Below are positions 1 through 64,000 of a stretch of DNA of 64,000 bases, piece after piece. Source of the stretch: Synechococcus sp. BIOS-E4-1. Lineage in GTDB: Bacteria; Cyanobacteriota; Cyanobacteriia; PCC-6307; Cyanobiaceae. The notes beneath the pieces are model-generated. The model saw only the letters and a list, made by a program, of their open reading frames with translations. It did not search any database and was not told where the DNA came from. The position numbers and the translations under genes are program-made. The stretch covers positions 1,323,494-1,387,493 of the forward strand of contig NZ_CP047935.1 of assembly GCF_014279995.1 (NCBI RefSeq), given 5' to 3'. Position 1 is the first letter of the stretch; the number at the start of each line of letters is the position of its first letter.

Positions 1-2996
1 GAAGTTGCACCACTAATTGCAGTTCCTGCTCGTTTCCATTGGTTGGAAATCGTGCCGAGGCCATCAGCATCAGCGAGGGTGTTTGATGCCGTTAATGTTT
101 GCCCTTGTGTTGGCGTGCCGCTGATGGTGACCGAACCTGTTGGAGTGTCATTGACATTCGAAACTTCGATTTTTGCTGTATCGCTATCGCTAGAGAAAGA
201 TTGTGTTGCGCCTACATCAAAAATTGTCAAACCACTTGAATCGTCCGCCACGAAGGCGGTGTTGCCGTCAGCAGACAAAGTGACGGCATAGGCTATATTA
301 TTGGATGAAATATTTGTAATATCTTTTGGATTAGAGGAATCAGTAACGTCAATGATTTGCAATCCTTTTACGCCATCGGCCACAAAGGCGGTGTTGCCAT
401 CGGGCGAGAGGGTCACGCCATTGGCTGTGCCAGGGGTGTCAAAGTTCCCCTTAAACGTTGGGTTGGTGGGATCACTGACATCAATGATGTCCAGACCGTT
501 AGTGCCATCGGCCACAAAGGCGGTGTTGCCATCGGCTGAGAGGGTTACGGCCCAGGCAAGGTCCGAGGTGTCGCGGGTGGCGGTGAGAGTTGGGCTGGCG
601 GGGTTGCTGACATCAATGATCTGCAAACCGCTGGAGTTATCAGCAACAAAGGCGGTGTTGCCATCGGCTGAGAGGGTGACGTCTCTGGCATAGGCAGTGT
701 CAAAGTTCCCCTTAAACGTTGGGTTGGTGGGATCACTGACATCAATGATGTCCAGACCGTCAGAGCCATCAGCAACAAAGGCGGTGTTGCCATCGGCTGA
801 GAGGGTGACGCCCCAGGCATCGCCGGTGGTGTCAAAGTTCCCCTTAAACGTTGGGTTGGTGGGATCACTGATATCAATGATGTCCAGACCGTCAGAGCCA
901 TCGGCCACAAAGGCGGTGTTGCCATCGGCTGAGAGGGTGACGTCTTTGGCAAAGCCAGAAGTGTCAAAGTTCCCCTTAAACGTTGGGTTGGTGGGATCAC
1001 TGATATCAATGATGTCCAGGCCGTCTGAGAAGTCCGCCACGAAGGCGGTGTTGCCATCGGCGGAGAGGGTAAAGCCAAAGGTCCTTCCTGAGGTGTCAAA
1101 GTTGCCCTTAATCGAAGGGCTTGTAGCTATCGCCGTAGCGCCGTTGGCGACTGGATCGACTACATCAATGATCTGCAAACCGTTGGTGTCATTAGCAACG
1201 AAGGCGGTGTTGCCATCGGCGGAGAGGGTGACGCCGAAGGCAACGCCGGTGGTGTCGTAGGTGGCGGTGAGGGTTGGGCTGGCGGGGTTGCTGATATCAA
1301 TGATCTTCAAACCGCTGGTGTAATCAGCCACGAAGGCGGTGTTGCCGTCGGCCGAGAGGGTGACGCCCAAGGCATCGCCGGTGGTGTCGAGGGTGGTTAT
1401 GGGGGTTGGGCTGGCGGGGTTGCTGACGTTGATGATCTGCAAACCGCTGGTGTCATCAGCCACGAAGGCGGTGTTGCCATCGGCTGAGAGGGTGACGTCA
1501 TAGGCAGCCCCCGAGGTGTCGAGGGTGGTGATGGGGGTTGGGCTGGCGGGGTTGCTGACATCAATGATCTGCAAACCGCTGCCGAGAACAGCAACAAAGG
1601 CGGTGTTGCCATCGGCAGAAAGAAAGACGCTTGTGGCACTGCCCGAGGTGTCGAGGGTGGTTATGGGGGTTGGGCTGGCGGGGTTGCTGACATCAATGAT
1701 CTGCAAACCGCTGCCGAAATCAGCAACAAAGGCGGTGTTGCCATCGGCGGAGAGGGTGACGCTCCTGGCAAGGCCGGTGGTGTCGAGGGTGGCGGTGAGT
1801 GAAGGGTTGGCGGGGTTGCTGACATTAATGATCTGCAAACCGCTGACGAAATCAGCAACAAAGGCGGTGTTGCCATCGGCGGAGAGGGTGACGTCTCTGG
1901 CAAAGCCGGTGGTGTCGAGGGTGCCTGTGAGGGTCGGGCTGGCGGGGTTGCTGACATTAATGATCCGCAGGCCGCTGATGCCATCCGCAACGAAGGCGGT
2001 GTTGCCATCGGCCGAGAGGGTGACGCCAACGACATCGCCAGAGGTGTTGAGAGTGGCGGTGTGTGATGGGTTTGTTGAGATTGTCTCCGCGCCGGTGCGA
2101 TCCCAGGCTTTGAAGGTGATCAGATCACTGATCGTTCCGGTGAAATGTGTTGCTGGAACAAAGGCCAGGCGGGTGTTGCTGTCGGCATAGAGAACCCGCG
2201 CTGAACTCGCCGATACAGCACCGACATCACTCCAAGACGTGCCGTTGTTGGTGGAGTAGTAGAGCGTTCCACCAGCGAGGTTGGTGTTGACAATGGCGAT
2301 GGCGGGTGAATCACCATCGGCATCGCTGAAGTTGTTGAGGCTTCCGCCTGAATCAATCAGAGCGGAAACGAGGGTTCCAACTGAGCCAGATGGTGTTCCA
2401 GGGTCTTCTGTAATTGTCGTTAGTTCCGGGCTTGCAGCTGTCGAAAGAGTCGGGGTGGCTGCCTCGACCGCAATGCGCTGGCCATTGATGCTCAGGATGT
2501 GATGGTCGTTCTGACTTCTCTCCACATCAGCAATCTCAACGCCTCGGATCAGAGCCGAAAAGATCGCTCCTTCGTCACCGGAGCTGTCATTGCTGCCATT
2601 GATTCGCCAATCAAGGGCATGGCCAAGCTCTTCCAGCAGCACCGCTTCCACTGCGGTAGCGCTTGCTGAATTCAGCCAATCGGCATTGAGATAGATCCGT
2701 TCTTCTCCCATCGGGCCTACATGGGCGTAGGCGCCATGCAGCCCCTCCATGGTTTGGCCATCGAGAATCTCGATGCTGATGCCACCGAGCTCAACAGCCT
2801 CAGAACGACCAAAGACCTCCAGCAGCAGTTTTTGCCACGTCTCTGGTTTTGATCGCCAACGCCGCAGGCGTTGATCCACAGCGTGCATCGCTGTGGTCAA
2901 TACCTGGCTGGGCTCCACATTCACATCATTTCCGACGTTAGATAGAGGTAGTGATGCCAAGGGTTCACTGGTGTCTTCCCTGTTTTTAGAGGGCAA
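1..2996 (-). CDS. Giant LVIVD-repeat surface/secreted protein, N-terminal part (partial)
   Basis: A single minus-strand frame stays open from about position 2996 to the left edge, so the C-terminus is outside the window. The N-terminal 300 residues include a segment with LLEELGHALD (near 2620-2640), an HExxH-like motif seen at the start of large cyanobacterial RTX/adhesin-type proteins. After a linker come at least 14 blades of 44 residues with core GVTLSADGNTAFVAD and GLQIIDVSNPASPT, matching the LVIVD family (beta-propeller-like surface repeats). Near position 1-120 an Ig-like segment (GSVTISGTPTQGQTLTASNT) begins, typical of giant picocyanobacterial proteins. No ATG lies near the 5' end of the frame; TTG at 2996 or 2960 are candidate starts, and an in-frame TAG lies a little upstream. 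Role as an extracellular or cell-surface protein is inferred from family resemblance; ligand unknown. Confidence 0.8.
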   Translation of the reverse strand, partial: MPSKNREDTSEPLASLPLSNVGNDVNVEPSQVLTTAMHAVDQRLRRWRSKPETWQKLLLEVFGRSEAVELGGISIEILDGQTMEGLHGAYAHVGPMGEERIYLNADWLNSASATAVEAVLLEELGHALDWRINGSNDSSGDEGAIFSALIRGVEIADVERSQNDHHILSINGQRIAVEAATPTLSTAASPELTTITEDPGTPSGSVGTLVSALIDSGGSLNNFSDADGDSPAIAIVNTNLAGGTLYYSTNNGTSWSDVGAVSASSARVLYADSNTRLAFVPATHFTGTISDLITFKAWDRTGAETISTNPSHTATLNTSGDVVGVTLSADGNTAFVADGISGLRIINVSNPASPTLTGTLDTTGFARDVTLSADGNTAFVADFVSGLQIINVSNPANPSLTATLDTTGLARSVTLSADGNTAFVADFGSGLQIIDVSNPASPTPITTLDTSGSATSVFLSADGNTAFVAVLGSGLQIIDVSNPASPTPITTLDTSGAAYDVTLSADGNTAFVADDTSGLQIINVSNPASPTPITTLDTTGDALGVTLSADGNTAFVADYTSGLKIIDISNPASPTLTATYDTTGVAFGVTLSADGNTAFVANDTNGLQIIDVVDPVANGATAIATSPSIKGNFDTSGRTFGFTLSADGNTAFVADFSDGLDIIDISDPTNPTFKGNFDTSGFAKDVTLSADGNTAFVADGSDGLDIIDISDPTNPTFKGNFDTTGDAWGVTLSADGNTAFVADGSDGLDIIDVSDPTNPTFKGNFDTAYARDVTLSADGNTAFVADNSSGLQIIDVSNPASPTLTATRDTSDLAWAVTLSADGNTAFVADGTNGLDIIDVSDPTNPTFKGNFDTPGTANGVTLSPDGNTAFVADGVKGLQIIDVTDSSNPKDITNISSNNIAYAVTLSADGNTAFVADDSSGLTIFDVGATQSFSSDSDTAKIEVSNVNDTPTGSVTISGTPTQGQTLTASNTLADADGLGTISNQWKRAGTAISGAT
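241..2040 (-). repeat. Fourteen 132-bp tandem coding repeats (LVIVD blades)
   Basis: The string GTGTTGCC on the plus strand recurs at 259, 391, 523, 655, 784, 916, 1048, 1207, 1339, 1471, 1603, 1735, 1867 and 1999. Steps are 132 bp, except one of 129 and one of 159 (a 9-residue insertion in one blade). Two sequence subtypes occur in blocks: one with SNPASPT and one with SDPTNPTFKGNFDT. Confidence 0.95.
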
Positions 2997-3492
2997 TAAG
3001 CATTGCCGCTGGCGGTTGGTACTATCGGTTACCTATCAAGAGAAGAAGCAACTGTGCTGATTGAGTCCCTTGTGTGAAATATTCCCAACACGTTTGGTGA
3101 TTGATTTCAGCTTCAGATCTTTTGCTAATTCCGGTTGCTTCTGGTCTGTTTCAAAGCAGCCGCTGTATGGCTCAACTCCTCGGCAGAGTCGTGAGTACGA
3201 AACCTCAACTGAGTGGTGTCAAACGGCTCCCAACATGATCACCAGAGCTGGCCTTGGTGGCCGCTGCTGCCAATTGGCTCTCAGATACGAAATCAATTTC
3301 AAGGGCTTGGCCCTGAGTTGTCTCTGATTTGTTGTGCAACTGAGCGTGAATCTGGGCTAGTTCTGATTCGCAGCCTGAATGGCTATCAGTGTGGTCCTCA
3401 TCACCACTGTTGAGGTCTTGGGCAGATGCCATGGACTTCGTAATCTCACTGGCCGTTGTTTGTTGGCAGTCGTTACTGGTTCTGGTGTCGAG
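2997..3492. other. Intergenic region between the repeat protein and chrA
   Basis: About 500 bp with no recognised gene. It holds two mutually exclusive weak candidates: a minus-strand acidic 75-residue frame (3205-3432) and a plus-strand frame starting at 3213 that reads WPWWPLLP, a motif also found in the DUF4336 protein at 4.7 kb. The 25-bp string around 3244-3268 recurs near 4749-4773. It may be a decayed fragment or chance. Confidence 0.4.
3205..3432 (-). CDS. Possible small acidic protein, unrecognised
   Basis: A 75-residue frame beginning MASAQDLNSGDEDH, divergent from chrA. It is hydrophilic, with no signal peptide and no motif I recognise. The Shine-Dalgarno sequence is weak. It may not be a gene; the opposite strand carries an alternative reading that resembles part of DUF4336. 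Confidence 0.25.
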   Translation of the reverse strand: MASAQDLNSGDEDHTDSHSGCESELAQIHAQLHNKSETTQGQALEIDFVSESQLAAAATKASSGDHVGSRLTPLS

Positions 3493-4677
3493 ATGCCCCT
3501 GCCGCTGAAGGTGTTTGTTCAGTTCTTCGTGTTGGGACTGACCTCCTTCGGTGGCCCGGTGGCGCACCTTGGTTACTTCCACGAGCGCTTTGTGCAGCGG
3601 GAGCGTTGGATCACCACTGAGGCCTACGCCGATCTCGTTGGGCTCTGTCAGCTTTTGCCCGGACCTTCGAGTTCCCAGGTGGGCATGGGTTTAGGTCTGA
3701 TTCGGGCTGGATGGCTTGGCGGTCTGGCGGCTTGGGCAGGATTTACCTTGCCTTCCGCTGTGTTGATGGTGCTGGCGGCGTCGCTGCTCTCAGCCCATTC
3801 CAGTTGGATGAACGGGGGCTGGGTGCATGGCTTAATGGTGGCGGCTGTGGCCGTGGTGGCCCAGGCCGTTCTGGGCCTGCAGCGCAAACTGGCTCCCGAT
3901 CGGCAGCGGACCAGCTTGATGGTGGCCGCTGCCGTGCTGGTGCTGTTGGTGCCTCGCGTCTGGGCTCAGCTGTTGGCCTTACTGCTCGGAGGGTTGGTGG
4001 GGTTGTGTGCCTTGACGCCGCCTGCTCTGGAGCCATTGGCAACAAAACGTCTCGTGGTTCCGCTTCGGCGCTCGGTGGCGGTTGGATTGCTTGGTGTTGC
4101 TGTGCTGCTGTTGGTGGCCCTGCCCTGGCTGTCCGCTGAGGCCAGGCCGCTGCAGGTGCAGCAGCTCAGTGCATTCCTTCGCACGGGCGCTTTGGTGTTT
4201 GGCGGTGGCCATGTGGTGCTTCCCCTGTTGGAGCAAGCGTTGGTGCCGAGCGGGTGGATTGACCTGCAGCAGTTTCTGGCGGGGTACGGCGCCGCCCAGG
4301 CGGTGCCGGGGCCGATGTTCAGTTTCGCGGCCTTTCTTGGTTTTGATCTGCAGCCTGGGCTTCAGGGCACTACCGGTTCTGTAATGGCGCTCGTTGCCCT
4401 CTTTTTTCCCTCGTTCTTGTTGATTGGCGGGCTCTTGCCCTTCTGGAGTGACCTGGGCCGATTGGCTCCGATGCGTCGAGCCCTGCTGGGCATCAACGCT
4501 TCGGTGGTGGGCATCCTGCTTGCAGCGTTGTTTCAACCCGTCTGGCAAACAGGCATCCGCGGTGGCGCTGAGTTCAGCCTGGCCTTGGTGGCGTTTGTGC
4601 TGTTGGTGAGCTGGCGGCAACCGGCGTGGCGGGTGGTGCTGTTCTGCGCCGGAGTGGGTGGTTTGACCCTGGCCTGA
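3493..4677 (+). CDS. chrA: Chromate transporter, ChrA family
   Basis: Predicted inner-membrane transporter of the CHR family, which exports chromate (possibly in exchange for other anions). The two-domain CHR layout is visible. The N-terminal half has FVLGLTSFGGPVAHLGYF and an ERFVQRERWI segment; the C-terminal half has the cognate LRTGALVFGGGHVVLPLLEQ. Both halves are followed by multiple hydrophobic helices. Length of 394 residues from ATG 3493 fits the usual size. An upstream in-frame ATG at 3379 would add 38 non-hydrophobic residues not seen in the family, so I prefer 3493. It stands alone, about 30 bp upstream of the DUF4336 gene on the same strand. Substrate is assigned by family only. 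Confidence 0.85.
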   Translation: MPLPLKVFVQFFVLGLTSFGGPVAHLGYFHERFVQRERWITTEAYADLVGLCQLLPGPSSSQVGMGLGLIRAGWLGGLAAWAGFTLPSAVLMVLAASLLSAHSSWMNGGWVHGLMVAAVAVVAQAVLGLQRKLAPDRQRTSLMVAAAVLVLLVPRVWAQLLALLLGGLVGLCALTPPALEPLATKRLVVPLRRSVAVGLLGVAVLLLVALPWLSAEARPLQVQQLSAFLRTGALVFGGGHVVLPLLEQALVPSGWIDLQQFLAGYGAAQAVPGPMFSFAAFLGFDLQPGLQGTTGSVMALVALFFPSFLLIGGLLPFWSDLGRLAPMRRALLGINASVVGILLAALFQPVWQTGIRGGAEFSLALVAFVLLVSWRQPAWRVVLFCAGVGGLTLA

Positions 4678-4705
4678 TCGATTCCTCTGCAGAATCACTG
4701 CATTG

Positions 4706-5893
4706 ATGGGAAGCGTGGTGGTTGGAGCTGGTGTGAATCCTGCTGATCAGCGCTGGCCTTGGTGGCCGCTGCTGCCGTTGTATCCGTATGGCCGCCGTGC
4801 CACTCACTTTGAAGAGCTGATTCCAGGACAGGTTTGGAGCCTTGAGCAGCTTCAGGGCGTGTATTACGTGGCGGTCCCGATCCGGCTCACGGTGGTGAAG
4901 GTTCCCGGCGGTTTGATGCTGGTGAATCCGCTGCCTCCCACCGGCGAGCTCCGCGCTTTGATTCGCACCCTTGAATCTGAGCACGGTCCGGTGTGCAGCA
5001 TCGTGTTGCCCACAGCCTCGGGCCTGGAGCACAAATTGCCGATGGGTCCTCTGGCCCGGGCCTTTCCTGATGCTGATCTCTGGGTCTGCCCCAACCAGTG
5101 GAGCTTTCCGCTTCAGCTCCCACTCTCCTGGCTTGGGATCCCCGCAGCCAGAACACGGGTGCTGCTCGACGATGGTGTTCCCCATCCCGAGGTGTGCGAG
5201 TGGATTTCACTTGGCCCCCTTGACCTGGGTGTCGGCTGCTTTCAGGAGGTGAGCTGTCTGCATCGCCCATCCGGTGCCTTACTGGTGACAGACGCTCTGC
5301 TGGGAATTTCCTCGCAACCACCGGAGGTCTTTGAGCGCGATCCAACTCCATTGCTGTTTCATGCCCGTGATCGCGGTGATCAACCCTTTGAGGACACTCC
5401 TGACAACCGCCGCCGTGGCTGGGCGCGGCTTGTGCTGTTTGCCTCCTACCTGCGCCCCGAACCCCTCGATGTGCCCGGCCTGCTGCAGGTGATCCGGCAT
5501 GCTTTCCGCCCCGGGCTGCGCAGTGCGCGGGCCCATTTCGGGATCTATCCCTTTGCCTGGAAACCAGGATGGCTTGACTCCGCTGACGCCCTGATGGGAG
5601 ACGACCAACCGAGATTGCAGGTGGCCCCGGTGCTGGAGCGATTGGTTCTCCCGCGGGAACGACAGGCGTTGATCAGTTGGCTCGCGTGTGTGGAGCAGCT
5701 GAAGGAGGTGCGCTGGCTGGTGCCGGCCCACTATTCAGCTCCCCTCGCGTTTTCAACCCTGCAGATTGTGCAGCTGCGCGAACAACTGATGATGAGGCCA
5801 TGGGCCCCCAGTGAAGGCAACTGGGAATTCCTCGGAAGCATTGATCAAACGCTGCTCGATCTCGGCGTTGTTCCCAACGCTTCTCAGTCGTGA
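4706..5893 (+). CDS. DUF4336 family protein
   Basis: About 395 residues, recognised from the cyanobacterial/plastid DUF4336 pattern: WPWWPLLPLYPYGRR near the N-terminus, then VWSLEQLQGVYYVAVPIR. The fold is thought to be metallo-beta-lactamase-like, but the classical HxHxDH metal motif is not evident, so enzymatic activity is uncertain. A TTG at 4703 immediately precedes the ATG at 4706. It follows chrA by about 30 bp and may be co-transcribed with it. Function unknown. Confidence 0.75.
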   Translation: MGSVVVGAGVNPADQRWPWWPLLPLYPYGRRATHFEELIPGQVWSLEQLQGVYYVAVPIRLTVVKVPGGLMLVNPLPPTGELRALIRTLESEHGPVCSIVLPTASGLEHKLPMGPLARAFPDADLWVCPNQWSFPLQLPLSWLGIPAARTRVLLDDGVPHPEVCEWISLGPLDLGVGCFQEVSCLHRPSGALLVTDALLGISSQPPEVFERDPTPLLFHARDRGDQPFEDTPDNRRRGWARLVLFASYLRPEPLDVPGLLQVIRHAFRPGLRSARAHFGIYPFAWKPGWLDSADALMGDDQPRLQVAPVLERLVLPRERQALISWLACVEQLKEVRWLVPAHYSAPLAFSTLQIVQLREQLMMRPWAPSEGNWEFLGSIDQTLLDLGVVPNASQS

Positions 5894-5942
5894 ATGTGTT
5901 TGAACGACTGAAGCGTTGATCCAAGTCAGCAACTCGTCGGAT

Positions 5943-6308
5943 TCAGAGATCTGAATCAGAGTCAATCGCCATCTCATCGTCGCCGAAAAGAGTTTCTTCC
6001 AGCTCCTTGCGTTGCTCCATCTGGCGCAGGAAGTAACCCGTCATCATCGCCGAGGCGAGCATGTTGGCCAGATTGTCGCGATTGGAGGTCACCTTCACTT
6101 CGAACTGTTCACCGGGAAGCATTCCCAGCAGACCTTGAACGTTGTGGCGAATGATGTCCTGAATGTCCGGACTGGCCGATTTGGCCACGCGTTGAAGCAC
6201 GTCAGGTGATTGATCCTGCAGGTACTGAATCAAGCCATTGACGGGCTGACCCTCCTGGCTGTCAGTGGTCAGAAACTCAGGGTTGAACATCCCATCGATC
6301 TCCGTCAT
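5943..6308 (-). CDS. DUF760 domain protein
   Basis: A 121-residue acidic protein with the DUF760 signature: NGLIQYLQDQSPDVLQRVAKSAS, then IIRHNVQGLLGMLP and LANMLASAMMTGYFLR. The family is restricted to cyanobacteria and plastids; its biochemical role is not established. Its start overlaps the lepB stop by 4 bp (ATGA-type), so the two are translationally coupled on the minus strand. Confidence 0.85.
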   Translation of the reverse strand: MTEIDGMFNPEFLTTDSQEGQPVNGLIQYLQDQSPDVLQRVAKSASPDIQDIIRHNVQGLLGMLPGEQFEVKVTSNRDNLANMLASAMMTGYFLRQMEQRKELEETLFGDDEMAIDSDSDL

Positions 6309-6922
6309 GCCCTAGACCTTATCGCAGCTGTGCTCTCCGTCACTAAGGCGTCCGGTCGGGAGAACCGAATCGGACCGAACCTGCTGAGCGGCCAATAGCG
6401 CAGGATTGCCGTTCCGATCACATCCGCCTGCGGCAAGGGCCCCCAGAGGTGAGAATCAAGGCTGGCATTGCGGTTGTCACCCATAACCCAGAGCTCATCC
6501 TCTGGCACGGTGACCGGAGCCATCTCGTAGTTGATGGCTTCGTTCAGCCAGGGCTCATTCACGGCTTCTCCATTGCGCCTGAGCTGGCCATCACGCACCT
6601 CCAGCAGGTCACCGGGCCTGCCCACCACTCGCTTGATCAAGGCCGCATCCGGGTCATAGCCGGCCTGCACCAGCGGCTCGGGAACCCTGAACACCACGAT
6701 GCTGTTCAGGGGCAGTGGTTGATGGCGCGCCCGGTCAAAGCGTGGACGCAGTTTCTCCACCAGAATCCTGTCCTGCAGTTGCAGGGTGGGCAGCATCGAT
6801 CCAGATGGAATCCAGCGCGGCTCCACCACGATCCAGCGCAGCAGCAGTGCCAGCAGCACCCAGATCAGCAAGGAGCGCCAGCTCCCCTGACGTTTGGTGG
6901 AGTCGGCGGACGGTTCGCTCAT
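6305..6922 (-). CDS. lepB: Signal peptidase I
   Basis: Type I signal peptidase that removes N-terminal signal peptides from exported proteins. One N-terminal membrane segment (LLIWVLLALLLRWIVVEP) is followed by the serine box PSGSMLPTL (catalytic Ser), then the lysine box LIKRVVGRPGDLLEV (catalytic Lys) and the GDNRNASLDSHLWGPL box. Length of about 205 residues is typical. The start at MSEPSADS (6922) is preferred; an ATG at 6937 would add MLTLL. It is transcribed divergently from menD, with only a short gap, and leads a two-gene unit with DUF760. Confidence 0.93.
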   Translation of the reverse strand: MSEPSADSTKRQGSWRSLLIWVLLALLLRWIVVEPRWIPSGSMLPTLQLQDRILVEKLRPRFDRARHQPLPLNSIVVFRVPEPLVQAGYDPDAALIKRVVGRPGDLLEVRDGQLRRNGEAVNEPWLNEAINYEMAPVTVPEDELWVMGDNRNASLDSHLWGPLPQADVIGTAILRYWPLSRFGPIRFSRPDALVTESTAAIRSRA

Positions 6923-7025
6923 CAGCAGCGTCAGCAATGAGGGTTGGCGTTGACCGAGGATCGCATCAGCCTCGGCATCAGGTCTGAGTCACGCCGCCGA
7001 CAATCTTGCTGCAGCGATCGGTCTG

Positions 7026-8753
7026 TTGCTGTGCCTGCAGCGGCAAGGGCTGGAAAGGGTGGTGCTCTGCCCTGGCAGTCGTTCCGCACCACTGGCGCTG
7101 GCGGCGGGTGGCCTGGCTGATCGGGGAGTCCTGTGGCTGACCACGGCCATTGATGAGCGCTCCGCCGCCTTCTACGCCCTCGGTATGGCAGCTGCATCCG
7201 GTCATGCTGCGGCTGTGATCACCACGTCAGGCACTGCCGTGGCCAATCTGTTGCCCGCTGCGGTGGAGGCCGATCGCTCAGGTCTGCCGCTGCTGTTGCT
7301 CACCGCCGATCGTCCGCAGCGCCTCAAGAACTGCGGTGCCAACCAGACGGTCAATCAGGAGGACTTTCTGGCACCCGTTTGTCGGTTGTTCTCGACTGGC
7401 CCCCTGGAGGGTCTGCACCGGCTCTCGCCAACCCAGCTGGACTCGCTGGCGAGCGAGTCCTGGCTGCAGACGCTCGTCCAACCCGGACCGGTGCACCTCA
7501 ATCTCCCCTTCGAGGAGCCCCTGCATCCCAGCCGCGAAGACCAGCAACGGGCCTGGTCAGGCTGGGATTGCGTTGTGCCTCAGCAGGGGCAGCTTCGCCG
7601 GCCATCGGCCTCGGCTGCCAACCCACCAACCGATCGCCTCGAATGGTCCCGTCCCGGCGTGGTGGTGGCCGGACCCTGGCGAGGCCTTGAAGCAGACAGG
7701 CCCGCTTATCAGCAGGCACTCAGGGCTGTCGCCGAATCCACCGGCTGGCCTGTGCTGGCCGACCAGCTGGCCGCGATTCCCGCAGACCTGCCCAATCTGA
7801 TTCGCCACTGGGAGCTGCTGTTGCCGCAGTTTCTGCCGGCTGCTGAGGCAGGCCTTCAGGTTCTGCGCTTGGGTCCACTTCCTGCAAGCCGGCGTCTGGA
7901 GAGCTGGTTACGCAGGTTTGGTTCGGGCCAGCTTCTGATCACTGAAGGCGACCCCCGCTGCCTTGATCCACTGGGGTTGTCGCGGCAATGCAGCAGTGGC
8001 CTGGCGGCCTGGTGGAACGCCGTCAGCGCTGATGCCCGCTTCGCTCCTCTCAATTGCAGGGAGCTGCTCTCGGCCTGGAGTGAGGCCGATGCAAAGGTGC
8101 GAGGCGTTCTGGATCAGCACCTGCCGGCTGCAGGCGGTGTCACTGAGCCCGCACTGATGAAGGCCCTGCCTGCACTGTTGCCGCAGGGGCTGCCGCTGAT
8201 GCTCGCCGCCAGCAGTCCTGTGCGCGACTGGCAAACCTTCGCTGCGGCCGATCTCGGGTCACGTCGCTGTTTCAGCTTCCGCGGGGCTTCCGGCATCGAC
8301 GGCACCCTGTCGCTGGCAATCGGCCTGGCCCGTGTTCAGGGCCCCACCGTGCTGATCTGCGGTGATCTTGCGCTGCAGCACGACAGCAACGGCTGGCTGC
8401 TGGCCAGCGAACCCTCCCCCCCTCTGCTGGTGCTGCTGATCGACAACGCCGGTGGCGGGATTTTTGCCCAGCTGCCGATTGCCTCGATTGCATCCAGCTC
8501 GTTCGATCAGCTGTTCGCCATGCCCCAGCGCCTGGACCCCCTTGCTCTGGCAGCGGCCCATGCGGTGCCCGCTCGTCAGCTGAGCCGGCTTGAGGATCTG
8601 CCGTCAGCTCTGGAGTGGGGACTGGCACAGCAGCGCACGGCATTGCTGCGCATCTGCACTGATCGAACCGCCGATGCTGAATTGCGCCGGCAGCTGCGTG
8701 AGTTCACGGTCGCCGCACTTCAGCAGTCCCGGGGCGGTACAACGGAAGCCTGA
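7026..8753 (+). CDS. menD: SEPHCHC synthase (menaquinone/phylloquinone synthesis)
   Basis: Thiamine-diphosphate enzyme joining isochorismate and 2-oxoglutarate, the first committed step to the naphthoquinone ring (phylloquinone in cyanobacteria). The N-terminal Pyr domain has [15 protein letters not shown] and [27 protein letters not shown] follows. The C-terminal PP domain has [18 protein letters not shown] and the [10 protein letters not shown]...DNAGGGIF ThDP motif. The first canonical start is TTG 7026. However, the family's conserved first helix ([12 protein letters not shown]) continues in frame upstream to about 6960 with no ATG/GTG/TTG, so the true start may be non-canonical. menB follows 14 bp downstream. 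Confidence 0.92.
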
Positions 8754-8767
8754 TCGTCGTCGCTGCC

Positions 8768-9643
8768 ATGGCTGACTCGTTTTCCCGCGCGGTCTTACCC
8801 GGTGATCCGGGGGTGATCTGGCAACCCTGGGGGCACTACGAGGATGTGTTGCTTGATCGCAACGACTCAGGCATCGCCAGGGTTGCCATCAATCGACCTC
8901 GCAAGCGCAATGCCTTCCGTCCCCGCACCGTGGCGGAGCTCTGTGATGCGTTCGCCCGCATCCGTGACGACAGCAGCATTGGCGTGGTGTTGTTCACCGG
9001 GGTCGGACCTGCAGAAGACGGTGGCTATGCCTTCTGCGCCGGCGGTGATCAGAGCGTCCGTGGCGATGGCGGTTATCTCGATGAACAGGGTCTTGCGCGC
9101 CTCAATGTTCTCGATCTGCAGCGGATGATCCGCAGCCTTCCCAAGGTGGTGATCGCCCTTGTGGCGGGCTATGCGATCGGCGGCGGCCAGGTGCTGCACC
9201 TGCTCTGCGACCTCAGCCTGGCGGCCGACAATGCCGTATTCGGCCAGACCGGACCGAGGGTCGGCAGCTTCGATGGTGGATTCGGTGCCGGCTACCTGGC
9301 CCGGGTGGTGGGCCAGCGCAAGGCGCGGGAGATCTGGTTTCTCTGTCGTCGTTATGGCGCTGAGCAGGCACTCGCCATGGGGCTTGTCAATGCTGTGGTT
9401 CCCCTGCAGGAGCTGGAGGCCGAGGGTGTTCGCTGGGCCCAGGAGGTGTTGCAGCACAGCCCCACGGCGATCCGCTGCCTCAAGGCTGCCTTCAATGCCG
9501 AGACCGACGGTCTGGCCGGGCTTCAGGAGCTGGCGGGTCAGGCCACCCATCTCTTCTACCGAACGGAGGAGGGTCAGGAGGGGCGTAACGCTTTTCTGGA
9601 GAAGCGTGATCCCGATTTCTCTTCTTCTCCCTGGTTGCCCTAG
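8768..9643 (+). CDS. menB: 1,4-dihydroxy-2-naphthoyl-CoA synthase
   Basis: Crotonase-fold enzyme closing the second ring of the naphthoquinone. Visible signatures are [27 protein letters not shown] (oxyanion hole region), [16 protein letters not shown] and [20 protein letters not shown]. The last motif with the SFDGG aspartate is diagnostic of MenB as opposed to other enoyl-CoA hydratases. Length of 291 residues is normal. It lies 14 bp after menD, consistent with an operon. Confidence 0.96.
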
Positions 9644-9677
9644 CTAAACAGGGACAAATCCCCTGCTTGGCGCAGCG

Positions 9678-10346
9678 ATGCCGGTTCGCATCCCCTTGGT
9701 TTCAGGCCTGACGGCTCTTGCCGCATTGCTGTTGCCGCTTCCTGGGGCAGCGCTGTCCGTTGAAAGTGAGTCTCTCAGCGTTGACTCTGCCGAGCAGACA
9801 ACTCAGCCCTCTTCCAAGCGCGAACCCGACCCGATCCCCCCTCTGGCTGCGCCGGTCTCGGACGCTGAATCCATGCAACGGGTTCCCGATGATCTGCTGC
9901 AGCGGCTGGGTTTGCAACTGGTTCTTGATCGTCAACATCGTCAGCTGCTTGTGCTGCACGACGGTGTGCTCACCCGACGCTTTCCAGCCGCAGTCGGCAC
10001 TGTGGGCTGGGAAACCCCTGCAGGCCGTTTTCGCGTGATGCAGAAGGTGAAGAAACCGGTGTGGACCCACCCGGTGAATGGCAAGAAGCTAGGCCCGGAG
10101 GATGAGACCAATCCTCTGGGCAGCCGCTGGATTGGCTTCTACCGCGACTGCAAAGGCCGCGAAGGCTGGGATGGAGAGCAGTACCTCGATATCGATGGCT
10201 GCACGGTGGCCGGCTTCCACGGCACCCCCTATCGCTGGACGGTGGGTCGCGCTGTGTCCCACGGGTGTGTGCGTCTTTACGAGGAGAACGTGCAGGAGGT
10301 CTTCGAGCTGGTGCGTGTCGGCACTCCGGTCACCGTGCTGCCCTGA
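9678..10346 (+). CDS. L,D-transpeptidase (YkuD domain)
   Basis: 222 residues with an N-terminal hydrophobic signal-like segment (LTALAALLLPLPGAALS), a short acidic linker and a YkuD domain. The catalytic motif is HGTPYRWTVGRAVSHGCVRL, containing the SHGCVR cysteine. Such enzymes cross-link peptidoglycan stem peptides or attach proteins to the wall in the periplasm. ATG 9678 follows menB by 34 bp on the same strand. The substrate bond cannot be read from sequence. Confidence 0.88.
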   Translation: MPVRIPLVSGLTALAALLLPLPGAALSVESESLSVDSAEQTTQPSSKREPDPIPPLAAPVSDAESMQRVPDDLLQRLGLQLVLDRQHRQLLVLHDGVLTRRFPAAVGTVGWETPAGRFRVMQKVKKPVWTHPVNGKKLGPEDETNPLGSRWIGFYRDCKGREGWDGEQYLDIDGCTVAGFHGTPYRWTVGRAVSHGCVRLYEENVQEVFELVRVGTPVTVLP

Positions 10347-10418
10347 TCGAACTGATCACCAGGCCTGATCAAACGGCATTGCGCTTACAGTCGCGCCGCT
10401 TAGCCGGATCGATCGTCC

Positions 10419-11963
10419 ATGCGTGTGCTGTTTGCCGCCGCTGAATGTGCACCCATGGTGAAGGTGGGCGGCATGGGCGATGTGGTTGGCTCCCTGCCTC
10501 CGGCACTGACCCAGCTCGGCCACGACGTGCGCCTGATCATGCCCGGCTACAGCAAGCTCTGGAGCCAGCTGGATATTCCGGCTGAACCCATCTGGCGAGC
10601 GCAGACCATGGGCACTGAGTTCGCAGTGTTCGAGACCCGCCATCCCACCAATGGCCTTCCTCTGTACCTGGTGGGCCATCCCGTGTTCGATCCGGAGCGG
10701 ATCTACGGCGGCGAAGACGAAGACTGGCGTTTCACTTTCTTCGCCAGTGCTGCGGCGGAATTTTCCTGGAATGTGTGGAAGCCGCAGGTGCTGCATTGCC
10801 ATGACTGGCACACAGGGATGATCCCGGTCTGGATGCATCAGGACCCTGAAATCAGCACGGTCTTCACCATCCATAACCTCAAATACCAGGGGCCTTGGCG
10901 CTGGAAGCTGGATCGCATGACCTGGTGCCCCTGGTACATGCAGGGTGACCACACGATGGCTGCAGCACTCCTCTATGCAGAGGGTGTCAATGCTGTGTCG
11001 CCGACCTATGCGCAGGAAATCCGCACCTCTGAGTACGGCGAAAAACTGGAGGGGTTGCTGAACTACATCTCCGGCAAGCTGCGCGGCATCCTTAATGGCA
11101 TCGATCTTGAGGCCTGGAATCCGGCCACAGACAAGACCCTGCCAGCGAATTACAGCGCTGATGACCTCAGTGGAAAGCTGGTTTGCAAGCGCGTACTGCA
11201 GGAGCGGATGGGGCTTGAGGTGCGCGATGACGCCTTTATATTGGGCATGGTGACACGCCTGGTTGATCAGAAAGGCGTGGATCTGCTCCTTCAGGTTGCC
11301 GATCGACTTCTGGCTTACACCGATACCCAGATTGTTGTGCTCGGGACCGGTGAACGAGGCCTGGAGTCCGGTCTGTGGCAGCTCGCCTCCCGACATCCCG
11401 GCAGGGTTTCGGTGTTCCTCACCTACGACGACGCACTGTCCCGACTCATCTATGCCGGCAGTGATGCCTTCCTGATGCCGAGTCGTTTTGAACCCTGCGG
11501 TATCAGTCAGCTCAATGCCATGCGTTACGGCAGTGTGCCTGTTGTTCGCAAGGTGGGGGGGCTGGTTGACACCGTCCCGCCGCATGATCCCCGCAACGCT
11601 GTCGGGACAGGATTCTGTTTCGATCGCTTTGAAGCTGTCGACTTCTACACCGCGCTGGTTCGTGCCTGGGAGGCCTACCGACATCAGGACAGCTGGAAAC
11701 AGCTCCAGCTGCGAGGCATGCGTGAGGACTACAGCTGGGCGCGCTCGGCACTGGAGTACGACCAGATGTATAAGGATGTGTGCGGTCTGAAGGAACCCGG
11801 TCCCGATGCGGCGGCTGTCGAGCGTTTCTCTCAGGGCCAGGACGCTGATCCATCACGCAACGGAGCCGTTGATCCGCAGTCCGATCAAGCACCGCAAGCC
11901 GATGGCCGCGGTCGCGGCAGTCGCAACCCCCTGGCCCGTTTGCTGCGTCAGTCACGCTCCTAA
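10419..11963 (+). CDS. glgA: Glycogen synthase (ADP-glucose type)
   Basis: GT5 glucosyltransferase that elongates glycogen with ADP-glucose. N-terminal [27 protein letters not shown] holds the KxGGL/M-type ADP-glucose binding lysine. [12 protein letters not shown] and [10 protein letters not shown] are classical GT5 motifs, and the C-terminal domain has [23 protein letters not shown] with the catalytic glutamate region. At 514 residues it carries a charged C-terminal tail of about 35 residues beyond the catalytic core. ATG 10419 follows the L,D-transpeptidase by 72 bp. Confidence 0.96.
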
Positions 11964-12056
11964 AACCAGCGTATCGCCGTCAGAAAAGGCCATGATGGGT
12001 GGGGATTTGCTGTGCACTGACTGGGCAGCACCGGGTATCCATCCCCCAATGCTTGA

Positions 12057-12839
12057 GTGATGCAGGATCAGGACGCAAGGGATGACCGTTCGCTTCCGGC
12101 TCCTTACCAGAGCCCTTGGCAAGCCCTGCGTCAGGACCTTCCAGCTGCGGCTGCCGATCTGCGCCTGCGCTTTCAGGAACTCTGGCGCCGTAATCGTGAA
12201 GGTGATCTCTCCACTCCTGGATTCTGGCCGCAGGATCTGGCCCCTCTGTTCTGGCCTCTGCTGCTGGCCGTTGGCTTGCTGGTGCTTGCCCTCGGTGTCG
12301 TCCAGCTGAGAGCAGCGTTGAGCGTCACCGATGCAGATCCCGTTCCGGCTGTCGAACGCATTCGCACGACACCACTGCCTGAGGCCCGCCCGCTGATGAC
12401 AGAGTCGGACATCTTGCCGGCTGATGAAGATCCACCCCAGATTTCTCCGCCAGCGTCTCCTCAACAGTTGCCGATGCCGCTTGTATCACCGGCACCTGAG
12501 CCTCTCGAATCCTTCAAGCCTGAGCCGCCTGTCCTGCAGGTGGATCCTTTGTTGAAACTGCTGGCGCAAGTGGATGCTGATAGCGCTGCTCCAACGGGCT
12601 TGTTGCTGTCCGCGCGTCCTGTTCCTGCTGAGAATGCTGCGGTACTGGTTGTGGATTCAGATCTGTGGTCGGACCTGCCTCAGGCTCTCCGACGCGAGCG
12701 TGCTGAAAGCTGGTGGCAGACACTGCAGGATCAGGGGTATGACGCCATCACCCTCGAAGATGTCGATCAGCATCTACTGGCCAGACCGGCTCGGGTGGGT
12801 GGCGGCATGATCATGTTCGATCCGTTGCCTTCGCCATGA
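12057..12839 (+). CDS. Single-pass membrane protein, picocyanobacterial, unknown function
   Basis: 260 residues. The first 60 are charged, followed by one clear transmembrane helix (LFWPLLLAVGLLVLALGVVQL, about residues 61-82). A proline-rich linker comes next, then a C-terminal globular segment of about 90 residues ending GGMIMFDPLPSP. I do not recognise the family. Its stop overlaps the murF start by 4 bp (ATGA), so it is translationally coupled to a peptidoglycan gene, which hints at an envelope role. Confidence 0.7.
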   Translation: MMQDQDARDDRSLPAPYQSPWQALRQDLPAAAADLRLRFQELWRRNREGDLSTPGFWPQDLAPLFWPLLLAVGLLVLALGVVQLRAALSVTDADPVPAVERIRTTPLPEARPLMTESDILPADEDPPQISPPASPQQLPMPLVSPAPEPLESFKPEPPVLQVDPLLKLLAQVDADSAAPTGLLLSARPVPAENAAVLVVDSDLWSDLPQALRRERAESWWQTLQDQGYDAITLEDVDQHLLARPARVGGGMIMFDPLPSP

Positions 12840-14224
12840 CGCTGCAGCTTGCTCAGCTTGTGCAGCTCTGGGGGCGTCCCGAGGGAGGTCCGGCAACAGC
12901 TGCGGATCTAGAGCGCGAGCTCGGGCCTGTCTGCACTGACAGTCGTCAGCTGCAACCGGGTGCGTTCTTCATCCCCCTGCGCGGTGAGCGTTTTGATGGG
13001 CATACCTTTCTGAACCAAGCCTCGCAACTGGGAGCGCAAGCTGCCGTTGTGGCCAGTGACTGGAACGGTCCCCTGCCGGAGGGTCTGCTGCACTGGCAGG
13101 TTGAAGACACGCTTTGGGCCTATCAGCAGCTGGCAACGCTGCACAGGCGTCAGTTGAAGGCCGGCGTTGTGGCCGTGACCGGTTCAGCCGGGAAGACGAC
13201 CACCCGTGAGCTGATCCGTGCAGCGCTGGAGCCTCTTGGAGACGTTCAGGCCACGGTCAGCAACAACAACAACGACATCGGCGTGCCGCTCACCCTGATG
13301 GGTGCACACCAAGGCCATGCTGCTGTGGTGTTGGAAATGGGCATGCGCGGCCTGGGTGAGATTGAACGTCTCTCCCGTTGCGCTGAGCCGCAGGTTGCCG
13401 TGATCACCAACATTGGTACGGCTCACATCGGTCGGCTTGGCAGCCGTGAAGCCATCGCAACGGCCAAATGTGAGATCACAGCCGCTCTGTCTCCCCAGGG
13501 AGTGATCGTGATTCCAGCAGGTGATCCCCTGCTGGAAGAGGCCCTGTCGCGCTGCTGGAATGGACGCACGCTGCGTGTTGCCCTTGAGGGTGATGGAGAC
13601 GCTGGCCTCCATGAGAGTGATTGTCCCGCTGCGGATCTGACCGGGGTTTATGAGCCACAGCAGGGTCTGCTCAACCTGGAGGGATTGCGCTTCTCCTGTC
13701 CGCTGGAGGGGCGTCACAATGCCCGCAACCTGATGCTGGCTCTGGCTGTTGCTTCGGAACTCGGTGTTCCCTTGGCCGATCTTCAGGGCCTCGAGGTGAG
13801 CGTTCCCGGTGGCCGCAACAGGCGCCTGAGCATCGGCACACTCAATCTTTTGGATGAGACCTACAACGCCTCGCCGGAAGCCGTGTTCGCAGCTTTGGAT
13901 CTTCTGGCGCAGCAGCCTGGTCGTCGATTCGCCGTACTCGGCACCATGCTCGAACTCGGCGCCAGCAGCATCGAGCTGCATCAGGCCGTTGTCTCTAGAG
14001 CCGTCCAGCTCGGACTGGATGGTCTGGTGACGGTGGCGTCGGGAGAGGAGGCCGCTGCCATGCAGCGAGCGGCGGAGCCTTTAAACCGCTTTGCTCTTGT
14101 GGAGTCGCCCGAACTGGCTGCAGAGGCACTCAACCAATGGCTGCAGCCGGGCGACACGCTGTTGCTCAAGGCCAGCCGCGGAGTGGCTCTTGAGCGATTG
14201 ATTCCTTTGCTCAAGCAACCTTGA
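12836..14224 (+). CDS. murF: UDP-MurNAc-tripeptide-D-Ala-D-Ala ligase
   Basis: Cytoplasmic ATP-dependent Mur ligase adding D-Ala-D-Ala to the peptidoglycan precursor. The P-loop VAVTGSAGKTTTRELI is followed by SNNNNDIGVPLTLM (MurF-typical), EMGMRGLGEI and ITNIGTAHIGRLGS. The C-terminal domain has LDETYNASPEAVFAALDLL. Length of 462 residues is standard. Start overlaps the preceding membrane-protein gene by 4 bp. Confidence 0.95.
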   Translation: MTLQLAQLVQLWGRPEGGPATAADLERELGPVCTDSRQLQPGAFFIPLRGERFDGHTFLNQASQLGAQAAVVASDWNGPLPEGLLHWQVEDTLWAYQQLATLHRRQLKAGVVAVTGSAGKTTTRELIRAALEPLGDVQATVSNNNNDIGVPLTLMGAHQGHAAVVLEMGMRGLGEIERLSRCAEPQVAVITNIGTAHIGRLGSREAIATAKCEITAALSPQGVIVIPAGDPLLEEALSRCWNGRTLRVALEGDGDAGLHESDCPAADLTGVYEPQQGLLNLEGLRFSCPLEGRHNARNLMLALAVASELGVPLADLQGLEVSVPGGRNRRLSIGTLNLLDETYNASPEAVFAALDLLAQQPGRRFAVLGTMLELGASSIELHQAVVSRAVQLGLDGLVTVASGEEAAAMQRAAEPLNRFALVESPELAAEALNQWLQPGDTLLLKASRGVALERLIPLLKQP

Positions 14225-14234
14225 GGATTGGGGC

Positions 14235-14429
14235 TTAGGCCGCAATCTCGCCTGACTTGGCGTCTTCGCAGCGAATCAGATCGATGGAATGGGGATGGTT
14301 GCGGATGTAGGGAACCGCTTCCATCGCCAGCACTCTGGCTTCGAATGCATCACTGGCGTAATAACAGGACTCGATCCGCTGGCTGCTGGCATCGCGATAA
14401 CTCACTGTGTAGCGCTTCTGATCGTTCAT
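14235..14429 (-). CDS. Small conserved hypothetical protein
   Basis: 64 residues from MNDQKRYTVSYRD (ATG 14429); an upstream start at 14459 would add ten residues. It is rich in aromatic and charged residues and has no membrane segment. The pattern (YYASDAFEARVLAMEAVPYIRNHP) resembles short picocyanobacterial proteins of unknown function. It is convergent with murF, ending 11 bp from its stop. Confidence 0.6.
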   Translation of the reverse strand: MNDQKRYTVSYRDASSQRIESCYYASDAFEARVLAMEAVPYIRNHPHSIDLIRCEDAKSGEIAA

Positions 14430-14559
14430 GGATCCAGTGATGGATGCACCCAAAGTCACGCATGATCAGCCTCAGGCCATCAGCAACACCTGAAGAGAAT
14501 CGGGGGATTCGTATCAGTTTTCCTGGTTGATCTGGCCTGCAACAAGTGTTGCTAATCCT

Positions 14560-16137
14560 TCAATCGGTAGTTGAGAACATTGTTTTGAGTTGATCAGCCT
14601 GTGGCAGTTCAATCGGATCCATCGTGACCTCATTCCAGCCATCCTCCTCTCGATTGGAGATCAGGGGAGTCAGTCGGATCTGCAGAGGACTGCCCTCGCT
14701 GATGTCGACTCGCAGGGCGCTGTAAGCCTTGCCGCCATCACAGTCAGCCCAGCTTCTGCCCACATAAAGGTCACTGCTGGCGACTCGTTGCTGCTTTCCG
14801 TTGCTCTGTGATTCGCTCAGGTGCGGTCCCTGTCCGCGTTGGTCACGAAGGCTGTAGCCGCTGCCACCGCAGACAGCCCAGTTGGTGAATGAATCGCCGT
14901 GACCGGTGTCGTGAGTTCTCAGAATCTCCAGGCAGTGCGCATGTCCGCTGAGCACGAGATCGACGGTGCGGATGTTTCGGCTTTGTTTGCCGAGGGCTGT
15001 GTTGACATCATCCAGAACATTGCGCAGACGTTGCCGGATGCCGAGTGTGTCGGCCTGAGACCATTTGGTTCTCTCTGTCACGTAGGGAGGGTGATGCAGG
15101 GTAAGAATCCGGCCGCGTGCACTGGGATCCCGATGGGATGCGATCAGTCCGTCGCGCAACCAAGTCAGCTGTTCGCCATCCTCGGCGGCGTGATGGTGAA
15201 GCCTCCGTTGCAGATCGAGCCGTTCCTCCTGCAGGGTTTCGAGATCGTCCATCAATCGATCTCGTTTTTGTTCGTCACGGGTTTGCAGAGACAGGGCCTT
15301 GAGGCAGCGATTCTGCTTTTCGTCCAGAGATTTCAGCTGTTGTCGCAGCAGCCCCTGGTCATCGTGACTGCTCAACGGAGCAATCAGGGTGTTGGAGTCG
15401 AGCGCGAAGACGTCTACACCGGCATGGCGAAACCGGTAGTAGCGGTTCGGCAATCTGGTGTGATGGCCGGGTTGGTAATGCAGGCAGCGTTGACCATCCC
15501 ATTCAGCTTTGTAGTGCCGGTCGAGATAGTCGTCCAATTGGCTGCTGGGCACATCTGACAGCACATCCATGAATGCATTGGCAAAGCAGCCTCCCTGATC
15601 GGATCCGCGCCATCCGGTGTCCACGTCGTGAAACCACTGCAGATAGCGACGCAGCGGCAGGGTCAATCCGGCCAGTGCTGAGATGATCGGTGCCAGATCG
15701 TAGTAGTCGTGGTTGCCGAGCACCGGCAGAAACGGCTTGTTGAATACCAGTTTCTGCGGGTTGATGCTTTCCCAGTCCTCACCGCCGCAAAGCCATTCCC
15801 GGTAGGGGCGGATGAAATTGTTGCGGTATTGGGCCGCGGCGCCCACCAGGTACACCACATCACCTGTATGCAGCAGGAAAGCGGCCTTGTCTTTGTGCGG
15901 TAGCAGACGTTCAGCGATGTGTCGTGGGGGGCTGTGGCGTCGATGGCGGCCGGTTCCACTGTCGCCGAGCACCAGAAAGTGAAAGGCGGAGTGCTCCTTG
16001 CTGTGCATGCCTGGCTGCTCGATCACCAGCCGTGTCTGGTCAATCCCGCGAGCGCTGATCGCTGGGTGCTGCCAGCGAACACGATGCGCCATGCGCATGA
16101 TCTTGCGCTCGATCGGCGGGTCGCTGGCGAGGTTCAA
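14560..16137 (-). CDS. Calcineurin-like metallophosphoesterase
   Basis: 525 residues with the five metallophosphoesterase blocks: LVLGDSGTG, LLHTGDVVYLVG, LPVLGNHDYYD, LTLHHPPY and VLSGHAHCLEILR, supplying the two-metal ligands. The middle holds a long charged helical insertion (DEKQNRCLKAL to LQEERLDLQRRL). No export signal is evident. The start overlaps the stop of the lipid-kinase gene by 4 bp, so the two are coupled on the minus strand. Substrate unknown; the partnership suggests lipid or nucleotide phosphate turnover, which is inference only. Confidence 0.85.
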   Translation of the reverse strand: MNLASDPPIERKIMRMAHRVRWQHPAISARGIDQTRLVIEQPGMHSKEHSAFHFLVLGDSGTGRHRRHSPPRHIAERLLPHKDKAAFLLHTGDVVYLVGAAAQYRNNFIRPYREWLCGGEDWESINPQKLVFNKPFLPVLGNHDYYDLAPIISALAGLTLPLRRYLQWFHDVDTGWRGSDQGGCFANAFMDVLSDVPSSQLDDYLDRHYKAEWDGQRCLHYQPGHHTRLPNRYYRFRHAGVDVFALDSNTLIAPLSSHDDQGLLRQQLKSLDEKQNRCLKALSLQTRDEQKRDRLMDDLETLQEERLDLQRRLHHHAAEDGEQLTWLRDGLIASHRDPSARGRILTLHHPPYVTERTKWSQADTLGIRQRLRNVLDDVNTALGKQSRNIRTVDLVLSGHAHCLEILRTHDTGHGDSFTNWAVCGGSGYSLRDQRGQGPHLSESQSNGKQQRVASSDLYVGRSWADCDGGKAYSALRVDISEGSPLQIRLTPLISNREEDGWNEVTMDPIELPQADQLKTMFSTTD

Positions 16138-17441
16138 GGGCTGAGACGGATCGGTGCGATGACCTTCAGCGCATCAGGAATCACCGACACGGTCATGCGG
16201 TCGGTTTCCTCGATCTCACCATCAATCACCATGGTCTGCGGTTTTGGAAGCGTCACGCTCAGTTGATGGGTTCGTACGCAGAAGATATCGGCATTGTTGG
16301 CGCTGTTCTTGAGAACTGCCGATTTCGCCAGGCTCGATAACACCGAGAATCCGCCCATCCGTCCCCGTGGCGAAGCGATGATCACCTCAAGCTGGCCGTC
16401 ATCGGGGATCACTTGTCCAAATCCCTGAGCCATCACGGATGTGGCCGGCGCGGCATTGGCCACGGTGATGGCGCTGGCATGCACTTCCGTTGTTTCGCCA
16501 TCGATCATCAATTTGGCATCGAAGGGTTGCTGTTCGACCAGCTGCCGGGCTCCCGAAAAGATGTAAGCCATCGGTCCCAGCATGTTCTTGAGCTCGCGGC
16601 TGGCTTTGTTCACCATGCCGGCTTCGAAGCCAAGTCCTGCCAGCAGGATCATCGGTTTGTCATTGCAGAGCGCCACATCCACCAGCCGCGTGTTGCCAAG
16701 GATCAGATTGGTGCAGGCAGCCTTGACGGACGTTGGAATTCCCAGCGCCACGGAGAAGGCATTGGCCGTGCCCCGGGGAATGATGCCCAGTGGAATGTCC
16801 GTGCCTCGCAGTGCACTGGCCACGGCACCCACCGTGCCATCGCCACCTGAGGCAATGATCAGCGATTTACCCTGACCCTCCTGATCGAAGGCGTTGATCT
16901 CCTTGATCAGTTCGTGGGCCTGCACGCCCGGATCCAGCCCGGGTTTGGTCATCCACACCTCAAGCATGATCTGCGGCTCGAGATAGTTGCGGATCTCGGC
17001 GAGTTCGGCGTTGGGATCACCTTGCCCGGCGACGGGGTTGAAGATCAGAAAGCCTCGGCGACTTCCCTTGATGCCACGAAGGATTGCCGACGCGGTGGCG
17101 GGATTGAGAGCAATCGGCAGGTTGTTGAGCAGCGCTGCGCGTAGCAGGGGCTCTGCAAGCACATCTCCGGCCCGTTCAGCACCTGGGGCAGGGAAATGGA
17201 CAAGGCCGCTGACATCGCCGTGGAGAATCGTCGCGGCCAGTTCGATATCGCCCCCATCAGCGATAGCTCGCGAAGACGTAACAGCGAGATTGTCGAGGCT
17301 TCCGCCGCTGGTCATGCGCTCAAGCACATCCTCGGCAACCAGAAGATCGAAACCTTTGAGCACTTCACTGTTGTTCCCGACCCAGGATCTGAGTGCTGAA
17401 CAGACGTTCAGATCGGCATTGAGAACAATCTTCGACGGCAT
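16134..17441 (-). CDS. Methylglyoxal-synthase-like domain fused to a YegS/DAG-type lipid kinase
   Basis: 435 residues. Residues about 1-125 resemble methylglyoxal synthase: ADGGDIELAATILHGDV aligns with the GGD aspartate region, and ALLNNLPIALNPATA with the C-terminal part of that fold. The N-terminal HDxxK motif is missing (LNADLN instead), so catalysis is doubtful. Residues about 128-435 form a diacylglycerol/sphingosine-kinase catalytic domain: FLIFNPVAGQGDP, IIASGGDGTVGAVASAL, and LGIIPRGTANAFSVALGIP. It probably phosphorylates a lipid. It is coupled by 4-bp overlap to a metallophosphoesterase downstream. Confidence 0.85.
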   Translation of the reverse strand: MPSKIVLNADLNVCSALRSWVGNNSEVLKGFDLLVAEDVLERMTSGGSLDNLAVTSSRAIADGGDIELAATILHGDVSGLVHFPAPGAERAGDVLAEPLLRAALLNNLPIALNPATASAILRGIKGSRRGFLIFNPVAGQGDPNAELAEIRNYLEPQIMLEVWMTKPGLDPGVQAHELIKEINAFDQEGQGKSLIIASGGDGTVGAVASALRGTDIPLGIIPRGTANAFSVALGIPTSVKAACTNLILGNTRLVDVALCNDKPMILLAGLGFEAGMVNKASRELKNMLGPMAYIFSGARQLVEQQPFDAKLMIDGETTEVHASAITVANAAPATSVMAQGFGQVIPDDGQLEVIIASPRGRMGGFSVLSSLAKSAVLKNSANNADIFCVRTHQLSVTLPKPQTMVIDGEIEETDRMTVSVIPDALKVIAPIRLSP

Positions 17442-17487
17442 CGATGCTCAGGCATGAGGTCGGACGTCAGGAACCGGATTGGTCGTG

Positions 17488-17619
17488 TCATTGAGTGCAC
17501 GATCCTTCTCTGACAGTCTGTCGGCCGCGATTGATGGCAAATTCACCATCCACGACACCCTTGTTGGTAGTGGATCGAACGTTCAGCGTCAGCTGATGAT
17601 TGAGGCTGACAGATCCCAA
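17488..17619 (-). CDS. Possible short or decayed ORF downstream of glmU
   Basis: A minus-strand frame reads GSVSLNHQLTLNVRSTT and VVDGEFAINRGR before a stop at 17488. It can start only at TTG 17619, though protein-like sequence continues upstream to about 17690 with no usable start. It may be a pseudogene remnant or chance. The rest of the 290-bp gap between glmU and the kinase gene shows nothing else I recognise. Confidence 0.25.
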   Translation of the reverse strand: MGSVSLNHQLTLNVRSTTNKGVVDGEFAINRGRQTVREGSCTQ

Positions 17620-17730
17620 AAGTGCTGAGGTTGCTTGCCTAGAGGTGCAGGTTTCATCTCCAACTATGGTTGGGAGCAGCCAGGATGTTGCTCAACAGAT
17701 CTGGTGAAGGCTCGGCTCGGAGTTTTGGCT

Positions 17731-19083
17731 CTAGGGCTTTTCTGCAGACCAGTTCTCTTTGATCATCTGTTTGGCGCGTCCAATGGCGAGAGCGCCATCA
17801 GCAACGTTCTTGGTGAGTGTTGAACCTGCGGCCACCGTGACACTCTTGCCCAGGGTGATCGGTGCGACCAGCACTGAATTCGCACCTGTTTTGCTGTTGT
17901 CACCGATCACGGTGCGGTGTTTGTTGACGCCGTCGTAATTGGCCGTGATCGTGCCAGCTCCAACATTCACATTGGTTCCCAGCTCGGCATCGCCGATGTA
18001 GCTGAGGTGATTCACCTTGCTGCCGCTGGCAATGGTGCTCTTTTTAACCTCCACGAAATTGCCGATCTTGCAGTCATCGCCGATTGCTGCCGCCGGACGC
18101 AGGTGGGCAAACGGCCCCAACGTTGTGTTGCGTCCCACCTCAGCCGTGTTGATCACCGAATGGAGCACGGTGACACCATCACCAAGAACCGCATTCTCCA
18201 GAAGGCTGCCGGGTCCTAGTTGACAGTTGTCGCCGATCTGGCAGGTTCCACGCAGGTGTGTCTGAGCTTCGATCACCACATCGCGTCCGAACTGGCAGGT
18301 TTCACTCAGGCTGCAGCTGTCAGGATCAATGAAGGTGACGCCCTCGTCCATCCAGTGCTCCTTGAGGCGCTGCTGCAACAGGGCCTCGCATTGAGCCAGC
18401 TGGCGGCGGTTGTTGATGCCGTTTACTTCGTCGGAGTCCTGCACTTCCAGGTGCATGGCTCGATCGAGCATGCCAACGGTGTCGGTGAGGTACAACTCTC
18501 CTTGATCGTTGTCAGTGCTCAGCGTTGGGAGCACGGCCGCGAGCTTGCGCCAGTTGAAGCAGTAGATGCCCGCATTGGTGAGGTTGTTGCAGCGTTGTTC
18601 TTCACTGCAGTCGCGATGCTCAACGATTGCGCTGACAATGCCATCAGCAGTCGCAAAAACTCGGCCATAGCCAGTGGGATCATCCAGTCGTGCCGTCAGC
18701 AGCGTCACATCGGCACCACTGCTGCGGTGGGTTGCCACCAATTTATCGATGGTTTCCGCACGCAGCAGCGGAACGTCGCCGTTCAAAACCAGCAGCTCAC
18801 CCTCAAAATCCTGCAGTGGCGTAAGCAGCTGTTGCACGGCATGGCCCGTGCCGTTCTGAGGATCCTGCAGCACAAACTCGAGCCCGCCGATAGGACTCAA
18901 CTGTTGTTCAACACGACCGGCCTGATGGCCAACAATCAGGATCCGGCGCTCAGGCTGCAGATTGCCGGCACTGGCAAGAACCCTTTCCACCAGAGTGGCT
19001 CCTGCAAGAGGCTGCAACACCTTCGGCAATGCACTCTTCATGCGGGTGCCTTTGCCTGCGGCCAGAACAGCGACGGCGAGCAT
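17731..19083 (-). CDS. glmU: Bifunctional UDP-N-acetylglucosamine synthesis enzyme
   Basis: N-terminal pyrophosphorylase ([33 protein letters not shown]) and C-terminal left-handed beta-helix acetyltransferase with hexapeptide repeats. The latter carries [29 protein letters not shown] and [23 protein letters not shown]. It makes UDP-GlcNAc for peptidoglycan and lipopolysaccharide. About 450 residues, normal. Start chosen at MLAVAV (19083); ATG 19092 adds three residues. Its 5' end lies 89 bp from the left attachment repeat of the island. Confidence 0.96.
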
Positions 19084-19171
19084 GAACAGCAATGCGGATC
19101 GGGCGGAATCTACCGGATGCCCAACTTTTTGTCAAAACCTCTTGCCGCAACAGGTTTGGGGTTTAAACTAA

Positions 19172-19190
19172 CCACACTAAAGGGCACACT
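19172..19190. other. Candidate left attachment site (attL)
   Basis: CCACACTAAAGGGCACACT, directly upstream of the integrase start. It matches the copy at 29290-29308 except for T/A at position 7. It is not inside a recognisable tRNA gene. Confidence 0.65.
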
Positions 19191-19218
19191 AAATCCGTGC
19201 TGAGCTTCTGCTAAGCCC

Positions 19219-20382
19219 ATGGGGAGGAACAGAAAAGGTCCCTACAAGACCTCCAAGGGGCCTACTTATTACTGCCGTTTGATCGTGCCGCCAAGGCTAC
19301 GAGAGGTTGTCGGTAAAACATGCCTCACCAGAAGCCTTAAGACCACTAGCTACAACGTTGCTCTGACCCGCTACGGACCTACCTACCTGCAGCTTGAACG
19401 GGAGCTAGAGGCACTGCAGAAGCCCAATGGGCTGGCAGACCTCAGAGAGCACGTAGAGGCGAACAGGGGATATGACGACAACCCAGCAATCCTCACTGAC
19501 CTGTTGGTTGGCTTTGACATGCCCAACCCAACCCAGAAGCAGAAGCTGGTTTACGAGGCTCTCAGCACCGGTAAACCCATCCCTGTGGACTGGGAAGAGG
19601 CAATGCAGCTGTGGATCAAGCTGAAGAACCGCACTAATTCCAGACCACTGGCAGCCGGTTCCATCAAACACGCCACAGCTCAGATCAAACTGATCCAACC
19701 CTATGGATCACCTCATCAGCTAACTAAACAACTGATCTGGGACTTCATTGAAGACCAAGAGGAGCTAGGCAAACAACCCAACACTGTTGCCTCTTACCTA
19801 AAGAATCTCTCTGCCATCACGGAAGTGCTCGTGCAGTTAGATCATCTTGAAGTAAACCTCTTTAAATCAATCTCTTACTCAGTTAAGAATAAGTCTGACA
19901 GACGTTCCTTTACTGATGATGAGCTTTGCTTGATCAAACACAAGCATCCTGAAGCACTACTCCTCACAATGATGGGTCTAAGGATTGAAGAGCTAGAGCA
20001 CGGTGTAGTTGACAAAGACATGTTCGTCATTAATGAGGTCTGGAAGAATGACAAACTCATCTTCAGACCTAAGACACTGTCTAGTTACCGTCGTGTTCCA
20101 TTACCTAAGTCCTACAAGCGTCTTGACCGCAATCAAAGAATACTAAGGAAAAGACTAAGAGACTTAATTCCAGATACCGATGTTGTCTTACATAGTGCTA
20201 GGCACACCTTCATTGAACTCTCTAGAAGAGCAGGCTGTGATGCCAGGATCATTGATGAAGTCTGTGGTCATGGTTCGTCTAGTGGTTCTTCTTCTAATCG
20301 TTCCTACGGTGAATTTCCAGATGAGGTGCTGTTAAGGGAAACTCAAAAGGTCTGGGATCTAATAGAAGATATCACAGGCTGA
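19219..20382 (+). CDS. int: Tyrosine recombinase / integrase
   Basis: 387 residues. The N-terminal part (GPTYYCRLIVPPRLREVVG) resembles phage-integrase arm-binding regions; a SAM-like core-binding domain lies about residues 110-200. The catalytic domain retains the first arginine region (MMGLRIEELEHG), the box LHSARHTFIELSRRAG (His-x-x-Arg) and, after EVCGHGSS, the nucleophile tyrosine in NRSYGEF. It is expected to integrate and excise the island at the flanking repeats. The start is ATG 19219; it reads into the island. Base composition is AT-rich compared with glmU. Confidence 0.92.
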   Translation: MGRNRKGPYKTSKGPTYYCRLIVPPRLREVVGKTCLTRSLKTTSYNVALTRYGPTYLQLERELEALQKPNGLADLREHVEANRGYDDNPAILTDLLVGFDMPNPTQKQKLVYEALSTGKPIPVDWEEAMQLWIKLKNRTNSRPLAAGSIKHATAQIKLIQPYGSPHQLTKQLIWDFIEDQEELGKQPNTVASYLKNLSAITEVLVQLDHLEVNLFKSISYSVKNKSDRRSFTDDELCLIKHKHPEALLLTMMGLRIEELEHGVVDKDMFVINEVWKNDKLIFRPKTLSSYRRVPLPKSYKRLDRNQRILRKRLRDLIPDTDVVLHSARHTFIELSRRAGCDARIIDEVCGHGSSSGSSSNRSYGEFPDEVLLRETQKVWDLIEDITG

Positions 20383-20412
20383 TTGCACCTGAAATAAATA
20401 ATTCGTGGCATT

Positions 20413-20514
20413 GGAAAAAGCTTTAGCCAGTCTTTGACATGTAAGGCCACAACTTTTAAACCTAGCTTTGTTTGGTAACACCAAAGAGGTTCGATTCCTC
20501 TTGAAGCTTTTCCC
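20413..20514 (+). ncRNA. Degenerate tRNA-like element
   Basis: AGAGG-TTCGATT-CCTCT at 20485-20501 is a perfect T-arm. It is preceded by a long variable-arm-like hairpin (TTGGT-AACAC region, 20472-20484). It is followed by TGAAGCT (20502-20508), which pairs over 7 bp with AGCTTTA (20419-20425) as an acceptor stem; pairing extends outward as GGAAAA/TTTTCC with one bulge. The D and anticodon arms do not fold normally and no CCA follows directly. It is probably a tRNA remnant or tRNA-like structured RNA, not a working tRNA. Confidence 0.5.
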
Positions 20515-20584
20515 AGTTGATTGAAGAATTATACGATGCAGCATTTAATCGTTACTTATTCATACATCAACTAGGAGCAATTTC

Positions 20585-20674
20585 GTGACACAGACAGGCT
20601 GCGTCCCTTCATTACTCCAACTTACCCAAGGTGATATGCACCAGCGAGCCAGCGAGCTGACTCTGAAAAAATAA
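20585..20674 (+). CDS. Possible 29-residue micro-ORF
   Basis: GTG start at 20585 preceded 7 bases upstream by AGGAG, the best Shine-Dalgarno in this part of the island. The peptide begins MTQTGCVPSLLQL and ends LTLKK. No relatives recognised. It lies 14 bp before the next small frame and could be its leader. Confidence 0.3.
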   Translation: MTQTGCVPSLLQLTQGDMHQRASELTLKK

Positions 20675-20688
20675 AAAAATTAAAACTA

Positions 20689-20844
20689 ATGACACAAAGA
20701 GAACGAGAATTAGCTGAAAGAGCTATTCAACAATCTACCTATAACCTTTCACAAAAGCAGTTCAATCATAACTGTGGCGTAGCTGCTGCTAGAGGTTCTT
20801 TCTATGAGAGGTACACTGCCAAATACCGGACCGCTAAATCCTAG
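20689..20844 (+). CDS. Small hypothetical protein, 51 residues
   Basis: Begins MTQRERELAERAIQQS and continues through FNHNCGVAAARGSFYERY to a TAG at 20844. Charged, helical-looking, no membrane segment. No clear Shine-Dalgarno. Located between the tRNA-like element and the first Nif11 peptide. Unrecognised; may or may not be expressed. Confidence 0.35.
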   Translation: MTQRERELAERAIQQSTYNLSQKQFNHNCGVAAARGSFYERYTAKYRTAKS

Positions 20845-20971
20845 TTATAACGACTTCTACTTTCGCCAGAAGCCTCTACAAGGTGCCTGTAATTGGTTCT
20901 ATGGGTGATACATCCATTTGATGTTTAAACGGCTTACAGAGCCTTTAATTGTCCGTTTTTGAAGGTTTGGC

Positions 20972-20977
20972 TATGAT
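20972..20977 (+). promoter_or_regulatory. Likely -10 box for the first Nif11 peptide gene
   Basis: TATGAT begins exactly 27 bases before the ATG at 20999, the same spacing as in the five downstream cassettes. The sequence further upstream is unrelated to theirs. Confidence 0.5.
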
Positions 20978-20998
20978 GGAATATCTGGACTATTCCAA

Positions 20999-21256
20999 AT
21001 GTCAGAAGAGCAACTTAAGGCTTTCCTCGCCAAAGTTCAAGCCGATACTTCACTACAGGAACAGCTCAAAGTAGAAGGAGCTGATGTTGTAGCCATTGCC
21101 AAAGCTGCTGGGTTCTCGATCTCCACAGAAGACTTAAAAGAGCGTCGCCAAGCCCTGTCTGATGCTGAGCTGGAAGTTGCGGCTGGAGGTGTAGAAACAT
21201 TTTGCACGCCAGGATGCCCCACGTGGGAGTGTGCTGATACGTGGAGGTGTGACTGA
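20999..21256 (+). CDS. ProcA-like (prochlorosin-type) precursor peptide
   Basis: 85 residues: a Nif11-type leader (MSEEQLKAFLAKVQADTSLQ; then VVAIAKAAGFSIS) ending in the double-glycine site LEVAAGG at residues 58-64. A 21-residue core with four Cys and four Thr follows (C at core positions 5, 9, 14, 20). This leader is the type found on prochlorosins, whose Ser/Thr and Cys are joined into thioether rings by a ProcM-type LanM enzyme and which are cut after GG by a peptidase-transporter. Neither enzyme is in the window. Ring formation is inferred from family, not seen. Confidence 0.85.
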   Translation: MSEEQLKAFLAKVQADTSLQEQLKVEGADVVAIAKAAGFSISTEDLKERRQALSDAELEVAAGGVETFCTPGCPTWECADTWRCD

Positions 21257-21316
21257 ACAAAAAGTGATAAAACAGAGGAATCTGGAGAGCTGCGCAACCG
21301 GCTAAGCCTACACATT

Positions 21317-21350
21317 CAAAGCGCTTGCATTAGCAGGGGCTTTTTATTGC
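21317..21350 (+). terminator. Terminator-like hairpin after the first Nif11 gene
   Basis: Imperfect stem AAAGCGCTTGC / GCAGGGGCTTTTT. It belongs to the same family as the hairpins after the other cassettes. Confidence 0.5.
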
Positions 21351-21390
21351 TTCATTAGTCTGACTAACCCCATCAATCAGCCTTCAATAC

Positions 21391-21450
21391 CTGGCACGAT
21401 TGAGCGCAGGAGTATTAGCCAAAGACGCTGCAGCAGAACGTTGCTATGAC
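21391..21450 (+). promoter_or_regulatory. Cassette 1 promoter region
   Basis: Box CTGGCACGATTGAGCGC (from 21391), then TTAGCCAAAGAC and the -10 TATGAC at 21445, 27 bases before the ATG. No Shine-Dalgarno between the -10 box and the ATG. Confidence 0.6.
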
Positions 21451-21471
21451 TACTCAACAGACTAGACACCC

Positions 21472-21708
21472 ATGTCGCTAGAACAACTCAAGGCATTCCT
21501 CGCCAAGGTCAAAGGTGATTCCAATCTTCAAGTAAAACTAAAAGCAGCTAAGTCACCTGACGATGTCGTAGGAATTGCAAAAGAACATGGTCATGAATTC
21601 ACTGCTGATAAGATCGAAGAGCTCAGTCAAGAGGAGCTGGAAGGCCTGTCTGGTGGAGGCAACTGTGAGATAACCAACGTGTTGACAAGTTGTCCGAATT
21701 TAGCCTAA
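21472..21708 (+). CDS. Nif11-leader precursor peptide, cassette 1
   Basis: 78 residues. The leader MSLEQLKAFLAKVKGDSNLQ with DDVVGIAKEHGHEFTADKI ends at LEGLSGG. The 16-residue core is GNCEITNVLTSCPNLA, with two Cys, two Thr and one Ser. This leader subtype (MSLEQ, KSPDDVVGIAKEHGHEF) differs from the ProcA subtype of the preceding gene. A thioether product is plausible but cannot be shown. The product would need modification and export enzymes encoded elsewhere. Confidence 0.85.
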   Translation: MSLEQLKAFLAKVKGDSNLQVKLKAAKSPDDVVGIAKEHGHEFTADKIEELSQEELEGLSGGGNCEITNVLTSCPNLA

Positions 21709-21714
21709 CTCAAT

Positions 21715-21744
21715 AAAGCCCCTGCATTGATAGGGGTTTCTTAT
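21715..21744 (+). terminator. Hairpin after cassette 1
   Basis: AAAGCCCCTGCATTGATAGG followed by GGTTTCTT: CCCCT pairs with AGGGG, followed by a T-rich tract. Confidence 0.6.
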
Positions 21745-21787
21745 TGCTTCAATAGCCCAACTAATCCCATAAATAAGCCTTCAATAC

Positions 21788-21848
21788 CTGGCACGATTGA
21801 GCGCAGTAATTGTTAGCCAAAGATATTGCAGCAGGGTGTTGCTATAAC
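21788..21848 (+). promoter_or_regulatory. Cassette 2 promoter region
   Basis: Shared box TGGCACGATTGAGCGC starting 81 bases before the ATG, TTAGCCAAAGA, and -10 TATAAC at 21843, 27 bases before the ATG. Confidence 0.65.
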
Positions 21849-21869
21849 CATTGAAGACTCTCGATACCC

Positions 21870-22118
21870 ATGTCCCTAGAACAACTCAAGGCATTCCTCG
21901 CCAAAGTCAAAGGTGATTCCAATCTTCAAGAGAAACTAAAAGCAGCTAAGTCACCTGACGATGTCGTAGGAATTGCAAAAGAACATGGTCATGAATTCAC
22001 TGCTGATAAGATTGACGGTGAACTCAGTAAAGAGGAACTGGAAGGCGTGGCTGGCGGCGGATGCTGGAAATCATGTGTGGACAGGAATTCGAAGAACTGG
22101 TCGCCACTGTCGTATTGA
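21870..22118 (+). CDS. Nif11-leader precursor peptide, cassette 2
   Basis: 82 residues. The leader is nearly identical to cassette 1 (one extra residue, KIDGELSKEELEGVAGG). The 19-residue core GCWKSCVDRNSKNWSPLSY has two Cys and four Ser and no Thr, so any dehydration would be at serines. The core shares no similarity with the neighbours. Function of the mature peptide unknown. Confidence 0.85.
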   Translation: MSLEQLKAFLAKVKGDSNLQEKLKAAKSPDDVVGIAKEHGHEFTADKIDGELSKEELEGVAGGGCWKSCVDRNSKNWSPLSY

Positions 22119-22128
22119 AGGATGAATC

Positions 22129-22157
22129 AAAGACCTTGCATTAGCAGGGGCTTTTTA
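22129..22157 (+). terminator. Hairpin after cassette 2
   Basis: AAAGACCTTGCATTAGCAGG then GGCTTTTT: CCTTGC pairs with GCAGGG/GCAAGG-like sequence, with a T tract. The stem has one or two mismatches. Confidence 0.5.
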
Positions 22158-22199
22158 TTACATCAATAGTCTGACTAACCCCATAAATCAGCCTTCAAG

Positions 22200-22260
22200 T
22201 TGGCACGATTGAACGCTGTAAATATTAGCCAAAGATATTGTAGCAGGGTGTTGCTATAAC
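22200..22260 (+). promoter_or_regulatory. Cassette 3 promoter region
   Basis: Box TGGCACGATTGAACGC at 22201, TTAGCCAAAGATATTG and -10 TATAAC at 22255, again 27 bases before the ATG. Confidence 0.65.
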
Positions 22261-22281
22261 CATTAAAGACTCTCGATACCC

Positions 22282-22503
22282 ATGTCCCTAGAACAACTCA
22301 AGGCATTCCTCGCCAAGGTCAAAGGCGATTCCAATCTTCAGGAGAAACTAAAAGCAGCTAAGTCACCTGAAGATGTTGTGGGCATCGCTAAAGAACACGG
22401 CCACGAATTCACTGCTGATAAGATCGCTGAACTCAGTGAAGAGGAACTGGAAGGCGTGGCTGGCGGCATTGTTATTGAGTGCTCAATTAAGTATCTGGAT
22501 TAA
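22282..22503 (+). CDS. Nif11-leader precursor peptide, cassette 3 (short core)
   Basis: 73 residues. The leader ends LEGVAGG. The core is only 11 residues (IVIECSIKYLD) with one Cys next to one Ser, too short for a multi-ring product. Downstream, the gene-junction sequence CTGGCGGCATTG recurs at 22508 and GCTGGCGG recurs at 22524, as if older core ends remain after the present stop codon. The gene may be a truncated or recently rearranged cassette. Confidence 0.8.
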   Translation: MSLEQLKAFLAKVKGDSNLQEKLKAAKSPEDVVGIAKEHGHEFTADKIAELSEEELEGVAGGIVIECSIKYLD

Positions 22504-22608
22504 GAATCTGGCGGCATTGCTTAGCTGGCGGTGGACCTTATTGATGTGAGCTGGGGACGGTGCCGACCTCCTAGAGCCTAGCGACTTTAGTATATTGAAG
22601 GATGAATC

Positions 22609-22639
22609 AAAGCCCCTGCAAACGCAGGGGCTTTTTATT
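22609..22639 (+). terminator. Strong terminator after cassette 3
   Basis: Perfect stem AAAGCCCCTGC - AAAC - GCAGGGGCTTT followed by TTATT. The best-conserved hairpin of the array. Confidence 0.85.
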
Positions 22640-22681
22640 GCTTCAATCACCCCCAAAAGACCATCAATCAGCCTTCAATAC

Positions 22682-22742
22682 CTGGCACGATTGTGCGCAG
22701 TAATTATTAGCCAAAGACACTTCAAGGTATTGTTGCTATAAC
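22682..22742 (+). promoter_or_regulatory. Cassette 4 promoter region
   Basis: Box TGGCACGATTGTGCGC at 22683, TTAGCCAAAGACAC and -10 TATAAC at 22737, 27 bases before the ATG. Confidence 0.65.
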
Positions 22743-22763
22743 CGCTAGATACTCCCGATACCC

Positions 22764-23030
22764 ATGTCAGAAGAACAACTCAAAGCCTTCCTCGAAAAAG
22801 TCAAAGCAGACACCAGCCTTCAGGAGAAGCTCAAGGCTGAGCGTGTTGATGTTGTAGCTATTGCTAAGGCTGCTGGTTTCTCTATCACGCCTGACGACAT
22901 AAATTTACTTCGAGAAAACATTTCTGAAAAAGAGCTAGAGGCTATCCTTGGTGGTGCCGGATCTGCTAATCCTCAGGGCGGGGATCCATGGTGCACTTGG
23001 GATTACCCCATTTGCATAAATAATAAATAA
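22764..23030 (+). CDS. ProcA-type precursor peptide, cassette 4
   Basis: 88 residues. The leader is of the ProcA subtype (MSEEQLKAFLEKVKADTSLQ; VVAIAKAAGFSIT), though the promoter is that of the MSLEQ cassettes. Cleavage site LEAILGG; 24-residue core with two Cys, one Ser and one Thr (PWCTWDYPICINNK at the end), again candidates for thioether rings. No terminator hairpin follows before the next cassette's box. The mix of promoter type and leader type suggests recombination between cassettes. Confidence 0.85.
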   Translation: MSEEQLKAFLEKVKADTSLQEKLKAERVDVVAIAKAAGFSITPDDINLLRENISEKELEAILGGAGSANPQGGDPWCTWDYPICINNK

Positions 23031-23050
23031 CACAAAGCAAACTTTAATAC

Positions 23051-23110
23051 CTGGCACGATTGAGCGCTTAAGCATTAGCTAAAGACACTACAGCAGACCG
23101 TTGCTATAAA
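23051..23110 (+). promoter_or_regulatory. Cassette 5 promoter region
   Basis: Box CTGGCACGATTGAGCGC at 23051, TTAGCTAAAGACAC and -10 TATAAA at 23105, 27 bases before the ATG. Confidence 0.65.
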
Positions 23111-23131
23111 TGCTGAACAGACCTAATACCC

Positions 23132-23383
23132 ATGTCCCTAGAACAACTCAAGGCATTTCTCTCCAAAGTCAAAGGTGATTCCAATCTTCAGGAGAAACTA
23201 AAAGCAGCTAAGTCACCTGAAGATGTTGTAGGCATTGCTAAAGAACATGGCCACGAAATCACTGCTGATAAGATCAACCAGCTCAGTGATGAGGAACTGG
23301 AAGGCGTGTCTGGGGGGTTAATACAGAAAACCATTCTTTGTAAACAGAACACCATTTTTGGTAGTCAATGTATTTGTGAGTAA
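23132..23383 (+). CDS. Nif11-leader precursor peptide, cassette 5
   Basis: 83 residues. Leader of the MSLEQ subtype ending LEGVSGG; 21-residue core with three Cys, two Thr and one Ser (LIQKTILCKQNTIFG, then SQCICE). Last of the tandem series. As for its neighbours, the modification enzyme is not in the window. Confidence 0.85.
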   Translation: MSLEQLKAFLSKVKGDSNLQEKLKAAKSPEDVVGIAKEHGHEITADKINQLSDEELEGVSGGLIQKTILCKQNTIFGSQCICE

Positions 23384-23411
23384 ATGCTTGACATGGGGCT
23401 TCTAACTCATC

Positions 23412-23443
23412 AAAGCCCCTACAACGGCAGTGGGTTTTCATTT
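23412..23443 (+). terminator. Hairpin after cassette 5
   Basis: AAAGCCCCTACAACGGCAGT then GGGTTTTCATTT. It is a decayed version of the array terminator. Confidence 0.5.
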
Positions 23444-24134
23444 CTTCAATCACCCCAAATAGCCCACAAATCAGCCTTCAATTGGTAATGACAAGTTGAT
23501 ATAACTGGCACTAATTATTTGTCCGTTATCATCGTTTAACCCGATAAAAAATGACAAATGTCTGAGGTCATATCTATATACGCACCGCCTGGCGCGACCC
23601 CCCATTCCGGTCTGCTGGCGGCGGGTGGCTGAGCAAAGTTCGAAGGGATACATATATGTATGCACTCGGGCATAAGTGCAAGGCTCGCTGGAACCGGAGC
23701 TGGATTTTTTTTATTTCCTGTACGCGCTCGGGACCTGCGCCTTTGACAGCATGACGCGATAGCCCAGTGATAGCAAGGGATCTCAGGGATTGATGATGCT
23801 GTTCGAGTCGGATTGGTAAACCAGCTTGGCCAAATGTCCAGAGTTACTGCATAGATCACAGGGCTACTGGACAGGATCAAGGGCATATCAATAAGTATTT
23901 ATTACTAGAGCCAATCAATAGCAATCAATATTCTCAACCAATCCAGTCTGTTCGCAATAAGCTTTCTTTATTGCGAACACCTCTATTCCATGCCTATCTG
24001 TACGCGATCAATAATCACCAGTCATTAACTGCTACAAGTATCCATTCTCAAGATGTGCCAAGAACATCTCACAAGGATTCAAATATTCCAAGTATAAAAC
24101 CACCACCAATTAATTCAACAATGTAATTACTATC
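23444..24134. other. Gene-free stretch inside the island
   Basis: About 700 bp without a convincing gene. A degenerate copy of the cassette upstream sequence (GCCTTCAATTGG, 23474 onward) starts it. A GC-richer patch (23580-23780) contrasts with AT-rich surroundings, and a perfect inverted repeat lies at 23950-23978. Long frames on the minus strand have no protein-like composition. Confidence 0.5.
23950..23978. repeat. Perfect 11-bp inverted repeat with 7-base loop
   Basis: GTTCGCAATAA and its exact complement TTATTGCGAAC flank GCTTTCT. No T tract follows on either side. It could be a protein-binding site, an RNA hairpin or a relic of a mobile element end. Confidence 0.7.
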
Positions 24135-24305
24135 ATGGCCTCAGCAACAGAACACAAGACCCTATGCAAAGAGTGGGTCAACCGTAAATACGGTGTCACT
24201 GAATTACCTCAGGACATCGAAGCCGTTCATCAACTGATCACGTCGGTCGATTGCTTCATAACAGATCCAACTCTATTCCCAGTAACTGGCCATTTAATTC
24301 CTTAG
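24135..24305 (+). CDS. Possible small protein, 56 residues
   Basis: Reads MASATEHKTLCKEWVNRKYG, then VTELPQDIEAVHQLITSVDC, ending GHLIP. Plausible composition, no membrane helix, unrecognised. Its last 50 bp overlap the antisense end of the minus-strand Nif11 gene, so at most one of the two 3' ends is constrained there. Confidence 0.35.
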   Translation: MASATEHKTLCKEWVNRKYGVTELPQDIEAVHQLITSVDCFITDPTLFPVTGHLIP

Positions 24306-24558
24306 TAGCAGCCTTGGCCGCAGCAGGACAGTGAGCCTGTTGCGGTGCTCCTTTCCCTCCAGAAACCGCTTCTAGTTCCTCTTTCGATAGCTCTGACATC
24401 TTTGATTTGAATGCTGTTAGAAGGTCCTCAGTACTGATTTCAATACCGTGATTTGCGGCAATCTTCACGGCCTCTTCTGCAGTTGTGGCTGTTGTAATAG
24501 ATTCCCTCAACTCAGCATTTGTCGTGATGCTATTTAATAGATCTTCTTGGACGGACAT
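24256..24558 (-). CDS. Nif11-leader peptide, minus-strand copy
   Basis: 100 residues: MSVQEDLLNSITTNAELRES, EEAVKIAANHGIEISTEDL, and a cleavage-like site LEAVSGG. A 32-residue tail with one Cys and one Thr, rich in Ala and Leu, follows. The leader is diverged from the tandem cassettes and lies in the opposite orientation. With so few Cys/Ser/Thr it may not be a lanthipeptide precursor; it could carry another modification or be a regulator of the array. Function unknown. Confidence 0.75.
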   Translation of the reverse strand: MSVQEDLLNSITTNAELRESITTATTAEEAVKIAANHGIEISTEDLLTAFKSKMSELSKEELEAVSGGKGAPQQAHCPAAAKAATKELNGQLLGIELDLL

Positions 24559-24858
24559 AAGATTAGCGTAACCATATAATAGTTAGCCATAGACCCTAAG
24601 AGCGATCGAAAAAAACTAAATTTTTTAATAATTTAAAGCGCTCCTCAGGTGAGCTGTACAAAAGAGTCCAAAAGGATTAGTTTCTCTTGAGTTGATGCAT
24701 TGACTGGCTTTGCTTGTATATTTTTGAGCATTTCTTGGTATATTTGCTGCCAAGATAGGCGGTATTTTGCTCGTCTTCCCCCTCTTTGCCTTTTTAGGAA
24801 ATACAAACTCAGGCGATTTCCGCTCTGATTGATTTATAAACGAATTGATTGATTGACT

Positions 24859-25545
24859 ATGGATAGTTTTAATAGGGGTGCAACAGTTACTCCTGACATT
24901 GGATATGACCCACAGAACGGCGAAGAGTTTATCAGCTACGACAATGCAAACATTGATTGGGCTGGTCAACGTGATCAAGTCCTTACGGAGTTTGATGGAC
25001 ACCAAGACGAACTCTTAAGCATTAACGAATTTAACGGAGAGTTAGAACATGAATTCGAAAACACGCACAGTGATGACTTTCTTAGAGGAAGCGAGTTGCT
25101 TCCCGAAGATATTGATCAGCTCAAAGCTATTGTCGGTGATTCTGAACAATACGGAGCTCTTATACAATGGGCAGCTACCAATGTCCATCTAGAGTTCGTC
25201 GAACAGTTTAACAACATTATGCTGTCAAACGACTATCCACAGATGGAGGAAGCTATCCAAGTCCTGTACAACCTCTACCTAGAAAACTGGACAGCAGAAG
25301 ATGCATATGACAGTGAAGAATATGAGGAACAGGACTTTGACCAGGAACAAGCAGATTATGAATACAACAATTCAGTCTTTGAACACTTCTCTGAAGATGG
25401 TTATCAAGAGATGGTGTCTTGGGCTAGTGAGAATTTATCTCCTGCTGATATTGCTGCTTACGATAGAGCCATGGACTCTCCAGACCACGACTATAAATCT
25501 CAAATGATTCAATGGCTTGAAGAAACCTATAACAACGCGAACTGA
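24859..25545 (+). CDS. Acidic protein resembling phage capsid-scaffold proteins (tentative)
   Basis: About 228 residues, strongly acidic, rich in Asp, Glu, Asn and Gln. Two internal repeats share the pattern of a WA-x-N motif followed by an Asn/Asp-rich helix: YGALIQWAATNVHLEFVEQF (middle) and YQEMVSWASENLSPADIAAY (C-terminal). That WA-x-N pattern with an acidic body reminds me of scaffolding proteins of T7-like cyanophages; this is a weak, memory-based resemblance. It is the first gene of an operon of small overlapping genes. Start at ATG 24859 preferred over TTG 24853. Confidence 0.6.
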   Translation: MDSFNRGATVTPDIGYDPQNGEEFISYDNANIDWAGQRDQVLTEFDGHQDELLSINEFNGELEHEFENTHSDDFLRGSELLPEDIDQLKAIVGDSEQYGALIQWAATNVHLEFVEQFNNIMLSNDYPQMEEAIQVLYNLYLENWTAEDAYDSEEYEEQDFDQEQADYEYNNSVFEHFSEDGYQEMVSWASENLSPADIAAYDRAMDSPDHDYKSQMIQWLEETYNNAN

Positions 25546-25550
25546 AACTA

Positions 25551-25916
25551 ATGATTAAAAACACGAAAATGGAACTTGATTTGAACAATCCTGCTGTTGT
25601 CGAGAAGCTACTTAATGCTGATGTTGTCGGTGGTTTTCCAAAGATGGAGACACAACAGATCGAAGAGAAGATCAAAGCGAAACAGAAGCTTGCATCTTTT
25701 ACGATGAAACTAGCTCAAAGTGATATTGATGCGCTTAAACGACAAGCTGGTTCAAAGAACTTGGATTGGAAGCAACATCTCAAGAATGAAATCGAAGCGA
25801 AGATTCTTACTGCAAAGATTGGCGGCCCAACCATTGCAACACCAAGTACTGGACTTGAGCCAACTAAGAAGATTGGCGGACCTAGTCCTAACAGCAAGAT
25901 TCTCAGGATTGGATGA
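25551..25916 (+). CDS. Small basic protein of the island operon, unrecognised
   Basis: 121 residues. A helical middle (IEEKIKAKQKLASFTMKLAQ; DIDALKRQAGSKNLDWKQHL) is followed by a tail with a twice-used motif KIGGP (TAKIGGPTIATPS and TKKIGGPSPNS). Six bases after the previous stop; its own stop overlaps the next start by 4 bp. The helical part could bind DNA, but no family is recognised. Confidence 0.6.
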   Translation: MIKNTKMELDLNNPAVVEKLLNADVVGGFPKMETQQIEEKIKAKQKLASFTMKLAQSDIDALKRQAGSKNLDWKQHLKNEIEAKILTAKIGGPTIATPSTGLEPTKKIGGPSPNSKILRIG

Positions 25917-26248
25917 TGGAAGAGGAAGAACTTTATTTTGTTTGTCCCTCTTATTCTGCTGGTCTTGTTATTGATTCTGCTGGTGATCTGGTAGTTGACC
26001 AGTTGCCTGAATTAGAAGCCAATGAAAGTAGAGGCATCAGCGGTCTAAAGGTGCAACATTCTGGCGCTACTCCTGATGACCTGAAGCTCTTTAATCAACA
26101 GAAAAACAAAGCTAGAGAATCTCTGATTGATGTCCCAGTGCTTGGTAATGATCCTAGAGCTGTTCAATGGGAGCAAGCTATTTCAGATGCAAACAACAAA
26201 GACCTACAAAAACGAAACATTCAACCTACTAAAAGATCAAAGAAATGA
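25913..26248 (+). CDS. Small protein of the island operon, unrecognised
   Basis: 111 residues: acidic N-terminus (MMEEEELYFVCPSYSAGLV), basic C-terminus (KDLQKRNIQPTKRSKK). No membrane segment. Overlaps its neighbours by 4 bp on both sides (ATGA junctions), so its synthesis is coupled to theirs. Confidence 0.6.
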   Translation: MMEEEELYFVCPSYSAGLVIDSAGDLVVDQLPELEANESRGISGLKVQHSGATPDDLKLFNQQKNKARESLIDVPVLGNDPRAVQWEQAISDANNKDLQKRNIQPTKRSKK

Positions 26249-26628
26249 AACCAATGAAATTTATCCAAACAGAGCATAAAGCAAAGCTCAATATCTTGTG
26301 CTCAGCCCGTGTTCGTCTTACTGAGGATCAACGCAAGCAACTCAAGACTGCCTATTACGAAAAGAGGAATGCAGCAACACCAGAACCTCTTGCTGCTATC
26401 GGAGGATCCAGCATACGCACTGAAACACAATTCAGTGTTAATAGCCGTTTGCCCCTTTCTGATGTGGTGGTGGTCGATTTGCTGAATACACGCGAGACAA
26501 TCACACTGACAACCATCCTTAGTTTGCAGGCTGCTCTAGGTGTCGAAGTAATTACTGAGAAGATGTTTCGCGATTCTTTTGATGGTTACGTGAATTACGT
26601 AATGCGTATAGGTAATGATGATGACTGA
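26245..26628 (+). CDS. Island operon protein with possible HTH-like C-terminus
   Basis: 127 residues. The segment VVDLLNTRETITLTTILSLQ followed by AALGVEV resembles the last helices of XRE-type helix-turn-helix domains (a run of hydrophobic residues then LGV). The N-terminal part (RLTEDQRKQLKTAYYEKRNA) is helical and charged. Overlaps the previous gene by 4 bp and the next by 14 bp. DNA-binding is a guess. Confidence 0.55.
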   Translation: MKPMKFIQTEHKAKLNILCSARVRLTEDQRKQLKTAYYEKRNAATPEPLAAIGGSSIRTETQFSVNSRLPLSDVVVVDLLNTRETITLTTILSLQAALGVEVITEKMFRDSFDGYVNYVMRIGNDDD

Positions 26629-26815
26629 GAATGACTACGGCGGGTTTGTTGAACGTCCTCCACTTTCTGAAAGATTGACAGTTCAGTCTGGTCAGAAGAA
26701 ATCTAAGACCGCTATCCAACGTCCAAGACGCGAAGGCATTAAAGGTGGTCTGACTGCACTCCAGGTGAATTATCAGAAGCCAGTTAAGCGCAAACGTAAG
26801 GGACAACCTGACTGA
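26615..26815 (+). CDS. Small basic protein of the island operon
   Basis: 66 residues, three consecutive ATG codons at the start (26615, 26618, 26621). Lys/Arg-rich C-terminal half (KKSKTAIQRPRREGIKGG; KPVKRKRKGQPD) suggests nucleic-acid contact. Overlaps the preceding gene by 14 bp. Unrecognised. Confidence 0.5.
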   Translation: MMMTENDYGGFVERPPLSERLTVQSGQKKSKTAIQRPRREGIKGGLTALQVNYQKPVKRKRKGQPD

Positions 26816-26846
26816 AGGTGTTGAAAGTGACTCAATCAATGACGTT

Positions 26847-26969
26847 ATGTGGGAAGAGCATATGGAGTCACCCTATGAGCCTGGTCTTGATGGTCAAGAG
26901 AGGCATTTTGCTCAACTCCTTTATGACAACGGCTATGGAGATGACAGCGAAGAGTCAAATTTCTTCTAG
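26847..26969 (+). CDS. Possible 40-residue acidic peptide ending the operon
   Basis: MWEEHMESPYEPGLDGQERH onward to ESNFF. The frame is open upstream as far as about 26770 without a start codon other than CTG/ATT, so the 5' end is uncertain. Acidic composition like the first gene of the operon. Confidence 0.3.
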   Translation: MWEEHMESPYEPGLDGQERHFAQLLYDNGYGDDSEESNFF

Positions 26970-27410
26970 GTGACAACAAGAGTGAACTCGCATTACTCAT
27001 TCTCGCCACTAGTTAGCACCGATGCACAGGTGTGTCGTTCTCTTGGTGGGGTTCGGCGTAATTGATCATGCACATGACTAGAACTGCCTGGAGCGGTTGC
27101 TAGTTAACAAGCTTTGTCCGAAGGGACACTGAGGCAGGTTTAAATCTAATCGTTTGACTGCCTCCATTAATGGCTGACTAGAAGCTAGATGCAACAGGAG
27201 AGGGAAGGGTGGACCCGAACCTTTTGTTTGACGGAGCATTACCGTCTCAGCCGATTTTTTAAATTTAATCCAATGAATGTAGACTGATCTTTCATTACAT
27301 CCCATGCAGAAGCTGCTCACAAAAGATTCGTCAATGCACTGCAGGGACTAAGAGATGCCAATGGCCTGGCTAAGGAATTTCTGTTTGAAGACCTTAAGCA
27401 CGCAATCACC
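26970..27410. other. Structured non-coding stretch between two island gene groups
   Basis: Contains GAGGCAG/CTGCCTC (27131-27164) as a 7-bp stem. A 5-bp stem with a 7-base loop, GACGG-AGCATTA-CCGTC (27230-27246), is followed by TTTTTT near 27255. GGTTCGGGTCC, a T-loop-like string, is on the minus strand next to the second stem. It looks like tRNA debris or a structured RNA with a terminator. A frame entering the next gene is open from about 27290. Confidence 0.4.
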
Positions 27411-27560
27411 ATGGCCAACCTCCTTAAAGACAACTACTCACAGTTCCTGCATGGTCAATCTGAAATCAAGATGAATCACATCACTGCCAGGTCGATTGAA
27501 CAGTGGATGGCATTTCTAAAGATCGACAATTCCAAAAACAATCTTATTAAGGCTTACTAA
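27411..27560 (+). CDS. Small island protein, possibly longer at its N-terminus
   Basis: 49 residues from ATG 27411 (MANLLKDNYSQFLHGQSEIK ...). The same frame is open upstream to about 27290 and reads protein-like (KRFVNALQGLRDANGLAKEF), so the real start may be a non-ATG codon further upstream. Stop overlaps the next ATG (TAATG). Unrecognised. Confidence 0.45.
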   Translation: MANLLKDNYSQFLHGQSEIKMNHITARSIEQWMAFLKIDNSKNNLIKAY

Positions 27561-27811
27561 TGTCTCACAACTACAACCAAATCCTTGATGTTGTCAATGA
27601 CCAAATCGAAGATCTGAAGACCACCAAGGCTCAGTACGAACTACAGATGGCAGCAATTCAAGCGGCTCTTGATGAGATCCCTGGCCAGATCGCAGACCTA
27701 GAAGCTCTCAAGACTAATACTCATTCCCTTGCATCTAATGCTGTTGACCTAAACATCAACCTGAACGTCAACGGCTCAAACATTCGTAGCCATTCCACAT
27801 CGGTCGGCTAA
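27560..27811 (+). CDS. Short coiled-coil protein
   Basis: 83 residues; residues about 5-50 form a predicted coiled coil (VVNDQIEDLKTTKAQYELQM, then AALDEIPGQIADLEALK). The tail is rich in Asn and Ser. Joined by TAATG junctions to genes on both sides, so it is part of a translationally coupled set. Unrecognised. Confidence 0.55.
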   Translation: MSHNYNQILDVVNDQIEDLKTTKAQYELQMAAIQAALDEIPGQIADLEALKTNTHSLASNAVDLNINLNVNGSNIRSHSTSVG

Positions 27812-27957
27812 TGAGCAGTCAGTACCTAAAGCGTTTGGTGCTTTCTGAGGTCGATGAAGAGAACTACAAGACCCAGTCCCTAAAGCGCGTGAACGTCGTT
27901 GAGGTTCTCGATCAAGACGGAGAGACTTTCTTTCCTTCTGAGCCAGATCCTGAGTGA
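27811..27957 (+). CDS. Small island protein, 48 residues
   Basis: MSSQYLKRLVLSEVDEENYK then SLKRVNVVEVLDQDGETFFP. Start overlaps the preceding stop (TAATG). Beta-rich looking and acidic at the end. No family recognised. Confidence 0.5.
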   Translation: MSSQYLKRLVLSEVDEENYKTQSLKRVNVVEVLDQDGETFFPSEPDPE

Positions 27958-28002
27958 CCCCCTTACTCCCTTACTAAACTCCTTACCAAGAGGCTTACAC
28001 CC

Positions 28003-28479
28003 ATGGCTCCTAAGGTCCGCGTTCAGGTCATGGTCAGTGAATCTGACGACCTGCTTCTAAAGGAGCTTGCTCAGCGAAATGATCTGAGCGTTTCCAAGCT
28101 CGCTCACGGTCTTTTGCAGTTTGGTCTGACGCACCTGGCTCGATACCCTGAAGACGGAATCAAGCTTGAGCACTACCTGCATGCCTTCTTTGGTCTTGAA
28201 GAGGATTTCAAAGAGACAAGCTTTGGCTCTCAGGTGCCTTTGTTCTCTGCTGTCAGTCAGATGGAACCGCTAGGCGGCCTTGAGTCGCTTGTCGCCAATG
28301 GCTACGGAGCTGATCCTTGGGATGTGCCTCGTGGTGAAGGTGGCAAATTCGATCACCAACCCTCTGAAGACACTCAGAACAAGACTGTTCCTGATGCACC
28401 TGAGGAAGACGATGATCTTCTTGAAGACCTCAAGCTTCTGAAGAAGCTCAAAGCCATGAAGGCGGCAGGGTTGATCTGA
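28003..28479 (+). CDS. Island protein with ribbon-helix-helix-like N-terminus
   Basis: 158 residues. The first 50 (KVRVQVMVSESDDLLLKELA; RNDLSVSKLAHGLLQFGLTH) have the beta-strand plus two-helix pattern of ribbon-helix-helix DNA-binding proteins. The rest is linker plus an acidic and then Lys-rich helical C-terminus (LLEDLKLLKKLKAMKAAGLI). It could regulate the element or act as a partition-type protein; this is inference. Confidence 0.55.
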   Translation: MAPKVRVQVMVSESDDLLLKELAQRNDLSVSKLAHGLLQFGLTHLARYPEDGIKLEHYLHAFFGLEEDFKETSFGSQVPLFSAVSQMEPLGGLESLVANGYGADPWDVPRGEGGKFDHQPSEDTQNKTVPDAPEEDDDLLEDLKLLKKLKAMKAAGLI

Positions 28480-28563
28480 CCGAGACGCCATCCCTAGTGT
28501 CAAAACAGTGATGCTTGACAACTTCACCACTAGTCTCAGTGGCTTGAATCAAAATTCTCACTG

Positions 28564-29262
28564 TTGGACAACGCCTCAAACAAGCTGAATGCCGGACAAC
28601 CGGAAACAACCAACCAACCGACATTCACCCTCAAAGCAGAACCCGCTGAGTTCAAGTCAGCTCCCCTAGAAAACTGGGCTCCCATTCAGGTCAATGCTGA
28701 TCCACTGAAAGGAGCATTCTTGACGCTCCACGGTCATGAAGGTCAGTGGACAAACGACGGTGCTCAGTGGGTCAAGTCCCTTCCAGAGCAAGACCGTCCT
28801 GAAGAGACCATGGCTCGACCTGAGAGCAAGGTCTTCAGAGCGACTGAAGAGCAGATTGCTCAGCAGGATCTGGCTAACGCCAACATCGAAGACCGTGTTG
28901 CCCAGAAGGTCTCAGACAAGATTGATCCCCGTCTGAGTGCTGCTAACAAGCTCTCAGCCAAGCAGGTCACAAACGAGCAGAACCACTACATCTCAAACAA
29001 GTCACTCCTCCATGGGCTGGGTGGTGACCATGAGGTACTCAGCGAAAAGGTTGGACTCATTCAGGCAGCCATCCACAAGATTGCTGTGAATCAATTCCTT
29101 GAGATGGAGGCTGCTCAGAAAGAGCGTGAAGAGGCAGCAGCTTTTAGAGAAGAGACCCGCAGGTTCTGGAAGCTGCAGGACAAGCGATGGGAAGAGAGCC
29201 AGTCCTTCATGGATGAGTTCCGCGTTGAGGAGTACCGCAAAGACGGTTCATTGGACTTCTGA
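28564..29262 (+). CDS. Island protein with C-terminal coiled coil, unrecognised
   Basis: 232 residues starting at TTG 28564. The N-terminal 130 residues are hydrophilic and disordered-looking, with repeated QPETTNQP-type composition. Residues about 175-225 are a long charged helix (EMEAAQKEREEAAAFREETR; RRFWKLQDKRWEESQSFMDE). Last gene before the right attachment repeat. Function unknown. Confidence 0.55.
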   Translation: MDNASNKLNAGQPETTNQPTFTLKAEPAEFKSAPLENWAPIQVNADPLKGAFLTLHGHEGQWTNDGAQWVKSLPEQDRPEETMARPESKVFRATEEQIAQQDLANANIEDRVAQKVSDKIDPRLSAANKLSAKQVTNEQNHYISNKSLLHGLGGDHEVLSEKVGLIQAAIHKIAVNQFLEMEAAQKEREEAAAFREETRRFWKLQDKRWEESQSFMDEFRVEEYRKDGSLDF

Positions 29263-29289
29263 AGAACCCTGAAAGCACCCTCCAACTAC

Positions 29290-29308
29290 CCACACAAAAG
29301 GGCACACT
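29290..29308. other. Candidate right attachment site (attR)
   Basis: CCACACAAAAGGGCACACT, 18 of 19 bases identical to 19172-19190 and in the same orientation. GC content rises on its right side. Confidence 0.65.
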
Positions 29309-29425
29309 TTAAAAAGTAGCTTGACCGGGAGACCTTGCAGTTACTGGAATGGATCTCAGGGAAACGGAAGGATGATCCTACCGGGATCCAGCCGGTTCAG
29401 CCCAGCAGAAGGCTCAGTCGTTTTT

Positions 29426-29626
29426 TCAACGGCCGACCAGGGTGCAACTGGGCTGACGGATCAAGGCATGGGCGCGTTGGCGGGTGCAGTCCATTGGTTG
29501 GAGCACTGTGCTGAGGCGCTCGTCGTCATGCAGGGCTTCAAGAACCAGAAGACTGCCGTAAAAGACGATCTGAAATGTCCAGGCATCGAAGCCGGACAGG
29601 GTGAAAGTCATGGCAGAGATGCACAT
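29426..29626 (-). CDS. Possible small native protein next to the island
   Basis: From ATG 29626 (or 29611, MTFTLSGFDAWTFQIVFYG) to 29426, 61-66 residues. Third codon positions are GC-rich like the host genes, and a hydrophobic stretch FQIVFYGSLLVLEAL is visible. No family recognised. The rest of 29309-29861 shows nothing else I can support. Confidence 0.4.
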   Translation of the reverse strand: MCISAMTFTLSGFDAWTFQIVFYGSLLVLEALHDDERLSTVLQPMDCTRQRAHALIRQPSCTLVGR

Positions 29627-29861
29627 CACTTCATTCAGCCTGCACCTTCGCGGGCCCGAAGTCGACGATGTCTTGAACTCACCATCATGAATCAACAGAA
29701 AAGACCAACAACATCCCCTCATAGGCCTTGTTTTTCATAAGGGCGAAGGTTGATGTGGGCAGCGAAAACTGTTTGATCAGATCATTTTGATCCAGCCTGC
29801 ACAACCCGTTTTTGATGTCGCTGCCGTCTGGATCTTCCAGTCCTGTCAATGCGCTTCAGGA

Positions 29862-30812
29862 TCACGCCCAGGTGATATCTGAACCATGCCTGGGAGATTG
29901 ATCGATCAACCAGCGGCGTTGCCAGGAACTGGTGCTCTCAAGATCACAGGACTGCTGTTCGCGCTCTCGCCTTTGCTGGATGATTCTGGCCTCATCTATA
30001 CCCTTGGGATCTCGATAGGGCACTGAAGCTCTTGTGTTGAGATGCTCCTCTTCCATGGCACTCAGTGAGGTCCAGCCGGGCCCCTCAGCTGCGAATGGAG
30101 TTGTGATGACCGGTTTTACGGCCAGAGTGCCGGAGCTCCATTCGCGCCGCTGACCGCCTGTCGTCAGCAGTGAGCGAAGTGTCAGGCCCGCTCGCCGAAG
30201 GCTGCTTCTCACCGCAGCAGCTCTGCAGTAGGTGAGCAGGCGTCCTCCCGGTGCCAGGCGGCTGGCCAGGGCCCCGAGGAATTCCTCGCTCCAGAGTTGT
30301 GGGCAACACCCTGGAGAAAAGGCATCCAGGAGGATCAGGTCAAGCTGGCTGTTGCTTGGTAGGGCCTTCAGGTTTTGACGGGCATCACCCCAGAGCATCG
30401 TTCCCTGGCCTCCGCAGTCATGCCAGCGACCGCTTTGTTGCAGCCCTGCAAGTCGCTGCAGTACTGCACCGGGCCAAAGGTCACAAAACGGTGGGTGATT
30501 CAAGGCCCATTCGAGAGGCCGCTGATCCAGCTCAAGTCCCCACCACTGAAGCCTGGGTGCACTGGTTTGGGGTAGTGAACGCATCACGGCGGCGCTGTTG
30601 TATCCCAGTCCGAAGCAGACATCGAGCAGCTTCAGTTCGCTGGCCTGCGAAAACCTCCCCAGCTCGGCTGGGCGAACAAATTTCGCTTCCGCTTCCTCCA
30701 GGGCTCCTGCGGAGCTGTGAAAGGCCTCATCAAAGTGATCGCTGTGAAGACTCAGGCTTCCGTCAGCCGTTTCGAGCGCCCTGAGTTGCCCGAGCGGATG
30801 GTTCAGGTTCAA
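29862..30812 (-). CDS. MnmC/DUF752-type SAM-dependent methyltransferase
   Basis: 316 residues. The SAM-binding motif [19 protein letters not shown] is followed by [34 protein letters not shown], the hallmark of the MnmC methyltransferase domain acting on the wobble uridine side chain of tRNA. There is no C-terminal oxidase domain as in enterobacterial MnmC. Start overlaps the aroA stop by 4 bp. The exact tRNA position modified is assumed from the family. Confidence 0.8.
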
Positions 30813-32128
30813 CGCTGCAGTCGTTCGAGATCAGCCCAGAAGGTGGGGTAACTCACTGCTGCGGCTTCACTTCGCACCAGTGTTGAATCGCCCTTGGCCA
30901 TCAAGGCTGCCACCGCGAGGCTCATGGCCACACGATGGTCGGTCTCGCTGTCGAGTTGCGCACCTTTGAGTGGTCTGCCTCCTCTGATGGTCAGACCGTC
31001 GGGATGCTCCTCGATGTCTGCGCCCATGGCTGTGAGCTGGCGTGCCATCACCGCCAAACGATCAGTCTCTTTCACCCTCAGTTCAGCCGCTCCTGTAATC
31101 CGGCTTTCGCCCTCGCAGAAGCATGCAGCCACGCTCAGGATCGGGACTTCATCCACCAGCCGCGGCATGATCTCCTCTCCAAAGCGGAAGGGTTTGAGTG
31201 ATCCGTGCGTGACACGCAGATCCCCCACCGGTTCTCCGGCCACATCTCGCTGGTTGAGTACTTCGATCCGGGCTTCCATCTGCTCCAGAACCTCCAGCAC
31301 TCCGGTGCGGGTTGGATTCAGTCCCACATTTTCAACAGTGAGATTGGCTCCGGGAACCAGCGCACCAGCGATCAGCCAGAACGCCGCTGAGCTGATGTCG
31401 CCGGGAACCACCACATGCTGACCTTGCAGGCGAGCACCGGGGCGAATGGTGATGTGGCGTCCCATTTCGCCACCTACATCCAGATCGGCACCAAAGGCCT
31501 TCAGCATTCGTTCGCTGTGATCACGGGAGTGGGCAGGTTCAATCACCGTGCTGGTTCCATCCGCAGTCAGCGCAGCAAGCAGCAAGGCAGATTTGACCTG
31601 TGCACTGGCAACAGGTGTGCCGACAACGGCCCCGCGCAGCTTGCGTCCCTGCACAGCCAGGGGGGCGAAGTTGCCCTGACCGCGGCCGCGAACCTCGGCA
31701 CCCATCATCGAGAGCGGAAGTCCAACTCTTTGCATCGGTCTTCGCTTGAGGGAATCATCCCCGCTCAGCACAAAATGCCGACCATCCCGTCCGGCCAGTA
31801 ATCCGAGCATCAGACGCATGGTTGTGCCGGAATTTCCGCAGTCGAGCACTTCACTGGGCTCTTGCAAACCATCCAGACCCACTCCTTCAACGGTGATGAT
31901 GTCGCCGCCGGCAACAGGACTGATCTCAGCTCCCATCGCGCGCAGGCAGGCTGCCGTGCTGATCGGATCCTCTGCAGGAAGCAGCCCTTCAATCGTGGTT
32001 CTGCCTTCGGCAATCGCTCCGAAGAGCAAGGCCCTGTGAGAGATCGATTTGTCTCCGGGAACCCTCACGTGACCATTGAGACTTCCGCCGGATCTCAGTT
32101 GACGGGGATCGCCTGGGGTTCCCGGCAC
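30809..32128 (-). CDS. aroA: 3-phosphoshikimate 1-carboxyvinyltransferase (EPSP synthase)
   Basis: Sixth step of the shikimate pathway, joining PEP to shikimate-3-phosphate. Motifs: [21 protein letters not shown] (Lys and Ser substrate contacts), [57 protein letters not shown] and [13 protein letters not shown]. Length of 439 residues is normal. Coupled by 4-bp overlap to the downstream MnmC-like gene. Confidence 0.95.
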
Positions 32129-33263
32129 GTTCTCTCATCGCTTGGTGGTCGGATTCTATGAGTCGAATGCTCCTGCACCAATTCGTATCTCGCTGTTGAT
32201 TCAAGCCACAGATTTTCAGTGATGGGCTTCAGGTCTTTCCCAAGATGTCTAGGCGATTGATGCTTTGAAAGAAGACCTTTGAAAATCAGATTGTTTCTGA
32301 AGAGAAACATCGGCCTGACCGTTGACCGGTGGAAGTGCATTGTTTCTGATCGTGAATTAATTGTAAATGCCTGACAACTATTTGGCTGAGGGCAATTTCA
32401 AGATATTTATAGATTAATACCTTGTTGGTAATAGTTTTTCACTGAAAATTCACGAAAAGTACTCCTGGTTGTGATCCGTGAATGCGCTTGTTTTGAAATT
32501 TAATTCAAGACAATGCGACTCTTCTGGCAATCAGAATATTAAGTTCGTCGCGATAATTCTTGGCCGCTTGCCAGTCTTTTCTCTTTACAGCGTTGATGTA
32601 GGCCTTGATGAGTTGTTGCCGATGGAGCTCGTGCGCAACGTCCATGATTTCGCATTTGCTTTGAATAATTTATGGATGGTTTTGGTGGCCCGGGCGAAGT
32701 TCTGATGCGTTCCAGGGTGATCAATGAATCCTCGTCGTTTATTGGAGTTGACGCGGATTGTTTTGGGTCTGCGCAATGGCGCCGAAGATGTCTCTTGGTA
32801 TTTCAGTTCTGTCACGCTGCTTTGCAAGTGAAGGTTGCATCCGTCACAAGGGTGGTCGGTTTGTGGTTTGGCGGTCCTGTTGTGTTTTCTGAGTTCAGTC
32901 TGCGGCTTGGTAAGTCGGGGATTGTTTGATCCATCGAGGGACGGTCCCGGCTTTCGATGGCGTCGGGTTTGATTTTTCTTTGGTTAAATCCAGTGATGAC
33001 AAGGGGTCTGGGCTTGAGGCCTTTTCTGCTCTGGGCCGATAGCGTGCCTTGGCGGCCTCGATTGGTTCTGGAGAAGCTCAGCTTTTCGAAGTCTCTGGAG
33101 CTGGCATGGTGTTGTTTGAACTATCTCCTTGGCGGACGTTTGTGCCATTTGGGGCTCTGTTCGGTGTGTCTTCAACTGCTTTTCAGGTAGCAAAGTCGCT
33201 GTCTGTGCGTTTTAATACGGGGCGAGGCAAATGCCTCTTCCTCTTTTATTGGTGTGAGGATCA
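32129..33263. other. Long gene-free region upstream of the porin
   Basis: About 1.1 kb with only short frames of unconvincing composition. It is T/G-rich on the plus strand between 32700 and 33200. Immediately before the porin start, GAGGCA-AA-TGCCTC (33224-33237) forms a perfect hairpin, and GTGAGGATCA supplies the Shine-Dalgarno. It may hold a long 5' leader, small RNAs or relics; I cannot tell which. Confidence 0.5.
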
Positions 33264-34991
33264 ATGAAACTGTTCAAGCAACTGCTTGTTGCTCCTGCTG
33301 CTCTGGGCCTGCTGGCTCCGATGGCTGCCGGTGCAACTGAAGTCAATGTTGCCGGTGTTTCCGACTACGCCCCCGTGTCTCAGGATGCGGTTGCTGTGGA
33401 TCAGGTCACCAGCATCACCCAGTTCTCTGACGTCTACCCGACCGACTGGGCCTATCAGGCTCTCAGCAACCTGATTGAGCGCTACGGCTGTGTCGCCGGT
33501 TATCCCAACGGCACCTACCGCGGCAACCGTGCCATGACCCGCTTTGAGGCGGCCGCACTGTTGAACGCCTGTCTCGACCGCGTCACCGAAGTGACCGACG
33601 AGCTCAAGCGTCTGATGAAGGAGTTCGAAAAAGAACTCGCCATCGTCAAGGGCCGTGTTGACGGACTGGAAGCTCGTGTTGGCGAACTGGAAGCAACCCA
33701 ATTCTCCACCACGACCAAACTGAAAGGTAAAGTTGACTTCGTCATGGGCGGCGTCAGCTACGGCGGTGAGGACTACGACCTGACCATTCCTACCCGTCAG
33801 ATCGGTACCACCGACGACGGCGACGCCATCTACTACAAGGACAAGGGCAAGTACCTCGGTCAGGACGCTTTCACGTTCAACTACCGCGCCACCCTGAACC
33901 TGAACACCAGCTTCACGGGTAAGGACCTGCTGTATACCCGCCTGCGTTCCGGTAACTTCAACACCAACGCCTTCTCCGGTAAGGGTTACACCGGCAACAT
34001 CACCCAGCTGACCGTTGCTAAGTCAACGGGTGATGCCCTGAAGGTCGACAAGCTCTGGTATCAGTTCCCTCTGGGTGCCGACTTCCAGGTTTATCTGGGT
34101 GCCAAGATTGAGAATTACTACATGCTTGGCGCTCCCGCCACCGTGTATCGCGAGATTCTCAAGGACTTCAAACTGGGTGGTTACTACGGCGTTTATGGCG
34201 CCAGCACCTCTCCTGGTGCAGGTATCGTCTGGAAGCCCAACAGCCTGAACGATCCTTACGATCCCAAGTTCACTGTTGCTGTGAACTACACCGCCAAGAA
34301 TGGCGCCAAGGGCAACCCCCAGACAGGCGGCGGTATCGGCACCGACACCTCCAAGGGTAAGTTCCTGGCTCAGATCGGCTACGGCGGTCCTCAGTGGAAC
34401 ATCAACGCTGGCTATGCCTACATCCAGGACGGCATGACCGTCGGTTACGGCACACCTCTGGGTGCTACCACCAAAGTTCAAGGTGGTGACGACGAGTCCG
34501 CATCTCGTGGTTTCAGTGACGCCAATGCGTTCGCCCTGCGTGCCTGGTGGCAGCCCTCCGAGGCAAGCTGGGTTCCCTCCATCACCCTTGGTTGGGACTA
34601 CACGTCCTTCAGCCACGACAACGATCAAGGTGCAATCACCGTTGACGGCACCACTTTCGACGGCAGAAACAAGAGAAAGCAGGCTTCCCAGGGTTGGACC
34701 GTTGGTCTGAACTGGAAGGATGCATTCCTCAAGGGCAACCTGCTTGGTTTCGCCATCGGCCAGCCTCAGTTCGAGACCGAGCGTGAGAACGGCACTCCCG
34801 ATGACGGCAACTACGCCATGGAGCTGTACTACCAGTTCCAAGTCACCGACAACATTGCTGTGACTCCCGCCATCTTCTACGTCTCCCGTCCCTTCGGTGA
34901 GCTCACCGGCAGCGGTCCTCGCACCGGTGGCGAAAATGCTGAAAGCTTCAACACCTTCGGCTACCTCGTGAAGACCACCTTCCGTTTCTGA
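33264..34991 (+). CDS. SLH-domain outer-membrane porin (iron-uptake porin/SomA type)
   Basis: 575 residues with a signal peptide (LLVAPAALGLLAPMAAGATE). An SLH domain follows (QFSDVYPTDWAYQALSNLIE; YGCVAGYPNGTYRGNRAMTRFEA) that anchors to peptidoglycan-linked polymer, then a coiled coil (residues about 110-150). A long beta-barrel of the carbohydrate-selective/OprB-like family follows, ending in a C-terminal Phe (KTTFRF), as in outer-membrane barrels. Cyanobacterial proteins of this layout are major porins, some linked to iron uptake. Strong biased codon use suggests high expression. A terminator follows at once. Confidence 0.92.
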   Translation: MKLFKQLLVAPAALGLLAPMAAGATEVNVAGVSDYAPVSQDAVAVDQVTSITQFSDVYPTDWAYQALSNLIERYGCVAGYPNGTYRGNRAMTRFEAAALLNACLDRVTEVTDELKRLMKEFEKELAIVKGRVDGLEARVGELEATQFSTTTKLKGKVDFVMGGVSYGGEDYDLTIPTRQIGTTDDGDAIYYKDKGKYLGQDAFTFNYRATLNLNTSFTGKDLLYTRLRSGNFNTNAFSGKGYTGNITQLTVAKSTGDALKVDKLWYQFPLGADFQVYLGAKIENYYMLGAPATVYREILKDFKLGGYYGVYGASTSPGAGIVWKPNSLNDPYDPKFTVAVNYTAKNGAKGNPQTGGGIGTDTSKGKFLAQIGYGGPQWNINAGYAYIQDGMTVGYGTPLGATTKVQGGDDESASRGFSDANAFALRAWWQPSEASWVPSITLGWDYTSFSHDNDQGAITVDGTTFDGRNKRKQASQGWTVGLNWKDAFLKGNLLGFAIGQPQFETERENGTPDDGNYAMELYYQFQVTDNIAVTPAIFYVSRPFGELTGSGPRTGGENAESFNTFGYLVKTTFRF

Positions 34992-35016
34992 TTCAGATCG
35001 GTTGATGTTTCTCCAG

Positions 35017-35045
35017 GCTCCCTCTTTGAGGGAGCTTTCTTTTTG
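35017..35045 (+). terminator. Terminator of the porin gene
   Basis: GCTCCCTC-TTT-GAGGGAGC followed by TTTCTTTTT: a perfect 8-bp stem and T tract, 26 bp after the stop codon. Confidence 0.9.
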
Positions 35046-35059
35046 TGATTTAGTTCAAT

Positions 35060-35086
35060 AAAAAAAGGAGGTTTTCAGGCCTCCTT
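35060..35086 (-). terminator. Terminator of the small secreted protein gene
   Basis: On the minus strand GGAGGCCTGAAAACCTCC is followed by a run of T, 30 bp past the stop at 35115. Confidence 0.85.
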
Positions 35087-35114
35087 CCGTATTGATCCTG
35101 ACTGGCTGAATTGG

Positions 35115-35351
35115 TTACCAGCAGTTTTCGCCCTCACCAATCGGCACGCAAATATCCTCTTCTGCAGCTTTCTCAGCTGCTTTCTTGGCATCGGCATCCT
35201 TCTTGGCTTCGGCGTCGATGTCCTGATCAGTGCTCCACTCCTGCAATCCACCACCCATAGGGTTGGTGTCAGCAAGTGCAGCTGGAACTGCAACCTGGCT
35301 GCTCAGTGCAGCTGCACCGGCGAGAAAGATGGAAAGAGTTGACCTCTTCAT
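35115..35351 (-). CDS. Small secreted/periplasmic protein, unknown
   Basis: 78 residues from MKRSTLSIFLAGAAALSSQV (ATG 35351). A typical signal peptide with cleavage expected after ALA is followed by an Asp/Lys/Ala-rich helix (DADAKKAAEKAAEEDIC) and a C-terminus with two Cys (CVPIGEGENCW), possibly a disulfide. An upstream ATG at 35384 would add 11 residues before the signal. Located between the porin and PiuC-type genes, suggesting an envelope role; function unknown. Confidence 0.7.
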   Translation of the reverse strand: MKRSTLSIFLAGAAALSSQVAVPAALADTNPMGGGLQEWSTDQDIDAEAKKDADAKKAAEKAAEEDICVPIGEGENCW

Positions 35352-35409
35352 TCCAGTAATCACCATTGATATAGGCTCTTTCAATTCTAAGTCGTTTCAA
35401 CTGCGTTGA

Positions 35410-36069
35410 TCAGGTGCCCAGTGATCGCAGTAAATTTGTATACGCCAAAAACACCAGGTCGAGTTCTTCGCTGCGACCGTGTTTGGCGAGTAATCCTCTG
35501 GCACCCGTATCCAGTTGAAATAAGGTCACGCGATCTGTTTCGTTCTTCAGATAGCTTTCGATCCAACCCACGCAAGCAACGCGTTCTCCGCTGGTGACTG
35601 TGTTGACGCGATGCATGGTGGAGCTGGGATAGATCACGATCTCTCCCTGCTGAAGTGCAAGTTCCAGGGAGTCCGTCAGCGTGTCGACTTCCAGTGAACC
35701 GCCTGCGAACGAATGCTGGTCAGACAAGCAGAGCGTGAAGGAAAGGTCGCTTCTGCCGCTGCTCATGTAGGCGTTGTCAACATGGCTGTCATATCCACCT
35801 CCGGTTCTTGTTCGGCTGATCAAAAACCGGTGCAGTTTTCGCGGCACACAGAAGCTTTTGATCGCTGGATGTGCCCACATTGCCTGTTGTACGAGGTTTT
35901 GAATCTCGGCTCTAAGTGCAGATGTGTGAACGATCTGTTCATTGATTTTCCCGTCTCTGGCTTGTGCTCCAGCCGTTGTCCTGCCGTCAATCCATTCACC
36001 GTTCTTGATGTTGTCCAGCATTGCCTGGCACTGCTGGGGATTGAAAAGCTGGAGCTTGATGTGGTTCAT
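35410..36069 (-). CDS. PiuC/PKHD-type Fe(II)/2-oxoglutarate dioxygenase
   Basis: 219 residues. Iron ligands His96 and Asp98 (YDSHVDNAYM) and His153 (TMHRVNTVTS), with Arg163 for 2-oxoglutarate. The C-terminal extension WIESYLKNETDRVTLFQLD is characteristic of PiuC-like hydroxylases, genes often controlled by iron and adjacent to iron-uptake genes. Divergent from the iron-binding protein gene, sharing a 50-100 bp AT-rich intergenic region that could hold a Fur site. Substrate unknown. Confidence 0.85.
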   Translation of the reverse strand: MNHIKLQLFNPQQCQAMLDNIKNGEWIDGRTTAGAQARDGKINEQIVHTSALRAEIQNLVQQAMWAHPAIKSFCVPRKLHRFLISRTRTGGGYDSHVDNAYMSSGRSDLSFTLCLSDQHSFAGGSLEVDTLTDSLELALQQGEIVIYPSSTMHRVNTVTSGERVACVGWIESYLKNETDRVTLFQLDTGARGLLAKHGRSEELDLVFLAYTNLLRSLGT

Positions 36070-36169
36070 TGAGCACAGTGTACTTGTATAAAATATTTAA
36101 ACAGGTTGTATCGACTGAATGCGACGTTTTGGTTTTTCGCAGACAACCTCAGGTGGGTTCTTGTGTTTT

Positions 36170-37171
36170 ATGAAGCTGCTTGCCTTTCCCTTGCTTGCAT
36201 CACTGTCTTTTCTGACGGCTGCTGCGCAGGCTGAAGAAGTTCGTGTTTACTCCGGTCGTCATTACAATACCGACCGACAGAGTTACAAGGCTTTTTCCGA
36301 TAAAACCGGTATCAAGGTTCGACTGATCGAAGCTTCCGGGATCTCCCTGGTTGAGCGCCTCAAGCGCGAAGGAAGCAATACCAAGGCTGATGTGATCATT
36401 CTTGTTGACGCAGCCAGAATTAATAATGCAGCAAAAGCAGGATTGTTTCAGCCGATCAACTCGGCCAAGCTGAATTCCGAAGTCCCAGCACGTTATCGGG
36501 ATCCAGGTAATCGTTGGTTCGGAATTTCACGACGTGTTCGTGCCATCGTGATTAACCCTAACCAGGTTAAGCCTTCGCAGGTTAAAACTTATGCGCAGTT
36601 GGCTTCTCCTGAACTCAAAGGCAAAGTCTGTCTGCGTAATCGTAAAAATGTCTACAACCAGTCTTTGGTTGCTGATCAGCTCGCGATCCGCGGCGAGGCA
36701 AAAACCAAGGCTTGGCTAAAGGGTTTGGTTTCCAATGTTTCACAGCCTTACTTCCCTGGTGATATCGCCTTGATTCGTGCTGTTGCCCAGGGCAAGTGTG
36801 GTGTTGGCGTGGTCAATCATTACTATTTGGCCCGCATGCGTGCAGGGATTAATGGGGCGAAGGATCAGAAGCTCGGTAATCAGGTGAAAATTGTGATGCC
36901 GAATCCTGCGCACGTGAATATCAGTGCTGCAGCGGTTTCTAAATACGCCAAAAACAAATCAGCTGCTGTCAAGCTCATCGAGTTCTTGGCTTCTCCTAAC
37001 GGAAGCAGAGGTATTGCGGGTCCCACCTTCGAGTTCCCACTGACTGGGGTTGGTGGCTCAACCTATCTCAAAGGGATGACAAAGTTCACACCAGATAATG
37101 TGACAATCGCTCAGCTGAGTGCATTGAATCCCAAGGCCATTCAGCTCATGGCCCAGGCCGGTTGGCAATGA
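36170..37171 (+). CDS. futA: Iron(III) ABC transporter substrate-binding protein
   Basis: 333 residues from ATG 36170 (MKLLAFPLLASLSFLTAAAQ, signal peptide with AQA cleavage). An ATG at 36119 would put 17 polar residues ahead of it. Motifs EEVRVYSGRHYNTDRQSYKA and GVGVVNHYYLARM, plus RDPGNRWFGISRR, match the FutA/IdiA family that binds ferric iron in the periplasm with tyrosines. The permease and ATPase subunits are not here. The 3' end overlaps the convergent ubiD-type gene by 26 bp. Confidence 0.9.
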   Translation: MKLLAFPLLASLSFLTAAAQAEEVRVYSGRHYNTDRQSYKAFSDKTGIKVRLIEASGISLVERLKREGSNTKADVIILVDAARINNAAKAGLFQPINSAKLNSEVPARYRDPGNRWFGISRRVRAIVINPNQVKPSQVKTYAQLASPELKGKVCLRNRKNVYNQSLVADQLAIRGEAKTKAWLKGLVSNVSQPYFPGDIALIRAVAQGKCGVGVVNHYYLARMRAGINGAKDQKLGNQVKIVMPNPAHVNISAAAVSKYAKNKSAAVKLIEFLASPNGSRGIAGPTFEFPLTGVGGSTYLKGMTKFTPDNVTIAQLSALNPKAIQLMAQAGWQ

Positions 37172-38705
37172 GTTGATCCAGCAGGTAGCCGAACAATTCG
37201 GGGTTCGGCTCCCTGTTGCTGATGTCGCTTAAACCCAGTTCGTCCAGACGATCAGTGACGTGCTGTTCGAGATCGTCTGGTCTGCTGAGCGGTTTGCCCC
37301 AGGGATGGTTTTTCTCAGGGCCAACTTTTGTTGTGGCGTCGATTGCCAGTCTGCCGCCAAGGCCAAGTTGCTCACTGGCGAAGTCCAGGCTGTCGAATGG
37401 CGTGTTCTCCAGGGTGAACAGATCCCTTTGCGGATCCACCTGAGCAGCGATGGCCCAGACCACCTGGCGAGGATCGCGCACGTTGATGTGACTGTCGACC
37501 ACCACCACGAACTTGGTGTAGGTGAACTGTGGCAAGGCGCTCCAGAAGGCCATCGCGGCTCGCTTCGCTTGACCTGGGTAGGCCTTGTCGATCGAGATCA
37601 CCGCGAGTTTGTAGCTCAGCGCTTCCATCGGCAGGAAGAAATCTTTGATCTCGGGGATCTGCTGGCGCAGGATCGGTGTGTAGATCCTGTTCAGTGCGAT
37701 GGCAAGCATCGCTTCTTCCTTGGGAGGCCGTCCGCTGAAGGTGGTCAGAAAAACCGGATCCTTGCGTTGCGTCATGCAGTGGAACCGCACCAGCGGTGAG
37801 TCCTCAACACCGCCGTAAAACCCCATGTGGTCACCAAAGGGGCCATCCGGCATCACTTCGCCTGGTGTGATCGTGCCCTCCAGCACCACTTCACTGTGAC
37901 TCGGCACCTGAAGATCAACTGTTTTGCAGGGAGCGAGCCTGACGCCTTCCCCGGCATAAATCCCTGCGAATAACCATTCGCTTAACTGCACTGGAATTGG
38001 CGTGGCTGCGGCCATCACCAGCAGTGGATGGACACCGATGGCGATGGCGATCTCCAGCTTCTGTCCGAGAGCAGACGCCTTGCGCAGATGACGAGCACCG
38101 CCGCGGACGCTGAGCCAGTGCACGGTCATGGTGTTGACCGACTGTTTCTGAAGCCGATAAACCCCCACGTTGGGGACCCCAGTTTCGGGGTCTTTCGTGA
38201 TCACCAGTCCGAGCGTGATCACGCCGCCTGCGTCGCCTGGCCAGGGACGGATCAGAGGGATGTTATGGAGGTTGACCTCATCGCCTTCAAAAACCTGCTG
38301 ACGGCAGGGCGGCAACAGATCCCGGTCCGGTCTTGCTTTCACCAGGTCCCAGAACACCCGGGCAAATTTCTTGGTTTCGCCTAATCCCTTGGGTGGGCGT
38401 GGCTGCTGGAGCAACGCCAGGCGCTCGCCCAGCTCCTCCAGTTGCTCTGGATGATCAAGGCCCATGCTCCAGACAACGCGCTCCACGGTGCCGAGCAGGT
38501 TGACGGCGACCGGCATGGAGGATCCGATCACGTTCTCGAACAACAACCCCGGTCCTCCGCTGGCCAGGACGCGATCAGCAATGGCCGCCAACTCGAGATC
38601 CGGATCGACCGGTGCCGTGATCCGCTTCAGTTGACCCCGCTCCTCCAGCAATTGAATGAAGGCGCGCAGATCCCTGGTGCCGGGACCGGAGCGGAACAGA
38701 GCCAT
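37146..38705 (-). CDS. UbiD-family decarboxylase
   Basis: 519 residues: RDLRAFIQLLEERGQLKRI at the N-terminus, then the prenylated-FMN-dependent UbiD core (GVYRLQKQSVNTMTVHWLSV, PEGPFGDHMGFYGG-like segment PDGPFGDHMGFYGGVEDSPL, and a C-terminal WAIAAQVDPQRDLFTLENTP). Cyanobacterial members probably decarboxylate a quinone precursor, in keeping with plastoquinone synthesis, but the substrate is inferred. Convergent overlap with futA. Confidence 0.88.
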   Translation of the reverse strand: MALFRSGPGTRDLRAFIQLLEERGQLKRITAPVDPDLELAAIADRVLASGGPGLLFENVIGSSMPVAVNLLGTVERVVWSMGLDHPEQLEELGERLALLQQPRPPKGLGETKKFARVFWDLVKARPDRDLLPPCRQQVFEGDEVNLHNIPLIRPWPGDAGGVITLGLVITKDPETGVPNVGVYRLQKQSVNTMTVHWLSVRGGARHLRKASALGQKLEIAIAIGVHPLLVMAAATPIPVQLSEWLFAGIYAGEGVRLAPCKTVDLQVPSHSEVVLEGTITPGEVMPDGPFGDHMGFYGGVEDSPLVRFHCMTQRKDPVFLTTFSGRPPKEEAMLAIALNRIYTPILRQQIPEIKDFFLPMEALSYKLAVISIDKAYPGQAKRAAMAFWSALPQFTYTKFVVVVDSHINVRDPRQVVWAIAAQVDPQRDLFTLENTPFDSLDFASEQLGLGGRLAIDATTKVGPEKNHPWGKPLSRPDDLEQHVTDRLDELGLSDISNREPNPELFGYLLDQLIANRPGP

Positions 38706-38768
38706 CTGGAAGCCACCTCAGCGAGGGTGATCTCGGTACTGTGACGCACGCTGACGGTGAGTGTGGCC

Positions 38769-39509
38769 ATGCAGGTTTCCTATTTTCATGCGGCCGCGGA
38801 TGTTCCCGACACGGTCGGTTCCGCTGATGGTCCTGACGCAGCGGTCGTGATCGATGTTTTGCGTGCCACGACCACGATTGCCTGGGCGCTGCACAACGGT
38901 GCCGAGGCGGTTCAGGCGTTCGCTGATCTCGATGCCTTGCGCGCTGAGGCGCAGCAATGGCCTGAATCTGCTCGACTGCTGTTGGGGGAGCGTGGTGGTT
39001 GCATGCTCGAGGGCTTTGACCTTGGCAATTCCCCTGTGGCGGTGACCCCTGAGCTGGTGCATGGCAAGCGATTGCTGATGAGCACCACCAACGGCACCCG
39101 TGCACTGCAGCGGGTTCGCGATGTCGCTTGTGTTGTCACGGCGGCTCTGCCCAACCGACGCGCTGTCGCAGAAAGGCTGCTGGCAGGGAAACACCAACGG
39201 ATCCTCATTCTTGGCAGTGGTTGGGAAGGCAGCTATTCCCTGGAGGATTCGCTGGCTGCTGGCGCGATCGGAGAGCTGCTTGTGTCGGCAGGAGCTTCGG
39301 TAGCGAATGATGAACTTCATGCGGCACTGTCCCTCTGGAATCAGTGGAAGCATGACCCTGAGTCCTGCCTACGCACCGCTTCGCATGGTCAGAGGCTGAT
39401 CGGGATCGGCAACCACGATGCTGATTTCAGTTGTTGCGCGGCACTGGATCAGATTCAGGTCGTTCCGACCCAGGTCGAACCCGGTGTTTTACGAGCCGTT
39501 CCTGTCTGA
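38769..39509 (+). CDS. comB: 2-phosphosulfolactate phosphatase family (ComB-like)
   Basis: 246 residues from ATG 38769 ([15 protein letters not shown]); a GTG at 38757 adds four. Motifs [56 protein letters not shown] and [21 protein letters not shown] are those of the ComB family. The archaeal enzyme makes sulfolactate for coenzyme M; in cyanobacteria the role is not established. Confidence 0.82.
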
Positions 39510-39561
39510 AGCGCGGAGCTCTCGTCAGCCATACCATTTCATCGACTGAACCCTGACCTCT

Positions 39562-40383
39562 GTGCGTGATTTCCTGGCGGCGGCCGTGCAACTCACCAGC
39601 GGTTCCGATCCGCAGAGCAATTTCACTGCTGCCGAGGAACAGATCGACCTTGCTGCACGCAGGGGAGCCGAGTTGATCGGCCTTCCTGAGAACTTTGCCT
39701 TTCTCGGGGAGGATTCAAGGCGTCTGGAACTGGCGTCCGACCTTGCTGAACAGGCCTCCAGTTTCCTGGTCACCATGGCGCGTCGCTATCAGGTGGTGAT
39801 CATGGGCGGCGGTTTCCCTGTCCCCGTCGGTGACGGTGAACACAGCTATCAACGCGCTCAGCTGGTGGGTCGAGATGGTCAGATCCTTGCCAGTTACGAC
39901 AAACTCCATCTGTTCGATGTCGACCTGGCAGACGGCAGTTCCTATCGAGAGTCAGCCTCTTTCAGCCCTGGGATGACGTCTCCGCCCGTTGTGGATGTGC
40001 CTGGACTCTGTCGGGTAGGGCTGTCCATCTGCTACGACGTGCGCTTCCCTGAGCTCTACCGAGATCTGATCGGAGCAGGAGCTGAGTTGTTGATGATTCC
40101 CGCCGCTTTCACCGCCTTCACGGGTAAGGACCACTGGCAGGTGCTGCTTCAGGCGCGTGCGATCGAAAACACCTCCTACGTGCTTGCCCCTGCACAGACT
40201 GGTGTCTACGCAGGACGACGTCAGAACCATGGGCATTCCATGGTGATTGACCCATGGGGAACCGTGCTGGCCGATGCCGGGGTCAGCCCTGGTGCCGCCG
40301 TCGCTCCGATTGACCTGGATCATCTCGAGCGCATCCGCAGGCAGATGCCTTGCCTCAAGCACCGCAGAACCGCACTGTTCTGA
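39562..40383 (+). CDS. Nitrilase-superfamily carbon-nitrogen hydrolase
   Basis: 273 residues, GTG start. The catalytic triad is visible: Glu in GLPENFAFLG, Lys in ILASYDKLHLFDVDL, and Cys in VGLSICYDVRFPELYRDLIG. The combination resembles the Nit1/Nit2 branch (omega-amidase or deaminated-glutathione amidase), but the substrate is not certain. Its 3' end overlaps an alternative start of the amidase gene, so the two are probably co-transcribed. Confidence 0.88.
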   Translation: MRDFLAAAVQLTSGSDPQSNFTAAEEQIDLAARRGAELIGLPENFAFLGEDSRRLELASDLAEQASSFLVTMARRYQVVIMGGGFPVPVGDGEHSYQRAQLVGRDGQILASYDKLHLFDVDLADGSSYRESASFSPGMTSPPVVDVPGLCRVGLSICYDVRFPELYRDLIGAGAELLMIPAAFTAFTGKDHWQVLLQARAIENTSYVLAPAQTGVYAGRRQNHGHSMVIDPWGTVLADAGVSPGAAVAPIDLDHLERIRRQMPCLKHRRTALF

Positions 40384-40388
40384 AGCTG

Positions 40389-41480
40389 ATGCCTCGGCCA
40401 CCTCGTCGTTTCAGTGCCCTGCTGGTTGCCCTCGCCCTGCAGAGCGCAGGTTTGCTGATGGCGTTGCCCGCTCGGGCCGCCAGTGCCCTTGCTGCCTGGT
40501 CTCTGGGTAGTGATGGGGTTCTTCAATTGCGCACGGCCACAGGTGCGCGCCTCGATGCCTTCTTTGAAGCCGGGGAAGCCGGTCGTGGGCCAAGGGTCTG
40601 GATCGACTTCCCCGGTGAGCTGAGCCGCGCCCGCAAACTTCGAGGCTCCGGTCCCGTCCGCGAGGTTCGACTGGGAAAGCCCAACCCTGGTGCCACGCGT
40701 CTGGTCATCGAGTTCAATCCAGGCGTTGAACTCGACCCTGGTCAGTTGCGACTGATCGGTACCTCGCCGGATCGCTGGAAGTTGATGTTCGAGGGGCTGG
40801 CCACCAGAGGCCTCCGCACCATCGGGGAAGGCGATCTCAATCGGGCAAGTTCCGGCCGCTGGGGTGGCGTTCGCATCAAGCCCACGCGGACGCCTGTCAA
40901 TGCAGCAGGGCTCCCGACTGTTCCTCGCGGCCGTTACAGAGTTGTGATCGATCCAGGTCATGGTGGGCCTGACCCCGGCGCGGTGGGGATTAGAGGGATT
41001 CGCGAGTCGGAAATCGTTCTCGATATCTCTCTTCAGGTGGCTCGCTTGCTTGAGGCCAAGGGTGTTCAGGTCACCCTGACCCGTACTGCAGAAGTGGATG
41101 TTGATCTGCCGCCGAGGGTCTCACTTGCCAACCGACTTGGTGCAACAGCGTTTGTGAGCATCCATGCCAATGCAATCAGCATGTCCCGTCCGGAAGTGAA
41201 CGGCATTGAAACCTTTTATTTCTCCGATCCCCGCTCCGCACGGCTGGCCGCTCACATTCAGCAGCAGGTGCTGAATGTGTCTCCCGGAAGTCCCAATCGC
41301 GGCGTCCGTCGCGGACGCTTCTTCGTGATTCGCCGCACCACCATGCCTTCGGTATTGGTGGAAACAGGGTTTGTCACGGGCAGTCTCGATTCCCCAAGGC
41401 TGGCCACCGCATCACATCGCCGTCGGCTCTCTCTGGCCATTGCCACCGGCATCCTTGAGTATCTCCAGGGGGTGCGATGA
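40389..41480 (+). CDS. N-acetylmuramoyl-L-alanine amidase with AMIN domain
   Basis: 363 residues from ATG 40389 (start at 40350 would lie inside the nitrilase gene). Signal sequence FSALLVALALQSAGLLMALP, then an AMIN domain (about residues 35-140) for envelope localisation. A zinc amidase_3 domain follows: VVIDPGHGGPDPGAVG, RESEIVLDISLQVARLLEA, FVSIHANAISMSRPEVNG, and VLVETGFVTG (catalytic Glu). It cuts peptidoglycan stem peptides in cell separation. Stop overlaps murI by 4 bp. Confidence 0.92.
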   Translation: MPRPPRRFSALLVALALQSAGLLMALPARAASALAAWSLGSDGVLQLRTATGARLDAFFEAGEAGRGPRVWIDFPGELSRARKLRGSGPVREVRLGKPNPGATRLVIEFNPGVELDPGQLRLIGTSPDRWKLMFEGLATRGLRTIGEGDLNRASSGRWGGVRIKPTRTPVNAAGLPTVPRGRYRVVIDPGHGGPDPGAVGIRGIRESEIVLDISLQVARLLEAKGVQVTLTRTAEVDVDLPPRVSLANRLGATAFVSIHANAISMSRPEVNGIETFYFSDPRSARLAAHIQQQVLNVSPGSPNRGVRRGRFFVIRRTTMPSVLVETGFVTGSLDSPRLATASHRRRLSLAIATGILEYLQGVR

Positions 41481-42283
41481 CCATCCGCCTCGGCATGTTT
41501 GACAGTGGCCTGGGGGGACTCACGGTTCTGCGTCGGGTTCTGGAACGCCACGGATCCCTTCAGGTGATCTATCTCGGCGATACGGCCAGGGTTCCCTATG
41601 GCAGTCGTTCAGCGGCTGAAATCCGCACCATTGCCTCAGAAGTGGTGAGTTGGCTGAGCCAGCATCAGATTTCAACTGTGGTGATGGCCTGCAATACCAC
41701 CAATGCCCTGGCCAGGGACGTCGCCGAAGGTCAAGCAGGTGTGCCTGTGGTCGGCCTCATCGGTGCAGCTGCGGCGATGGTTCGGGAAACCCGGGTCGGG
41801 GTGCTGGCAACACCCGCAACCGTCGCATCGGGGGCCTATCGCGAAAGCATCGAGGCTTTGCATCCTGGGACGCTGGTGGTGCAGCAGGCCTGTCCTGAGT
41901 TCGTTCCCTTGATTGAAACGGGAGATCTGCGTTCCGACTCCCTGCGCGATGCCGCAACCCGCTATCTGCAACCCCTGATGGAGGCTTCAGTGGAGTCGGT
42001 GGTGCTCGGCTGTACTCACTATCCCTTGCTGGTGCCGCTGCTCAACAACCTGTTGCCGCAATCCATTCGGCTGATTGATCCGGCCATGGCTATGGCCAGT
42101 CAGCTCGATGCCTTGCTGGGAAAGCCAGTGCCTGGAGGCCTGGATCAGCCCCTAGCCATGGGGGCAACCCGTATTTGTGTGACGGCTGACGCCGAGGGAT
42201 TTGCTGACCGCGCCACGCCCTGGCTGGGGCAACGGCCACGGGTTGAGCTGGTGCAACTGCAGAGACAGGTCGGAGCCTTCTAG
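41477..42283 (+). CDS. murI: Glutamate racemase
   Basis: 268 residues making D-Glu for peptidoglycan. FDSGLGGLTVLRRVLERHG, VMACNTTNALARDVAE (first catalytic Cys) and VVLGCTHYPLLVPLLNNLL (second catalytic Cys) are all present. Translationally coupled (ATGA) to the amidase gene and followed after 22 bp by the prenyl synthase gene. Confidence 0.95.
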   Translation: MTIRLGMFDSGLGGLTVLRRVLERHGSLQVIYLGDTARVPYGSRSAAEIRTIASEVVSWLSQHQISTVVMACNTTNALARDVAEGQAGVPVVGLIGAAAAMVRETRVGVLATPATVASGAYRESIEALHPGTLVVQQACPEFVPLIETGDLRSDSLRDAATRYLQPLMEASVESVVLGCTHYPLLVPLLNNLLPQSIRLIDPAMAMASQLDALLGKPVPGGLDQPLAMGATRICVTADAEGFADRATPWLGQRPRVELVQLQRQVGAF

Positions 42284-42305
42284 GATCTGCGCACTGAGAG
42301 GATTC

Positions 42306-43277
42306 ATGACCACCGTCACCGATTTGCTGGAGCCAGTTGAGGCGGATCTGGAGATTCTGCTCAGCGATCTCCGCAATCTGATCGGAGCAGGTCATCCAAT
42401 TCTTCAGGCCGCTGCAGAGCATCTGTTCAGTGCTGGTGGCAAGCGCCTGCGGCCTGGCATTGTCTTGTTGATCTCAAGAGCTCTTGACAGTGCTGGCGGT
42501 CTCACCTCCCGTCACCGCCGGTTGGCTGAGATCACCGAGATGATCCATACCGCTTCACTGGTTCACGACGATGTCGTGGATGAAGCGGCAACCCGGCGTG
42601 GCGTTGAAACCGTTCACAGTCGATTCAATCACCGTGTGGCTGTTCTGGCAGGTGATTTCCTGTTTGCTCAGGCCAGTTGGCATCTTGCCAACCTCGACAA
42701 CCTCGATGTGGTGAAACTGCTCAGCCGCGTGATCATGGATCTCGCTGACGGTGAGGTGAAGCAGGGTCTGTACCGATACGACACAGGGCAAACCTTCGAG
42801 ACCTACCTGGAAAAGAGTTACTGCAAGACGGCTTCTCTGGTTGCCAATAGTGCCCGTGCAGCAGGGGTTCTCAGCGGCTGCACCGAACCTCAGCTGGAAT
42901 CTCTCTACCGCTACGGACGTCAGCTGGGTCTGGCCTTCCAGGTGGTGGACGACATTCTTGATTTCACGGCCAGTGATCAGCAGCTTGGTAAGCCTGCCGC
43001 CAGCGATCTGTCCAGTGGATATCTCACCGCACCTGCTTTGTATGCCCTGGAAAGGAATCCAGCCATGGGTGTTCTGATCGAACGCGAATTCAGCAACGAG
43101 GGAGATCTCGATGAGGCGCTGGGCATGGTGCGTCAGTCGGATGCGATTGCCCGTACCCGTCAACTAGCTGAGACCTTTGCCCAGGAGTCACGCGAAGCTC
43201 TCACCTGGCTTCCCGATTCTCCCTATCGCACAGCCTTGTTGGAACTCCCCGATTTCGTGCTCAGTCGTCTTTACTGA
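42306..43277 (+). CDS. sds: Solanesyl/polyprenyl diphosphate synthase
   Basis: 323 residues from ATG 42306; the longer frame starting at 42201 overlaps murI and is not family-like. First Asp-rich motif LVHDDVVDEAATRRG, second QVVDDILDFTASDQQLGKP, with GKRLRPGIVLL upstream. It makes the long prenyl chain for plastoquinone-9. Chain length is inferred from context (cyanobacterial, no other chain-length clue). Confidence 0.9.
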   Translation: MTTVTDLLEPVEADLEILLSDLRNLIGAGHPILQAAAEHLFSAGGKRLRPGIVLLISRALDSAGGLTSRHRRLAEITEMIHTASLVHDDVVDEAATRRGVETVHSRFNHRVAVLAGDFLFAQASWHLANLDNLDVVKLLSRVIMDLADGEVKQGLYRYDTGQTFETYLEKSYCKTASLVANSARAAGVLSGCTEPQLESLYRYGRQLGLAFQVVDDILDFTASDQQLGKPAASDLSSGYLTAPALYALERNPAMGVLIEREFSNEGDLDEALGMVRQSDAIARTRQLAETFAQESREALTWLPDSPYRTALLELPDFVLSRLY

Positions 43278-43995
43278 CCAACGCTTCAAGCCAACTCTGG
43301 GCTTCGCTGAGCTGGTTGATCGCAAACAGTCGCTCATCATGCATCAAAGCTTGCGCTTCAGAAGCCGGCTGATGAACATCTTCTGTCTTTCTGATCAGGC
43401 GCCAAACCAGGCAACCAGCAGCCAATGCTGATTCGCATCCCGCCTTGGAATCTTCAAAGGCCCAGCAGTCTTGAGGTCTGACCTTCAGTCGTTCCGCTCC
43501 CATCAGGAAAGGATGCGGAGCTGGTTTGCCGGCTCTCAGCCCTGGTTCATCGCCGCAGATCATCAGCTGCAGGCGATTCACCCAGGGGTGATTTCCAATC
43601 TTGCGTTGTACTGATTCCCGGTCACTGCTGGTCACAAGAGCCATCGGAATGCCAAGGCGGCCGGCTGTTCGCACCAGCGATTCCGCACCCTCCATCGCTT
43701 TGGCTTCAGGCAGAAGCTGTTCTGCGATCGGCTGCCTGACGGCAAGCAGTTGTTCCGGTGTGATCGACGGATCGATCCAGGTGCAAACGAGCCTGGCATT
43801 CTCGAGCCGCCGGCGCCCTTGCAGTTTGATCAGCTGATCCGTTGCAAGATCTGTTCCGAACTGTTGTGCTGCCTGTTGCCAGGCGCGCGCATGAAGGGGC
43901 TCGGTGTCCAGCAACAGGCCGTCCAGATCGAACAGGCAGGCCTTGGGTTGGGTGGTGAGCTGATGACTCAGCGGAAACGGGTCTGATGTGGGCAT
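43261..43995 (-). CDS. HAD-superfamily sugar-phosphatase-like hydrolase
   Basis: 244 residues from ATG 43995 (MPTSDPFPLSHQL); an ATG at 44067 adds 24 unlikely residues. DxD motif ACLFDLDGLLLDTEPLHARA, then VTSSDRESVQRKIG and CWAFEDSKAGCESALAAGCLV. The helical cap type is like beta-phosphoglucomutase/sugar phosphatases. The 3' end overlaps sds by 17 bp convergently. Substrate unknown. Confidence 0.85.
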   Translation of the reverse strand: MPTSDPFPLSHQLTTQPKACLFDLDGLLLDTEPLHARAWQQAAQQFGTDLATDQLIKLQGRRRLENARLVCTWIDPSITPEQLLAVRQPIAEQLLPEAKAMEGAESLVRTAGRLGIPMALVTSSDRESVQRKIGNHPWVNRLQLMICGDEPGLRAGKPAPHPFLMGAERLKVRPQDCWAFEDSKAGCESALAAGCLVWRLIRKTEDVHQPASEAQALMHDERLFAINQLSEAQSWLEALVSKDD

Positions 43996-45163
43996 CCAGT
44001 CCAGACAGGCTGCTGCTTGAACCTCAACCATTCTGATCGGGGCTTGGGTTGATTGCCCACTGACCAAGGACCTCGATCAAGGGGATGAGGGCGTTCGGGG
44101 GTTAGCAGCAGTGAGATCCAAGCTTCTTCCGACCTGCCTATGCATGACATTGATCCTTTGATTTCCTGATTCAAAGGCCCCCTCCCTGATCCGAAGTGTC
44201 CCCATCGGCCTTCTGACAAAGTCTGTCTGTTGCAATGATCCGTCTGTTCAACACACCAGAGCCTGCACATCCACAAGAAAAAACTGTTGATCAGCAAGAC
44301 ATCAAGAATCGAGAACGTGCCGCGGAATCAAGCAGTCCACCAATCAACCGTCATTTCCTGAGCAGCACGGCCTGGTCAAGGTGTTCCTGTCAAAGTCGTT
44401 TCAGTGCGTCCTTTGTTTCCACTGGGCTGAGATCGGTTTGTTGCTTGCCTTGCTGAATGCCCGCCAGGACCACGGCCACCAGCAACTGTTCAGGCCTGCA
44501 GGATTTTCAGCATCATCAATCAGGTGGGCATCGCTTCCAGGTGCCGGTTGGTGAATGTCCTATGTCTTTCGCAGCCAGGCAGAGGTTTAACCAGTGCACA
44601 TCAAGAATCAACTTTCGCTTTCTGCGTGCTGCCAGCATGGAAAGTTCTCTACGTCGATAAAAATCGATGTCACCAAGTTCTTCCATCAGAATTTGTGTCT
44701 CTCTGTCATAGAAGTCGATGGCTTCAGTCGCAGGCACGTTGTCAATGAAGTCAGAAAAGGTTGTCATTGCGGTGCCCGGATGGGACTTTTTCGGTCTATG
44801 CCCGTGCGTTGCCGCTTGGAAGACAGGGTCACCGCCCTGAAAGGTTCGGTTTCATGCCCCTGACCGTGCAAATGGCCTCAGTACACCGCTCAGGTTCGCG
44901 CTGACGACTGCTTGTCTTTGAGTCGGAGCAGCCGCAGCCAGGCCTACCTGTCCACCATTCCACCGCTTAAAGATCTGCTGAGTGTGGGGCAGGGCTAAAG
45001 CTGATCCCCACTGCCTGTGGCGGATCTTGCCCGGATTGTTACGGACTTTCCAGCTGTCATCACAGGAGATCGCAATCTGCCTGCGAAACGGTTTGATCCA
45101 AGGTTCTGTCTGAATGTGCTTTGGCAACTATCTTTTGCCCTAGGCATAACAGGGAAACTCCAG
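43996..45163. other. Gene-poor stretch upstream of acs
   Basis: About 1.2 kb holding one plausible small gene (44516-44767, minus). A short minus-strand frame near 44385-44490 reads protein-like (VLAGIQQGKQQTDLSPVETK) but lacks a start and may be a decayed gene. Nothing else is supportable. Confidence 0.45.
44516..44767 (-). CDS. Small conserved-looking hypothetical protein
   Basis: 83 residues: MTTFSDFIDNVPATEAIDFY, DRETQILMEELGDIDFYRRR and a basic segment LAARRKRKLILDVHWLNLCL. Charged, helical, soluble. No family recognised. GC-rich codon use is compatible with a native gene. Confidence 0.5.
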   Translation of the reverse strand: MTTFSDFIDNVPATEAIDFYDRETQILMEELGDIDFYRRRELSMLAARRKRKLILDVHWLNLCLAAKDIGHSPTGTWKRCPPD

Positions 45164-47137
45164 ATGACGAGCGAGAAATCAACCATCGAGAGCGTGCTTG
45201 ATGAGCAGCGCATTTTCGAGCCGTCTCCCGATTTCTCCCGTTCTGCACGCATCGGCGGTCTGGAAACTTACAGGGCGATGGCTAATGCAGCGCGTCAGGA
45301 TCCCGAAGCGTTCTGGGGAGATGCAGCACGCAAGCAACTCTTCTGGTTCACGCCTTTCGACACTGTCCTGGATTGGTCGGAGGCACCTTTTGCCCGCTGG
45401 TTTGAAGGTGGTACCACCAACATCTCCCACAACTGCCTGGATCGCCATCTTCAGAGTGAGAAGGCCAACAAAACGGCACTGATCTGGGAGGGAGAGCCCG
45501 GTGACGTGCGACGGTTCACCTACCGAGAACTGCATGCCGAGGTCTGCAAAGCCGCCAATGCCCTCAAAGCGATGGGCATCGGTAAGGGTGACCTCGTTGC
45601 TCTGTATATGCCGATGGTGCCTGAGGCGGCGATCGCCATGCTCGCCTGCGCTCGCATCGGTGCGCCCCATTCCGTCGTGTTCGGTGGTTTTTCAGCTGAA
45701 GCACTTCGCGATCGTCTGATCGACGGTGAAGCCAAAGCGGTGATCACGGCCGATGGAGGCTTCCGCAAGGACAAACCTGTATCGCTGAAGCCTGCTGTTG
45801 ATGCGGCTCTTGCCGATGGCAGCTGTCCAACCGTGCAGTCCGTTCTGGTGGTGCAGCGCACCAAGCAGTCGGTTGAGATGACGGAAGGGCGTGATCAGTG
45901 GTGGCATGAACTGGTCGAGGCGCAGAGCGCCGATTGCCCCGCGGAACCGATGGCCAGTGAAGACCGTCTTTTCGTCTTGTACACCTCAGGCTCCACGGGT
46001 AAGCCCAAGGGTGTTGTGCACAGCACGGCGGGATACAACCTCTGGGCTCACCTCACATTCCAATGGATCTTCGACATTCGCGACGATGATGTCTACTGGT
46101 GCACAGCGGATGTGGGCTGGATCACCGGTCACAGTTACATCGTTTACGGCCCGCTTTCCAACGGTGCCACCACGGTGATGTATGAGGGAGCGCCGCGTCC
46201 CTCCAAGCCCGGGGCGTTCTGGGAGTTGATTCAAAAACATGGCATCACGATCTTCTACACCGCTCCCACGGCAATCCGCGCGTTCATGAAAAACGGGCGT
46301 GAGGTGCCTGATCAGTACGACATGAGCAGCCTGCGTCTGCTGGGAACTGTGGGAGAACCGATCAATCCCGAGGCCTGGATGTGGTACAGGGATGTGATCG
46401 GCTCCGGTCGTTGCCCGATCATCGATACCTGGTGGCAGACCGAAACCGGTGGCGTGATGATCAGTCCTCTCCCGGGTGCGACCCCCACGAAGCCCGGTTC
46501 AGCCACACTGCCGTTGCCGGGTATTGAAGCCGACGTGGTCGATGCGGACGGCAACTCGGTTGGAGCCGATGAAGGTGGTTACCTGGTGGTGCGACGTCCC
46601 TGGCCCGGGATGATGCGCACGGTGCACGGCAATCCTCAGCGTTTCCGTGAGAGCTACTGGGAGCACATCCGTCCGGCTGACGGCAGTCACATCTATTTCG
46701 CCGGCGATGGCGCCCGTCGTGATGCGGATGGCTACTTCTGGGTGATGGGGCGGGTGGATGACGTGATCAACGTCTCCGGTCACCGCCTCGGCACCATGGA
46801 GATCGAATCTGCTCTGGTCAGTCATCCCTCTGTGGCTGAGGCAGCTGTTGTCGGTCGTCCAGATGATCTCAAGGGTGAGGGCATTGTTGCCTTCGTCACC
46901 CTTGAGGCGGGACGTGAACCGGAGGATGCCCTGATCACAGAACTGCGGGCCCATGTCGGCAAGGAGATCGGCCCGATTGCGAGGCCCGATGAGATCCGCT
47001 GCAGCGATGCCCTGCCCAAGACCCGCAGCGGCAAGATCATGCGCCGGATCCTTCGTGCCCTCGCTGCTGGTCAGGAAGTCACAGGAGACACCAGCACGCT
47101 TGAGGATCGCTCAGTGCTGGACAAGCTGCGCGCCTGA
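45164..47137 (+). CDS. acs: Acetyl-CoA synthetase
   Basis: 657 residues from ATG 45164; a frame from 45017 would add 49 residues not found in the family. AMP-forming ligase activating acetate. Motifs: [39 protein letters not shown] (P-loop), [18 protein letters not shown], and the C-terminal [18 protein letters not shown] with the lysine that is acetylated in other bacteria. Confidence 0.96.
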
Positions 47138-47270
47138 TTCCGCCATTTAGGTGCGGGGCGTGGCGATCGATCGACGGTGGACGTTGCTGATAGGCCTGAA
47201 AACTCTCCTGTCGTTCACCAGTCCCTCACCAGGTCGCAGCACATGATGAATTCAGACGTGTTCAACAGTG

Positions 47271-47705
47271 ATGAAACGCAAGCCCAACGTCAGCTACCGC
47301 TACCACCACATGGGCGTTCCCACGTCTGAGCAACGCCCTGATGAGCACTACAGCTCCACATTTCGGATGTACACATCCGGTGGCGAGGATCCCGGAGGAT
47401 TCCGGATTCAGTTTCATCGTTTTGAATCCGGGAGCTGCCTGCACCCACTGATTCAGTCCACCCCACATGTGGCATTTCAGGTGGATGATCTGGAGGCCGC
47501 AGTGGCTGATGAGCGGTTGCTTCTCGGGCCCTATGAACCGTTCAGCAGCTTCAGGGTGGCCATCATCGAAGAGGAAGGTGTCCCGATTGAGCTGATCGAA
47601 ACGGAGCTCACTGAAGATGAGATATGGGGAGAACCCAAGGCCAGTTCAGTGATCTACCCGGAGGAGACCGTGCCGCTCAGCGCCCAGGAGGTGATCAGGT
47701 CCTGA
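47271..47705 (+). CDS. Glyoxalase/VOC-superfamily protein
   Basis: 144 residues (ATG 47271 directly after a GTG at 47268). YRYHHMGVPTSE at the N-terminus and HVAFQVDDLEAAVADERLLL later show the two beta-alpha-beta metal-site modules, with His near each start and a Glu in VPIELIETEL. A small dioxygenase/isomerase-type fold; the reaction is not identifiable. Its end overlaps the convergent DUF1350 gene by 52 bp. Confidence 0.7.
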   Translation: MKRKPNVSYRYHHMGVPTSEQRPDEHYSSTFRMYTSGGEDPGGFRIQFHRFESGSCLHPLIQSTPHVAFQVDDLEAAVADERLLLGPYEPFSSFRVAIIEEEGVPIELIETELTEDEIWGEPKASSVIYPEETVPLSAQEVIRS

Positions 47706-48400
47706 AGCCGGTTCACCTGCTGCTGCCGGTCGCTGCCTTCCGCCCAGTCGCCCAGGAACTGTCTGCGCAGGCCGGCACTGGCGGGTGTGAGGTGATCTCC
47801 AGGCAACCTGAGAAGCTCGCTGCGGTCTCCCTGGCGACACTGCAGAGCGGTGATCAGGTCGAGGCTCTGGTCGATCTGATCCCTGTTAAATCGCACCACC
47901 TGATTACGGGGTTGCAGGTACTGACGCTTGATCAGTCTCAGGGTTTCCTTGGGGCTCGGACTGAATTCGGTGTTCACCCCCAGGCTTGGAGCAACCACGC
48001 CGAGCAGGGGAATCGACTGATCTGCGGTGAAGTTGTTGAAGCTGAGCGCCACAAGGCCGCTGCAGTTACGCCCTCCATCGGGAGCAAGCAGATGCAGTTT
48101 GCAACCCAGGCTGTGACCGAGACGCAGAGGTGGTGAAAGCTGTCCCAGGCGGTCTTGCATTCGGGTCCGACAGGCGCGCATGGCACTCCAGGCCTCACGT
48201 GCCTGGAGTTGGTGGTCGAAACCAGGCACATAGCTCCAGGCATGCACAGCAACTCCGCGGGCAGCAAGTCCTTCGAGCAGGCGTCGGTAGCTGATCTGAG
48301 GGGTGGCTGCCAGATAACTGCCACCCACAAATTCCACCAGACCCCTTGGCTGGCGCGGATACAGGGTCCAGCAGTCACGGAATCGAACCCAGCTGCTCAT
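47654..48400 (-). CDS. DUF1350 alpha/beta-hydrolase-like protein
   Basis: 248 residues: RGLVEFVGGSYLAATPQISY at the N-terminus and LRLGHSLGCKLHLLA, a GxSxG-like nucleophile elbow (GHSLG). DUF1350 is a cyanobacterial/plant family of putative lipase-type fold. Its stop region overlaps the VOC gene. Start overlaps the peroxiredoxin stop by 4 bp on the minus strand. Confidence 0.78.
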   Translation of the reverse strand: MSSWVRFRDCWTLYPRQPRGLVEFVGGSYLAATPQISYRRLLEGLAARGVAVHAWSYVPGFDHQLQAREAWSAMRACRTRMQDRLGQLSPPLRLGHSLGCKLHLLAPDGGRNCSGLVALSFNNFTADQSIPLLGVVAPSLGVNTEFSPSPKETLRLIKRQYLQPRNQVVRFNRDQIDQSLDLITALQCRQGDRSELLRLPGDHLTPASAGLRRQFLGDWAEGSDRQQQVNRLQDLITSWALSGTVSSG

Positions 48401-48858
48401 TGGCTGGGTTGCAGCGAACGAAGCACCTGCATCGCCTCGCGCACATGGGCGGGGCCATCGAGCAGGTTGTTGAACACGTGCCGGATCACACCCTGGCCGT
48501 CAATCACGTAGGTGACGCGCGACGGCAGCAAACCGAAAGTCTTGGGGACGCCGAAGGCTCTGCGCAGACGTTGATCACTGTCACTCAGAAGCGGAAACGG
48601 AAGCTGATGACGTTCGGCGAAGCGGCGATGGCTGACCAGATCGTCACCGCTGACACCCCAGACCTGAGCACCGAGCTGTTGAAGTTCCTGATGGGAATCA
48701 CGGAAACCGCAGGCTTCTGCGGTGCAACCTGGGGTTTCGTCCTTGGGATAGAAGAACAGCACCAGGGGTGTGCCGTTGCGCTCACCGATCGCGCAGCTGT
48801 TGCCTTCGTGGTCCTCCAGGTTGATGGACGGAACGCTGTCACCCACGGTGAGGGCCAT
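48397..48858 (-). CDS. bcp: Peroxiredoxin Q / BCP
   Basis: 154 residues from ATG 48858; a longer frame to 49023 overlaps another gene's leader and is not family-like. Peroxidatic Cys in FYPKDETPGCTAEACGFRDS, with the resolving Cys five residues on, as in atypical 2-Cys BCP. It reduces hydroperoxides with thioredoxin. Coupled to the DUF1350 gene by a 4-bp overlap. Confidence 0.93.
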   Translation of the reverse strand: MALTVGDSVPSINLEDHEGNSCAIGERNGTPLVLFFYPKDETPGCTAEACGFRDSHQELQQLGAQVWGVSGDDLVSHRRFAERHQLPFPLLSDSDQRLRRAFGVPKTFGLLPSRVTYVIDGQGVIRHVFNNLLDGPAHVREAMQVLRSLQPSQ

Positions 48859-48942
48859 GACGAGGGATCGAATTAGTGGCGAAACCTTAGGAAGCGCGAG
48901 TGGAGGACGGAGAATGGTTCGATCCAGGAGGGAGGCAAGCGC

Positions 48943-49818
48943 ATGGAGAACCCATCGGTACCGGGTCAGCTCGATCTGCTGTCGTTGAGCGGCGGCCAAC
49001 CGGCACCGGCTTCGCCACCGCAATCATCACCTCAGTCTTTGCCGCAATCACCGCCGCAATTGCTGGAGCGGCCTTTGACCAGTCCGTCGCCGCAGTCAGG
49101 AGCTGAACGTCACCCTGCAGCACGCACCCTGTTGATTGTTGACACCGAGACCACTGGGCTGGATCCGCAGCTGGATCACTGCCTGGAAGTCGGTGTGATT
49201 CTCTTTGACGTGCCAAGCCGTCAGCTGCTGGCTCAACAATCATTTCTGTTACCGGTGGAGTCCAATGCCGCGGAAGCGATCAATCGCATTCCCGCCTCCG
49301 CCACCAACCTGCCCCAGCCCTGGCGTCCTGCCCTCGGCTATCTCCAGTCGTTGCTGGATGCCGCCGATCTGCTCGTGGCGCACAACGCCGCCTTTGATCG
49401 TCAGTGGTTCGGCCGAGGTCACCTGCCGGCGACGGACAAGCGCTGGCTCTGCAGCATGGAGGACATGCGCTGGCCACCGGACCGCCAGCTCAGGTCCAGG
49501 CCTTCGGTGCGTGATCTGGCCCTGGCCTATGAAATCCCTGTCTGGGCTGCCCATCGTGCTCTGACCGATTGCATCTACCTGGCTGAGGTCTTCCGGCGAT
49601 GTGAAGACCTTGAACAGTTGATCGAGCATGGCCTGGAGCCGCGTCAGCTGATGCGTGCCCAGGTGTCTTACGACAACCGTCATCTCGCCCGGGATGCCGG
49701 TTTCCGCTGGAACGAGCCGGTGAAAGGAGCCTGGGCCAGGCGCCTGTCGGCGAGGGAGGCCTCCAATCTCGACTTTACCGTTGTGCCTGTTGACCCTCCT
49801 TTGCCCCTGGCGTCCTGA
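48943..49818 (+). CDS. DnaQ-like 3'-5' exonuclease
   Basis: 291 residues with a 60-residue Pro/Ser/Gln-rich N-terminal region. The exonuclease core follows: LLIVDTETTGLDPQLDHCLE (ExoI, D-x-E), LLVAHNAAFDRQWFG (ExoII), and HRALTDCIYLAEVF (ExoIII, H-x-x-x-x-D). A free-standing epsilon-like proofreading or repair nuclease. ATG 48943 lies 85 bp from the divergent bcp start. Confidence 0.88.
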   Translation: MENPSVPGQLDLLSLSGGQPAPASPPQSSPQSLPQSPPQLLERPLTSPSPQSGAERHPAARTLLIVDTETTGLDPQLDHCLEVGVILFDVPSRQLLAQQSFLLPVESNAAEAINRIPASATNLPQPWRPALGYLQSLLDAADLLVAHNAAFDRQWFGRGHLPATDKRWLCSMEDMRWPPDRQLRSRPSVRDLALAYEIPVWAAHRALTDCIYLAEVFRRCEDLEQLIEHGLEPRQLMRAQVSYDNRHLARDAGFRWNEPVKGAWARRLSAREASNLDFTVVPVDPPLPLAS

Positions 49819-49888
49819 TTTGCTTCATCAGTCCGAAACCTCGCGGAGGGTTTGACCGTGCTGGAGATCTGGCAGCCAGGCTGATGTC

Positions 49889-50149
49889 ATGGAACTTCCC
49901 AGGCATCCGCCTTCCGTTCGTTCTCGCCTGCAGCGTTGGCAGCAGGTACGGACTTGGGCGCGCCTGATTCGCGAGGCGGAATGCCTCTGGCATGTGGATG
50001 TGCGCGAACTCAAGCGACTCGGTGCACTGGAGCTCTCGCATTTGCTGGAGGAGGTCCCGTCCTGTCAGCGGTCGCGGGTGAATCGATGGCTGACGCGTTA
50101 CTCGGCTTCGACGCGATTGCCTTCAGGGGCGTCCACCCATAAGCCTTGA
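49889..50149 (+). CDS. Small basic hypothetical protein
   Basis: 86 residues: MELPRHPPSVRSRLQRWQQV then ECLWHVDVRELKRLGALELS. Arg-rich, helical. Unrecognised; similar small picocyanobacterial proteins of unknown function exist from memory only. Follows the exonuclease gene by 70 bp. Confidence 0.5.
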   Translation: MELPRHPPSVRSRLQRWQQVRTWARLIREAECLWHVDVRELKRLGALELSHLLEEVPSCQRSRVNRWLTRYSASTRLPSGASTHKP

Positions 50150-50249
50150 TTCACTGTTCAAACGCACTTAAGCGCTCACGAACATCGCTGATGAACGCTG
50201 CCTGGACCTGCTCTCCGCTAGGGGTAGGTCGGTTTCTTCCAGGCCACCC

Positions 50250-51230
50250 ATGAGCTTTGCCAGGCAGGCTTTCATCCTGTTTTCCCTGCTCGCTGTGGCA
50301 TCCGGTGTCTCCGCCTCCTCGGATTCTTCTCTGACCGCAGTTGGTGCCGCACTCCCCGCCAGGCTTTATCGAAACTGGTTTGCCCAGATCACCAGTTCAG
50401 GCGGTCCTGAGGTCAGTTTTCGACCCGTCAGCTCAGCCGAGGCTCAATGGGCCCTGATCAGGCAGACCGTTGATTTCGCAGTGTCCGATGCTCCGATACA
50501 GCCCAGGGACCTGGCCAAGGTGAGGCGTGGTGTGGTTCAGATTCCCATCGCTGGAGAAGCCATCACGTTTGGATACAACCAGCCAGGTTGCGACCTGAAG
50601 CTGACCCAACAGCAGGCCGTACAGGTGGCCAGTGGCAGGATCACCGACTGGAAACAGCTCGGCTGCAAGCCGGGTGCTCTGACCTGGGTGCATCGATCGG
50701 ATGCCTCTGGCACCACCGAGGCCTTCACTCTCACAATGCAGGCGTTTTCCTCTCAATGGTCGCTGGGGACAGGTCAATCGATTCGCTGGCCAGCAGCCAA
50801 TGCGATCGCCGCAGAAGGAAACTCCGGTGTTGCCGCTGCCATTGAAAACAGGCGAGGTGCCATCGGCTATCTCGGTCTGTCCCATCTCAGCGGCAGTCTG
50901 AGGTCCGCTGCAGTGCAGAACAAAGCTGGAGAATTCCTGCGACCCAGCGTGGTCTCCAGCGCTCAGACCCTCAAGGGCATCGAACTGGATTTCAATCTCG
51001 CCGGCAGCAACCCCAACCCTTCGGTCCAGGGTGCCTATCCGATCGTCACGCTGATCTGGGGTCTGGCCTACAGGTCTGGAAACGGCGACAACACGCAGGC
51101 GGTCAGAGCGGCTCTTGACTTCATGCTGAGCAGCCAGGCCCAGGGCCGGGTTGCCGAGCTCGGTTTGATTCCCCTTGAGACTGAAATACTCAGCAAGTCG
51201 CGGCCAGTGATTGAACGGATTAGTCAGTAA
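50250..51230 (+). CDS. pstS: Phosphate ABC transporter substrate-binding protein
   Basis: 326 residues. Signal peptide MSFARQAFILFSLLAVASGV. The PstS pattern follows: SLTAVGAALPARLYRNWFAQ, VDFAVSDAPIQPRDLAKV, ITDWKQLGCKPGALTWVHRS and SGTTEAFTLTMQAF (phosphate contacts). The membrane components (PstC, PstA, PstB) are not in the window. The adjacent PtrA-like regulator suggests control by phosphate supply. Confidence 0.9.
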   Translation: MSFARQAFILFSLLAVASGVSASSDSSLTAVGAALPARLYRNWFAQITSSGGPEVSFRPVSSAEAQWALIRQTVDFAVSDAPIQPRDLAKVRRGVVQIPIAGEAITFGYNQPGCDLKLTQQQAVQVASGRITDWKQLGCKPGALTWVHRSDASGTTEAFTLTMQAFSSQWSLGTGQSIRWPAANAIAAEGNSGVAAAIENRRGAIGYLGLSHLSGSLRSAAVQNKAGEFLRPSVVSSAQTLKGIELDFNLAGSNPNPSVQGAYPIVTLIWGLAYRSGNGDNTQAVRAALDFMLSSQAQGRVAELGLIPLETEILSKSRPVIERISQ

Positions 51231-51349
51231 TCGCAGCCTTTCTGATCGATCATTGCCAGCTTTGACACCCGTCGATTGGTCATTTTTGCCCTGATCTTTC
51301 GATACTTTTGAATACTCCTTATTGATTCGATTGCGGGCTCTTCGTCTGG

Positions 51350-52030
51350 GTGTGTGATGTTGCGCTCCATACACTCGTCGGTAGGGAATCGTCAGTCGGT
51401 GCTGTCGAATCTCCTTCAGAATCAAAAACACAAAAAGCAAGGCACTGCCTTCTGGACTTCAGTTTTCAAAATCGAAATCGCTTGCACCTCGCCGCGGGAA
51501 ACGTGGTGCCACTTCACAAAAACAGGTTGTGGCTTGTTGTTAGTGGCATGGTGAAGCTCGGGGCGGTTTCTGTGCATGGAGATGAGCTACTGCTGGGCCT
51601 GGCAGGTCCCAACGAGACCTTCGGCGAACCATTGAGCACGGTCCAGGCCTATGAGGCCGTCACCCTCGCCGACTCGGATCTTCTTTGCATGACGATGGGC
51701 GAGGTGCGTGAGTCACAGGATCTTGCCAACGATCTGCTGGGAGCGGTCGTGCTTCGTCATCGCCAGTCGGAGTACCTGCTCTCTCTACTTGGGCTACGTC
51801 GAGTTGAGGAGCGCGTTAGAGGTTTTCTGGAGCTGCTTGCTCAGGATTATGGCCAGCCCTGTGAGCAGGGATTGCGCCTCAATCTGCGCCTGACTCATCA
51901 GGAGATGGCAAGTGCCCTGAGTACCACCCGTGTAACCGTGACCAGGGTCATCGGTCTGCTCAGAGATGAGGGTTGGCTCAAAATCGACGGTCAGCGTCAT
52001 CTCGTGATCACCCATTCGCCCTGCAAATAA
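51350..52030 (+). CDS. ptrA: Crp/Fnr-family regulator, PtrA-like
   Basis: 226 residues. A cyclic-nucleotide-binding-like beta-roll (HKNRLWLVVSGMVKLGAVSV; LLLGLAGPNETFGEPLSTVQ) lacks the full cAMP-binding motif. The C-terminal winged helix LRLTHQEMASALSTTRVTVT with RVIGLLRDEGWLK is Crp-like. In marine Synechococcus a Crp-type gene next to pstS is PtrA, a secondary regulator of the phosphate response; assignment here rests on that position and fold. Start is uncertain. Confidence 0.72.
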   Translation: MCDVALHTLVGRESSVGAVESPSESKTQKARHCLLDFSFQNRNRLHLAAGNVVPLHKNRLWLVVSGMVKLGAVSVHGDELLLGLAGPNETFGEPLSTVQAYEAVTLADSDLLCMTMGEVRESQDLANDLLGAVVLRHRQSEYLLSLLGLRRVEERVRGFLELLAQDYGQPCEQGLRLNLRLTHQEMASALSTTRVTVTRVIGLLRDEGWLKIDGQRHLVITHSPCK

Positions 52031-52111
52031 ACTGGTGCAGAGCGAGTGATTTTTAGACTCTTCATTCGGGGTTGTTGTTGTTTGCTTTGAGCGGATTACA
52101 GAGCATTCAAT

Positions 52112-52146
52112 AAAAAAAGGCTCCTCGTTTGAGGAGCCTTTGTTTT
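52112..52146. terminator. Bidirectional terminator after ptrA
   Basis: AAAAAAAGGCTCCTC-GTTT-GAGGAGCCTTTGTTTT: an 8-bp GC stem with A and T tracts on both sides, between ptrA and the tRNA gene. Confidence 0.85.
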
Positions 52147-52162
52147 GGATTGGACTTTGACA

Positions 52163-52236
52163 TCGGAGCGGCGGGATTTGAACCCACGACCCCTACTACC
52201 CCAAAGTAGTGCGCTACCAAGCTGCGCCACGCCCCG
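52163..52236 (-). tRNA. tRNA-Pro (TGG)
   Basis: On the minus strand: acceptor CGGGGCG/CGCTCCG, D-arm with GCGCAGCTTGGTAGCGC. The anticodon stem ACTAC/GTAGT encloses TTTGGGG (anticodon TGG), and the T-arm contains GGGTTCAAATCCC. The 3' CCA is not encoded. Confidence 0.95.
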
Positions 52237-52253
52237 ACGGCAGATGCAAGCTA

Positions 52254-52610
52254 TCACAAGGCATTCCCGCTCTTCGTGTGTCGCTTGATGCGTGTCAGCA
52301 GCCTTGTGGTGAGCTTGTCACGGCTGTCGCTTGAATACCCCCAGATTCGCAGTTGTCTGCCCAGCTGACGCAGCGATGACAGATTCATCGAGGCCAGCTG
52401 CAGCTCCGGCAGCGTTCTCCAGGCTCTGGAGGCGATCGGCAGGGTGGAACGTCGTTTGTTGTCTCCAAGACTCAAGGTTCCATCAGCGATCCACTCCGGA
52501 ATCAGCACCACCAGCACTGCGATCAAGCCATAGAGCTCCACCAGGCCGCTCGGCAGTGGATGCAGACGTCGAGGTGGCTTTTGCTCAGGAATGGTGGGCA
52601 CGCCGTGCAA
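52254..52610 (-). CDS. Small membrane-associated hypothetical protein
   Basis: 118 residues, TTG start at 52610 (a GTG start near 52601 is possible). One hydrophobic helix (LVELYGLIAVLVVLIPEWIA) is followed by a basic C-terminal helical region (LRQLGRQLRIWGYSSDSRDK; LTTRLLTRIKRHTK), vaguely SAP-like. Unrecognised. Lies just upstream of tRNA-Pro on the same strand. Confidence 0.55.
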   Translation of the reverse strand: MHGVPTIPEQKPPRRLHPLPSGLVELYGLIAVLVVLIPEWIADGTLSLGDNKRRSTLPIASRAWRTLPELQLASMNLSSLRQLGRQLRIWGYSSDSRDKLTTRLLTRIKRHTKSGNAL

Positions 52611-52667
52611 GGTGTTCCAGTCGCTCCCAACCTTGCCAGGTCGGTTTAACCAGATGGGAGGGAGTGG

Positions 52668-52901
52668 TCAGATCGGCATGGTTCCCTTCGCCAAAGTTCC
52701 CCTCGCCAGAGTTGCCCTCGACAGAGTTGCACTCGACGGGGGCGAGATGACCTGGGCAGGAGGGGCAGGGGATGGATCGCGCCAGAGAAAAGGACGCTCT
52801 TGATCCGACCGGGGTTTCAGGGAGAAGGCCACGGCGAAGACCAGGACCACCGTCAGTGCAATGACGGCGATCACCACCCTGTCGGGAAGGGAGTCGTTCA
52901 T
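52668..52901 (-). CDS. Small single-helix membrane protein with pentapeptide-like tail
   Basis: 77 residues. N-terminal transmembrane helix VVIAVIALTVVLVFAVAFSL, proline-rich linker, then a tail of SRATL-ARGTL-AKGT arising from tandem 15-bp repeats. Start ATG 52901 overlaps the msrA stop by 4 bp, so it is coupled to msrA. Unrecognised. Confidence 0.55.
   Translation of the reverse strand: MNDSLPDRVVIAVIALTVVLVFAVAFSLKPRSDQERPFLWRDPSPAPPAQVISPPSSATLSRATLARGTLAKGTMPI
52678..52740. repeat. Four imperfect 15-bp tandem repeats
   Basis: Units GTTCCCTTCGCCAAA, GTTCCCCTCGCCAGA, GTTGCCCTCGACAGA and GTTGCACTCGACGGG. They lie inside the small membrane-protein gene and keep its frame. Confidence 0.85.
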
Positions 52902-53623
52902 GTCTGCAGCTGGATCGGACTGTTGTCACCTCGCAGGACGCAGTGACTGATGCTCCAGTCGTAATGGCTCCAGACCTGACTGGGCAAGCGGTAGTCGGCT
53001 GCTTCAAAGGCGCCGAGGTTGATCCCTGTGGGCATGGCGGAGCAGTAAGGCCTGCTGCCGGGACGTGCAAGATATTGCTGGTGGTAATTCTCGGCGAAAT
53101 GGAAGGTGCGGTCAGCTGCGATTTCGGTCGTGATGCTGTCCCGTTCGGCCTGGGTGAGGGCCTGTTGATACCAGTCACGACTGGTCAGGGCCAGTTGCAT
53201 CTGCCTGGGGGTGGTGGTGTAGATCGCTGATCGGTACTGGCTGCCCTGGTCATTGCCCTGACGGTCTCCCTGTGTGGGGTCATGACATTCCCAGAACAGC
53301 TTGAGCAGATCGCTGACGTCGATGGCTGGGGTGCTGTAGACCACGCGGACCACTTCGGTGTGTCCAGTCCGTCCACTGCAGACCTGCTCATAGCTGGGAG
53401 CTGGAGTCTGGCCGCCGGCATAGCCAACTGCCGTGGACACAACACCCGGTAGACGCCAGAAACCTTTTTCAGCGCCCCAGAAGCATCCGCAGCCGAAAAC
53501 AATTTCCTCCTGGTCCTCCATCAGCGGTGCCTTGAGTGGCGTTCCGAGAACAACGTGACGCTCGTCGCTGTTGCCGTCTGATTGTCCCTGCTGAGAACCC
53601 GTGAGCCAGTTGGGCAGCATCAC
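52898..53623 (-). CDS. msrA: Peptide methionine sulfoxide reductase A
   Basis: 241 residues. Catalytic motif IVFGCGCFWGAEKGFWRLPG, then SYEQVCSGRTGHTEVVRVVY and FWECHDPTQGDRQGNDQGSQ, plus FAENYHQQYL near the end. It reduces methionine-S-sulfoxide in oxidised proteins. The extra 40 N-terminal residues before the catalytic Cys are common in cyanobacteria. Confidence 0.95.
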   Translation of the reverse strand: MMLPNWLTGSQQGQSDGNSDERHVVLGTPLKAPLMEDQEEIVFGCGCFWGAEKGFWRLPGVVSTAVGYAGGQTPAPSYEQVCSGRTGHTEVVRVVYSTPAIDVSDLLKLFWECHDPTQGDRQGNDQGSQYRSAIYTTTPRQMQLALTSRDWYQQALTQAERDSITTEIAADRTFHFAENYHQQYLARPGSRPYCSAMPTGINLGAFEAADYRLPSQVWSHYDWSISHCVLRGDNSPIQLQT

Positions 53624-53644
53624 ATTCTTGTCTGTTCGGCAACC

Positions 53645-53896
53645 TTAGGCAGATGTCATCGGATCCAGGCGGATGTGATTGAGCAGTGTGGTGACGAAGG
53701 CGAACAGCAGAAACGGAACGCTGAGTACAAGAATTAAACCGACTCCCACCAGGGCAAACACCGGTCTTGAAGACCCCATGAGAGCCAGTCCTGCGGCAAG
53801 GCTCACAAAGATCACGGCCATCCAAGCCAAAATCTGTCCGTAGATATCCCCGAACGTCAGGGTGCAGCGGACCGAGAAAGGGGTACCTGACGTCAT
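53645..53896 (-). CDS. Small two-helix membrane protein
   Basis: 83 residues with two hydrophobic helices (LAWMAVIFVSLAAGLALMG and VFALVGVGLILVLSVPFLLF). Charged N-terminus TFGDIYGQ. Conserved-looking in picocyanobacteria, function unknown. Stop at 53645, 21 bp from the msrA start. Confidence 0.65.
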   Translation of the reverse strand: MTSGTPFSVRCTLTFGDIYGQILAWMAVIFVSLAAGLALMGSSRPVFALVGVGLILVLSVPFLLFAFVTTLLNHIRLDPMTSA

Positions 53897-53968
53897 GGTT
53901 CGGCAGCAGAGACTCCAGCTAAGCCGAGGCTGGAGGGTTTGTCGCCCGTAAGTTGCACAACCTTTGCG

Positions 53969-55720
53969 TCAGGCCACCGTTTCCAGCCGTTCAGCCGCCT
54001 GTTCCCGTTCCCACAGACTCCGGTAGAGGCCCTTTTCCCTGATCAGATCGGAATGGTGCCCCTGTTGCACCAATCGCCCCTGATCCAGCACCAGGATCCT
54101 GTCGCATGCCGCGGCTGCCGACAGTTGATGGCTGATCATCACAATCGTGCGCTGCGTCTGGCGTCGCACCGAGGCGAGAATTTCGGCTGCTGTGTTGTTG
54201 TCAACGCTTGCCAGCGCGTCGTCCAGGACCAGAACAGGAGCTTTGAGCAGCAAAGCCCTGCCCAGGGCGGTGCGCTGCCTCTGGCCTCCACTGAGGGTGA
54301 TCCCGCGTTCGCCGACAAGGGTGTTCATGCCATCGGGAAATCCGCGCACATCTCCCAGTAAGCGGGCCTGTTCAGCCGCTGCCTCAACCCGTTGCATGTC
54401 GGCTTCGGGTTCGCCGTAGCGAAGGTTGTCCGCCAGGCTGCTTGTGAACAGGTAACCCTCCTGGGGGACGAGGGCGATCTGTTCACGCAGGTCGTCCAGG
54501 CGCAAGTTGGTGATGTCATGTCCATCAAGGAACAGCTGATGGGCTGGCACCTCCACCATGCGGCCCAGAGCACGTGCCAGCGTGGTCTTGCCACAGCCAA
54601 CTGGACCGACGACGGCCACCAGTTCTCCAGAGCGAATCTGGAAACTGAGGCCGTTAAGGGTGTCGCAATCGGATCCGTCGTAGCGGATGTGCAGATTGCG
54701 AGCTTGCAGTTCTCCGCGCACGGGAAGTTTCAGATGCTCCGGTTCGTGCGGATCACTGATCAGCGGTCGGCGCGACAACAGTTCCTCGACTCGCTCCAGG
54801 CTCACCTGTCCGGTTTGGAAGGTGTTCAGCGTGAAACCAAGCAGAGCGGTGGGAAACACGAGTTGCCCCACGTAAAAGATCAGGGCGACCAGGCCGCCGA
54901 TCGACAGGGTTCCTTGCTGGAGCTGGCCGCTTCCGAGTGCAAGCAGCAGCAACAGGGAGATGGATGAGATTCCCTCCAGCAGGGGGAAAAGGGTGCTGCG
55001 CGTGCGTGCCAGCTGAATGGCCGTATCGCGATATCCGCGGTTGCGGGAACTGAATGCATTCAGCTCCTGCTGTTCCTGGCTGTAGATCTTGATGGCTGCG
55101 ATGCCTGAAAGGTCTTCCTGGATCAGTTCACTGAGACCTGCCAGTTCTTCCTGCTGGCGCCGCTGTTCTCGCATCATGCGGCCTCCGAACAGGCGAACGG
55201 CGCCGAGCATCACTGGATAAGGGGAGATTGCAGCAACGGTGAGAACGGGATCAATCGCCAGCATGGCCGGCAGCGTGAAGGTGTAGGCCAGAACGGTGTT
55301 CGTCAGACTCAGCACGGCAAAACCCAGCAGGCGCCTGACGTTCTCGACATCGCTTGTGGCACGGCTGATCACTTCACCGCTGCCCGTTTGCTGGACCCAA
55401 CCGGGCTCCTGCTGGAGCATTTGATCAAACAGCTTCTGACGAAGCTCAACTTCCACCTGGCGCCCGACTCCGAAGACCAGCTGGCGCGAAATGAGCCTCG
55501 CCACCCCCATGCTCGTGGCGAGCAGCACAATCCAGCCCGCCTGTGCCAGTACATCCGAAAAGGCGAAACCCTCCTGCAGGTCATCAATCACCCGTCGGAT
55601 CTCGAGGGGGATGGTGACGCTGAGAATGTTCACGACGACCAGAGCGATCGCACCCATCAGCACCGTGCGTCGATGGGGTTTCAGGTAGCGGCCGATCAGA
55701 TCGAGGCGGAAAGGGGCCAT
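53969..55720 (-). CDS. ABC exporter, fused permease-ATPase (MsbA-like)
   Basis: 583 residues: six predicted membrane helices in the first 310, then the ATPase: Walker A AVVGPVGCGKTTLARALG, signature TLSGGQRQRTALGRALLLK, Walker B VLVLDDALASVDNNT, and switch His in VMISHQLSAAAACD. A homodimeric exporter; substrate cannot be told (lipid, drug or peptide). No N-terminal C39 peptidase domain, so it is not a Nif11-peptide processing transporter of the LahT/PCAT type. Confidence 0.9.
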   Translation of the reverse strand: MAPFRLDLIGRYLKPHRRTVLMGAIALVVVNILSVTIPLEIRRVIDDLQEGFAFSDVLAQAGWIVLLATSMGVARLISRQLVFGVGRQVEVELRQKLFDQMLQQEPGWVQQTGSGEVISRATSDVENVRRLLGFAVLSLTNTVLAYTFTLPAMLAIDPVLTVAAISPYPVMLGAVRLFGGRMMREQRRQQEELAGLSELIQEDLSGIAAIKIYSQEQQELNAFSSRNRGYRDTAIQLARTRSTLFPLLEGISSISLLLLLALGSGQLQQGTLSIGGLVALIFYVGQLVFPTALLGFTLNTFQTGQVSLERVEELLSRRPLISDPHEPEHLKLPVRGELQARNLHIRYDGSDCDTLNGLSFQIRSGELVAVVGPVGCGKTTLARALGRMVEVPAHQLFLDGHDITNLRLDDLREQIALVPQEGYLFTSSLADNLRYGEPEADMQRVEAAAEQARLLGDVRGFPDGMNTLVGERGITLSGGQRQRTALGRALLLKAPVLVLDDALASVDNNTAAEILASVRRQTQRTIVMISHQLSAAAACDRILVLDQGRLVQQGHHSDLIREKGLYRSLWEREQAAERLETVA

Positions 55721-55858
55721 CGCGAACCCTGCACAATGAACAACCTAGGCATTGAGCTGATCCTCAGGAGAGCACCCAGACCCTGGAACGGTTGAGATTG
55801 GCGTCGAACTGGCCATCGCATCTTTTTTAAGGGATAGTGTTGATGTCCCCATCACCCG

Positions 55859-55889
55859 GCCCGGAGTGCATCTGCACCCGGGCTTTTTT
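55859..55889 (+). terminator. Strong terminator in the leader of trpD
   Basis: GCCCGGAGTGC-ATCT-GCACCCGGGC plus TTTTTT, about 40 bp before the trpD ATG. It lies between the divergent ABC gene and trpD, so it ends either a short leader transcript (attenuator) or a small RNA. Confidence 0.8.
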
Positions 55890-55928
55890 CTGTCCGCCGA
55901 TCCCCAAGGCTCCAGGCCTCTTATTCCC

Positions 55929-56975
55929 ATGGTCTCCCAATGCCCTTCCTGGCCTCAGACACTGGAGCTTCTGCTGAACGGAGGCGTGCTCGTTCCTGAC
56001 CAGGCAGCGGCCTTGATGAGAGCCTGGCTCTGCGAGGAACTCACTCCTGTGCAGACAGGGGCTTTTCTGGCTGCCATTCGGGCCCGTGGTGTCAACGGCG
56101 GTGAACTCGGAGCCATGGCGGCCGTGTTGCGTGAAGCCTGTCCTCTGCCAGGGGCACGCCCGGAACTGCTGATGGTGGATACCTGCGGCACGGGGGGTGA
56201 CGGGGCGGACACCTTCAACATCTCCACCGCCGTGGCGTTTACGGCCGCAGCCTGCGGTGCCCATGTGGCCAAGCACGGCAATCGAAGCGCCAGCGGCAAG
56301 GTGGGCTCAGCGGATGTGCTCGAAGGTCTAGGCCTGCATCTGCAGGCACCAGCTGCACAGGTGGTGGAGGCTCTCTCTCAGGCTGGAGTGACCTTCTTGT
56401 TCGCGCCGGCATGGCATCCGGCTCTGGTGAACCTGGCGCCACTGCGCCGCAGTCTTGGCGTTCGCACCGTGTTCAATCTTTTAGGCCCTCTTGTGAATCC
56501 CCTGAGACCCAACGGTCAGGTGCTGGGCGTGGCCACTGAGGACCTCCTGGATCCAATGGCGGAGGCACTGCAGAGTCTTCGCCAGGAACGGGCCGTTGTG
56601 GTTCACGGAGCCGGCGGTCTGGATGAAGCGTCACTTGCGGGACCCAATTCCCTGCGCATTCTCGAAAAGGGAGTGCTGCGCTCAGAGTCCATTTCACCTG
56701 GAGATCTCGGTCTTCAGGTGGCACCGCTCGAAGCGCTGCGCGGCGGAGATCTTGCCTGCAATCAGGCGATCCTGAGTGATCTGCTCCAGGGGCGAGGCAC
56801 CCAGGCCCAGGCCGAAGTGGTTGCCTTCAACTGCGCTCTGGCGCTTTGGGTGGCCGGTGTGGAAGTGGATCTGAAGTCCGGTGCCCAGCGAGCACTTTCG
56901 GCTCTGCGTGATGGCCTTGCCTGGGAGCGTCTTGAGCAGTTGCGCCTCGGACTGACCCCCGCCGAGGGAGGATGA
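55929..56975 (+). CDS. trpD: Anthranilate phosphoribosyltransferase
   Basis: 348 residues from ATG 55929, placing the start after the leader hairpin; the longer frame (55866) crosses the hairpin and is not family-like. Tryptophan synthesis, joining anthranilate to PRPP. Motifs [20 protein letters not shown] and [20 protein letters not shown] are diagnostic. carA follows by 34 bp, giving a trpD-carA pair. Confidence 0.94.
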
Positions 56976-57009
56976 GTGCTCCAGCGTTGTTGAGGAGATT
57001 CGTCTGCTG

Positions 57010-58152
57010 ATGACTGCTTCATCCAGTGAGTCGGCATGGCTGGTGCTGGCCGATGGCACTGTCTTCTCCGGACTGCCCTGTGGCGCCGGTGGCAGCGTGG
57101 TCGGTGAGGTTGTTTTCAACACCGGCATGACCGGGTACCAGGAGGTGATGACGGATCCCAGCTATTCCGGACAGCTGGTCACCTTCACCTACCCGGAGCT
57201 GGGAAACACCGGGGTCAATCCCGATGATCAGGAGGCCGACAAGCCGCACGCCCAAGGTCTGATCGCCCGCCAGTTGTCGCCGGCGGCCAGCAACTGGCGC
57301 TCGCGTCAGAGTCTGCAGGACTGGTTGGAGGCCCATGGCGTTGTTGGTATCCATGGCATCGACACCCGCGCCCTGGTTCGCCATCTGCGTGAAACAGGTG
57401 CCATGAACGGGGTGATCAGTTCCGATGGACGGTCGCCTGCTGAGCTGCTTGAGGTGGTGCGTTCAGCGCCCTCGATGGAAGGTCTGAATCTCGCCGACAA
57501 GGTTTCGACAACCACTTCATATGAGTGGAACGCTCCCTGTGCAGTGGATTTCGACAGACGTTTGCAAAGTGGCCGACCGGACAGTCCGTACCGCGTCGTC
57601 GCGATCGATTTCGGCATCAAGCGCGCCATCCTCGATCGATTGGTCAGTCATGGTTGTGACGTGACAGTCATGCCGGCAGCCTCTGATCTGCAGAGCGTGC
57701 TGGCTTGCAAGCCTGAGGGTGTGTTTCTGTCCAACGGACCGGGTGATCCGGCTGCCGTCAGTGACGGGATCGCTCTGGCCCGCGGCCTGATTCAGCAGCG
57801 AGATCTTCCCTTGTTCGGCATCTGCCTCGGCCATCAGATTCTCGGACTGGCCATGGGGGGCACCACCTTCAAACTCGGCTATGGGCATCGCGGTCTCAAC
57901 CATCCCTGCGGAACCACCGGGCAGGTGGAGATCACGAGTCAAAACCATGGGTTTGCCCTGGATGCGGCGAGTCTCCCTGCCGAGAGCATCGAGGTGACCC
58001 ACCTCAATCTCAACGACCGCACCGTGGCAGCGATGGCCCATCGGCAGCAGCCGCTGTTTGGCGTGCAATATCACCCTGAGGCGAGTCCTGGCCCCCACGA
58101 TGCCGATCATCATTTCGCCCGTTTCGTTTCGCTGATGTCAGATCGACGCTGA
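57010..58152 (+). CDS. carA: Carbamoyl-phosphate synthase small subunit
   Basis: 380 residues. Glutamine amidotransferase with the nucleophile in [17 protein letters not shown] and the [15 protein letters not shown] His/Glu. The N-terminal CPSase_sm domain ([36 protein letters not shown]) is complete. It hydrolyses glutamine to supply ammonia to CarB, which is not in the window. Confidence 0.95.
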
Positions 58153-58222
58153 TGCGTGGTCTGTCTCGAAGAGCATCACTACACTTCGCACGACGACGAC
58201 GCAACATGGGGGGTCTGGTCCC

Positions 58223-58588
58223 ATCACTGAACTGCAGCGACTGACGGTTTCGCTCCGTGGAGGCTTTGAGCAGAAGGATGGCTGCCTGGTGTTTCATTTC
58301 ACCGGCCAGTTGGATGCCTACTCCGAAAAGCAGTTCATCACTTATGTGATGGATGTTTTGAAGGCCAATGCCTTTCCGGCTGTCTTTGACCTGAGCAAAA
58401 TCGACTTTCTCGATTCCTCGGGTCTCGGAGCCCTTGTGCAGCTGGCCAAACAATGCAAAGACGCCAAGCGCAGCTTCGTGGTGGTTGGCAATGCCCGTGT
58501 CACCCAGACCGTGAAACTGGTCCGACTGGAATCATTCCTTCATCTGGTGAATGATTTGGAGACGGCTTACACCCAGCTTGCTGCTTGA
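58223..58588 (+). CDS. STAS-domain anti-sigma-antagonist-like protein
   Basis: About 121 residues. The STAS core is clear: LVFHFTGQLDAYSEKQFITY then VFDLSKIDFLDSSGLGALVQ (the phosphorylatable Ser region of SpoIIAA-type proteins). The only canonical start is GTG 58289, which would cut off the first beta strand. The family-like N-terminus TELQRLTVSLRGGFEQKDGC extends in frame to an ATC at 58223, so the start may be non-canonical. Probably part of a partner-switching regulator. Confidence 0.75.
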   Translation: MTELQRLTVSLRGGFEQKDGCLVFHFTGQLDAYSEKQFITYVMDVLKANAFPAVFDLSKIDFLDSSGLGALVQLAKQCKDAKRSFVVVGNARVTQTVKLVRLESFLHLVNDLETAYTQLAA

Positions 58589-58995
58589 GCGACTGGATCC
58601 GGCTGCAGCACTCTCTTCCGGCAGGCGCCACCGATCTAGGCGCCCTGCAGCTCGCCTGGCTCGGAGATGCCGTCTGGGAGCTTCATCAGCGTTTGCGGCA
58701 TTGCCGACAGGCGGGACGATCCAAAGATCTGCACAGAGCCGTGGTGGCCGAGGTTCGTGCCGATGCCCAGGCGATTGCCCTCAAGCGGCTTGAGCCCTGG
58801 CTCACTGAGGAGGAGAAAGATCTTGTGCGTCGTGGCCGCAATCGTGCCGGCCGCGGCCCACGCGGGGCCGACCCTGCGGCCTATGGAAAGGCCACGGGGT
58901 TTGAGACAATGGTTGGCTGGCTCTTTTTGCAGAATCCGACGCGGCTTGCCCAGCTTCTGGATCGACTCGAGGAGACCGAATCCGCCCTGTCATAA
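58585..58995 (+). CDS. mrnC: Mini-ribonuclease III
   Basis: 136 residues, TTG start overlapping the previous stop. LQLAWLGDAVWELHQRLRHC is the Mini-III version of the RNase III signature, with Asp for metal binding. The central RRGRNRAGRGPRGADPAAYG and GFETMVGWLFL complete the catalytic half. It lacks a dsRNA-binding domain, as expected. Its role in rRNA maturation is established in Bacillus and assumed here. Confidence 0.9.
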   Translation: MSDWIRLQHSLPAGATDLGALQLAWLGDAVWELHQRLRHCRQAGRSKDLHRAVVAEVRADAQAIALKRLEPWLTEEEKDLVRRGRNRAGRGPRGADPAAYGKATGFETMVGWLFLQNPTRLAQLLDRLEETESALS

Positions 58996-59006
58996 CCATC
59001 GATCCC

Positions 59007-60773
59007 ATGAGCTCCCGTTTTGATCGCCGCCCCGGCCGCCCCTCCCGTGGTGGTGATTCAGCAGGTGGTCGACCCTCTCGTGGCGGGCCTCGTGGTCGTC
59101 GTCCGAGAGTGGATGGCAGTCCTACAGGATCTCGGCGGCGGGAGGCAGACGACAGTCGTACTGAAACGCCCTGGCGTGGATCTCGTGATGGAGAGTTCCG
59201 AGGACGCGGCCCGTCCAGGAATAGCGCATTCCGAGGCGGCCCACGAGAGGCATCAAGACCTGCTGGCCGGGGAGACCGACGTGAAGGGGACCGGCGTTTT
59301 GAACAACGCCGACCGGATGAACGCCGCTTTGAAGACCGTCGTCAGGGTGACCGCCGCTTCGAAAATCGCCGCTCCGACGATCGACGTTTCAGTGAAAGGC
59401 GCTTTGACGATCGCCGTGACGGTGACCGTCGTGAAGGTGACCGTCGTGAAGGTGACCGTCATGATCGAGACCGCCGTGATGGAAACCGGCGTTTGCAAGA
59501 CAGGCGTTTTGAGGACCGCCGCGAAACTGATCAGCGCTTTAAGGGGAGTCGTTCCCAAGACAGACGTTTGACGGACCGTCGTCCTGGAGGCCGTCGCTTC
59601 AGTGATGGCGATTCCCGCAGTCTCCGTCCTGGACGTGCCGAACACCATGATCGTCAGCAGGTTCCAGAACAATCCCGCGGCGAAGCGGCTCCCCATGGGG
59701 CTGATCCCGTGGCAGATGATCTGCTCTGGGGTCGGCATGCCACGCAGGCAGCGCTGGAGGCGGGTCGACCCATCCATCGCATCTGGTGCACCAGTGAGAT
59801 GCGCAGTGCTCCGAAATTCATGCAGCTTCTTCGGGATGCCAAGGCCTCCGGAGTTCTGGTGGAGGAGGTCACCTGGGCGCGTCTGGCTCAGATGACCGGT
59901 GGTGCAGTGCATCAAGGAATCGCTCTGCAGACCGCAGCCGCCGACACCCTGAACCTCCCTGATCTGATTGATGGCTGCAGTGAGCTCAATGAACCTCCAC
60001 TGCTACTGGCCCTGGATGGCCTCACTGATCCCCACAATCTTGGTGCGATCGTCCGTTCCGCTGAAGCCTTGGGGGCGCATGGAGTGGTTCTGCCTCAGCG
60101 CCGCAGTGCAGGTCTCACGGGATCCGTGGCCAAAGTTGCGGCTGGAGCCCTGGAGCATCTGCCTGTCGCGCGGGTTGTCAATCTCAACCGCTCCCTGGAA
60201 ACCCTCAAGGATGCTGGTTATCGCGTGGTTGGTCTTGCCGAGGAAGGTGATCAGACCCTTGAAGAAGTCGATCTGGAAGGACCGCTGGTGGTGGTCACGG
60301 GTTCCGAGGGGCAGGGGCTGTCCATGCTCACCCGTCGGCATTGCGATCAGTTGATTCGTATCCCGTTGCGTGGTGTGACGCCCAGCCTGAACGCTTCCGT
60401 TGCGACGGCGCTCTGCCTGTATGAGGTGGCACGTCGAGGCTGGATGAAGGGGCTTCAGGGCCAGAACCCCTCTCCCCGCATCGTGAGGCCCCAGATCTCC
60501 CCTCCGCCATCGCCGCCGTTGGAGCAACTGGAGGTTTCACAGAACGGAGCGCCCGCTGGATCTCCCGCAGAGTCAGCAACAGCAGTGGCATCAACAGCAG
60601 TGGCATCATCGGCAGAAACATCACCGGTGGAAGCATCCGATACCACTGGGATTCAGCCCTCAGGCGAATCTGATGCCTCTCACTCACTGCCCGAGCAACC
60701 AGGGATTGACCTGCAGATCGAACGTCTTGCGCAGACCGCGGAACCACGCTTTGAAGGCAGCGTTGATCTCTGA
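59007..60773 (+). CDS. rlmB: RlmB/TrmH-type 2'-O-ribose rRNA methyltransferase with long disordered N-terminus
   Basis: 588 residues. Residues about 1-230 are disordered Arg/Asp/Gly repeats (DRRFENRRSDDRRFSERR, DRREGDRREGDRHDRD). The SpoU/TrmH methyltransferase follows: LLWGRHATQAALEAGRPIHR, DGLTDPHNLGAIVRSAEALG, VTGSEGQGLSML and PLRGVTPSLNASVATALCLY, the trefoil-knot SAM site. It methylates a 23S rRNA guanosine in E. coli. A further 110-residue Ser/Pro/Ala-rich tail ends the protein; both extensions are far beyond the usual size. Confidence 0.9.
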   Translation: MSSRFDRRPGRPSRGGDSAGGRPSRGGPRGRRPRVDGSPTGSRRREADDSRTETPWRGSRDGEFRGRGPSRNSAFRGGPREASRPAGRGDRREGDRRFEQRRPDERRFEDRRQGDRRFENRRSDDRRFSERRFDDRRDGDRREGDRREGDRHDRDRRDGNRRLQDRRFEDRRETDQRFKGSRSQDRRLTDRRPGGRRFSDGDSRSLRPGRAEHHDRQQVPEQSRGEAAPHGADPVADDLLWGRHATQAALEAGRPIHRIWCTSEMRSAPKFMQLLRDAKASGVLVEEVTWARLAQMTGGAVHQGIALQTAAADTLNLPDLIDGCSELNEPPLLLALDGLTDPHNLGAIVRSAEALGAHGVVLPQRRSAGLTGSVAKVAAGALEHLPVARVVNLNRSLETLKDAGYRVVGLAEEGDQTLEEVDLEGPLVVVTGSEGQGLSMLTRRHCDQLIRIPLRGVTPSLNASVATALCLYEVARRGWMKGLQGQNPSPRIVRPQISPPPSPPLEQLEVSQNGAPAGSPAESATAVASTAVASSAETSPVEASDTTGIQPSGESDASHSLPEQPGIDLQIERLAQTAEPRFEGSVDL

Positions 60774-60873
60774 ATGCAGGGCGGTGAACTTCAGGGACTC
60801 TGAACAGCGATGGTTGGAATCCTTACGCCAACGGTGAATCAGTGCACAATGACCTTGTCTTTATCGCTCCGCC

Positions 60874-61119
60874 ATGGGCCCTCTGAACCGACCGATGCGC
60901 TCACTTGCCAACGGTCTAGGAATGGCCTGGTGGGCCAGGGTTCAGACCCATGGCCCAGACGTCACCTATTGGTTCGGTCCTTTTGTGCGTCGCTCCACCC
61001 TAGAGCGGGAGCTTCCGGCATTTCTCAGTGATGTGGCTTCGGAATCGCCTGCTTCACTCGATCATTCCTGCGTGCGTTGTCGTCGTTCAGAACCGTTCAC
61101 GATCGAATCTCAGGGCTGA
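60874..61119 (+). CDS. DUF1816 domain protein
   Basis: 81 residues: GMAWWARVQTHGPDVTYWFG then PFVRRSTLERELPAFLSDVA fit the DUF1816 pattern (WW.....P..TY.FGPF) known from cyanobacteria. No membrane helix. Function unknown. Monocistronic between rlmB and gatA. Confidence 0.8.
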   Translation: MGPLNRPMRSLANGLGMAWWARVQTHGPDVTYWFGPFVRRSTLERELPAFLSDVASESPASLDHSCVRCRRSEPFTIESQG

Positions 61120-61178
61120 TTGAGTTCGATGCGAACGCATCTGACTGATAGCGTCTCAGCTGCACGCAAATCCTGACC

Positions 61179-62642
61179 ATGGCGATCGCCGAATGGCGTC
61201 AGCAACTGGCGAACGGGGAGGTGTCCGCGAGGGAACTCACCGACCATCACCTGGCCAGGATTGATGCGGTCGACCCCAGCGTGCATGCCTTTCTTGAAGT
61301 CACGGCAGAGCGCGCCCGCGCCGACGCCGATCGCATTGATGAGGCGCGATCTGCCGGCGAGGATCTGCCCCCATTGGCTGGGATTCCCCTTGGTATCAAA
61401 GACAATCTCTGCACCAGGGGAGTGCGCACAACTTGCTCCAGTCGCATGCTTGAGCAGTTCGTACCTCCCTATGAATCCACGGTGACCGATCGGCTCTGGG
61501 CTTCCGGAGCGGTTCTTCTGGGCAAGACCAACCTGGACGAATTCGCCATGGGTGGCTCAACCGAAACCTCCGCCTTCGGTGCCACTGCCAATCCCTGGAA
61601 TCCTGAACATGTGCCTGGGGGCAGTTCCGGTGGCAGTGCCGCTGCTGTTGCCGCTGGCGAGTGCCTGGCCTCCATCGGCTCCGACACCGGTGGTTCGATT
61701 CGTCAGCCCGCATCCTTCTGTGGGGTGGTTGGCCTCAAGCCCACCTACGGGCGAGTGAGTCGCTACGGCTTGGTGGCTTTTGCCAGCTCCCTTGATCAGG
61801 TGGGACCCTTCAGTTCATCGGTGGCGGATACCGCTGAACTGCTTCAGGTCATGGCAGGTTCTGATCCTCGTGATTCGACCTGTCTAAATGTTCCAGTTCC
61901 TGACTACACCTCTGCTCTTGCCGCTCCGGTGAAGGGTTTGCGAGTAGGTCTGGTCACCGAGTGCTTTGACCAGGACGGATTGGACCCACAGGTGAAGGCG
62001 TCGGTGCTGGCGGCTGCAGATCAGCTCCAGGCCCTTGGGGCCGAACTGGTGGATGTGAGCTGCCCCCGCTTCAACGATGGCATCGCCACCTATTACGTGA
62101 TCGCTCCCTCGGAGGCCTCCGCCAATCTCGCTCGCTACGACGGTGTGAAATACGGCTATCGAGCCGAGGATGCAACATCTCTGGCGGCCATGACGGCCCA
62201 AAGTCGTGCGGAGGGTTTCGGCAGTGAGGTGCAACGCCGGATCTTGATCGGCACTTATGCCCTTTCAGCCGGTTATGTCGATGCTTACTACAAAAAAGCT
62301 CAGCAGGTGAGAACGCTGATCCGGCGCGATTTTGACTCGGCTTTCGAGTCGGTGGATGTGCTGTTGACACCCACTGCCCCAAGCACGGCGTTCCGCAACG
62401 GGGCCCATGCGGATGATCCCCTGGCCATGTATCTCTCGGATCTGCTAACTATCCCGGCCAATCTCGCTGGCCTACCGGCCATCAGTGTCCCCTGTGGTTT
62501 CGATGCTGGTGGTCTGCCAATCGGCGTGCAGCTGATCGGCAATGTGCTGGAGGAGCCCCTTCTGCTTCAGGTAGCGCATCAGTACGAGCAGGCTGCGGAG
62601 GTGATGAAGTCAAGGCCCGAAGCTGCGCTTGTGCCGGCTTGA
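61179..62642 (+). CDS. gatA: Glutamyl-tRNA(Gln) amidotransferase subunit A
   Basis: 487 residues. Amidase-signature triad: Lys in [11 protein letters not shown], Ser in [20 protein letters not shown], and Ser in [15 protein letters not shown]. It supplies ammonia for transamidation of misacylated Glu-tRNA(Gln), needed because cyanobacteria lack GlnRS. GatB and GatC are not in the window. Followed by dnaE 89 bp downstream. Confidence 0.95.
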
Positions 62643-62731
62643 CAGCAACGGTGGAGCCTGGGCGGCACCGCATCTGGTGTTGCCTTGGTTACCTGTGCGC
62701 TGCATCTTGCGCATGCGCCTAGGCTGGGTGC

Positions 62732-64000
62732 ATGGCATTCGTCCCTCTCCACAACCACAGCGACTACAGCCTGCTGGATGGTGCTTCCCAGCTGCCTCAG
62801 ATGGTGGAACGCGCCAAGGAGCTGGGAATGCCGGCTCTGGCTCTCACCGATCATGGGGTGATGTACGGCGCTGTTGAGCTGCTCAAGCTCTGCAAGGGCA
62901 GTGGTGTGAAGCCGATCATCGGCAACGAGATGTATGTCATCAACGGTTCGATTGATGACCCCCAACCGAAGAAGGAGCGTCGATATCACCTGGTGGTGCT
63001 CGCCAAAAATGCCGTTGGATATCGCAATCTCGTCAAGCTCACCAGCATCAGTCACCTGCGTGGCATGCGTGGCCGCGGAATTTTTTCACGCGCCTGCATT
63101 GATAAGCACCTACTTGCTCAGTATTCCGAGGGTCTGATCGTTGCCACAGCCTGCCTGGGTGGGGAGATTCCCCAGGCCATCATGCGTGAACGACCTGATG
63201 TGGCCCGTGATGTTGCCCGATGGTATCAGAGCGTTTTCGGTGATGACTTCTATCTGGAAATTCAGGATCACGGGTCGCCGGAAGATCGCATCGTCAATGT
63301 GGAGATCGTCAAGATCGCCAGTGAACTGGGCATCAAGGTTGTGGCCACCAACGATGCGCACTACCTCACGCGCAACGATGTGGAGGCCCATGACGCTCTG
63401 CTGTGTGTGCTCACGGGCAAGCTGATCAGCGACGAAAAGCGCCTTCGCTACACCGGTACCGAATACCTCAAATCGGAGGAGGAGATGGGCCATCTCTTCG
63501 CCGATCACCTCGAGCCTGAGGTGGTACAGGAAGCGATTGCCAACACTGTTGCCGTCGCAGAAAAAGTCGAGGACTACGACATCCTGGGTCGCTATCAGAT
63601 GCCCCGTTTTCCGATCCCTGATGGCCATACCCCTGTCACCTATCTGCGAGAAGTCACCGAGCAGGGCCTGCGCGACCGTCTCGACCTGACAGCGACAGAC
63701 ACCATCGAGGCGGTGTACGCGGATCGGATGGTGTACGAACTAAAGATCATGGAACAGATGGGGTTTCCCACCTATTTCCTGGTTGTCTGGGATTACATCC
63801 GTTTTGCTCGCGAACAGAGTATCCCTGTGGGTCCGGGTCGTGGTTCGGCAGCAGGCTCACTGGTGGCCTATGCGCTCGGGATCACCAACATCGATCCGGT
63901 GAGCAACGGCCTGTTGTTTGAGAGGTTTCTCAATCCGGAACGCAAGTCGATGCCTGATATCGACACCGACTTCTGCATTGAGCGCCGCGGCGAGGTGATC
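62732..64000 (+). CDS. dnaE: DNA polymerase III alpha subunit, 5' part
   Basis: First 423 residues; gene continues past the right edge. PHP domain at the N-terminus ([40 protein letters not shown]), then the start of the polymerase palm: [20 protein letters not shown] and [17 protein letters not shown], containing the catalytic aspartates. ATG 62732 gives the usual [13 protein letters not shown] start. Main replicative polymerase. Confidence 0.96.

Follow-up and report, generated by a model that had tools for sequence, protein, structure and literature searches.

Repeated leader/core junctions behind the stop of a prochlorosin-type precursor gene in a Synechococcus cassette array

The window, by which we mean the whole 64,000-nucleotide stretch of DNA analysed here, belongs to a 3.31-Mb genome on one contig that carries more than 100 prochlorosin-type precursor genes. 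It contains an array of six plus-strand Nif11-leader precursor genes, the fourth of which, called cassette 3 in a first-pass annotation of this DNA, is the subject of this study. The array and the gene are laid out as follows.

20999-23383, plus strand: array of six Nif11-leader cassettes, starting at 20999, 21472, 21870, 22282, 22764 and 23132
22282-22467, plus strand: leader of cassette 3, of the Nif11 type, with the GG codons at its end (22462-22467); the profile matches refer to the whole precursor, 22282-22503
22468-22503, plus strand: current core of cassette 3 by translation, IVIECSIKYLD (11 residues), with its TAA stop

The cassette 3 precursor matched the profiles TIGR03798 (E-value of 6.7e-26, 90.3 bits, curated cut-off 32.3) and PF07862 (2.2e-20, 73.1 bits, curated cut-off 23.8). 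Its core has both C and S behind the double glycine, as is typical of the prochlorosin type, and C together with S or T was found in the cores of 226 of 242 cassettes. Judged by these sequence features, cassette 3 is a prochlorosin-type precursor with a Nif11 leader. The core had been called unusually short. It does belong to the shortest tenth, as 24 of 242 cassettes have cores of 11 residues or fewer, but with a median of 19 it is not exceptional. A search of its own genome with the cassette 3 precursor gave 256 candidate places, and all 150 that were scored matched; 136 cassettes were recovered by pattern from the own-genome stretches that were fetched. In named records, the loci nearest to the leaders of this genome are from Synechococcus and Prochlorococcus, which suggests a marine Synechococcus.

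Prochlorosins, the class II lanthipeptide precursors (ProcA/SyncA) of marine Synechococcus and Prochlorococcus, likewise combine a Nif11-type leader, a double glycine and a variable core with Cys and Ser/Thr, and occur in many copies per genome with LanM-type (PF13575) genes located elsewhere. Three PF13575 genes scored above the cut-off in the present genome, none of them inside the window. Cassette 3 differs in having extra leader/core junctions behind its stop, a feature that is clear in few cassettes; its product and the modification of that product are predictions.

Immediately upstream of the array, at 19219-20382 on the plus strand, is the gene of a protein with an N-terminal DUF6538 domain, which we take to be integrase-like. 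Another Nif11-leader precursor, at 24256-24558 on the minus strand, carries KGAPQQAHCPAAAKAATKELNGQLLGIELDLL behind its GG. Two tandem-repeat arrays with a period of 132 bp (5.3 and 6.8 copies) occupy 372-2058. Elsewhere in the genome, two cassettes appear to be decayed, with stops in the matched leader frame (G000:C1:1405407-1405828 and 1564391-1564576). The genes flanking the cassette array are, as we read the translations by eye, presumably a glmU-like and an aroA-like gene, and since these stand on either side, the array may be an integrated island.

The first-pass annotation had reported that the bases spanning the GG junction of cassette 3, CTGGCGGCATTG at 22460, recur at 22508, that a third junction follows at 22524 and that a stop lies behind each. 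All of this was borne out, and the features concerned are given below.

22460-22471, plus strand: junction copy 1, CTGGCGGCATTG, by exact match
22508-22524, plus strand: junction copy 2, CTGGCGGCATTG followed by CTTAG, in the leader frame with TAG at 22522-22524; probably a local duplication
22519-22531, plus strand: junction copy 3, a degenerate leader end, GCTTAGCTGGCGG, matching 22454-22466 at 11 of 13 bases
22533-22574, plus strand: putative older core GPY*CELGTVPTS, with one in-frame TGA and ending in TAG at 22572-22574, from alignment and translation

Copies 1 and 2 recur exactly (22460-22471 and 22508-22519) at a spacing of 48. This 12-mer is found at just two places in the window, and the remaining 26 of the 28 matches listed carry two mismatches. 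The third junction, GCTGGCGGTGG, spans 22524-22534. The three stops are a TAA ending at 22503, a TAG at 22522-22524 and a TGA at 22542-22544. Copy 2 reads GGC ATT GCT TAG, which is SGGIA-stop in the leader frame. Copy 3 reads GGC GGT GGA CCT TAT TGA, or AGGGPY-stop, in a frame that differs from the leader's; extended to GCTTAGCTGGCGG (22519-22531), it has 11 of 13 bases in common with the leader end GCGTGGCTGGCGG (22454-22466). By the listing of the motif [GT]CTGGNGG, cassette 3 is alone among 242 cassettes in having two extra junction motifs behind its stop.

Relatives of this cassette were found in two genomes, G005 and G028. Among the matches listed for 31 genomes of the genus, and for 400 of the family in each of which no more than two candidates were scored, these were the only two with the same 3' UTR, beginning at CTAGAGCCTAGCGACTTTAG. 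The 3' half of the leader is also as in the window in these two genomes, with a single core, AWCLECIYRTSVGKIKLSDGWCKVN, and without an extra junction. The comparison divides the downstream part of cassette 3 into two segments.

22467-22570, plus strand: exchanged core segment, which differs from the G005/G028 module in the alignment
22571-22660, plus strand: 3' UTR common to G005 and G028 (96%), with a terminator-like hairpin at 22609-22634

Divergence starts directly after CTGGCGG and stops directly before CTAG, so that the breakpoints coincide with the GG codons and the stop. There is one main common stretch, 394 bp at 89%, running from the leader start to past the terminator, besides shorter matches to other cassettes. 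The genes neighbouring the cassette in G005 and G028 are unrelated to those in the window. As the flanks outside the cassette differ, the unit resembles a mobile module, with an exchanged core segment, more than a syntenic gene. As the same leader half and the same 3' UTR enclose a different core in the two relatives, the alignment indicates that this gene type has exchanged cores, in one direction or the other. A 26-mer of the 3' UTR had no match in genome_contigs and a 19-mer of it none in viral_contigs, where a search for relatives of the leader found none either. Mapping displaced stops through shared 3' UTRs was abandoned, as the matches were mostly to generic terminators, and these are excluded from all counts.

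The two downstream copies appear to differ in origin. In copy 2, CTGGCGG is followed by a repeat of CATTG, which is the last base of the second Gly codon plus the four bases with which the current core begins. The match to the leader end before the core start is only 7 nt, CTGGCGG, just two codons precede the stop, and the frame does not end on the stop shared by G005 and G028. Considering this repeat of the core start and the presence of only two codons, we suggest that copy 2 is probably a local 12-bp direct duplication around a 36-bp stretch rather than an older core. Bar one TGA, the frame of copy 3 reaches the TAG at 22572-22574. This TAG is aligned with the G005 and G028 stop, an agreement that would arise by accident in one case in three. 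Being a degenerate copy of the leader end (11/13) whose frame leads to the shared stop, copy 3 may front the previous core of cassette 3, since broken by an in-frame stop. That this putative core stops after three residues counts against its displacement.

We searched for intact versions of the putative relic cores. The relic stretch had no counterpart in its own genome (best other match with an E-value of 2.6) or in the 400 family genomes, 31 of them from the genus and each with at most two candidates scored (best other E-value 0.0025, outside cassettes). Weak matches in G011 and G281 (per-genome E-values of 0.0025 and 0.0077) were set aside as chance, since their translations place them outside Nif11 cassettes. 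No counterpart was found in phage records, and one exact 20-mer of the stretch had no match in viral contigs. In a sensitive search of 60 fetched loci with the current core and relic 3, the best non-self matches were reached by 13 of 60 and 24 of 60 shuffled queries. The check proposed in the first-pass annotation, a comparison with intact cassettes whose cores match the relics, thus returned none in the own genome, the 400 family genomes or the phage and viral collections; nor did these sets and the fetched loci yield a pre-insertion allele of cassette 3 or a donor. For three other cassettes with junction repeats, pre-insertion alleles were sought in the 31 genus genomes; one query matched another genome, sharing the 3' UTR and not the core.

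Past the junction, the current core and the relic 3 core (TTATTGA in both) are only weakly similar, with a local score reached by 207 of 5000 dinucleotide shuffles and an anchored score reached by 598, and we do not build on a homology between them. A derivation of the current core from a conserved inter-cassette element (ATTGAG..AAGTAT) was suggestive against mononucleotide shuffles (1 of 100) but was rejected, because its score was matched by dinucleotide shuffles (55 of 1000) and by antisense cores (19 of 324).

To place cassette 3 among its kind, we used cassettes identified by pattern and HMM in the fetched stretches, a procedure that misses degenerate cassettes without a recognisable GG. 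A first set comprised 242 cassettes; two further sets of 61 and 41 added 53 and 32 that were new and distinct. Identical junction stretches (242 to 239, 61 to 53, 41 to 32), cassettes at locus ends (53 to 52) and low-complexity repeats were dropped before counting. For each of 239 distinct cassettes from six genomes, we took the longest exact repeat that spans the GG junction and recurs 8-130 nt downstream. Such repeats of at least 10 nt occurred in six of the 239, compared with 0.275 per shuffle run, and repeats of at least 12 nt in four, compared with 0.025. At four control anchors in the same real DNA, two, three, two and none of the 239 cassettes had repeats of at least 10 nt, versus six at GG. 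Since the control anchors also give repeats, the junction excess over real DNA is only about threefold. Chance similarity of the repeats, which the first-pass annotation had itself raised as an objection, is therefore unlikely against shuffles, but the margin over real-DNA anchors is much smaller. The added cassettes contained no exact junction-spanning repeats of at least 10 nt (0/52 and 0/32, or 0/84 together).

When mismatches were allowed, seven of 324 cassettes repeated their own leader end within 110 nt with at least 11 of 13 matches, as against one in antisense and 0.35 in shuffles, counts that are post hoc since the 11/13 criterion was set after copy 3 had been observed. Five of the seven are among the first 239 cassettes and two among the 85 added ones, and some lack the GG-GG spelling. 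In the first 242 cassettes, [GT]CTGGNGG within 80 nt behind GG occurred 16 times on the coding strand versus four times on the other strand. A scan for CTGG[CT]GG up to 300 nt behind the stop gave no excess (9 coding, 12 other strand), so the junction signal does not extend beyond the core and the DNA right next to it.

We also looked at how repeats are distributed along the cassettes. With anchors placed every 10 nt in about 322 cassettes, repeats of at least 10 nt were seen in 3-6 cassettes for each anchor from 0 to +60 and in 7 for the one at +80; upstream, the numbers were 0-3 at -150 to -20 and 4 at -10. Repeats are thus equally frequent at +20 to +50 and at GG, and the seam is not shown to be special. 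Exact direct repeats of at least 11 nt with a spacing below 100 had a density of 0.967/kb in cores, based on 23 repeats in 20 of 324 cassettes that are partly non-independent (three in L045, two in L066 and one common to L093 and L139). The same class reached 0.195/kb in leaders and 0.199/kb in other DNA of the same loci. Past the stop, the density of direct repeats of at least 11 nt was 0.312/kb over the first 60 nt and 0.126/kb from 60 to 160 nt. Core DNA thus has about five times its surroundings' density of short local direct repeats, and the junction copies are one kind of these. With short direct duplications so widespread in the core DNA of this family, not every junction copy calls for core swapping as its explanation. 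One example of the core repeat excess is L045 (start 2876), whose core, ADRPATYYWGPATYGPATYSYLF, has visible internal tandem repeats.

Some other cassettes offer parallels. In G005, cassette L059 (minus strand, start 5300) has a 16-nt copy of its leader end 49 nt behind the first, and this copy, read in another frame, forms the tail of its current core, EATGDYRACRTWRGWRGC. Behind the copy there is a further frame, which runs to a TAA. A G028 cassette that has the same 3' UTR but another core uses this TAA as its stop, whereas the current core of L059 stops before it. The frame of the relic junction differs from that of the shared stop, which counts against displacement, and the two copies remain alike past the junction (90% over 30 nt). 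As the frames differ and the similarity persists beyond the junction, L059 may be a tandem duplication too. A cassette of the own genome, L063 (minus strand, start 15166), holds a 12/13 leader-end copy, out of frame within its core; a search of the 30 other genus genomes found no relatives of the core segment.

A comparison for shifted cores gave two single pairs of note. L083 (G028, minus strand, start 16700) and L087 (G025, start 6884) have similar leaders and homologous core DNA read in two frames, giving quite different cores. L077 (G028, minus strand, start 18633) has YH as its core and then a stop, and the downstream DNA continues the homologous longer core of L081 (G028, start 11110).

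With moderate confidence, we favour the reading that the leader/core seam of cassette 3 was copied twice further downstream and that the gained DNA displaced the former core, by short-range duplication or template switching. Starting from the observed repeats, the GG-to-stop exchange relative to two relatives and the excess of direct repeats in cores, we infer that about 65 bp were gained at the seam. The gain would have put the former core, GPY*CELGTVPTS, out of use, still in frame with the shared stop, and installed the new short core in its place. Copy 2 would then have been made inside the gained DNA, as a 12-bp duplication that takes in the beginning of the new core. Such a process probably acted at the GC-rich leader end, with CTGGCGG as the microhomology, and would not be a clean donor-to-recipient swap of whole cores.

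The first-pass annotation had explained the locus by successive core replacement, in which two donor cores were inserted in turn at GG and both downstream junctions belong to older cores that were once functional. This would account for three junctions with a stop behind each, for the core exchange relative to G005 and G028, and for the frame of copy 3, which runs to the shared stop. Copy 2, however, has only two codons and shares with copy 1 the four bases that open the current core, and no matching intact core turned up in the own genome or in the 400 family genomes (at most two candidates scored in each). We regard this scenario as unlikely in full. Core swapping as proposed there is partly supported: the core exchange and one plausible older core, at copy 3, stand, while copy 2 is more likely a duplication.

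Alternatively, two adjacent cassettes may have collapsed, a deletion having joined one core to the next leader end and left a short remnant. Cassettes are arranged in tandem here, and the order of leader, core, leader end and core fits such an event. Nevertheless, the leader end kept only 7 nt in copy 2 and about 13 nt in copy 3, where random deletions would often keep more, and the similarity of the intervening sequence to the inter-cassette element is not significant by the shuffles and antisense cores given above. We consider a collapse quite improbable. Chance similarity in GC-rich sequence seems highly implausible: by the shuffles, about 2 of 239 cassettes should have a single 8-nt junction match, and repeats occur at other core positions as well, but here a 12-nt exact copy and an 11/13 copy lie within one cassette.

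Short duplications reportedly create new core sequence in graspetides and other RiPPs with repeated cores; the repeats of cassette 3 differ from these in spanning the leader/core seam and in lying partly behind the stop. Marine cyanobacterial lanthipeptides are said to be the subject of two central studies, one on their evolutionary radiation and one linking them to TnpA-REP transposases. Among the titles and abstract openings searched, we found no description of leader/core junction relics, although the studies on lanthipeptide radiation and TnpA-REP could hold one. Passages of PMC11251773 describe conserved leaders and a striking diversity of cores, and passages of PMC10783134 attribute prochlorosin diversity to core insertion-deletion events and horizontal transfer, with recombination proteins nearby. 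As in that insertion-deletion model, cassette 3 keeps its leader while the core changes. Unlike there, the gained DNA can bear a recognisable leader-end copy, with a possible older core left behind, of which the passages of PMC10783134 concerned make no mention.

More generally, it is conceivable, if somewhat doubtful, that the leader end works like a ratchet: DNA for a new core would be captured at the GG seam through microhomology with the leader end, pushing the previous core downstream, and some cassettes would keep a short stratigraphy of earlier cores. A displaced core would decay behind the stop or, read in another frame, become the tail of its successor, of which the G005 core ending in RTWRGWRGC would be an example. 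We know of no settled answer to the question of how more than 100 mostly unrelated cores arose behind one conserved leader in one genome. If cores are renewed by short duplications or captures at or near the seam, these would leave readable scars, and the rate and direction of core renewal would become measurable across strains.
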